32,671 bases of DNA from Cytophagales bacterium. GTDB taxonomy: Bacteria > Bacteroidota > Bacteroidia > Cytophagales > Microscillaceae. The stretch spans positions 1 through 32,671 of the forward strand of contig JAAFIN010000024.1 in NCBI GenBank assembly GCA_013297825.1. Reading direction: 5' to 3'. How positions within the stretch are numbered: the first letter of the stretch is position 1; every line of letters starts with the position of its first letter. The position numbers were made by a program, and so were the translations under genes. Shown one piece after another: positions 1 to 32,671 of the stretch. The notes beneath the pieces were generated by a model that searched no databases, was not told the origin of the DNA, and saw nothing but the letters and a program-made list of their open reading frames with translations.

Positions 1-135
1 TGGAATATTTATATTCCTGCTTTTCAATATTGTACTGATAATGCTGGAATGGTCGCAATGGCAGGTTATTTACAATATTTGCGTAATGATTTTGGGCGTT
101 TGGATAGTTCGCCTGAGCCAAGAATGTTTTTTTAG
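1..135 (+). CDS. tsaD: TsaD C-terminus (partial)
   Basis: This is the last 44 codons of a gene cut by the window edge, open in frame 1 and ending in TAG. The tail FQYCTDNAGMVAMAGYLQY matches the C-terminal signature of TsaD (Kae1/YgjD), the catalytic subunit that transfers the threonylcarbamoyl group to A37 of ANN-decoding tRNAs. In that family the Asp of CTDN is a metal ligand, and it is present here. The ending SSPEPRMFF resembles the short tails of Bacteroidota TsaD proteins. hemA follows on the same strand after a gap of about 140 bases that carries its own promoter-like signals, so the two are probably separate transcription units. Confidence 0.88.
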   Translation, partial: WNIYIPAFQYCTDNAGMVAMAGYLQYLRNDFGRLDSSPEPRMFF

Positions 136-148
136 GGATTTTTCTTAT

Positions 149-174
149 TTTAGAATAATTCTAAATTACGTTTG
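149..174 (+). promoter_or_regulatory. hemA promoter with Fur/PerR-type palindrome
   Basis: Bases 149-165 read TTTAGAATAATTCTAAA, an 8-1-8 palindrome whose core TTAGAATAATTCTAA fits the 7-1-7 layout of Fur/PerR-family boxes. Two bases further on, TACGTTTG (167-174) matches the Bacteroidota -7 consensus TAnnTTTG. The operator would therefore cover the -33/-7 spacer, the classical place for repression. No convincing -33 TTTG is visible. The start of transcription would be near base 181. Metal- or peroxide-responsive control of heme synthesis is inference. Confidence 0.5.
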
Positions 175-275
175 ATTTTTAAAAATTAGCCTTTTGAGGT
201 GTATTTTTGTAAAAAAACTAATGTAGTATCAAAATAAAGAAAAACCAATTTAATAAATAATTGGTTGAAGTAATT

Positions 276-1556
276 ATGAGTTATCACACCAGCCAATCCT
301 TTAAAGCCATTGTACTTTCTTACAAAAAAGCATCTGTTGCTTTGCGTGAGCAGGTTGCACTTACCCAAGAAGAATGTAAGGAAATATTATATTTTTTGAA
401 AAATATACCTGAATGTAATGATATGCTCGTGATTTCTACGTGCAATCGTACTGAAATATATTACAATGCCCCAAAATCTTACCAAACCGAAATCTTAGAT
501 TTTCTTTGTGATTTTAAAAAAATGAACAAAGAAACCACTCAATATTTTCAAGAATTAGAAGGAAATGAGGCTGTAAAACATCTTTTTAGGGTTACATTAG
601 GTTTAGAATCACAAGTAATTGGCGACCTCCAAATTATCAACCAAGTAAAACAAAGCTATCAACTTTCTGCTGATGAACAAACAGCAGGGCATTTTTTGCA
701 TAGATTATTACATACAATATTTTTTACCAATAAAAGAATTGTTCAAGAAACGCCTTTTCGCAGTGGAACTGCCTCTGTGTCTTATGCTTCTGTGCATTTG
801 ATTGAAGAATTGGCATTAGAAACCCCAAATCCAAAAGTGCTTATTTTGGGTGTGGGCGAAATAGGAGCTGATGTGTGCAGAAATTTGAAAAATAACAATG
901 AAGTAGGCGAAGTAATTATTTGTAATCGTACTTTTGAAAAAGCCCAACATCTCGCAGAAGAATGTAATTTTGGTACAATTCCTTTTGAACAAGTGCATCA
1001 AGCTATCAAAGAAGCTGATATTATTGTATCGTCTTTGCAAATGGAAAATCCTTTTGTTACCAAAGAAAATTCGCTTTTTTCACAACTTTGGTCTTATAAA
1101 TATTTCATTGACCTGTCTATGCCTCGCAGTATTTCGCCTGAAATGGAAGAAATATCTGGCGTGTTGATTTATAACATTGACCAAATAAATGTAAAAGTCA
1201 ATGAAGCCCAACAAAAACGCCTTGCTTGTATTCCACAAGTGGAAAATATTATGGAGGAAGCCTTAGAAGAATTTGGTGTTTGGGTGAAAGAAATGGAAAT
1301 TTCGCCTACTATCCAAAAACTAAAACAAGCCTTAGAACAAATTAGACAGGAAGAAATGGCAAAATTTGCCAAAAAACTCAACGAAGAAGAAACCCAAAAA
1401 ATAGAGCAGATAACCAAAAGTATGATGCAAAAAATCATCAAACTTCCTACGCTCCAACTTAAAGCTGCGTGTAAAAGGGGAGAAGCTGAAACTTTGGTTG
1501 ATGTGTTGAATGACCTTTTTAATCTGAATCAGGAATCAGTAGTCAGGAATCAGTAG
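276..1556 (+). CDS. hemA: Glutamyl-tRNA reductase HemA
   Basis: Reduces glutamyl-tRNA(Glu) with NADPH to glutamate-1-semialdehyde, the first committed step of C5-pathway tetrapyrrole synthesis; cytoplasmic. From the ATG at 276 (426 aa) the catalytic motif ISTCNRTE puts the nucleophilic Cys at residue 56. GLESQVIGDLQIINQVKQSY is the glutamate-recognition signature, FRSGTASVSYASVHL follows it, and LGVGEIGADVC is the Rossmann loop for NADPH. The C-terminal dimerisation helices are present. An in-frame TTG at 261 is possible, but the family start fits 276. Oddity: after the normal end DVLNDLFNL the frame runs into an intergenic short tandem repeat that supplies about the last nine residues (NQESVVRNQ) and the stop codon. 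A Fur/PerR-type box lies in the promoter. Confidence 0.95.
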   Translation: MSYHTSQSFKAIVLSYKKASVALREQVALTQEECKEILYFLKNIPECNDMLVISTCNRTEIYYNAPKSYQTEILDFLCDFKKMNKETTQYFQELEGNEAVKHLFRVTLGLESQVIGDLQIINQVKQSYQLSADEQTAGHFLHRLLHTIFFTNKRIVQETPFRSGTASVSYASVHLIEELALETPNPKVLILGVGEIGADVCRNLKNNNEVGEVIICNRTFEKAQHLAEECNFGTIPFEQVHQAIKEADIIVSSLQMENPFVTKENSLFSQLWSYKYFIDLSMPRSISPEMEEISGVLIYNIDQINVKVNEAQQKRLACIPQVENIMEEALEEFGVWVKEMEISPTIQKLKQALEQIRQEEMAKFAKKLNEEETQKIEQITKSMMQKIIKLPTLQLKAACKRGEAETLVDVLNDLFNLNQESVVRNQ

Positions 1557-1597
1557 TCAGGAGTCAAAAAACAGGTGTTAGGAATCAGGAATCAGCC
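1526..1597 (+). repeat. 7-base-period repeat (AATCAGG type) over hemA stop
   Basis: Degenerate heptamers (AATCAGG, AATCAGT, AGTCAGG) run in tandem across the hemA stop codon and into the gap, with a second cluster after a short interruption. The repeat writes the last codons of hemA. Confidence 0.75.
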
Positions 1598-1611
1598 AAA
1601 AAATGTGTCAT

Positions 1612-1688
1612 TCTGAAAGAATCTGGCTGTTTTTGTATTTGGCTGTTTTTAATTCACCATTTACCATTCAACATTCACCATTAAAAAA
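1612..1688 (+). repeat. GGCTGTT module plus ATTCACC heptamers
   Basis: Two copies of the core GGCTGTTTTT are followed by heptamers of the type ATTCACC, ATTTACC and ATTCAAC. The array ends at an A-rich stretch just before the ATG at 1690. The same module (core plus ATTYACC heptamers, either orientation) recurs at 2731, 5095, 10100-10325, 17988 and 28390. Confidence 0.75.
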
Positions 1689-1689
1689 A

Positions 1690-2712
1690 ATGTTTACAGA
1701 CGATTGGGTAATAAGCCAGCTTTTTGTGCAAATGGTAATGGGAATTTTGATGGCTTACACACTACTCAAAACCACTAAAATAATTCGCTATTGGCAACCA
1801 CAATACAATACTACATTACAAATTCGCTTAGAACAAGAAAGTTATTTGGTCAATAATGTGCTTTGGGTAGTATTGTGTGGACAATTTTTGTTATTTGTGT
1901 ATTTTTTGCAAACGGTTAATTATCACATTCCGCCACTTTTGCGTGGTGCAATGTGTGCAACAGGTGCTTTGGGTGCAAATGAATACGGTTTTTTGGTGCT
2001 TTACACCAAAATTTTGGTAATACTTTTTGCAATAATTTTCTTGTCTGTGGATTATTGGGACAATAAAACGCCTTATTTTGTACTTACACCTTCCAAATAT
2101 TATTGGGTTTTTCCTGTTGTTTTATTGTTTTTTTATGATTTATATTTGAGTTATTTATATTTTTCAAAATTAAATCCTGATATTATCACAACTTGTTGCA
2201 GTGTCAATTTTCTCACAAAACAACCTGATAATTATTTACCTAATTTTCTTTCAAATCCCAATGCTGAAATTATAAATATAAGTTTTTGGTTGTTTTATAT
2301 ACTTGGTTTTCTGTTATTCTTATTCCCCCTTTTGGGGTTAGGGGGCTTGGTTTTGCTTTTTTTTGGGTTAAATATTTGGATTTTAAACGCAATTTTTCTA
2401 CTCAAAAACTTTTTTGTAAAATATATTTATGGCGTACCTTCGCATAATTGTTTATTTGATATATTTTTTGGCGAATATTATTTTGTGGGATATGTGATAT
2501 TTGGAGGATATTTTTTAATGTGGGCTTTGGCAATGTGGAAATTGGTTTTTTATGTATTTGAAAAAAGAATTTTAAACCAAAAAAATACAATTATTGATAA
2601 AAATGTTCATAAAAATCTCTTTTCAAAAATTTATAAAATTGAAATTATTGTTAATATTGTAAATATAATCATACCAACAATTTATTTTTTGATGTGGAAA
2701 GGGGAATTATAA
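1690..2712 (+). CDS. Polytopic membrane protein with conserved-looking Cys motifs
   Basis: 340 aa from the ATG at 1690. The open frame extends upstream to 1603, but that part is repeat DNA. About eight to nine hydrophobic segments predict an inner-membrane protein. Three Cys-containing stretches stand out: RGAMCATGALGAN near residue 105, TTCCSVNF near residue 175 and SHNCLFDIFFGEYYFVGY near residue 255. This order (MCxTG, CC, HxxC) resembles a family of uncharacterised membrane proteins that I recall from anaerobes and thermophiles, where the last motif is closer to HHxCPF; that recall is uncertain. The motifs suggest metal, heme or thiol-redox chemistry in the membrane, and hemA lies just upstream, but no function can be assigned. 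At 2325-2345 the coding DNA includes a G/C-run inverted sequence (CCCCC...GGGG...GGGGG) that encodes FPLLGLGG within a membrane segment. Confidence 0.7.
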   Translation: MFTDDWVISQLFVQMVMGILMAYTLLKTTKIIRYWQPQYNTTLQIRLEQESYLVNNVLWVVLCGQFLLFVYFLQTVNYHIPPLLRGAMCATGALGANEYGFLVLYTKILVILFAIIFLSVDYWDNKTPYFVLTPSKYYWVFPVVLLFFYDLYLSYLYFSKLNPDIITTCCSVNFLTKQPDNYLPNFLSNPNAEIINISFWLFYILGFLLFLFPLLGLGGLVLLFFGLNIWILNAIFLLKNFFVKYIYGVPSHNCLFDIFFGEYYFVGYVIFGGYFLMWALAMWKLVFYVFEKRILNQKNTIIDKNVHKNLFSKIYKIEIIVNIVNIIIPTIYFLMWKGEL

Positions 2713-2866
2713 TGTTGAATGATAAATGGTGAATGAAACAGCCAAAGTCTGAAGCAGGATTTTCAAGATTTAAGGATTAGCAGGATTAAACAGCCTTTTT
2801 TTTGGAACCTTGAACCTTAAACTTTGAACCTTGAACTTTAAACCTTAAACTTTGAACCTTGAACTT
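2711..2866 (+). repeat. Composite intergenic repeat (AATGGTG, CAGGATT, TTGAACC types)
   Basis: Three repeat classes follow one another: AATGGTG-type heptamers, the CAGCC module with 9-base-period GGATT units, and CCTTGAA/CCTTAAA heptamers. The last class runs into the PAP2 reading frame at 2859. Bases 2731-2787 are a 52/57 inverted match to 5051-5107. Confidence 0.8.
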
Positions 2867-3521
2867 ATTTTTTATCTTGTGCCTTTTTTGGTGGATTTTT
2901 GGCGGAATAATGATTTTGATTGCCCAAAAAGGGACGTGGGAACTGTGGGTTAATAGCCATTATACACCATTTTTTGATGCGTTTTTTTTGAGTTTTACAC
3001 ACGTGGGAGATGGGCTTACTTTTGCGTTGGTGAATGTATGTTTGTGTGTATATGTGTATTTTAAAACTAAAAAAGAAAATCCTAAACTTGTGCTTTGGTT
3101 TGGTATTTGGGCGTTTTTGTCGTTTATATTGACAGGACTTTCAGCCCAATTTATCAAAAATTTTGTGTATCCTGATGCGTTGCGACCTTCGGTGGTTTTG
3201 GCTTCACATTTTTTGCAAAAAGTAGAAGGTTTGGAATGGCAGGAATACAACAGTTTTCCGTCAGGACATAGCACAAGTATTTTTTCAATGGCGTTTGTAT
3301 TGATGGTTGCTTTTTGTGATAAAAGATTTAATTCAAAATTTTCCACTAAAATAGTTGTTTTTTTTAATATATTATTTGCTTCAATGGCAATAATGGGAGC
3401 ATTTTCAAGAATGTATTTGTTACAACATTTTTTAGTGGATATATATGCAGGCAGTTTGTTAGGTTTTTGGGGAAGTGCGGTGTTGTATGTTTTGATTTTT
3501 AGGAATAAGAATAATTTATGA
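2859..3521 (+). CDS. PAP2-family membrane phosphatase
   Basis: 220 aa, about six transmembrane helices. Family members dephosphorylate lipid phosphates (undecaprenyl pyrophosphate, phosphatidate, lipid A) on the outer face of the inner membrane; the substrate is unknown here. The three phosphatase motifs are present: a K-to-RP motif (KNFVYPDALRP, slightly longer than the usual K-X6-RP), FPSGHST with the catalytic His near residue 137, and SR-X5-H-X3-D (residues 183-194). The start is odd. An in-frame stop at 2853 limits the frame, and the only codon that keeps the whole first helix is TTG at 2859, which is part of the TTGAAC repeat. TTG at 2877 or ATG at 2910 would cut into helix 1. The gene ends 31 bases from the convergent mnmE. 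Confidence 0.85.
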   Translation: MNLFFILCLFWWIFGGIMILIAQKGTWELWVNSHYTPFFDAFFLSFTHVGDGLTFALVNVCLCVYVYFKTKKENPKLVLWFGIWAFLSFILTGLSAQFIKNFVYPDALRPSVVLASHFLQKVEGLEWQEYNSFPSGHSTSIFSMAFVLMVAFCDKRFNSKFSTKIVVFFNILFASMAIMGAFSRMYLLQHFLVDIYAGSLLGFWGSAVLYVLIFRNKNNL

Positions 3522-3550
3522 TTTTTTATAATGGTATTTTTTATAAAAAA
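3522..3550. terminator. Possible weak AT-only bidirectional terminator
   Basis: TTTTTTATA (3522-3530) pairs with TATAAAAAA (3542-3550) in the short gap between the convergent PAP2 and mnmE genes. The stem is all A/T, so this is only a weak candidate. Confidence 0.3.
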
Positions 3551-3552
3551 AA

Positions 3553-4944
3553 TTATTTCCCAATACAAAATTTTGTAAAAATAAATTCTAATAAATCATT
3601 ATTTGTAATTTCGCCTGTAATAGTTCCTAATTGATAAATCACTTCACGCATATCAGTTGCAACCATTTCAGTAGAAAATTTTTGGTCTAATGATTTTTTT
3701 ACTTGTTCCAATGCCTTTAAAGTGTCCTGCAAACACGCATAATGTCGTGTGTTGGTAATAATCGTTTGATTTTGGTGTAAAGGTTGCATTTGAACATAAT
3801 CCGCAAGTTTATTTTGGAGATTTTCCAAATTGTGTTGGGTGTGTGCAGACAAAAATATAATTTGTTTTTGATATTTTTCCTCAAAATTTTCAAAATAATG
3901 TATTGCATTTTTATCTGCAATATCTATTTTATTTGCAACCAATAAAATAGGAACATTATATTGTTCTATTTCCAAAAGATTTTTTAATAGGACATCAGGC
4001 GTAAATTCTGACACATCAAACAAATATAAAATCAATGCAGAAGCCTGCATTTTTTCTTTGGTGCGTGCAATACCAATATTTTCCACAATATCGTCAGTTT
4101 GGCGAAGTCCAGCAGTATCCACAAAACGAAATTTTATGCCTTTTATCGTGGTTTCGTCCTCTATGCTGTCCCTTGTAGTGCCTGCAATGGGCGAAACAAT
4201 GGCTTTATCTTCTGCCAAAAGTGCATTCAAAAGCGTTGATTTTCCAGCGTTAGGTTTTCCAACGATAGCCACAGGAAAACCATTTTTTAGTACTTTTCCG
4301 AGTTGGTACGAATTAGCCAAATCACTTATATTTTGGGAAAGTTGATGTACTTGTTTTTGGATTTCACCACGATTGGCAAATTCCACATCTTCCTCTGCAA
4401 AATCCAATTCCAATTCCAAAAGCCCAGCCAACTTGATAAAATCCTCACGCATTTTTTTAATTTGCTTGGAAAAACCTCCTCGCATTTGTTGAAAAGCAAT
4501 TTTGTGAGCATTTTCATTTTCTGATGCAATCACATCAGCAATCGCCTCTGCTTGTGCCAAATCCACACGTCCATTTAAGTATGCTCTGCGTGTAAATTCG
4601 CCTGCTTGTGCGAGTTTTGCCCCATTTTCCACCAAAAGCGTTAAGATTTTTTGGACAATATAAGGCGAAGCGTGGCAAGAAATTTCAATCGTATTGTCCC
4701 CTGTAAATGAATGTGGAGCGTGAAAAATACTTAATACAACCTCATCAATAGGCGTATTTTCTTGGTCAATAATTGTTCCGACCAAAAGTGTATTTGGGAC
4801 TTGTGTAAGCAGATTTTTTTTACTTTTCCAAATTTTTTGGGTAATGGAAAACGCATCTTTTCCTGAAACTCTTATCATTGCAATCGCCCCAACGCCCAAA
4901 GGCGTTGCAACTGCAATAATCGTATTTTGTGTAGAAGAAAACAT
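3553..4944 (-). CDS. mnmE: tRNA modification GTPase MnmE
   Basis: 463 aa, normal length. With MnmG it installs carboxymethylaminomethyl or aminomethyl groups on U34 of certain tRNAs; cytoplasmic. The N-terminal folate-binding domain begins with TIIAVATPLGVGAIAMIRVSG and carries AGEFTRRAYLNGRVDLAQAE. The G domain has GKPNAGKST (residues 229-237), GTTRD (switch) and DTAGLR. The C-terminus ends in the family signature FCIGK, whose Cys is conserved. The ATG at 4944 matches the family start. The gene is convergent with PAP2, and repeat arrays separate it from the divergent RND-type adaptor gene. Confidence 0.96.
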   Translation of the reverse strand: MFSSTQNTIIAVATPLGVGAIAMIRVSGKDAFSITQKIWKSKKNLLTQVPNTLLVGTIIDQENTPIDEVVLSIFHAPHSFTGDNTIEISCHASPYIVQKILTLLVENGAKLAQAGEFTRRAYLNGRVDLAQAEAIADVIASENENAHKIAFQQMRGGFSKQIKKMREDFIKLAGLLELELDFAEEDVEFANRGEIQKQVHQLSQNISDLANSYQLGKVLKNGFPVAIVGKPNAGKSTLLNALLAEDKAIVSPIAGTTRDSIEDETTIKGIKFRFVDTAGLRQTDDIVENIGIARTKEKMQASALILYLFDVSEFTPDVLLKNLLEIEQYNVPILLVANKIDIADKNAIHYFENFEEKYQKQIIFLSAHTQHNLENLQNKLADYVQMQPLHQNQTIITNTRHYACLQDTLKALEQVKKSLDQKFSTEMVATDMREVIYQLGTITGEITNNDLLEFIFTKFCIGK

Positions 4945-4949
4945 TTTTT

Positions 4950-5254
4950 TTAATGTTAAATGATAAATATTGAATGATAAATAGAGTTCAAAAGTTCAAA
5001 AGTTCAAAGTTCAAAAGTTCAAAAGTTCAAAAGTTCAAGGTTTTATAAAAAATCCTGTTAATTCTTAAATCCTGAAAATCCTGATTCAGACTTTGGCTGT
5101 TCCATTCCTAATTCCTAATTCTCTTATTTGTTATTTATTTGTAAAAATAGGTTTTATTTAGGAAAAAATTAAACTAAAAATTTATTTCTTTGGTTTTGGT
5201 TAAATATATATTCAGGGGAAAGTAGTAAGGGGAAAGGTATAAGTACAAAATGCA
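4950..5254 (+). repeat. Gap of ~390 bases filled by four repeat classes
   Basis: The mnmE to adaptor gap (4945-5334) has no gene. In order it holds AATGATA-type heptamers (4953-4985), GTTCAAA/AGTTCAAA units (4987-5040), the 57-bp GGATT/GGCTGTT module (5051-5107, inverted copy of 2731-2787), ATTCCTA heptamers (5103-5122) and a GGGGAAAGTA-type cluster (5214-5254). The remaining AT-rich part includes a duplicated AATTTTGATAAA just before the ATG at 5335. Confidence 0.75.
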
Positions 5255-5334
5255 AAATAACCAAAATCTGACACTTTTTTTAAGAAAAAAAATTGAATAT
5301 AAACAAAAATTTTTGATAAAATTTTGATAAAAAA

Positions 5335-6408
5335 ATGAAAAATATTATTTGGATTGTTGGTGTTTTATTGGCTTTGGGTGCTGTTTATTTATTAAGTGGT
5401 TTTTTCTTGGGACACAAAAAAAATCATTCAGAAAATAACAAAAATACACCAAATTCTGCCCAAAATACCATAAAACTTGAGGGTCATATCGTAGGCACAA
5501 AAGATATAACGGATTATCTTAAAATATCAGGAACATTGATTCCCAACGAAGAAACCGAAATTCGTGCAGAAGTTTCAGGAAGAATTACACAACTCAATCT
5601 TCCCGAAGGCGGATATGTGGGGCAAGGTATGCTTTTGGTCAAAATATTTGATGGAGATTTGCAAGCACAACTCAAAAAACTTGATAATCAGCTTAAAATC
5701 GCACAAACTACTGAACAACGCCAAGCGTCTTTGCTCAAAATAAATGGCATTAGCCAACAAGAATATGACCTTAGTTTTTTGCAAATTCAAAACCTAAAAT
5801 CTGAAATGGATATCGTGAAAGTAAATATCCAAAAAACAGAAATTTATGCACCTTTTTCTGGTGTGATTGGTTTAAAAAATATTAGTCAAGGGGCGTATAT
5901 TACCCCAAATACCATTCTTACAACACTTCGCCAAATAAATCCTTTAAAATTGGATTTTAGTGTGCCTGAAAAATATGGTGCAGAATTGCGTGCAGGACAA
6001 AAAGTCAAATTTACGCTTTCTGATGAACGTAAGGAATACGAAGCAACCATTTTGGCAAATGACCAAAAAATAAACCCTAATAATCGCAATCTTGTAATAA
6101 GGGCTTTGGTGAATAATCAAGATGAAAAACTAATGGCTGGTGCATTTGCAGAGGTTTTTTTTAGTACAAAACCACGTGAAAAATCAATCGTTGTGCCTTC
6201 GCAAAGCATTATTCCGCAAGCACGCAATAAACAAGTTATTATTTCCAAAAATGGGAAAGCCTCATTTGTGAATGTAAAAACAGGTACAAGACAAACGGAA
6301 TTTGTGGAAATATTGGAAGGATTGCAACCTGGTGATACGATTGTTACGACAGGCGTGTTATTTGTAAGACCTGATATGCTATTGAATTTTACGAAAGTTT
6401 CAAAGTAG
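5335..6408 (+). CDS. HlyD-family RND efflux periplasmic adaptor
   Basis: 357 aa. Periplasmic adaptors of this class join an inner-membrane RND pump to an outer-membrane channel. An N-terminal membrane anchor (residues 4-27) precedes a polar linker. A lipoyl half-motif (ETEIRAEVSGRITQLNLPEG, then GGYVGQGMLLVKI) leads into a short coiled-coil hairpin (LDNQLKIAQTTEQRQASLL). After that come the second lipoyl half (IYAPFSGVIGLKNISQGAYI), a beta-barrel domain (LDFSVPEKYGAELRAGQKVKF) and a membrane-proximal domain ending LQPGDTIVTTGVLFVRPDMLL. No RND pump or TolC-like gene follows: the next gene is unrelated in type and separated by repeats, so the adaptor is orphaned here. The stop codon is followed at once by GTTTAAA-type repeats. 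Confidence 0.9.
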   Translation: MKNIIWIVGVLLALGAVYLLSGFFLGHKKNHSENNKNTPNSAQNTIKLEGHIVGTKDITDYLKISGTLIPNEETEIRAEVSGRITQLNLPEGGYVGQGMLLVKIFDGDLQAQLKKLDNQLKIAQTTEQRQASLLKINGISQQEYDLSFLQIQNLKSEMDIVKVNIQKTEIYAPFSGVIGLKNISQGAYITPNTILTTLRQINPLKLDFSVPEKYGAELRAGQKVKFTLSDERKEYEATILANDQKINPNNRNLVIRALVNNQDEKLMAGAFAEVFFSTKPREKSIVVPSQSIIPQARNKQVIISKNGKASFVNVKTGTRQTEFVEILEGLQPGDTIVTTGVLFVRPDMLLNFTKVSK

Positions 6409-6530
6409 AAAAGTTTAAAGTTCAAGGTTTAAGGTTTAAAGTTTAATAAAATCCTGTAAATTTGCATTTAAGCCTAAAAATTTTGTTCAAAAATCCGTTT
6501 TAATCCGCTAAATCTGCGTTATCTGTGTGC
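6409..6530 (+). repeat. GTTTAAG heptamers and 9-base AATCCG units
   Basis: GTTTAAA/GTTCAAG/GTTTAAG heptamers (6413-6445) are followed by 9-base units AATCCGTTT, TAATCCGCT, AAATCTGCG and TTATCTGTG (about 6492-6528). The 9-base class recurs inverted near 18028-18065. Confidence 0.7.
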
Positions 6531-6544
6531 TTAAATATTACTTT

Positions 6545-7510
6545 ATGTCTTTTTCAAAAAAATCATTTTTTGTTTTAATCCTTCAAATAATATTTTTATT
6601 ATTTACTAAAAATGTATTTTCTCAAAAAATAGATGCACCCAAAAAAGCAATTTTTGAGGTAAAAGGACAATTTTTGGACGATAGCATAAAACTTGGGCTT
6701 GTGGTAAGATACGCCCTTTCGGTGCGACATAGCCCTGAAATACAGCTTTTTTTCCCTGATTCTACCTACAATTATGCACCTTTTACGTGGGTAAAAAAAC
6801 AAAGTTTTCCCACAATTACCCAAAAAAATATTAGCCTTGACAGTGCAGTTTATGAATTAACCACTTATGAAATCCAAAAAAATCAACGTCTTGCGTTACC
6901 TGTTTGGTGGGTTCGCTCACAAGATTCTACCCAAAGAATATGGGCAAAAATGGACAGTGTGGCATTTCAAAGTTTGGTAAATGATAAAATTTTTGAGTTG
7001 AATACCACAGAAGAAAATTCGCAAAAAATAGACGACCTTCTCCTAAAAAGCAATACAAAATACGTAGAAATCCCTGAATATTTTAATTATCCATATATTA
7101 TTGCGATTATTTTATTGATTTTAATTGTGGTGTTGGTAATTTGGGGATTATTAGGTCAAAGAATTATAAGAGCATATCAAATATTCCAATTTAACACAAG
7201 GCACGCAATTTTTTTGGGGGAATTTACGAGGCTTTCTAATCGCATTACTACAAGACGCACCACAGAAGATATTGAAAAAGCAATCGCTCTCTGGAAAAAA
7301 CACCTTGAACAAATAGACCAAAAACCTTTTACATCTTATACGTCCAAAGAAATTATGCAGGTTTTGCCAAGTCCTAACCTTGCTGATGCCCTCAAAAGCA
7401 TTGATAAAGCAATTTATGGCAAAGAAATTTCAGAGGAAATATTACAAGCACTTTCTGTATTAAAAGAACTTGCGATTTCGCATTTTAAAACACAAAAAGA
7501 ATTGTTGTAA
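6545..7510 (+). CDS. Single-pass membrane protein, weakly BatD-like
   Basis: 321 aa from the ATG at 6545 (an upstream GTG at 6527 lies in repeat DNA). A signal peptide (residues 1-27, ending NVFSQ) is followed by a periplasmic domain of about 160 residues rich in beta-strand pattern (IFEVKGQFLDDSIKLGLVV, then alternating hydrophobics). One transmembrane helix (YIIAIILLILIVVLVIWGL, near residues 183-203) leads to a helical cytoplasmic tail with KPFTSYTSKEIMQ and SIDKAIYGKEIS. This layout resembles the C-terminal half of Bacteroidota aerotolerance (BatD-type) proteins, but the N-terminal part is short and no BatA/B/C genes are adjacent. The BatD comparison is a tentative recall. It may be co-transcribed with the upstream adaptor. 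Confidence 0.65.
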   Translation: MSFSKKSFFVLILQIIFLLFTKNVFSQKIDAPKKAIFEVKGQFLDDSIKLGLVVRYALSVRHSPEIQLFFPDSTYNYAPFTWVKKQSFPTITQKNISLDSAVYELTTYEIQKNQRLALPVWWVRSQDSTQRIWAKMDSVAFQSLVNDKIFELNTTEENSQKIDDLLLKSNTKYVEIPEYFNYPYIIAIILLILIVVLVIWGLLGQRIIRAYQIFQFNTRHAIFLGEFTRLSNRITTRRTTEDIEKAIALWKKHLEQIDQKPFTSYTSKEIMQVLPSPNLADALKSIDKAIYGKEISEEILQALSVLKELAISHFKTQKELL

Positions 7511-7695
7511 AAGGGGGAAGTAGCAAGGGAAATGTGCAAAAATACAAAATAGTCAAGACTTATGCATACTTATCTGCTGATTTGTTGGTAACAAAAATAC
7601 ACTTGAATATTTGGGAAAAATCAAAAATTATTTTCCTTTCTAATTCTTTGAATTTCTGACAAAGGTAATTTTGAGATTTTTAAAATCAAAAAAAA
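7511..7695. other. Non-coding start of the 7511-7951 gap
   Basis: A degenerate GGGGGAAGTAGCAAGGGAAA cluster (7511-7535) follows the stop codon. It resembles those at 5214, 24056 and (inverted) 31131. The rest is AT-rich with no supported gene. Confidence 0.5.
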
Positions 7696-7788
7696 TTAAG
7701 ATGGAAGATTTTTTTGAATATCGAGCACATAATCAATGCTCACTTCAAAAATTTCAGCAATTTCTTCAATAGAAAGTTTGCTATAATA
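7696..7788 (-). pseudogene. C-terminal remnant of an Rpn/PD-(D/E)XK transposase-like protein
   Basis: Read on the minus strand, about 30 codons give SKLSIEEIAEIFEVSIDYV, then LDIQKNLPS and a stop. This matches the short C-terminal helix pair (LSIEEIAEITGLSIEEV type) that ends many Rpn-family putative transposases/nucleases in Bacteroidota. The frame closes with TGA just upstream (7789-7791), and no catalytic domain is present, so this is a decayed tail. It lies beside a REP-like double hairpin. Confidence 0.6.
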
Positions 7789-7818
7789 TCAAGATTAAAA
7801 TAACTTCGCCTTTTTATT

Positions 7819-7865
7819 CCCCACGTTTCACGTGGGGTTACTATTGTTAAACCCTTTCAGGGTTT
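7819..7865 (+). repeat. REP-like double hairpin with TTC loops
   Basis: Two perfect stem-loops sit 11 bases apart: CCCCACGT-TTC-ACGTGGGG (7819-7837) and AAACCCT-TTC-AGGGTTT (7849-7865). Both have the same 3-base loop. I recall near-identical paired hairpins scattered through Bacteroidota genomes, and REP-type elements are often mobilised by IS200-like transposases, none of which is present here. Confidence 0.65.
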
Positions 7866-7951
7866 TATAAGATGAATTTATTTAATTCCTTTTCCATAAT
7901 GCTCTATCTTTCAAATAAATTTGCTTTGCTTTTTGCATTTCTATGAATGAG

Positions 7952-10087
7952 CTATTCTCCCAACTCTATTGGATTTATATTATTTGTTGGCAATGTCTGA
8001 ACATTTTTTAATTTACGTTCAATAGTGCGTGATTTTTGGGTTACTTGTTCAATAGTGTTAGAAGTTTCTTGAAGTTTCTTTTGTGTTTTGTCTAATAAAT
8101 CTCCAAATTTCCCAAATTCAGTTTTTACATTGCTCAAAATATCCCATACTTCGCTTGACCTTTTTTCAATCGCAAGTGTTCTAAAACCCATTTGAAGGCT
8201 ATTTAGCAAAGCGGAAAGCGTTGTTGCACCCACAATTATAATTTTGTATTCCCTTTGCAACAACTCAAAAAGCCCAACATTTTGCAAAACCTCTGCATAA
8301 AGCCCCTCAAAAGGCAAAAACATCAATCCAAAATCTGTGGTGTGAGGCGGTGCGAGATATTTGTCCCTAATATCTTTGGCAAAAGATTGAATTTGTTTTG
8401 CAAGTGCCTTGCGGTGTTCGTGCATTAGCTCAAAAAAACCATTGTGATATGCGTCCATTAGGTTTTGATAAATTTCAGTAGGAAATTTGGCATCAATTGG
8501 AATCCAAATAAATTGATTTTTTTCGCCATTATTTTTGTCATTTTTATGCGGAATTTTTATGGCAAATTCCACCAAAGTATTTTTTTCTGGGTTTGTTTTT
8601 ACATTTTTGGCGTATTGGTCAGGCGTGAGAATTTGCTCTAAAATTGCCTCTAATTGATATTCCCCCAAATTTCCTTTGGTTTTTACATTTGATAAAACCT
8701 TTTTCAAATCTCCTACACCTGTCGCAAGTACCTGCATTTCGCCCAAACCTTTATGCACTTGTTCAAGTCTGTCGCCCACAAGTTTAAAGGATTCACCTAA
8801 GCGAGTTTCAAGCGTATTATGCAGTTTTTCATCAACTGTAACACGCATTTCTTCAAGTTTTCTCTCGTTATTTTCTTGCAGAATTTTGATATTTTCGGTT
8901 AAAGTTTCTCTAATTTTTTCTAATTTTTGTTCGGTTTTTTGGACAAGTTCGCTTTGTTTTTGTTCCAAATCTCCAAATTTTTCACGTTGCAAAGCGTTCA
9001 AATCTTGTGCATTTCTGCGGTTGGTTTCTTCCAAATTTTGCAAACTTTTTTGGAGATTTTGGGTAATTTCTTGCTTATTTTCTTGTGATATTTTATGAAT
9101 ATTTTGTTGAAAATCTTGAATGGCGGTTTTGGTATTTTGTGAAAATTCGGTTTGTTTTTGTGAAAGTTCTACAAATTTTTCTTTTTGTAATTCTTTAAAA
9201 TCTTGAATGGTTTTATTAAATTCTTGTTCAAAACTTTGCAAAAATAACGACAAATTACGTGTGTATTCTTGAGTTTGTGTTGCAAAATATTCCGCTTTTT
9301 GGCTTTGTTCTTTGATATTTTGTTGTATTTTTTCCAAAACATTTTCCAAAATAAGTTGTCCAAATTTTTCTACTTCATTGCGAATATGATTTTGAAGTTC
9401 ATTTTGCAAAGTTTTGTGATTTTTATCTACATTTTCCCCAAATTTCCCCAAATTATCTTGTTGTTTTTCTGCATTTTCTTTTAATATTTGGGAAAGTGAA
9501 AAAAGTTCTTGTCGTGTTTTTTGGGCAATTTCTGCATTATTTTTTTCAAAATTTTCAAAAAAAATGGTATTTTCTTGTTTTAAATGCTTTTGATTTTCTG
9601 AAAAATTTTTATCAAAATTGATGATAATTTCAGTAATTTCTTTGCGAAAAATGCTGATTACATCAAAAGAATTTTTGTGATATTGGCTAAAATTTTGTTC
9701 CAAAACCGAAAATTTTTGGCTAATTTCCTGTCTAAAATCCTGAAAATTTTTGTTTAAAGTTTCATAAATATACGAAAATGCTTGTTGCGATTGTTTTTGC
9801 ATTTGTTCTGCAAATTGTGCGTTAAGCTGTATATTTTCTTGTCTATTTTCCTTAAAATTTTGGTTAAAAACCTGTTCCAATTTCTCTAATTTTTTATCAA
9901 AACCAGAAAGATATTTTTCAAGGTTTTTTTCTAAACTTTTTTCTAAATTTCTTTCAATTATTTTATCAAAATCTTCATTTTTTTCTTCTTTGGACGCTAT
10001 TTTTTCTGAATTTTCATAACTTTTATAAGAAAAAAACACCGCAAAAAGACTTAATAAAAATGTAAGAATGGGTAAAATGAGTTCCAT
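7952..10087 (-). CDS. rmuC: RmuC-family protein with very long coiled coil
   Basis: 711 aa, clearly longer than the usual 400-520 aa. RmuC proteins are membrane-anchored, nuclease-fold-related factors that limit recombination at inverted repeats; the molecular activity is not settled. Residues 3-21 form an N-terminal membrane anchor (LILPILTFLLSLFAVFFSY). Residues 30 to about 470 are nearly all coiled coil, with repeated QEISQ, FEQNF and LEKNLEK patterns rich in Gln, Asn, Glu and Lys. The RmuC domain follows: GNLGEYQLEAIL, IPIDAKFP, then DFGLMFLPFEGLYAEVL, IIVGATTLSALLN and a final coiled tail. The start is ATG 10087. The host genome here is full of tandem and inverted repeats, which makes a repeat-recombination factor noteworthy. 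Repeat arrays flank the upstream side. Confidence 0.92.
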   Translation of the reverse strand: MELILPILTFLLSLFAVFFSYKSYENSEKIASKEEKNEDFDKIIERNLEKSLEKNLEKYLSGFDKKLEKLEQVFNQNFKENRQENIQLNAQFAEQMQKQSQQAFSYIYETLNKNFQDFRQEISQKFSVLEQNFSQYHKNSFDVISIFRKEITEIIINFDKNFSENQKHLKQENTIFFENFEKNNAEIAQKTRQELFSLSQILKENAEKQQDNLGKFGENVDKNHKTLQNELQNHIRNEVEKFGQLILENVLEKIQQNIKEQSQKAEYFATQTQEYTRNLSLFLQSFEQEFNKTIQDFKELQKEKFVELSQKQTEFSQNTKTAIQDFQQNIHKISQENKQEITQNLQKSLQNLEETNRRNAQDLNALQREKFGDLEQKQSELVQKTEQKLEKIRETLTENIKILQENNERKLEEMRVTVDEKLHNTLETRLGESFKLVGDRLEQVHKGLGEMQVLATGVGDLKKVLSNVKTKGNLGEYQLEAILEQILTPDQYAKNVKTNPEKNTLVEFAIKIPHKNDKNNGEKNQFIWIPIDAKFPTEIYQNLMDAYHNGFFELMHEHRKALAKQIQSFAKDIRDKYLAPPHTTDFGLMFLPFEGLYAEVLQNVGLFELLQREYKIIIVGATTLSALLNSLQMGFRTLAIEKRSSEVWDILSNVKTEFGKFGDLLDKTQKKLQETSNTIEQVTQKSRTIERKLKNVQTLPTNNINPIELGE

Positions 10088-10093
10088 TTTTTA

Positions 10094-10325
10094 ATGGTGA
10101 ATTGTGAATTGTAAATGGTGAATGGAACAGCCCTTTTTAATGGTAAATGGTGAATTGTAAATGGTGAATGGAACAGCCCTTTTTAATGGTAAATGGTGAA
10201 TTGTAAATGGTGAATGGAATAACCATTTTGTTTGTAATTATACTATTTTTTACAGATAAAATCCTAAAAACCTGCTTTTATTTGGCTGTTTCATTTACCA
10301 TTCACAATTTACCATTTATCATTCT
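10094..10325. repeat. 46-bp tandem repeat built of AATGGTG heptamers
   Basis: Three copies of a 46-base unit run from about 10088 to 10222 (equivalent points 10131, 10177, 10223). Each is made of heptamers AATGGTA, AATGGTG, AATTGTA, AATGGTG plus GGAACAGCCC and a T run. A copy in opposite orientation (TTTGGCTGTTTCATTTACC, then ATTCACA and ATTTACC heptamers) occupies 10280-10322, so the gap between rmuC and the AAA+ gene can fold on itself. Confidence 0.85.
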
Positions 10326-11826
10326 ATTCCTCCTCCTCAAAATCCTCTGGCAAGTTAAAACTGCTAAAAATATCCTTAAAAGTAAGTCCATTGCTAAGAA
10401 TTTGGCGACTAATCTGTGAATATTCCGCCAATCCGTGTAGTGCAAATTCCATCATAAATAGCTTTTCTTCAAAAGGCATATTTTTTGTGTGGTCGTGTAT
10501 CAAATCCGCAAGCCCTGTAACATCATGTAACGCCTTTCTGTATGCGATTTCGGTGGTATCGCCCAAAATATCCACCACATTACCGCCATTAAACCACGTA
10601 ACAATGGGAATATAAGGGTTATTTTTTTGTTTTTTGAAGCTATCAGGCTCAGGGAAAAACTGCGTAAAACGCTTTTTGATGGATTTCACTATCATATTTT
10701 GTGCAACAATCAGCGTTCCCTCTTGTTCGCCTTCATATACAAGCTCCACCTTGCCCGTAATCGCAGGAATTATACCCCAAAAATCTGCCAAACGTATATG
10801 CGTATGGGTTTCGCCATTGCGTAAAGCACGCCTTTCTGCGGTGCTGTAAAGGTTTTCCAACGCTGAAATCGTCAAACGTGCAGAAACACCGCTTTTGGCA
10901 TCTACATATTCGCTTTGGCGTGCTTCCATTGCAATTTCTTCTATCAATTCTAAGGCAAAATCGTGTACTTTTACCAAATTTTGTTGTTCTTTTAAGATTT
11001 TTGCTTCTTGGGAAGTGATTTTTTTGCCAACTTCAATAGTTTTTGGATAATGGGTAATAATTTGGCTGTCAATTCTATCTTTTAGCGGTGTTACAATACT
11101 TCCACGATTGGTATAATCCTCTGGATTGGCAGTAAAAACGAATTGAATATCCAAAGGAAGTCTCAATTTGAAGCCTCTTATCTGAATATCGCCCTCCTGT
11201 AAGATGTTAAAAAGTGATACTTGTATGCGTGCTTGGAGGTCGGGAAGCTCATTTATCACAAAAATCCCCCTGTGTGAGCGTGGAATAAGCCCATAATGGA
11301 TAACTCTTTCGTCATTATACGATAATTTCATATTTACTGCCTTGATTGGGTCAATATCGCCAATCAAATCCGCCACCGAAACGTCAGGCGTAGCGAGTTT
11401 TTCGGTGTATCTGTCCTCCCTGTGCCACCAATCTATGAGCGTATCGTCGCCATTTTGGGCGATAATTTCGTTTGCAAAATACGAAAGTGGGCGAAGTGGG
11501 TCATCATTGAGTTCAGAGCCTTTTATGATGGGGATATATTCGTCCAAAAGATAAATCATTTGTCTTGCGAGGCGTGTTTTTGCTTGTCCTCTTAACCCCA
11601 AAAGGTTAATATGATGTTGAGCCAAAATCGCCCTTTCCAATTCAGGAATTACAGTATCCTCATAACCCCAAATTTTTTCAAAAGCGGATTTTTTTTCTTT
11701 GATTTTTTGGATAAGATTGCGTCTAAGTTCTTGTTTTACGCTTTCGGAAGTGTAACCAGCTTTTTTGAGTTCGCCTAATGTTTTTATATTAAGTTTTTCG
11801 GTGGTAGAAAGTGCGTGATAAGCCAT
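10324..11826 (-). CDS. MoxR/ChlI-like AAA+ ATPase
   Basis: 500 aa from the ATG at 11826; the 23 extra codons upstream look like AT-rich leader. The AAA+ core has Walker A GLRGQAKTR near residues 76-84. At the Walker B position the sequence is IFVINELPDL (near 191), with Asn in place of the usual Asp before Glu. It continues with NILQEGDIQIRGFKL and sensor-1 FVFTANPEDYTNRG. Magnesium-chelatase-I-like ATPases of this type normally work with a VWA/MIDAS protein as a chaperone pair that remodels or inserts cofactors into a target. A DUF444-like VWA protein at 31303 is a good candidate partner. Annotation as a magnesium chelatase would be misleading: no chlorophyll genes are present. The stop codon lies inside the intergenic repeat region. 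Confidence 0.85.
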   Translation of the reverse strand: MAYHALSTTEKLNIKTLGELKKAGYTSESVKQELRRNLIQKIKEKKSAFEKIWGYEDTVIPELERAILAQHHINLLGLRGQAKTRLARQMIYLLDEYIPIIKGSELNDDPLRPLSYFANEIIAQNGDDTLIDWWHREDRYTEKLATPDVSVADLIGDIDPIKAVNMKLSYNDERVIHYGLIPRSHRGIFVINELPDLQARIQVSLFNILQEGDIQIRGFKLRLPLDIQFVFTANPEDYTNRGSIVTPLKDRIDSQIITHYPKTIEVGKKITSQEAKILKEQQNLVKVHDFALELIEEIAMEARQSEYVDAKSGVSARLTISALENLYSTAERRALRNGETHTHIRLADFWGIIPAITGKVELVYEGEQEGTLIVAQNMIVKSIKKRFTQFFPEPDSFKKQKNNPYIPIVTWFNGGNVVDILGDTTEIAYRKALHDVTGLADLIHDHTKNMPFEEKLFMMEFALHGLAEYSQISRQILSNGLTFKDIFSSFNLPEDFEEEE

Positions 11827-11893
11827 TTTTGTATGATTTTTTGTAAAGATTTTTTTTAGAAAAAATGTCTTTGTTAATACAAAAAAATAAGGC

Positions 11894-11931
11894 AAAAAGT
11901 TATGAATAATTAGATAAAAACAAAAAAATCA
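11894..11931 (+). repeat. 38-bp direct repeat, copy 1
   Basis: Identical to 12627-12664 except for one base (T/C at the 18th position). It begins AAAAAGTTATGAATAAT and lies just past the 3' end of the 198-aa gene, as copy 2 does for its 130-aa paralogue. Together they suggest a tandem duplication of gene plus 3' flank. Confidence 0.8.
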
Positions 11932-11977
11932 TAAAAATTTATCAAAAAAATTTTATGATTTTGCTGAAATTAAAATA

Positions 11978-12574
11978 TTATTTTTGGATTATTTCTATGG
12001 TGAAATTTTCTTTGTGAATAGGTTTATTTTTCAAAACATCTATTCCATTCATCATTAAATAATATCCTCCTACTGCAACAGCAATAAAAAATATTGTGCT
12101 AAAAGCTACTGCACTAAGCGACATTCTAAACGCAAATACACCTAATATTAAAAAAACCATTGCATATCCTAATCCTAATAATCCCAAAAACAAGCCAAAT
12201 GCTACCTTAAAACCATTCCATATACTGTGCAATGTGTTTTTTAATCCTACTTTTTTTGCGTAAGAAATTTCTTTTAAGTATATTTTTTCAGGTTTTTTAT
12301 TGTTTTCCAAAATAATAAAATCTTCGTAATCTTGATTGATTGATAATAATTTTCCTCTATATTCTTTTTGCCCCACTTTTACCATAATTCTATCATTTGG
12401 TTTTACAAAAATTATTTGATTTTTCTTTGTGTAATTGATTTTAAGCAGATTTTTGGGATTATCCACCAGCGTTTTGATGTGATAAATTTTGGAAATGGCA
12501 AAAACTTCTGTATTTGAAAAAAATAAAAAAATAAAAATAAAAATAAAATTCTGTTTTTTTGAAAATGGTTGCAT
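11978..12574 (-). CDS. Envelope protein of unknown function, paralogue of the next gene
   Basis: 198 aa with a Sec signal peptide (residues 1-27, FIFIFIFLFFSNTEVFA). The middle domain (residues 45-110) contains DRIMVKVGQKEYRGKLL and then YLKEISYAKKVG, a pattern of short beta strands like a small SH3-like barrel. Two further hydrophobic segments follow (FGLFLGLLGLGYAMVFLILG and AFSTIFFIAVAVGGYYL), so it is membrane-anchored. The ending KENFTIEIIQK is polar. The neighbouring 130-aa gene shares the signal peptide ending (FFSNTEVFA/FFSNTQVFA) and the barrel-like region but not the same membrane segments. I do not recognise a family. Confidence 0.7.
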   Translation of the reverse strand: MQPFSKKQNFIFIFIFLFFSNTEVFAISKIYHIKTLVDNPKNLLKINYTKKNQIIFVKPNDRIMVKVGQKEYRGKLLSINQDYEDFIILENNKKPEKIYLKEISYAKKVGLKNTLHSIWNGFKVAFGLFLGLLGLGYAMVFLILGVFAFRMSLSAVAFSTIFFIAVAVGGYYLMMNGIDVLKNKPIHKENFTIEIIQK

Positions 12575-12626
12575 TGGAAAGAAATAAATTAAGTTGAAAA
12601 TATTTTTTTAGACAAAAAATTTAAGA

Positions 12627-12664
12627 AAAAAGTTATGAATAATCAGATAAAAACAAAAAAATCA
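12627..12664 (+). repeat. 38-bp direct repeat, copy 2
   Basis: Second copy of the sequence at 11894-11931, one mismatch, 733 bases apart. It lies just past the 3' end of the 130-aa paralogue gene. Confidence 0.8.
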
Positions 12665-12676
12665 AAAATTTCCTCC

Positions 12677-13069
12677 TCAATCACCTTTTACATAAAAAAT
12701 ATGAGTAACACGACCTCTTTCCACACATGAAAATTCAATAACTTTTATGATAAAATCTTTGTGGTATGGTTTAGATTTTTTAGAAAGTTTTTTGATGTAA
12801 GTTATTTTTTTGAGGTTAATGGTTTCAGTTATATTTTCTGTTTTTAGAAAAAGAGAATCGCCAAAAATACCCACAACTTCACCTTCATACAGTCGTTGAT
12901 TGACTTTTACAAGAATTTTGTCATTGTTTATTTTGGTAATTCTTTTGGTTTTGGTGTCCACTATTTCCAAATATGCACCTACAGTATCTGCATAAAAAGC
13001 GAAAACTTGCGTATTTGAAAAAAATAGAAGAATAAAACTAAAAATTAGAAATAAAATTTTGTTTTTCAT
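12677..13069 (-). CDS. Small secreted protein, paralogue of the 198-aa gene
   Basis: 130 aa, signal peptide 1-24 (ILFLIFSFILLFFSNTQVFA). The mature part has KILVKVNQRLYEGEVVGI and then INLKKITYIKKL, which aligns with DRIMVKVGQKEYRGKLL and YLKEISYAKKVG of the downstream gene. The last 30 residues (KDFIIKVIEFSCVERGRVTH) differ. Both genes point the same way with a 102-base gap, so co-transcription is possible. It lacks the membrane segments of its paralogue and may be periplasmic. No known family was recognised. Confidence 0.65.
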   Translation of the reverse strand: MKNKILFLIFSFILLFFSNTQVFAFYADTVGAYLEIVDTKTKRITKINNDKILVKVNQRLYEGEVVGIFGDSLFLKTENITETINLKKITYIKKLSKKSKPYHKDFIIKVIEFSCVERGRVTHIFYVKGD

Positions 13070-13174
13070 AAAAATTAAGAAAAATGTTTTTAAAATTGGA
13101 AAATAATTAAATTTTTATATTTATAAAGCAAATTTATTATAAAAAATAACAACTATCTAATTTTTTATTCATTT

Positions 13175-13204
13175 TTAAACCTTGAACCTTGAACTTTAAA
13201 CTTC
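13175..13204 (+). repeat. Short CCTTGAA heptamer cluster
   Basis: About four heptamers (CCTTGAA, CCTTGAA, CTTTAAA types) lie in an otherwise AT-rich gap (13070-13328) between divergently oriented genes. Nothing else apart from the ald promoter candidate is visible there. Confidence 0.6.
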
Positions 13205-13239
13205 TTTGATTTTTTTCATTTTTTTTTACCAAATTTTAT

Positions 13240-13267
13240 TTTGTTTTGTTTTATTTTCTTAATTTTG
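13240..13267 (+). promoter_or_regulatory. Possible ald promoter
   Basis: TTTG (13240-13243), a 16-base spacer and TAATTTTG (13260-13267) match the Bacteroidota -33/-7 pattern, about 60 bases before the ald ATG. The region is AT-rich, so chance matches are possible. Confidence 0.4.
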
Positions 13268-13328
13268 TAGCCATAAAAGCAAAATACTTTATTTAATTCA
13301 ATTTTTTCATTTTAAAATACAAAAAACT

Positions 13329-14444
13329 ATGATTATTGGCGTTCCCAAAGAAATCAAAAACAATGAAAATCGTGTAGCACTTACACCTGCAGGTGTAGCA
13401 GAACTTCGTGCAGCAGGTCATACAATATACGTACAAAGCACCGCAGGTGTAGGAAGTGGTTTTGATGACAACGAATATATGGAAGCAGGTGCTAATATGC
13501 TTAATACCATTGAAGAAGTATATGCTATTGCTGAAATGATTATGAAAGTAAAAGAACCTATCGCAGTAGAATATCCACTTATCAAAGAAAATCAACTTTT
13601 ATTTACATATTTTCACTTTGCGTCCTCAGAAGAGCTTACACACGCTATGATTGAACGCAAAGCTATTTGCTTGGCGTATGAAACCGTAGAAAAAACTGAC
13701 CGTAGTCTTCCATTGCTTGTGCCTATGTCAGAAGTTGCGGGTCGTATGGCAATTCAACAAGGTGCAAAATATTTGGAAAAACCATTAAAAGGTCGTGGTA
13801 TTTTGTTGGGTGGTGTTCCTGGTGTAAAACCTGCCAATGTGCTTATATTGGGTGGTGGTATCGTAGGTATGCAAGCTGCGAAAATGGCTGCTGGTTTAGG
13901 TGCGCATGTGATGATTATGGACGTTAGTTTGCCTCGTTTGCGTTATTTGGCTGATATTATGCCTGCAAATGTAGAAACATTGATGTCTAATAAATATGCT
14001 ATTCGCAAAGCTATTCAAGTAGCTGACTTAGTGGTAGGTGCAATTCTTATTCCTGGTGCAAAAGCTCCGCATTTGGTTACAAGAGATATGCTCAAAACAA
14101 TGAAACCTGGTTCTGTGATTGTTGATGTGGCAGTTGACCAAGGTGGTTGTATTGAAACTTGTACGCCAACTACTCACGAAAATCCTACTTATATTGTAGA
14201 TGATGTAATTCACTATTGCGTAGCAAATATGCCTGGTGCTGTACCTTATACTTCTACTGTAGCCCTTACCAATGCAACATTGCCTTATGCGTTGCAATTA
14301 GCAAATCAAGGCTGGCAAATGGCTTGTCGCCAAAATTTGGAATTAAAACTTGGTCTTAATGTTGTAAAAGGTAAAATCGTATATAAAGGTGTTTCTGATG
14401 CGTTCAAATTGCCTTATACTGACGTAAATAGCGTTTTGGAATAA
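13329..14444 (+). CDS. ald: Alanine dehydrogenase
   Basis: 371 aa, exactly the family length. It catalyses L-alanine + NAD+ + H2O to pyruvate + NH4+ + NADH, used for alanine catabolism or, in reverse, ammonia assimilation; cytoplasmic, usually hexameric. The start MIIGVPKEIKNNENRVALTP carries the substrate-binding Arg. MKVKEP gives the conserved Lys and FTYFHFAS the catalytic His. The NAD fold has LGGGIVGMQAA (glycines near residues 175-180) followed by an Asp at the end of beta 2 (MIMD). IVDVAVDQGG and ANMPGAVPYTSTVALTNATL complete the signature. It stands alone; the gap after it holds two heptamer arrays and a strong terminator. Confidence 0.96.
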   Translation: MIIGVPKEIKNNENRVALTPAGVAELRAAGHTIYVQSTAGVGSGFDDNEYMEAGANMLNTIEEVYAIAEMIMKVKEPIAVEYPLIKENQLLFTYFHFASSEELTHAMIERKAICLAYETVEKTDRSLPLLVPMSEVAGRMAIQQGAKYLEKPLKGRGILLGGVPGVKPANVLILGGGIVGMQAAKMAAGLGAHVMIMDVSLPRLRYLADIMPANVETLMSNKYAIRKAIQVADLVVGAILIPGAKAPHLVTRDMLKTMKPGSVIVDVAVDQGGCIETCTPTTHENPTYIVDDVIHYCVANMPGAVPYTSTVALTNATLPYALQLANQGWQMACRQNLELKLGLNVVKGKIVYKGVSDAFKLPYTDVNSVLE

Positions 14445-14620
14445 TTAGGAATTAGGAATTAGGAATTAGGAATTAGGAATTAGGAATTTATAGCGATTTT
14501 TGTTTTAAAATCAAAATTTTATTCTAATTATTTTTAAAATAATTTATAATTCATAATTTATAATTCATAATTTATAATTTATAATTTATAATTTATAATT
14601 TATAATTTATAATTCATAAT
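14445..14620 (+). repeat. Two perfect-to-near-perfect 7-bp microsatellites
   Basis: A run of about six to seven ATTAGGA units starts right at the ald stop codon (14445-14488). A second run of about twelve ATAATTT/ATAATTC units covers roughly 14538-14620. Both have the 7-base period seen in the other intergenic repeats and look prone to slippage. Confidence 0.85.
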
Positions 14621-14621
14621 T

Positions 14622-14660
14622 AAAAAAAGGCTTTAATTTTTGAAATTAAAGCCTTTTTTT
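14622..14660. terminator. Bidirectional intrinsic terminator
   Basis: An 18-base perfect stem (14622-14639 with 14643-14660) around a 3-base loop has the core GGCTTTAATTT/AAATTAAAGCC and A and T tracts on the two sides. It serves the convergent ald and serine-hydrolase genes. Confidence 0.9.
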
Positions 14661-14698
14661 GTTGAGATAAATTTTAAATTGTCATACCACCATAATTA

Positions 14699-15838
14699 TT
14701 ATAATTTTTCGCCATAATTAAGCATCAAAGACATAATGTTTTTCAATGGTGCGTCCTCAACATTGCTAAACACAATAACACCAACATTTGTATTGACATC
14801 ATAATACATTTCTGCGGTAACACCTTTTTCGCCACCGCTATGTCCTAAAAGTTTTTTGTTGTCTATGGTATCATAATAAAATGACAAACATTGGTTATCG
14901 CTTCCAAATTGAAGGGTTTTCATAGTTGTCATACTTGCTTGTGATAATATGCGAGTACCATTAAATGCACCATTTAAGATAATCATTCTTAAAAACTTAG
15001 ATAAATCTAAGGCATTTGTACGAAGTCCCCCATTTGGATAATCAGGAAAAGTATAATGTGGGTTGGCATTTGTAATCTCAGGAGAATATGGGATAGCCAA
15101 CTCGCTAAGAGGTATATTTGCTAATCGCCATTCTGTTTTTTTCATACCTAATAATGTGAAAATGTTATTTTTGCAATACACATCAAAAGGAACTTGTGTA
15201 ATCCTTTCTACTAAATAACCTAAAAGTGCTGACCCCAGATTGCTGTAGTTTGAATTACTACCTGGTTTATTGTTTGAAAAATTAGTAGGCGAATAATATT
15301 GTCCTGAACTCAAAAATACATTATTGAAATATTGTGTTAAGGTCATAGGACAATCTGCCCCATAACACTCCAACTTAAAAGTTTCTTGAAAAGTATCTAC
15401 AATGCTTGAAGTATGAGTTAATAACATTCTATAGGTTATTTTATCATTTGGAAAACTTGGGTTGCGAACAGAATAAGGCATAAATTGATTGATATCATCA
15501 TCTAATGCAATCAAATTTTGTTCTACGAGTTTCATTATCGCAATAGCAGTTACTATTTTTGAAACTGATGCCACCAAATATCGTGTGCTATCTGTTGCCA
15601 ATGTTTGGTTGTTTTTGTTGGCATAACCTAAAGCATTGCTGTACAAAAGTTTGTCATTTTTTACAATGCAATATGATATTGAAGTAATATCTTTTTTTGA
15701 AAATTCAGCTTTTATTTTTGCTTCAAATTCATCTTTGGAGGTTGTACTCGCATTCACAGCATCATCTTTTTTGCAAGAAGTAAAAAAGATTGCACCACAT
15801 AATAAAAGTGCAAAAAGTTGTTTTGTTAAATTTTTCAT
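14699..15838 (-). CDS. Serine hydrolase lipoprotein (class C beta-lactamase/DD-peptidase fold)
   Basis: 379 aa. The N-terminus is a lipoprotein signal (FALLLCGAIFFTSC, lipidated Cys at 22), so it is anchored in the envelope. The penicillin-binding-protein-like triad is present: SVSK (Ser91, Lys94) in ASVSKIVTAIAIM, YSN in SNYSNLGSALLG as the Tyr motif, and HSG in LLGHSGGEKG in place of KTG. RMLLTHTSSI and NGGLRTNALDLSKFLR are typical of this superfamily. Members include esterases, D-aminopeptidases and beta-lactamases; HSG is common in the non-lactamase branches, so resistance is not implied. It is convergent with ald and divergent from the 7TMR regulator, with which it shares a 260-base upstream region. 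Confidence 0.88.
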   Translation of the reverse strand: MKNLTKQLFALLLCGAIFFTSCKKDDAVNASTTSKDEFEAKIKAEFSKKDITSISYCIVKNDKLLYSNALGYANKNNQTLATDSTRYLVASVSKIVTAIAIMKLVEQNLIALDDDINQFMPYSVRNPSFPNDKITYRMLLTHTSSIVDTFQETFKLECYGADCPMTLTQYFNNVFLSSGQYYSPTNFSNNKPGSNSNYSNLGSALLGYLVERITQVPFDVYCKNNIFTLLGMKKTEWRLANIPLSELAIPYSPEITNANPHYTFPDYPNGGLRTNALDLSKFLRMIILNGAFNGTRILSQASMTTMKTLQFGSDNQCLSFYYDTIDNKKLLGHSGGEKGVTAEMYYDVNTNVGVIVFSNVEDAPLKNIMSLMLNYGEKL

Positions 15839-15939
15839 TTTAATTTTTTGGAAATTTTATGGGTTGTGTTTGTGTGTTAATAATTTTTTATTTCGTTGCA
15901 CAAACCACACAAAACCATTTCAGAATACCAAAAAATGGG

Positions 15940-15999
15940 TATGGACAAAGTAGGGACATTCAAAAAATAGTTAAAAAAGGTAGGGACAGCATAAGGACA
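15940..15999 (+). promoter_or_regulatory. Two pairs of 8-bp direct repeats, possible activator sites
   Basis: TATGGACA (15940), TAGGGACA (15951), TAGGGACA (15981) and TAAGGACA (15992) form two pairs. Each pair has an 11-base offset, about one helical turn, and the pairs lie 41 bases apart. They sit 20-80 bases upstream of the promoter candidate for the 7TMR gene. A related TAGGGACA also occurs (inverted) in the dispersed sequence near 17930, so a repeat-element origin is possible. Confidence 0.4.
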
Positions 16000-16018
16000 T
16001 TGAGAAAAAAGTGATATT

Positions 16019-16046
16019 TTTGCCATTGACAAAACCATTAAATTTG
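16019..16046 (+). promoter_or_regulatory. Possible promoter of the 7TMR gene
   Basis: TTTG (16019-16022), a 16-base spacer and TAAATTTG (16039-16046) fit the Bacteroidota promoter pattern, about 50 bases before the ATG at 16099. Confidence 0.45.
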
Positions 16047-16098
16047 TAAAATTTAAAAGAAATAAATTATCACTTCACAAAATAAAGGTCTTTAACAA

Positions 16099-17835
16099 AT
16101 GCGTTTTCTAATCTTAATTATTTTATTTTTTACAATATCTATTTCGCTTTTTGCCCAAAGGATAGAAAATTTTGAAGTGTTGCCTGATGAAAATTACACC
16201 TTTTCACAAATAAAAACTATCCACAAAAAAGATTTTTTGCCCCACAAAAAAAATATGCCTCTCAAAAAAGAAGCGTATTGGGTGCGGTTTGTAGTAAAAA
16301 ATGAAACGCCATATAGCCAAAATATATGTGTGTTTGCATTTCCAATATTTCATAATTCATTATTTTATTATAATTATGAAAAAAAAAAGTGGTTACAAGT
16401 AAAATCAGGCTTGGAAGTATATACAGGACATAGACGTAATAATATTCATTATGGCATTATTTTAAAAAATAATACACAAGATACCATTTATATAAAAATA
16501 AAAACTTCTCCGCTTCTATCGCAATCATACCCAATCAATATTAGTGTGCATACAGAACCTACTGAGAAATATATTGAAAAAGAAACCCAAAGAAAAATAT
16601 GGTGGATTACTACAATGGGTATTATGCTCTCATTTTTTTTGTATAATTTGTATATTTATATTGTGTTTCGTGATGTGGCTTATTTATATTATTTGCTTAT
16701 TGTGGTAAGCAGTATGTTATATATTACGAGTATTGAACGTTATTTTAATGTGCTATGGCAAATACGAATGTATCAAATAGAAATACTATCACGTGGAAGA
16801 TTGTATTATATGGAAATAAGTGATTTTATGATGCACATAGGGGTTTTGGGGGTAATGATAGGTTTTGTATATTTTACTCGGTATTATTTACAACTCAAAT
16901 ATTATTTACCTATTTGGGATAAATGGCTTCGTGTGGGTGTGTGGATATCAGTTACTTTGTTTATCATTTCTGATAGTCTTACACTTGGGGGAATTTATTA
17001 TACAAATACAACATTTTCCACCTATCAAAATATACTTACATTGGTGATTGTTTTGGGTATATTAGGGGCAGGAATATGGGTGTATAAAAAAGGTTATAAA
17101 CCTGCGAAGTATTTTTTGATTGCTAATACAGTGCCTTTATCTACCATCATTATTTTGGCAATTTATTTTAATTTTAATCACGGTGATACAAATCCATCAT
17201 TTATTTCAAATTTAGCCATTATTTTTCAGGCACTTGCCTTTGCGATTGCATTGGTAGCACGTGTGAATTTGTTAAAAGAAGAACTAAAACAAAAACAATT
17301 AGAAGCCCAAACACTCCAAAATGAAAATGAAAAAATAGCATCACGCAACCAATTTATTGCCTTAGAAAATGAATATATTTTGGCAGAAATTGCCCTAAAA
17401 CAACACGAAAAACAAGAACTTCAAGAAAAACTTGAAGCTAATCAAAGAGAGCTTGCCTCTAACACACTTTATATTTACCAAAAAAATGAATTGCTTGCAG
17501 GATTAAAAAAGCAAATAGAACGCCTATCAATAGAAAATAACCAGCCAAAAGAAGTTATTAGAGAAATAAAATCTACTTTTCAAAATGACTTACATTTGGA
17601 GGCAGATTGGGAAAAATTCAAAATTCATTTTGAACAAGTAAATCCTACTTTTTTTCAAGAATTATCTCAAAAATGCCCTGACCTTACACCTTACGAAATA
17701 CGTCTTTCTGCATATCTACATCTCAATATGTCCACCAAAGAAATTGCTAATCTCCTTAATATCAATCCTGAAAGTGTGTATAAAGCAAAAACAAGGTTGA
17801 ATAAAAAATTAGGGAAAATTGGGGAAAATACGTAG
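16099..17835 (+). CDS. 7TMR-DISM membrane sensor with C-terminal HTH
   Basis: 578 aa, a membrane-bound one-component-like regulator. A signal peptide (LILIILFFTISISLFAQ) is followed by an extracellular 7TMR-DISM-type beta domain (about residues 25-160; KEAYWVRFVVKNET and TIYIKIKTSPL). Seven hydrophobic segments follow (about 165-390), then a charged coiled coil (about 391-490; LKEELKQKQLEAQTLQNENE). A LuxR/GerE-like HTH closes the protein (about 520-575; CPDLTPYEIRLSAYLHLNMS, then TKEIANLLNINPESVYKA). In this architecture a ligand or cell-surface signal is passed through the membrane to a DNA-binding domain without a kinase. The DNA target is unknown; the divergent serine-hydrolase gene and its own promoter are obvious candidates. 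A strong terminator follows the stop codon. Confidence 0.9.
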   Translation: MRFLILIILFFTISISLFAQRIENFEVLPDENYTFSQIKTIHKKDFLPHKKNMPLKKEAYWVRFVVKNETPYSQNICVFAFPIFHNSLFYYNYEKKKWLQVKSGLEVYTGHRRNNIHYGIILKNNTQDTIYIKIKTSPLLSQSYPINISVHTEPTEKYIEKETQRKIWWITTMGIMLSFFLYNLYIYIVFRDVAYLYYLLIVVSSMLYITSIERYFNVLWQIRMYQIEILSRGRLYYMEISDFMMHIGVLGVMIGFVYFTRYYLQLKYYLPIWDKWLRVGVWISVTLFIISDSLTLGGIYYTNTTFSTYQNILTLVIVLGILGAGIWVYKKGYKPAKYFLIANTVPLSTIIILAIYFNFNHGDTNPSFISNLAIIFQALAFAIALVARVNLLKEELKQKQLEAQTLQNENEKIASRNQFIALENEYILAEIALKQHEKQELQEKLEANQRELASNTLYIYQKNELLAGLKKQIERLSIENNQPKEVIREIKSTFQNDLHLEADWEKFKIHFEQVNPTFFQELSQKCPDLTPYEIRLSAYLHLNMSTKEIANLLNINPESVYKAKTRLNKKLGKIGENT

Positions 17836-17856
17836 AAATATTGAAAAATAAAAATA

Positions 17857-17892
17857 AAAAAATGCTTGTATTAGAAAATACAAGCATTTTTT
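17857..17892 (+). terminator. Intrinsic terminator after the 7TMR gene
   Basis: AAAAAATGCTTGTATT (17857-17872) pairs perfectly with AATACAAGCATTTTTT (17877-17892) around AGAA, with further T's after it. Confidence 0.9.
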
Positions 17893-17898
17893 TATTTT

Positions 17899-18160
17899 TG
17901 ATGGGCAATCACAAGATAGACAATCGCAAGGATTGTCCCTACATTTTTAATTTTTTTGAACTTTTCAAACCTATATTTGGCTTTTGGCTGTTTCATTAGA
18001 GTTCTTTAAATGAAACCATTTTGGAACACGGATTTTGCGGATTAACACAGATTTTCACGGATTTTTTTCTTTTTTTCGTAAAATTTTGATAATTTTTACT
18101 AATTTTTAGACTTCATTTTAAAAACTCTATTTATCATTCAACATTTATCATTTAACATTA
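17899..18160. repeat. Mixed dispersed repeats in the 17836-18157 gap
   Basis: The gap holds no gene. It contains a short inverted sequence (GACAATCGCAAGGATTGTC, 17920-17938), a TTTGGCTGTTTCATTAG module (17988), 9-base units of the CACGGATTT/GCGGATTAA/CACAGATTT type (18029-18064) and TTTATCATTCAACA heptamers (18128-18160). The last run up to the stop codon of the DUF4856 gene. Confidence 0.7.
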
Positions 18161-19291
18161 TCTATTTTGTTCTGCCACCCAATTTTTCTTAAAATCTTCT
18201 AATTCTTGTGCAGTAAAACCATAAATTTGTTGAATTTTGGTGATAATTTGTTGCAATTTTGGTAATTCATTGGCTGGGTCAGTAATGAATTTGTAAGAAG
18301 TAGGCGTTGCATTGTGAGGAGCATTTAACAAAACCAAAATCTCGTCAATTTGTGTGTCAGTAATACGTTTGTGTTCTTGTGGAATGGTTTTCCAACCGTG
18401 AATAAATCCCACACATTCACCGTAAGCGTGCAGAGCAGAGGCTTTTTCTGCATCAGTTGGGTTAGTTTTGCTCATTGTTGTAATAACTGCATTGCAATAA
18501 TTGATGACAGTGGATTTATTAACTTTTTCCCAAATGAGTTTGATTTCTGCGAGTGCTTCGTTGCGTTCTTGGTTATAATCATTACCTGCTTTTATGGCAG
18601 ATTGTAGTTTTAAGATTTGCTTTTTAAATTGTGAATAAAAACCATTTCCATCATTTTTATCACGTCTTGACGCATAATTTGCCATTCCTAAATCCCTTTT
18701 GTCCGCAGTTACATTCGCAGAACCAGAATTAGAAAATGAAGGTGTCGCCCCAAAAATCGCAACAAGTTTATGTGGTGTTTCGGTGGTAATATTTCCTGAA
18801 ATAATGTCAGTTGCGTGTTTGTAAAGCACTGCCCCAAACATACCTTTTTCAATCATCTGTTCCATTTCTAAGCCATTTTCATCAAATAAATAACCGCCAA
18901 AAGTACCGCCTTGTCCCTGAATATTAGCAGAAGGCGTGTAAGCATTACCGCTTGCTTTTGCCAATTCATCAAACCAACCATTTGTACCTTCTAATTTTCC
19001 CCTAAAATAAGAAGTAGAAACGCCTGAAAGACTTGGATTTCCTGCATTAAAAAGATTATCCAAATTAGTTTTGGTAACAACAACACCATTTACACGCCCT
19101 TTTTTGGCTTCATTGGTAATATTTACTAATTGTGTTACAACAGTAGTTTGGGTAGATGCTTGTGTAGCATAATTTGTATTATCATAAGCAGTCGCAACTT
19201 CCAAAGCAGGGCGTTCATTATTTTTTTTGCAAGAAACTAATGCAAAAATAAACAAACAAGATAATACAAGAATAATTTTTGTTTTGAACAT
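18158..19291 (-). CDS. DUF4856 lipoprotein
   Basis: 377 aa from the ATG at 19291; a further in-frame start at 19357 would add 22 unlikely residues before the signal peptide. The lipobox (CLFIFALVSC, Cys21) is followed by KKNN, typical of surface or periplasmic Bacteroidota lipoproteins. The body (NTNYATQASTQTTVV, FDELAKASGNAYTPS, FDENGLEMEQMIEKG, GVGFIHGWKT-like end) matches what I know as DUF4856, which is often encoded with imelysin-like and iron-responsive genes. No such partners are present here. Two Fur-like palindromes bracket the promoter candidate, which supports iron control. The molecular function of DUF4856 is unknown. Confidence 0.82.
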   Translation of the reverse strand: MFKTKIILVLSCLFIFALVSCKKNNERPALEVATAYDNTNYATQASTQTTVVTQLVNITNEAKKGRVNGVVVTKTNLDNLFNAGNPSLSGVSTSYFRGKLEGTNGWFDELAKASGNAYTPSANIQGQGGTFGGYLFDENGLEMEQMIEKGMFGAVLYKHATDIISGNITTETPHKLVAIFGATPSFSNSGSANVTADKRDLGMANYASRRDKNDGNGFYSQFKKQILKLQSAIKAGNDYNQERNEALAEIKLIWEKVNKSTVINYCNAVITTMSKTNPTDAEKASALHAYGECVGFIHGWKTIPQEHKRITDTQIDEILVLLNAPHNATPTSYKFITDPANELPKLQQIITKIQQIYGFTAQELEDFKKNWVAEQNR

Positions 19292-19311
19292 AAAAAAGGA
19301 AAAAATTTTAA

Positions 19312-19332
19312 TTTTATTTAGACTAAATAAAA
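19312..19332. promoter_or_regulatory. 21-bp perfect palindrome in the DUF4856 leader
   Basis: The two 10-base arms TTTTATTTAG and CTAAATAAAA flank a single central base. It lies in the predicted 5' leader, 21 bases before the ATG at 19291. The TTTAGnCTAAA core resembles Bacteroidota Fur-type boxes. Confidence 0.5.
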
Positions 19333-19354
19333 ATAGTTTGTTAAAAAATTTCTG

Positions 19355-19393
19355 CAAATATACACAAAATTTATTATTTAGAAATAATCTAAA
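19355..19393 (-). promoter_or_regulatory. DUF4856 gene -7 box with Fur-like palindrome upstream
   Basis: On the minus strand TATATTTG (19355-19362) matches TAnnTTTG exactly. An imperfect palindrome, TTTAGAAATAATCTAAA (19377-19393), lies about 15 bases upstream and has the same TTTAGA-TCTAAA ends as the hemA box. With the palindrome at 19312 it brackets the promoter. Confidence 0.5.
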
Positions 19394-19527
19394 TAAAAAT
19401 AATGATAAAAATGTTAATTTTTTTATTTTAAGGTTTAAAATGTAATGTTTTTTGTATGTTTGTGGTATGTTTTAATAGTATTCTTATTATTTTTAATTTT
19501 TAAAAAATTTTAAACAAAATTCTTATT

Positions 19528-19923
19528 ATGCGTCATTCATTAAAAAAAATTGCCTTTTTATTTTCTGTTTTATTTTGTCTTGCATTTCAAATACAAGCAC
19601 AAGACAGTCCTATAAAAGTAAAATATGAATTTAAACAAATGACTGCCATTGAGTCAGTGGTTCCTGGTGGTTTGGGTCGTTCTCGTTTGCTTACAACGGA
19701 CAAAAATGGCAAATCAGAAATTATCAAATTGGATAATTTTTTTAGTTTGGTAGGTATCAATTTTGATAATATTCAATCAAACGACCAAATTATTACCCAA
19801 AGAATAGAAGCTCTTAGCAATGATGGTTGGGAATTAATGGCAACCAATGCTGGTGCTTATGGTTCAGAAGGTAGCACAGGTATTTTTATTACAAGATACA
19901 TATTTCGCAGACCAAAAATGTAA
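19528..19923 (+). CDS. Small secreted DUF4177-like protein
   Basis: 131 aa with a signal peptide (LFSVLFCLAFQIQAQ, cleavage near residue 24), so probably periplasmic or secreted. The end of the mature part has ALSNDGWELMATNAG and then IFITRYIFRRPK. That is the pattern (LnxxGWELv ... yxfkR) of DUF4177-type small alpha/beta proteins whose role is unknown. An upstream TATGTTTG (19455-19462) could be the -7 box. It has its own terminator, so it is probably monocistronic. Confidence 0.7.
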   Translation: MRHSLKKIAFLFSVLFCLAFQIQAQDSPIKVKYEFKQMTAIESVVPGGLGRSRLLTTDKNGKSEIIKLDNFFSLVGINFDNIQSNDQIITQRIEALSNDGWELMATNAGAYGSEGSTGIFITRYIFRRPKM

Positions 19924-19972
19924 AAATGTCTTTTGATATTTTTTAAAAAATAAAAAAAAATAGCTTAGTTTT

Positions 19973-20006
19973 AGCATCTTAGTTTTATAATTAAGATGCT
20001 TTTTTG
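19973..20006 (+). terminator. Intrinsic terminator after the DUF4177-like gene
   Basis: AGCATCTTA (19973-19981) pairs with TAAGATGCT (19992-20000) and is followed by a T run. Confidence 0.85.
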
Positions 20007-20036
20007 TTTGTATCTTTTCAAATTTTTCTAATTTTG
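20007..20036 (+). promoter_or_regulatory. Possible promoter of the hydroxylase gene
   Basis: TTTG (20007-20010), an 18-base spacer and TAATTTTG (20029-20036) fit the Bacteroidota consensus well, about 70 bases before the ATG at 20107. Confidence 0.5.
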
Positions 20037-20106
20037 CATTTCTTACTTTTTATACCAAAAATAAATTTATTTGGATTTTTTATTAGTTTTAATTTCTTAA
20101 AAAAAA

Positions 20107-20937
20107 ATGGAACAAATCATTGAATATTTTGCACACATTCCAAGCCTACACAGAAGTTTGATTTTGGCAGGTGGAATAGCTTTTTTTTGGTTATTGGAGG
20201 GAATTATTCCGCTTATGTTGTTCCAATATCACAAATGGAAACACGCAGGACTAAATTTCTTTTTTACATTTACGACAATGATTGTCAATTTTTGTCTTGC
20301 TTTTATATTGGTAAAAACCAGCGAAATTATTAGCACCCAAAAATTTGGTGTTTTGTATTTGTTTGAAATGCCTGTGTGGTTGTTTATGATATTGGGTGTA
20401 ATGGGTTTGGATTTGATAGGTGCGTATTTGGTGCATTGGGCAGAACACAAAGTGAGGATTATGTGGCGTTTTCACCTCATACATCACACAGACACACACG
20501 TAGATACTACCACCGCAAACCGACATCACCCAGGCGAAAGTGTTTTTAGATTTTTATTTACGCTTGCAGGTGTTGTGATTTTGGGAACACCTATTTGGGT
20601 TATTATGATTTATCAAAGTCTTTCGGTCATATTTTCGCAATTTAATCACGCTAATATTTCGTTGCCTGAACGTCTTGACAAAATCCTTAGTTATGTGATT
20701 GTAAGTCCAAATATGCACAAAGTTCATCATCATTATATGCAACCTTACACAGATAGCAATTATGGAAATATTTTTGCGATTTGGGATAGAATTTTTGGTA
20801 CATTTATGTATTTGCCTTTTGACCAAATAAAATATGGCATTGACACGCACCCAAAACCAGAAGAAAATGCACATTTGGGTAATTTGTTGGAAATGCCTTT
20901 TCAGAAATATAGAAAACCAACAACAAATGGTGAATGA
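20107..20937 (+). CDS. Sterol desaturase / fatty acid hydroxylase family protein
   Basis: 276 aa. An integral-membrane di-iron enzyme family that hydroxylates or desaturates lipids or carotenoids using O2. The His clusters are all present: HWAEH (110-114), HLIHH (123-127), NRHH (140-141) and MHKVHHH (204-209). Membrane helices cover residues 15-40, 45-75, 85-110 and 150-175. The substrate cannot be told from sequence; in Bacteroidota it is usually a membrane lipid or ornithine lipid rather than a sterol. AATGGTG/AATGATA heptamers overlap the stop codon region. The next gene is on the same strand, but a repeat array with an inserted inverted-repeat element lies between. Confidence 0.92.
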   Translation: MEQIIEYFAHIPSLHRSLILAGGIAFFWLLEGIIPLMLFQYHKWKHAGLNFFFTFTTMIVNFCLAFILVKTSEIISTQKFGVLYLFEMPVWLFMILGVMGLDLIGAYLVHWAEHKVRIMWRFHLIHHTDTHVDTTTANRHHPGESVFRFLFTLAGVVILGTPIWVIMIYQSLSVIFSQFNHANISLPERLDKILSYVIVSPNMHKVHHHYMQPYTDSNYGNIFAIWDRIFGTFMYLPFDQIKYGIDTHPKPEENAHLGNLLEMPFQKYRKPTTNGE

Positions 20938-21100
20938 TAAATGTTGAATGAAAGCTTGAACCTTAAACCCACATTACTGGTTTATCAAACAAAATTTCAT
21001 CAAAAAAACTACGCCTATTGTGTTTTGAATAGGTTTTTTCAAAACTGTACAGTAATGTGCTTTAAACCTTGAACCTTGAACCTTGAACTTTTGAAACTTT
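20924..21100 (+). repeat. Repeat array interrupted by an inverted-repeat element
   Basis: AATGGTGAATGATAAATGTTG heptamers (from 20926) and a CCTTGAA/CCTTAAA pair (20957-20969) precede the element at 20970-21059. CCTTGAA heptamers resume after it at 21062-21095 and end a few bases before the ATG at 21106. Confidence 0.75.
20970..21059 (+). mobile_element. 90-bp inverted-repeat element (MITE-like or structured leader)
   Basis: CACATTACTG (20970-20979) and CAGTAATGTG (21050-21059) are perfect inverted ends. Inside, CCTATT-GTGTTTTG-AATAGG flanked by A6 and T6 can form a second hairpin. TTAAACC occurs on both sides (20963-20969, 21062-21068), but the flanks are heptamer repeats, so this may not be a target duplication. 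The element could be a tiny non-autonomous transposon or an RNA structure in the leader of the next gene. Confidence 0.45.
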
Positions 21101-21105
21101 CCCTT

Positions 21106-24057
21106 ATGGAAGAAAAATTAGCGGATAGTTACACAATATACAGTCGCATCTTGTGGGACAATGCCTTAGACAAAAAACATTTTATTATTGGTTTTACAGA
21201 TAGGATTTCAAAAACAGGGTTTAGAGAAAAGGCGTTGTTAGATTGGAATCCTGATGGTGATATTCCTTGGCATAGGGTAATGTATATTCGCTGTGGTGAG
21301 GTGTGGGTTTGGGACAGAAAAAACCGCATTGATTTATTCAAAACCCAACAACTTCCTGATATTGCGTGGATTGTACCAGAAAATAATTTTAAAATTGACA
21401 TCATCACTTACCAAAATAATCCACTTCATTTTAAAAAACAGCCCTGCGTTGCACATACACGACAAGGTTGGACATATTTTGACAAAGAAATTCCAAATTA
21501 TCCCCAAGAAAACCTAAAAATCCTTACGTGGAATATCCTCAAAAATACGCATTTTCCTGAAATCACCTTCCCAAGTGTGCGTTTGCCTGTGATTATTTCC
21601 CATTTGAAAGAGAGCAATGCAGATATTATCGCTTTGCAGGAGGTTACAAAGGAGTTTTATGTGGAATTATTGGCGGAAAATTGGGTAAAAGGCAATTATT
21701 TTGTGTCTGATTTGCCTAATAATGATATTTTTGAAAGCGATACCACCATTATTTTATCCAAAATTCCTTTTTTGTCTATTGAATACATTTTTTCACTTAA
21801 AAAAAGGCTTCTTATTGCAGAATTTTTGCTGAATGATACCAAGTTTTTTGTGTCAAATGTGCATCTTACCTCTGATATGAGCAAAGATGCGCCTCAAAAA
21901 AGGACAAATCAGATGGATATTATGCTACATTGGGCGAATAATACACAAGGCGAACACTTGATTTTGGGCGATTTTAATGCTGATACAGATGAAAGGAAAG
22001 TTTTTTTTGAAAAAAACAAAGGTTTTGAAGATGTTTGGAAAGGCAAAAATGGATTTTCTTATAACCTTGACACCAATCCCCTCGCTAAACTGCTTTCACA
22101 TTCCCAAAAATCCAAAAGAATTGATGCAATTTACCTGCAAAGTTCGCAATGGCAATGCGAACAGGTGGAACTTTACGCCCAAAATCTTATCACAAAAGAA
22201 ATTTCTTGCTCTGACCACTTCGGTATTTTGGGTGTTTTTCAAAAAAAATCAAATAATAATGCCCAAATCGTGGCATTTCCTACGCATACGCAGGCACTTG
22301 TTTGGAATTTTGAAGATGGTAATGGTATTTCCGATATTTCCTATTATAAAGAGCGTATTCAAGCAATTAGAGCGAGATATGATGATAAATATGAGCGTTG
22401 GCAACCGCACATAAATCTCATTTATGGCTTCATTCCAGAGGAATTTTTTGAGCAATCAACGCATTTGATAAGTGAAATTTTAAAAAGTATTCCGCCTTTT
22501 GATGTTATTTTTGAAGAAATTGCATTTTTTGAACAAAAAAAATCAGTTACTGCGTGGCTAAAACCTAACGAACAATCCACAAATGCTATAAAACATCTTC
22601 AAAAGCAATTACAAAGCCTTTTTCCTAACTGCACAGAACAAAATAGACAAGAACAAGGCTACAATCCGCACCTCAAAATAGGAGAATTTGATGCCTTAGA
22701 ACAAGCAAAAAAAGCACTTTCGCCCTACAAAATCACGCCTATTCGTGTGTCAATGAAGGAAATTTCGCTTATTAGCAGAAATGAAAATACGCCTTTTGAA
22801 ACAAAATATGGCATTACATTAGGCACAGGAAATATTACGCAACATATCGCAAAATGGCAGGAAAAAATAGATGTTTTGATGCCCAAAATCTCTTTTAAAG
22901 AAAGCCAAACACGTCAAAGTGTTATCCAAATTGTGGAAGAAGCCTGCAAAGAGGCAATTACGCAGACGGTGCAGGTAGAAATTATAGGTTCGGAATATTT
23001 GGGAACGCAACACAACACAAGTGATGTGGATTTAGTGTGTATTATTCCAAAAGAAGTAGAAAAAAGCACTTTTTTGGAAAAATTAAAAGATATTTTGGCG
23101 GTTTTTGCGGAGGATATTCAACTCACGCAAGACGCACAAGTGCCTGTTTTGAAATTCAAAATTCAGGGCGTTGCGATGGATATTTTGGTGGCACAATCGC
23201 CCATTTTTCCTGTGGTTTTTGAGGTGATGACACTTTCACGCCAACAGCATTTATTTGATGCGTTGAGTTGGCAGATAATTGTGGGGAGATTGGAGGCTGA
23301 TATTATCTTAGAAAATATAAAAAATTACACAAAAATAAATTATTTTAAAGATGCAATTCGTTGTATAAAATCGTGGGCAAAAGCACGCTGTTTGGTGGGC
23401 AATATTTGGGGGCTTTTGGGCAGTTATTCGTGGACGGTTTTGGTTACAAATGCTTTTATTGAATACCAAAAAACTAAAAAAACGTATCAAATTGATGAAT
23501 TTTTGAGGTTTTTTTTCAAATATTATAATGAATGGAATTGGGAAAATCCAATTTCTTTGAGCAATGCAGGAAAATCATTTAGAATAAATGAAAAAAAAGA
23601 CAGATTGCCCATTATTACAAGCGTGGAACCGTGTTTTAATAGTGCCAAAAATATCACAAAATCCACTTCTAAATTCATTAAAAAAGAATTAAAACGTGCT
23701 TTTGAAATCACCCAAAAGCCTACTCAGGAATGGGAAAATCTTTTAGAAAATTTTATCCAAATTCCCCCAAAAAATGCGTTTAAAGTGGTTTTTTATATAG
23801 AAGGAAAGAATCTCAGTGATTTATTTAGACATTGTTTAGAATCATTTAAAGCTAATTTTGTAGGACTAATGATAACGCTTGAACAAAATAATCGTTGTGA
23901 AATTGAATTTTTACCGAATTTTAGTTTTTTAGGTATAAGAAAAGCACAATTTGATTTATACATTATTCCCCAAAATCAAGAAAAAATACCTATTATTAAG
24001 GAGATTTTGGAGGAATTTGTGGGGAAGAATGATTTTTTAACGATAAGTTATGTTTAG
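21106..24057 (+). CDS. Four-domain RNA repair protein: MJ1316-EEP-2H-poly(A) polymerase-like
   Basis: 983 aa from the ATG at 21106. Residues 5-75 match the MJ1316 (DUF504) RNA cyclic-end recognition domain: IYSRILWDN, IPWHRVMYIRCG, VWVWDRKNRID. Residues 136-375 are an endonuclease/exonuclease/phosphatase domain: LTWNIL, LQEV (Glu179), LGDFNAD (Asp289, Asn291), SDHFG (His371). Residues 395-560 look like a 2H phosphoesterase, with PHINLIYGF (His435) and NPHLKIGEF (His522); the residues two after each His are Asn and Lys instead of the usual Thr/Ser. Residues 610-870 form a poly(A)-polymerase-type nucleotidyltransferase: GSEYLGTQHNTSDVDLV (Asp640, Asp642) and AMDILV (Asp692). The last 100 residues may be an RRM-like RNA-binding part. 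Inferred role: recognise damaged or cyclic RNA 3' ends, open or trim them and add nucleotides. The frame also opens at TTG 21076 inside the repeat. Confidence 0.85.
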   Translation: MEEKLADSYTIYSRILWDNALDKKHFIIGFTDRISKTGFREKALLDWNPDGDIPWHRVMYIRCGEVWVWDRKNRIDLFKTQQLPDIAWIVPENNFKIDIITYQNNPLHFKKQPCVAHTRQGWTYFDKEIPNYPQENLKILTWNILKNTHFPEITFPSVRLPVIISHLKESNADIIALQEVTKEFYVELLAENWVKGNYFVSDLPNNDIFESDTTIILSKIPFLSIEYIFSLKKRLLIAEFLLNDTKFFVSNVHLTSDMSKDAPQKRTNQMDIMLHWANNTQGEHLILGDFNADTDERKVFFEKNKGFEDVWKGKNGFSYNLDTNPLAKLLSHSQKSKRIDAIYLQSSQWQCEQVELYAQNLITKEISCSDHFGILGVFQKKSNNNAQIVAFPTHTQALVWNFEDGNGISDISYYKERIQAIRARYDDKYERWQPHINLIYGFIPEEFFEQSTHLISEILKSIPPFDVIFEEIAFFEQKKSVTAWLKPNEQSTNAIKHLQKQLQSLFPNCTEQNRQEQGYNPHLKIGEFDALEQAKKALSPYKITPIRVSMKEISLISRNENTPFETKYGITLGTGNITQHIAKWQEKIDVLMPKISFKESQTRQSVIQIVEEACKEAITQTVQVEIIGSEYLGTQHNTSDVDLVCIIPKEVEKSTFLEKLKDILAVFAEDIQLTQDAQVPVLKFKIQGVAMDILVAQSPIFPVVFEVMTLSRQQHLFDALSWQIIVGRLEADIILENIKNYTKINYFKDAIRCIKSWAKARCLVGNIWGLLGSYSWTVLVTNAFIEYQKTKKTYQIDEFLRFFFKYYNEWNWENPISLSNAGKSFRINEKKDRLPIITSVEPCFNSAKNITKSTSKFIKKELKRAFEITQKPTQEWENLLENFIQIPPKNAFKVVFYIEGKNLSDLFRHCLESFKANFVGLMITLEQNNRCEIEFLPNFSFLGIRKAQFDLYIIPQNQEKIPIIKEILEEFVGKNDFLTISYV

Positions 24058-24226
24058 GGGAAAGTAGAAAGGGGAAAGTAAAAAAGGGAAATTAGAAAGG
24101 TGTGAGTAATAATGAGAAAAATTTTGAACCTTGAACTTTTTGAACCTTGAACTTTTTGAACCTTTTGAACTTTTTGAACCTTGAACTTTTTGAACCTTGA
24201 ACTTTTTGAACTTTTTGAACTTTTTT
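24056..24226 (+). repeat. GGGAAAG cluster followed by long TTGAACC array
   Basis: Heptamers of the GGGAAAG/TAGAAAG type begin at the stop codon of the RNA-repair gene (its TAG is part of a unit) and run to about 24112. An array of CCTTGAA and CTTTTTGAA units (24124-24226) then ends at the ATG of the next gene. Confidence 0.85.
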
Positions 24227-24853
24227 ATGTTTGAACTTGGAAGATACCAAAAATACAAAAATAATATTTGGCATCAATACATTTTGAGCGTTGATGTTGA
24301 AAATATTGAAACACCTTTTTTGGCAATAGAAAAAAAATACAATGAAATTTCAAAGGAATTTCATCTAAATTTAAAAGAAATTAAAGCTAAAAAATGGTAT
24401 AAATTTTTGAAAATAATCAAAGAAACACCTCTTTTTTCATACATTCAAACAACACAAGACATTACTTTATTAAAAACTGAACTACAAAAAATTATTCAAG
24501 AAAATCATATAAAAACCCAACAATTAGAAGGTACTTGGATAAGCGAAAAACTAACGAAAAAAAACAATTATGACAATAATTTTAGTAATTGGATAAATGC
24601 TTCGCCTTGTGAAGGACATTATTATTTTGTGGTTGATTTGGAAAAAGGTCATAAATCAGCATTCAAAATTCCAGTTCAAGATGGCGAAATGAAAGGACAT
24701 TATTCGCTTTATTGGGGCAAAATTCAAATTACATATACACAGATTTTAATTTGGCAAAATGAGGAATTTCCTGTAATAATTCCTTACAAATTGGAAGAAA
24801 ATTTATTGTTTTTATGGAAAGATAAGACCATTTTCACACAAAAAAGTCAATAA
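24227..24853 (+). CDS. Unknown 208-aa protein downstream of the RNA-repair gene
   Basis: 208 aa from the ATG at 24227; an upstream TTG (24197) lies inside the repeat. I do not recognise the family. There is no signal peptide or membrane segment. The N-terminal half (to about residue 100) is helical and charged (FLAIEKKYNEISKEFHLNLK). The C-terminal half begins LEGTWISEK and has alternating strands (GHYYFVVDLEKG, YSLYWGKIQITYTQILIW), weakly recalling a lipocalin-like barrel. The first codons after Met (TTT GAA CTT) repeat the upstream array. It lies on the same strand as the RNA-repair gene with a 169-base repeat-filled gap, so a functional link is possible but unproven. A terminator follows. 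Confidence 0.6.
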   Translation: MFELGRYQKYKNNIWHQYILSVDVENIETPFLAIEKKYNEISKEFHLNLKEIKAKKWYKFLKIIKETPLFSYIQTTQDITLLKTELQKIIQENHIKTQQLEGTWISEKLTKKNNYDNNFSNWINASPCEGHYYFVVDLEKGHKSAFKIPVQDGEMKGHYSLYWGKIQITYTQILIWQNEEFPVIIPYKLEENLLFLWKDKTIFTQKSQ

Positions 24854-24879
24854 CCAATGATTGATTATTGACATTTTTT
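24846..24879. terminator. Terminator between convergent genes
   Basis: GTCAATAA (24846-24853) pairs with TTATTGAC (24865-24872), followed by T7. The stem overlaps the stop codon of the 208-aa gene and lies 15 bases from the end of hmgA. Confidence 0.65.
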
Positions 24880-24893
24880 TATTTACAAATCTT

Positions 24894-26054
24894 TTATTCT
24901 GTCCAACTCATTGGATATTTGGTATCTAAAAATTCCAAAGCAGTTTTTGTGAGTTTCAAAGGGCGAAATGTATCAACCATTACCGCATATTCTTCGGTTT
25001 TTACTGCTCCAATGCTTTTTTCCACAGTGCCAGGGTGTGGCCCGTGTGGCAATCCGCCAGGGTGTAAGGTAAATGAACCTCTATCAATGCCCTTTCTACT
25101 CATAAAATTACCTTCTGCATAAAATAATACCTCGTCAGAATCAATATTTGAATGGTTATAAGGGGCAGGAATGGACAATGGGTGATAATCAAATAAACGT
25201 GGTACAAATGAACATACCACAAAATTGTGTGCTTGGAACGTCTGATGAACAGGTGGTGGTTGGTGAATACGTCCTGTTATTGGCTCAAAATCATAAATTG
25301 AAAACGTGTAAGGATACAAAAAACCGTCCCAACCTACCAAATCCAAAGGGCTGTGTTCGTACAAATAAGGGTGCATAAAACCCTGTTTTTTGATTTTTAC
25401 CAAATAATCACCTTTTTCGTGTTCTGTAACCAATGTTTGCGGTGGGTGAATATCACGCTCACAATAAGGCGAATGTTCCAAAAGTTGCCCTAATTGATTT
25501 CGATAGCTTTTTACGGTTTCTATGGGCGACATAGATTCTACAATCAAAAGGCAAACAGGGTCAGCATCAAATTCCATTTTGTAAATAATGGTTCTTGGAA
25601 TTACCACATAATCCCCTTTTTGAAAACGTAATTTTCCAAATTGTGAATACAAATAACCACTTCCATCATGTACATAAAGCAATTCGTCAGCTTCACCATT
25701 TTTATAAAAATAATCCATTTTTTTGCCTGATGGATTACAAACTGCAATACTTACGTCTGAATTGATGAATAACGTTTTGCGAGCTTCCAAATAATCTTCT
25801 CCTGTAACACCCAACACAGAAGTACGCAAATGCGTTTGTTGCAATACATAATCTTCCACAATTTCAACGCCACAAGCCACAGGAGGAAGTTGTTGCTTGA
25901 TACGTGTAGGTGGATAAATATGATACAAATTAGAATAAATGCCACTAAAACCGTGAGAACTTACGAGTTCTTCTGCATACAAAGAGCCATCAGGTTGGCG
26001 AAATTGGGTGTGGCGTTTGGGCGGGATTTGTCCAAGACGATAGTAATATGCCAT
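24894..26054 (-). CDS. hmgA: Homogentisate 1,2-dioxygenase
   Basis: 386 aa from the ATG at 26054 (YYYRLGQIPPKRHTQFRQPD); the frame opens at a TTG at 26141, but that part is repeat leader. The iron enzyme opens the homogentisate ring to maleylacetoacetate in tyrosine/phenylalanine breakdown; cytoplasmic. The metal site is visible as YNHSNIDSDEVLFY (His and acidic ligand) and LHPGGLPHGPHPG (second His). EGNFMSRKGIDRGSFTLHPG is characteristic. Shorter than the ~430-aa proteobacterial/animal enzymes, as is usual in Bacteroidota. No other tyrosine-catabolism gene is adjacent. AATGTTG/AATGGTA repeats separate it from the mutase gene upstream. Confidence 0.93.
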   Translation of the reverse strand: MAYYYRLGQIPPKRHTQFRQPDGSLYAEELVSSHGFSGIYSNLYHIYPPTRIKQQLPPVACGVEIVEDYVLQQTHLRTSVLGVTGEDYLEARKTLFINSDVSIAVCNPSGKKMDYFYKNGEADELLYVHDGSGYLYSQFGKLRFQKGDYVVIPRTIIYKMEFDADPVCLLIVESMSPIETVKSYRNQLGQLLEHSPYCERDIHPPQTLVTEHEKGDYLVKIKKQGFMHPYLYEHSPLDLVGWDGFLYPYTFSIYDFEPITGRIHQPPPVHQTFQAHNFVVCSFVPRLFDYHPLSIPAPYNHSNIDSDEVLFYAEGNFMSRKGIDRGSFTLHPGGLPHGPHPGTVEKSIGAVKTEEYAVMVDTFRPLKLTKTALEFLDTKYPMSWTE

Positions 26055-26059
26055 TTTTT

Positions 26060-26100
26060 TAATGTTGAATGGTAAATGTTGAATGGTAAATGAAACAGTC
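26060..26100 (+). repeat. AATGTTG/AATGGTA heptamers before hmgA
   Basis: About five heptamers (AATGTTG, AATGGTA, AATGTTG, AATGGTA, AATGAAA) directly precede the hmgA start codon on the minus strand, followed by a degenerate CAGTCAAAGGC module. Confidence 0.75.
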
Positions 26101-26205
26101 AAAGGCAATTTTATTGGTATTGTAACTCTTGTGGTTGCCAATCATAGCCAAATTTTATATTTTAAATTTTTTCTGAAAAATATAATTTATTTTTTGAAAA
26201 AAAAA

Positions 26206-28350
26206 TTATTTCAAAAGTTTTCCTAAAATCTCCTGCCCAGCTATCGCAATCACAGTACCTGTCCCAAAAATAGCAGATACGCCTGATTGATATAAAAATT
26301 CATAATCTTGAACAGGGATTACACCACCAGCCACTACTAAAATATCTTCTCTTCCATAATCTTTGAGGTGTTGGATAAGTTGGGGTAATAATGTTTTGTG
26401 TCCTGCTGCAAGGCTTGAAATTCCTACAATATGCACGTCATTTTCTATTGCCTGTGTGGCTACTTCTTGGGGCGTTTGGAATAATGCCCCCATATCCACA
26501 TCAAAACCTATGTCAGCGAAGCCTGTTGCGATAACTTTTGCACCTCTATCGTGTCCATCTTGTCCCATTTTTGCGACCAAAATACGAGGTCTGCGACCTT
26601 CTGCTTGTGCAAATTCATCAGCAAGTTGTCTTGCTTTTTGGAATTCCTCATTTTCAGAGGCAACTTGTGCATATACACCGCTTACAGATTGGATATTAGC
26701 CCTGTGTCTGCCATATATTTTTTCCAAAGCGTCAGATATTTCGCCCAAAGTTGCCCTATTTTTGGCACAAATTACTGCCAATGCTAAGAGATTTTCAGCA
26801 TTTTCTTGGTTTTCCGCTTTTGCTTTGGCACAATTTGTGAGATTTTCCAAAGAAATGCGTACTTCTTCCTGATTTCTGTTAGATTTTACGGATTTTAGAC
26901 GTTCCACTTGGCTTTTTCGTACTTCTGTGTTGTCAATATCCAATATTTCCAAAGGAATTTCGTCTTTTACTTGATATTTGTTTATGCCTACTAATATTTC
27001 TTTGCCTGTATCAATCAAAGCCTGTTTTTTGGTGGCAGATTCTTCTATTTTTAGCTTTGGTAATCCTGTTTCTATTGCCTTTGCCATTCCACCCAATGCT
27101 TCTATTTCTTGGATTAGTTCCCACGCTTTCTCACAAAGTTCGGTAGTAAGGCTTTCTATATAATAACTTCCTGCATAAGGGTCTATTATCTGACAAACTT
27201 GGGTTTCTTCTTGCAAAAAAAGCTGTGTATTACGTGCAATTCTTGCGGAAAAATCGGTAGGCAATGCCATTGCTTCGTCCAAAGAATTGGTGTGTAATGA
27301 CTGTGTATGTCCCAAAACCGCACTTAATGCTTCTATACAGGTGCGAGCAACGTTATTGTAAGGGTCTTGTGCGGTCAAACTCCACCCAGACGTTTGCGAA
27401 TGGGTGCGTAATGCCATAGAAATTGGATTTTTTGGGTTAAATTGCTTAATCAATTTCGCCCAAAGCAATCTACCAGCACGCATTTTGGCTACTTCCATTG
27501 CGTGATTCATTCCTATTCCCCAAAAAAACGACAATCTTGGTGCAAAATCGTCTATATCCAAGCCTGCTTTTAAGCCTGTACGCACATATTCCAACCCATC
27601 TGCTAAGGTATAAGCAAGTTCTATGTGTGCAGGTGCGCCTGCCTCGTGTATGTGGTAACCTGATATACTAATAGAATTGAATTTAGGCATTTTTTTGGAG
27701 GTAAATTCAAAAATATCAGCAATAATTTGCATACTTGGAGCAGGTGGATAAATGTAAGTATTACGCACCATAAACTCTTTTAAGATATCATTTTGAATTG
27801 TTCCACTAAGTTTTTCGGTGGAAACACCTTGTTCTTCGCCTGCCACAATAAAAAACGCCATTACAGGCAAAACCGCTCCATTCATTGTCATAGAAACTGA
27901 CATTTCGTCCAAAGGAATTTGGTCAAAAAGGATTTTCATATCTTCTACGGTGTCAATCGCAACGCCTGCTTTGCCCACATCACCCACTACACGAGCATTG
28001 TCAGAATCATAACCCCTATGTGTTGGCAAATCAAATGCCACAGAAAGCCCTTTTTGTCCAGAGGCAAGATTACGCCTATAAAACGCATTGGAGGCTTCCG
28101 CAGTAGAAAATCCTGCATATTGGCGTATTGTCCAAGCACGTTGTACGTACATTGTGGAATACACGCCACGCAAAAAAGGTGGTTTTCCTGCAATAAATCC
28201 TAAATGTTGTGCATTTTTGAGGTTTTCAGGTGTGTAAAATGATTTTATTTGTATGCCTTCTGGACTTTCCCAAGTAGTTTTTTGAGGATTTTGTTCTGAC
28301 AAATCTGTAAGATTAGGAAGTTGCCAAGCTATGTTTTTAAAATCTATCAT
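26206..28350 (-). CDS. mutB: Methylmalonyl-CoA mutase large subunit
   Basis: 714 aa, full length for the catalytic subunit. It interconverts succinyl-CoA and (R)-methylmalonyl-CoA with adenosylcobalamin, in propionate metabolism. The N-terminal TIM barrel carries [20 protein letters not shown], then [17 protein letters not shown] and the substrate-channel motif [19 protein letters not shown]. The C-terminal cobalamin domain has [14 protein letters not shown], with axial His at residue 600, and the following GALFQTPQE and GISSLAAGH segments. In Bacteroidota a small subunit gene (mutA) usually precedes it; here the upstream neighbour is cca after a 277-base gap, so the small subunit must lie elsewhere or be missing. 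No cobalamin riboswitch is seen upstream. Confidence 0.95.
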
Positions 28351-28357
28351 ATTTTCT

Positions 28358-28425
28358 AATATTGAATGGTAAATGATGAATGGTAAATAAAACAGCCAAA
28401 ATGCAAAGTTTAAGGTTTAATAAAA
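28358..28425 (+). repeat. Heptamers and CAGCC module upstream of mutB
   Basis: ATTGAATGGTAAATGATGAA heptamers lead into AAACAGCCAAA and an AAGTTTAAGGTTTAATAAAATCCT segment, the same module order as at 2711-2800. Confidence 0.75.
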
Positions 28426-28450
28426 TCCTATTTCAAATTTATTTTTAATC

Positions 28451-28600
28451 ATTTTTTAGGTTGTATGACAATTTTTGTGGAGTTACAAATCTGTAAGAGG
28501 TTTTAAAAACCTTAGAGGTTTGATTATCAATATTCCATCTTAAAAATAAAGGATAAATTTAATAAATTCTACAAAAATTGTCAGATAACCGTATTTTTTA
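28451..28600 (+). mobile_element. MITE-like element with 26-bp terminal inverted repeats
   Basis: Ends 28459-28484 and 28565-28590 are inverted copies matching at 22 of 26 positions, with an uninterrupted shared core TGACAATTTTTGT. ATTTTTTA occurs immediately left (28451-28458) and two bases right (28593-28600), like an 8-bp target duplication. The interior holds a palindromic ACCTCTAAGG-type segment (28492-28527) and no ORF. The total is about 134 bp. It lies between cca and mutB. Confidence 0.6.
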
Positions 28601-28640
28601 AACTTTTGAACTTTTAAATTTTTAACCTTAAACTTCCAAC
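28600..28640 (+). repeat. TTGAAC/TTAAAC cluster over the cca stop
   Basis: A degenerate AAACTTTTGAACTTTTAAAT cluster runs up to the cca stop codon (28628-28630) and may include its last codons. Confidence 0.55.
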
Positions 28641-30052
28641 CCCAATTCCTTCGCTTTCTGCACCATAAAATTAAATGCTTCTTCATATTCATTGCGAAGT
28701 GTGCCATCAAGAATTGCCTCACGAATTTGTGTTTTAATAATACCTACTTCCCTACAAGGTTTTAGTTTGAAGGTTTCCATAATAATCTCGCCTGTAATGA
28801 CAGGTTGAAAATTACGAAGTTTGTCTTTATCTTCTATTTCTTGTAGTTTTTGTTCTACAATCGCAAAATTTTGTAATACTTTTTGGACTTTTTCAGGATT
28901 TTTGGAAGTAATATCTGATTTACAAAGTTTCATCAAATCCTCTAAATCTTCGCCTGCCTCAAACAAAAGCCTTCTAAGTGCAGAATCTGAAATCTCATCT
29001 CTACCAAGCGGAATAGGGCGAGCGTGCATACGGACTATTTTTTGCACAAATCGCATTTCGCTACCCATTGGCAATTTTAGCCTTTGGAAATATTGAGGTA
29101 CAAGTTTAGCACCTTTGTCCTCGTGTCCGTGAAACGACCAACCTGCTTTTGGGTGAAATTGTTTGGTCATTGGTTTTGCAATATCGTGATAAATGGCTGA
29201 CCACCTAAGCCAGATATTATCTGAAACCTTACAAACATTATCCAAAACCTGCAATGTATGGAAAAAATTATCTTTGTGTCCTTTTCCATCTATCATTTCA
29301 ACCCCTTGTAATGCCACAAGTTCAGGCATAATCAGTTGTAACAATTCCGCATAAAAAAGCAATTTAAAACCATAAGAAGGCACAGGAGTTTTGAGAATTT
29401 TGGTTAATTCATCAGTAATGCGTTCTTGTGAAATGATTTTTAGGCGTTCTTTGTTGTCTTTTATGGCATCAAAAGTTTCAGGAAAAATATCAAAACGCAA
29501 CTGCGTTGCAAATCTTACCGCTCTCATCATACGCAATGGGTCATCTGAAAAGGTAATATTTGGGTCAAGTGGTGTGCGAATAATTTTTCTTTCAATATCT
29601 TTTAATCCGCCAAATGGGTCTAAAATATTGCCATAATCTTGTGCATTGAGGCTAATTGCAAGTGCATTTATCGTAAAATCTCTGCGATTTTGGTCATCTT
29701 CCAAAGTACCATTTTCTACAATAGGTTTTCTGGAATCTCTTTGATAACTTTCTTTTCTTGCACCTACAAATTCCACTATCCAATCTTGGGTTTTGACCAT
29801 TGCAGTCCCAAAATTTTTAAAAAAATTAACTTCTGGCTCGTATTTATGTTTTTGTCCCCAAATTTTTGCAAATTCTTCAGCCAAAGCAATACCACTACCT
29901 ACGCATACAATATCAATATCGTTGCAAGGTCGTCCCAAAATCCAATCTCTTACAATACCGCCCACAAGATAGGCAGGCATTTGGATATTTTGGGCGGATT
30001 GTGCCAATAATGCAAAAATCTCGTCTTGTGCGAGTTTGTCAGTGAAGTTCAA
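28628..30052 (-). CDS. cca: CCA-adding enzyme / tRNA nucleotidyltransferase with HD domain
   Basis: 474 aa. Class II nucleotidyltransferase that builds or repairs the 3' CCA of tRNAs; cytoplasmic. The head domain has YLVGGIVRDWILGR with NDIDIVCVG (catalytic Asp pair), then RRDFTINALAI. The neck has DDPLRMMRAVRFATQLRFDI. The C-terminal part has an HD phosphohydrolase motif (WSAIYHDIAKP), common in Bacteroidota members. The start is unusual: no ATG precedes Met25 (MPAYLVGG), which would remove the N-terminal helix. The only fitting codon is TTG at 30052, which is part of the TTGAAC repeat on the minus strand. It is also the second poly(A)-polymerase-superfamily enzyme in the window besides the RNA-repair protein. 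Confidence 0.93.
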   Translation of the reverse strand: MNFTDKLAQDEIFALLAQSAQNIQMPAYLVGGIVRDWILGRPCNDIDIVCVGSGIALAEEFAKIWGQKHKYEPEVNFFKNFGTAMVKTQDWIVEFVGARKESYQRDSRKPIVENGTLEDDQNRRDFTINALAISLNAQDYGNILDPFGGLKDIERKIIRTPLDPNITFSDDPLRMMRAVRFATQLRFDIFPETFDAIKDNKERLKIISQERITDELTKILKTPVPSYGFKLLFYAELLQLIMPELVALQGVEMIDGKGHKDNFFHTLQVLDNVCKVSDNIWLRWSAIYHDIAKPMTKQFHPKAGWSFHGHEDKGAKLVPQYFQRLKLPMGSEMRFVQKIVRMHARPIPLGRDEISDSALRRLLFEAGEDLEDLMKLCKSDITSKNPEKVQKVLQNFAIVEQKLQEIEDKDKLRNFQPVITGEIIMETFKLKPCREVGIIKTQIREAILDGTLRNEYEEAFNFMVQKAKELGLEV

Positions 30053-30290
30053 AGTTTAAGGTTTAAAGTTTAAGGTTCAAAGTTCAAGGTTCAAAAGTTC
30101 AAAAGTTCAAAAGTTCAAAAGTTCAAGGTTCAAAAGTTCAAAGTTCAAAAGTTCAAAGTTCAAGGTTCAAAAGTTCAAAGTTCAAGGTTCAAAAGTTCAA
30201 ATTTTTTTGAATTTCTTTGAGCATTTTTGAGCATTTTTGAACTTTTTGAGCATTTTTGAACTTTTTGAGCATTTTGAACTCTGTTACACC
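30045..30290 (+). repeat. Longest GTTCAAA/GTTCAAG array
   Basis: About twenty units alternate between 7 bases (GTTCAAG, GTTTAAG) and 8 bases (AGTTCAAA) from 30045 to 30200. They are followed by a different unit, GAGCATTTTTGAACTTTTT, to 30275. On the minus strand the array reads (C)CTTGAAC and supplies the cca start codon. It fills the whole gap between the 191-aa gene and cca. Confidence 0.9.
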
Positions 30291-30295
30291 ATTCT

Positions 30296-30871
30296 TTAAA
30301 AAAATTGTTGAATTTCTTTTTTAAGATATTGCAATGCGTCTTCTGCTGGATTTATATTGTGTTCTTTGGCAGTAACAAGGATTTTTTTGGAAAGTTCAAT
30401 ACCATTTTCTTCCTCTGGAATCGTCAAAGCAACATTATTTATAAGTGTAATCATTTCTTCAATGGCTTTATTAACCAAATTCCACGCTTCTTGGCTCACA
30501 TACATTTGTTGGCTAAGATTGTGGGCAAGTTCTTCTCTGATATTTTGCACCAATACATATTGTAACATTCCTACGGTAAATTCAGGATTATTAAGGCGTG
30601 GAATTATTTGGGCAGGAGAATTGCGTTCTAATAATAAGGCTAATCTTTCGTAAGCCTGCAAACGAATTGGGAGAATTTCAGATTTATTTTTGAGTTCTAC
30701 TTCTTTTTGTTTGAGGGCAAGTTCTGCTTTACTTTGTTGAAATTGGGTCTCTAATAAAAGTTGGCTTTGTTGTAATTCTTTTTGTGTAAAAGCCCTTACA
30801 ATCGTGTACATTGCATATAATACCAACGAAGAAGGCACTAATATTTTGACTAAATCAGCTAAAAATTCCAT
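30296..30871 (-). CDS. Membrane-anchored coiled-coil protein, conserved in Bacteroidota
   Basis: 191 aa. A single N-terminal membrane helix (LADLVKILVPSSLVLYAMYT) is followed by a Gln/Glu-rich coiled coil (TQKELQQSQLLLETQFQQSK) and then a helical domain with ILPIRLQAYERLALLLERNS, NIREELAHNLSQQMYVSQEA and a W. The pattern LPLRLQAYERL ... QQxYVSxxxW is one I recall from uncharacterised short Bacteroidota proteins; no function is known. No signal peptide is likely; the bulk is probably cytoplasmic. CTTAAAC/CCTTGAA heptamers reach to within a few bases of the ATG, leaving no visible Shine-Dalgarno site. Confidence 0.75.
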   Translation of the reverse strand: MEFLADLVKILVPSSLVLYAMYTIVRAFTQKELQQSQLLLETQFQQSKAELALKQKEVELKNKSEILPIRLQAYERLALLLERNSPAQIIPRLNNPEFTVGMLQYVLVQNIREELAHNLSQQMYVSQEAWNLVNKAIEEMITLINNVALTIPEEENGIELSKKILVTAKEHNINPAEDALQYLKKEIQQFF

Positions 30872-30918
30872 TAAGAAGTTTAAGGTTTAAGGTTCAAAGT
30901 TTAAGGTTCAAAAATTCA
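30872..30918 (+). repeat. GTTTAAG heptamers upstream of the 191-aa gene
   Basis: GTTTAAG, GTTTAAG, GTTCAAA, GTTTAAG and GTTCAAA units directly precede the ATG of the minus-strand gene. The remaining gap up to 31302 is AT-rich. Confidence 0.8.
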
Positions 30919-30993
30919 ATTTTTTTTTATAGTTTATTAAAAATATCACAAAATTAAAACATTTTTTTCAAAAAAAATATAAAAAAATAGTTT

Positions 30994-31001
30994 CAAATAT
31001 A
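30994..31001 (-). promoter_or_regulatory. Possible -7 box for the 191-aa gene
   Basis: TATATTTG on the minus strand, inside CAAATATACACAAAA, a 15-base sequence also found at the DUF4856 gene promoter (19355-19369). It lies about 125 bases from the start codon; no clear -33 element. Confidence 0.3.
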
Positions 31002-31130
31002 CACAAAAAAATAGTTTTTATAAATATTTGACTTTGTTTTTTGTAAAACTTTGTAAAATTAGCTAATATTTTATATTTTCTGAAAGATAAAATAACTTTT
31101 GGTTAAATATAACCGCAATAAAAAAATGTT

Positions 31131-31176
31131 TTACTTTCCCCTTACACCTTTCTCCTTTCTCCTTCCCTTATATTTA
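31131..31176 (+). repeat. Inverted GGGAAAG-type cluster upstream of the VWA gene
   Basis: ACTTTCCCCTTACACCTTTC and following heptamers are the reverse complement of the clusters at 5214 and 24056. They sit in the 431-base gap 30872-31302, which otherwise shows only AT-rich sequence. Confidence 0.65.
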
Positions 31177-31302
31177 TTTATTAAAAAACAGACTAAAAAC
31201 ATAGTTTTTTCGTATTTTAATTACCAAATTATCATAAATGACATTCATATAAAAACATCATTTTTGCTAAAACCATTTTTTAATAATAATTTAAAAATTC
31301 TT

Positions 31303-32670
31303 ATGAATTATAATCTGTTATTGGCACAAATCGCTCAAATGAACGTGCCTGACGAAGTAAAACAAAAGTTTATAGATGAAATCCAAAATTCACCCCAAAA
31401 ACACTTTTTACAAAAAGAAAAATTAGATAATAAAAACTTTGAAAATAAAGACATTTACGCTTACAATGATTTAGAACTTTTGGGCGGTTGGAATCCAAAA
31501 CCTAATTATTTAATGTCTTTAAAAAGCCTTGAAGAACTCATTATACAAGACAAACAAAGAGAAAAAGATGGATTTCCTCGCAGAATTAGACTTGGAAAAC
31601 TCGTAAAACCCGCAGAAGGTAAAGGTAAAAAAAATGAAATTATCATTGTTCCAACCACCAACGAAGCAAAACTTTATCACGACGAAAATCCTAACCAACC
31701 AAAAGAAATGGGTGGTGTAGGCAAAGGCGATACAGGAAAAGTATTGGGCGAAAAACCTGTAAATCAACAACAAGACCAACAACAAGGCGAGGGCGAAGGT
31801 GCAGGCGAAGGAAAAGGCGGAAAACACGATATGATAGCAGAAGCATTTGATTTGGGGCGTATTCTTACTGAACAATTTTCTTTGCCTAATTTGCAACAAA
31901 AAGGCAAAAAACCGTCTTTGACCAAAGTCTTGTATGACCTTACAGACAAAAATCAAGGTTTTGGGCAATTATTGGATAACAAAGCCACTTTGAAAAAAAT
32001 TTTGCAAAGCAATTTAATTTTAAATCCTAATGCCCAAAATCTTAATCCAGAGGAATTTGTGGTAAATCCTAAAGACAAAGTTTATCGCATTGTTTCGCCT
32101 GAGAAAGATGTGGATTCGCAAGCAATGGTATTTTTTTTGAGGGATTATTCAGGTTCTATGCAGGGAAAACCTACCGAAGTGATTACCACACAACACCTTT
32201 TTATTTATAGTTGGTTGATGTATCAATACAACAATCAGGTAGAAAGTAGGTTTATTCTGCACGACACAGAGGCAAAAGAAGTAGAAGATTTTTATACATA
32301 TTATAAATCAACTGTTGCAGGTGGTACAAATGTTTATCCAGCTTTTGAGTTGGTGGATAGTATTGTTACCAAAGAAAATTTGGCAAAAGATTATAATATT
32401 TATATATTTCACGGAACTGATGGAGATGATTGGGAACAAAATGGCGAAAAAACGCTTTCTATTATCCAAAAAATGTTGGGTTATACCAATCGTTTGGGTA
32501 TTACGATTGCCAAAAATTCGTGGTCAGGTTCTCATACAACTGTAGAAAAATATATCCAAAACTCAGGAATTTTAACTAAAATGCCTGCTTTTGTGCGAAT
32601 GGACAGTTTTCAAGCGGATACTTCTAACGAAGGACGAATGATAGAAGGTATTAAAAAACTTGTGAGTTAA
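31303..32670 (+). CDS. DUF444-like VWA domain protein
   Basis: 455 aa from the ATG at 31303 (NYNLLLAQIAQMNVPDEVKQ); the frame is open back to 31099, but through repeat-like and low-complexity DNA. Order: a helical N-terminal domain, a region ending in a Gly/Gln-rich linker (QQQDQQQGEGEGAGEGKGGK), a basic middle part, then a VWA domain. The MIDAS residues are DYSGSM (Asp281, Ser283, Ser285) and the Thr of AGGTNVYP (342). RFILHDTEAKEVEDFYTYY and IFHGTDGDDW closely recall the YeaH/YhbH (DUF444) family. Those proteins are linked to PrkA and SpoVR in other bacteria, neither of which is visible here. The ChlI-like AAA+ protein at 10324 is the likely ATPase partner. The stop codon lies at the very end of the window. 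Confidence 0.85.
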   Translation: MNYNLLLAQIAQMNVPDEVKQKFIDEIQNSPQKHFLQKEKLDNKNFENKDIYAYNDLELLGGWNPKPNYLMSLKSLEELIIQDKQREKDGFPRRIRLGKLVKPAEGKGKKNEIIIVPTTNEAKLYHDENPNQPKEMGGVGKGDTGKVLGEKPVNQQQDQQQGEGEGAGEGKGGKHDMIAEAFDLGRILTEQFSLPNLQQKGKKPSLTKVLYDLTDKNQGFGQLLDNKATLKKILQSNLILNPNAQNLNPEEFVVNPKDKVYRIVSPEKDVDSQAMVFFLRDYSGSMQGKPTEVITTQHLFIYSWLMYQYNNQVESRFILHDTEAKEVEDFYTYYKSTVAGGTNVYPAFELVDSIVTKENLAKDYNIYIFHGTDGDDWEQNGEKTLSIIQKMLGYTNRLGITIAKNSWSGSHTTVEKYIQNSGILTKMPAFVRMDSFQADTSNEGRMIEGIKKLVS

Positions 32671-32671
32671 T

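Follow-up and report, generated by a model that had tools for sequence, protein, structure and literature searches.

The hemA locus and its upstream palindrome

The window, that is, the whole 32,671-nucleotide stretch of DNA analyzed here, carries near its start a hemA gene for glutamyl-tRNA reductase (426 aa; positions 276 to 1556, plus strand), an assignment made in the original prediction and confirmed by a TIGR01035 score of 327 bits (cut-off, 209.55). The gap in front of hemA contains TTTAGAATAATTCTAAA at positions 149 to 165 (no strand assigned), a perfect 8-1-8 inverted repeat, as first described, with the core TTTAGAA-N3-TTCTAAA. Over its inner 15 bases it differs from the PerR consensus TTATAATnATTATAA by one symmetric position per arm, and this earlier reading of the sequence is also correct. 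The only two matches to TAnnTTTG before hemA in the window are TACGTTTG at positions 167 to 174 and TATTTTTG at positions 202 to 209, both on the plus strand; one base separates the palindrome from the former, and the latter begins 36 bp past the end of the palindrome. The original prediction placed the hemA promoter box at the abutting match, which is indeed present, but its role as a promoter does not hold up. TAnnTTTG stands 0 to 3 bp past the box in only 1 other of 41 box-bearing hemA promoters, so TACGTTTG is probably a chance match, and we rejected it as the hemA promoter because it is not conserved and the conserved element lies further downstream. TATTTTTG fits the TAnnTTTG of relatives and is the likely -7 promoter element of hemA.

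A short hairpin (positions 243 to 266, plus strand) with an 8-bp stem and an 8-nt loop is present in the predicted 5' untranslated leader of hemA. Its predicted fold is weak (-7.6 kcal/mol; z, -2.0), in that 9 of 200 shuffled versions do equally well or better. Short near-repeats resembling AATCAGGAATCAGTAGTCAGG can be seen by eye just 3' of hemA (positions 1530 to 1600), and a second, weaker match to the palindrome, TTTAGAAATAATCTAAA (two mismatches), is at positions 19377 to 19393, upstream of an unassigned 131-aa open reading frame at 19528.

The host genome assembly (5.06 Mb; 362 contigs) has a completeness of 95%. A genome-wide scan supports the box when matches are exact: there are two such sites in the host genome against none for a reversed-pattern control, and 35 sites in 30 genomes when the host genome and 76 relatives are searched together (n = 77), again with none for the control. 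Looser searches of the host genome alone showed no enrichment, either with up to two mismatches (40 versus 33 for the control) or with an N-centred pattern and up to one mismatch (15 versus 34), and the case thus rests on comparison and conservation. The lack of enrichment among loose matches is what a chance palindrome in AT-rich intergenic DNA would give, but the enrichment of exact sites and the spacing at hemA speak against chance, and conservation at hemA already refutes it; we consider this reading scarcely credible.

Conservation and spacing at hemA

Among 45 hemA upstream regions (the window plus 44), 34 have a site with at most two mismatches to TTTAGAANNNTTCTAAA, compared with 1.4% of shuffled 350-bp stretches. 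The numbers rise to 38 of 45 at up to three mismatches (8% of shuffled stretches) and to 41 of 45 at up to four (39%). Most of the Cytophagales families examined retain the candidate box in front of hemA, and loss of the palindrome from relatives, named at the outset as part of the grounds for abandoning the idea, is not what these regions show. In a second set of 48 loci from named Cytophagales (HemA identity of at least 39%; L327 omitted because the gene is cut, and L346 added), 28 have the box followed by TAnnTTTG at 45 to 48 bp. This arrangement was not found in the ten Hymenobacter loci, three of the four Pontibacter loci, and some others of the 48; the box itself is absent upstream of hemA in Hymenobacter, most Pontibacter, and a few other loci.

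The distance between the box and the -7 element is strongly constrained. In the 41 box-bearing hemA promoters, TAnnTTTG begins 46 to 47 bp past the box in 28, at 45 or 48 bp in 2, at 36 to 37 bp in 4 (36 bp in the window), and at 42 bp in 1, and was not found in the remaining 6; shuffling predicts 0.36 hits at offsets of 44 to 50. The 36- to 37-bp class is one helical turn nearer than the 45- to 48-bp class. The 47-bp spacers of different families share 32% identity (27.5% when shuffled) and their boxes 79%, which indicates that spacer length is kept while its sequence drifts. The predicted operator is thus held at a nearly fixed, helix-phased distance (36 to 37, 45 to 48, or 57 bp) from TAnnTTTG, upstream of the core promoter, as is characteristic of activator sites.

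A TTG at -33 is no more frequent in the hemA promoters than expected by chance (2 of 35; 3.6 when shuffled), and is found in 14 of 29 uptake promoters (2.8 when shuffled) and in 13 of 19 promoters of iron-using genes other than hemA. The hemA promoters lack this element, as an activator-dependent promoter might.

Two further features of hemA upstream regions were observed. A TGA-N6-TCA palindrome of the FNR/CRP type lies between the box and the -7 element, 10 to 15 bp after the box, in 11 of the 41 box-bearing promoters, a raw count (G001, G008, G022, G037, G038, G052, G053, G061, G066, G067, and G072). This is where an activator beside the -33 region would sit, and the site is absent from the hemA promoter in the window. 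In 12 Flavobacteriaceae loci (L339, L341, L343, L344, L348, L351, L354, L356, L357, L358, L361, and L362) the box is at a constant 132 to 133 bp before TAnnTTTG, outside the three phased classes, and may belong to another gene.

Two kinds of placement across the order and beyond

We surveyed 390 genomes of the order for an exact box followed by TAnnTTTG within 61 bp, which gave 124 matches (52 + 72) compared with 10 (7 + 3) for reversed controls, with offset peaks at 0 to 5, 27 to 29, 39, 45 to 47, and 57 bp. From 97 distinct matches with a locus, 26 without a usable or identified downstream open reading frame and 11 classed as other were dropped before counting. Gene labels come from BLAST against proteins collected in this analysis, with a Pfam check on 20 proteins; those of ActA, SdhC, NuoA, haem oxygenase, Fe-ABC, and SufS were given by eye or from general Pfam/NCBIfam hits rather than an equivalog model.

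Placement differs between iron-using genes and genes of iron uptake or starvation. Twenty-four matches precede iron-using genes, namely those for HemA, ActA of alternative complex III, aconitase, SdhB, SdhC, NuoA, and a NapC/NirT-family (nrfH/napC-like) cytochrome, and 23 of them are at 35, 44 to 47, or 56 to 57 bp; the exception is an ActA site (L385) with the box at offset 1. By contrast, only 1 of the 36 matches before uptake or iron-starvation genes (TonB receptors, PepSY, imelysin, SufB, SufS, flavodoxin, and Mrp) is phased, the others being at 0 to 15, 26 to 33, 38 to 39, or 52 bp. That one is a TonB receptor site (L250) with -7 matches at both 27 and 37 bp, counted as phased under the rule that the farther of two matches is taken. 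Fisher's test of gene class against phased placement gives 2e-14, a value to be read in light of the fact that the sites are related by descent, so that the counts are not phylogenetically independent, and that the hemA data were already known when the phased classes were set. By eye, several uptake promoters with an offset of 39 also have another, weaker box closer to the -7 element. The actA site of the host genome and several other actA promoters have no exact TAnnTTTG in range. We also note that a box at 27 to 29 or 39 bp, as in uptake genes, recurs before genes for small proteins (about 107 aa) that belong to DUF6686 or look similar to it (L239, L241, L242, L243, L232, and L379).

A later, class-level search covered 284 genomes outside the order at offsets of 31 to 61 bp, a range that says nothing about uptake genes, and yielded 67 matches (controls, 3) with peaks at 45 and 56 to 57 bp. 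Of the identified iron-using sites, 21 of 22 are at 35 to 37, 44 to 48, or 55 to 58 bp, classes that make up 39% of the allowed offsets and to which 55 and 58 were added at scoring. The ladder of 35, 45, and 56 to 57 bp recurs outside Cytophagales.

Which regulator reads the box

Riemerella anatipestifer, also a member of the Bacteroidota, has a 19-bp Fur box, ATTTAGAATTATTCTAAAT, and four promoters including that of hmuR were gel shifted (PMC5609570). The window palindrome TTTAGAATAATTCTAAA with its 3' T differs from it only at the first flanking base and at the symmetric centre. Written as TTTTAGAATAATTCTAAAT, it has one flank base different from the Bacteroidota Fur-box palindrome ATTTAGAAT-N-ATTCTAAAT, and boxes in relatives precede iron-uptake genes of this lineage, including those for TonB-dependent receptors, PepSY proteins, imelysins, haem oxygenase, and Fe-ABC binding proteins. 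Because the window box matches that of Riemerella, Fur is a better label for it than PerR.

The distribution of regulators points the same way. We recovered 90 Fur-family proteins, 77 with Glu and 13 with Asp at one iron-site position, a difference that we take to separate Fur-like (E-type) from PerR/Irr-like (D-type) proteins. An E-type Fur, with a His/Glu iron site and CxxC, is present in all 14 family relatives examined, and D-type proteins, which lack CxxC, occur in 13 of the 77 genomes. Where hemA carries the box, the genome in most cases encodes an E-type Fur but not a D-type protein. The original prediction drew a parallel with Bacillus subtilis, in which hemA is a PerR target. Peroxide control of this kind is in keeping with the single symmetric difference per arm and with the PerR/Irr-like protein in the host genome, but the position that departs from TTATAATnATTATAA is mostly G/C in relatives, the sequence is that of the Riemerella Fur box, the co-regulated genes are those of iron uptake and iron use, and a D-type protein is missing from most of the genomes that carry the box. 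The part of the original prediction that placed a Fur-family operator at hemA is supported by its retention in relatives, and the PerR parallel is not; we rejected the latter on regulator distribution and regulon content, and consider peroxide control very unlikely.

The reader of the box in the host organism itself is uncertain, because the only Fur-family members found there are a D-type protein (C179; 140 aa, no CxxC) and a Zur-like protein. No E-type Fur was found in the 95% complete assembly, and there is no fur beside relA or purA, where it is present in a relative. Two explanations present themselves: fur falls in the 5% of the genome that is missing, or the D-type protein has taken over. 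The latter, replacement of Fur by C179 at this box, is favored by C179 being the sole Fur/PerR-like member found besides the Zur-like one, but is rendered rather improbable by the E-type Fur of all the family relatives examined, by an assembly that is fragmented and incomplete, and by the site upstream of the C179 gene, TTAAGAATAATTATTAG, which is unlike the hemA box. Because of this question we are less confident about the host organism, though no less so about the class-wide pattern.

The D-type genes have upstream sites of their own. The PerR-box-like TTAAGAATAATTATTAG is 48 bp before the start of the C179 gene (L152), and similar TTATTA palindromes are upstream of the D-type genes in G028, G059, and G072, which suggests that these genes may control themselves. 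In G067 (L094), hemA and a D-type PerR/Irr-like gene are divergently arranged on either side of the box.

A proposed role in activation

Taking these comparisons together, we propose that the palindrome is probably a Fur operator at an activator position and that phased boxes mark iron-use genes; the position of the box argues for activation over classical repression. If the -7 element, as assumed for Bacteroidota promoters, ends a few bases before the transcription start, the box centre would be roughly 60 to 80 bp before the start, on a constant face of the helix and within reach of the polymerase alpha subunit. An iron-loaded Fur dimer on the upstream box would contact RNA polymerase in a class-I-like manner, such that Fur would raise transcription of hemA and other iron-use genes when iron is plentiful. 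The same Fur would repress uptake genes from boxes beside or over the promoter, and in iron shortage it would leave, haem synthesis would fall, and uptake would rise.

The same physiology is predicted if the box is instead a repressor site, at which iron-free Fur or another family member lowers hemA and iron-use genes in iron shortage, an iron-sparing logic like that of Irr. The core TTTAGAA-N3-TTCTAAA, which we take to be the alphaproteobacterial Irr box (iron control element, ICE), fits such repression, as do the scores of D-type proteins against IrrA/Irr and PerR models and the D-type gene divergent to hemA in G067. However, where a -33 region exists, the box lies some 23 bp before it and would presumably be a poor block to polymerase, D-type proteins are in fewer genomes than the hemA box, and several D-type genes have PerR-like TTATTA palindromes upstream instead. 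We therefore regard repression from this box as unlikely, and favor activation by Fur.

Published expression data bear on activation by Fur in different ways. In three Bacteroidales, sdh and other iron-using genes fall in low iron, according to the available portion of PMC10434189, and iron-using genes such as sdh also fall in low iron in Riemerella (PMC5609570). In the Riemerella fur deletion mutant, sdh and an alternative complex III (ACIII) subunit still fall in low iron, and no drop in sdh or ACIII is listed for the mutant in iron-rich medium (PMC5609570); these data lend no support to activation of sdh and ACIII by Fur. The same mutant retains a strong iron response of hmuR, a gel-shifted Fur target (PMC5609570), which makes the sdh and ACIII data difficult to interpret in either direction. 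This test may be blurred by a second iron regulator or by a feature of the experiment.

More broadly, we suggest tentatively that iron-loaded Fur could be a direct class-I-like activator of an iron-use regulon (haem synthesis, alternative complex III, aconitase, complex II, and complex I) across Bacteroidia, contacting polymerase from any of three helical steps upstream of -7, while the same box elsewhere represses uptake; promoter geometry would then act as a code for one regulator. Activation by Fur has precedents in Neisseria and Helicobacter, and the phased, class-wide design is new as far as we have found. Phased upstream Fur boxes in Bacteroidota are not reported in the portions seen of the open-licence PubMed Central literature (including PMC6613475, PMC9331221, PMC9478572, PMC10434189, PMC4222909, and PMC3788343), and neither is Fur at hemA or alternative complex III. 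The part of a review that we consulted (PMC3788343) leaves open whether activation by Fur involves contact with RNA polymerase, and conserved phased placement over many genomes offers clean promoters for testing that contact. If correct, the proposal would explain how haem and respiratory-chain synthesis are linked to iron in a phylum without an evident Irr, as well as the low-iron falls of sdh in three Bacteroidales in the available portion of PMC10434189.

Comparison with known systems

The Bacillus subtilis PerR box resembles the window box at all but one position per half of the inner 15 bases and likewise has hemA downstream. It differs in having another conserved base in each arm, and regulon content and regulator distribution here point to Fur.

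The Irr box of alphaproteobacteria shares with the window box its core and its haem and iron-use targets, and it is this 7-3-7 core, together with the Irr-like sequence of the C179 protein, that led us to entertain an Irr reading. The window site has this core, and the centre is variable in relatives. The Irr system differs in that D-type proteins are missing from most genomes bearing the box, and an Irr orthologue is not evident in the host genome, whose D-type protein falls well short of the Irr/IrrA cut-offs (NF045677, 67.7 versus 170 bits; NF045678, 72 versus 150 bits). We retain the Irr reading only as a rival.

The Riemerella regulon is like that of the Cytophagales box in that both include uptake and imelysin genes. 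Fur in Riemerella differs in being described as a repressor near the start codon (PMC5609570), and the portion of that report available to us describes no box at hemA, actA, or aconitase and no phased upstream position.

There is also a functional likeness to Fur-activated genes of Neisseria meningitidis (norB, aniA, and nuoA) and Helicobacter pylori (oorB), which have the box upstream, as against repressed uptake genes with the box over the promoter, in the available part of PMC3788343. The activated set there includes the nuo operon, as does the phased set in Cytophagales. Whereas those boxes are about 100 to 130 bp upstream in the same partial source, the boxes described here are 36, 46, or 57 bp from the -7 element, and are helix phased, class-wide, and inclusive of hemA.
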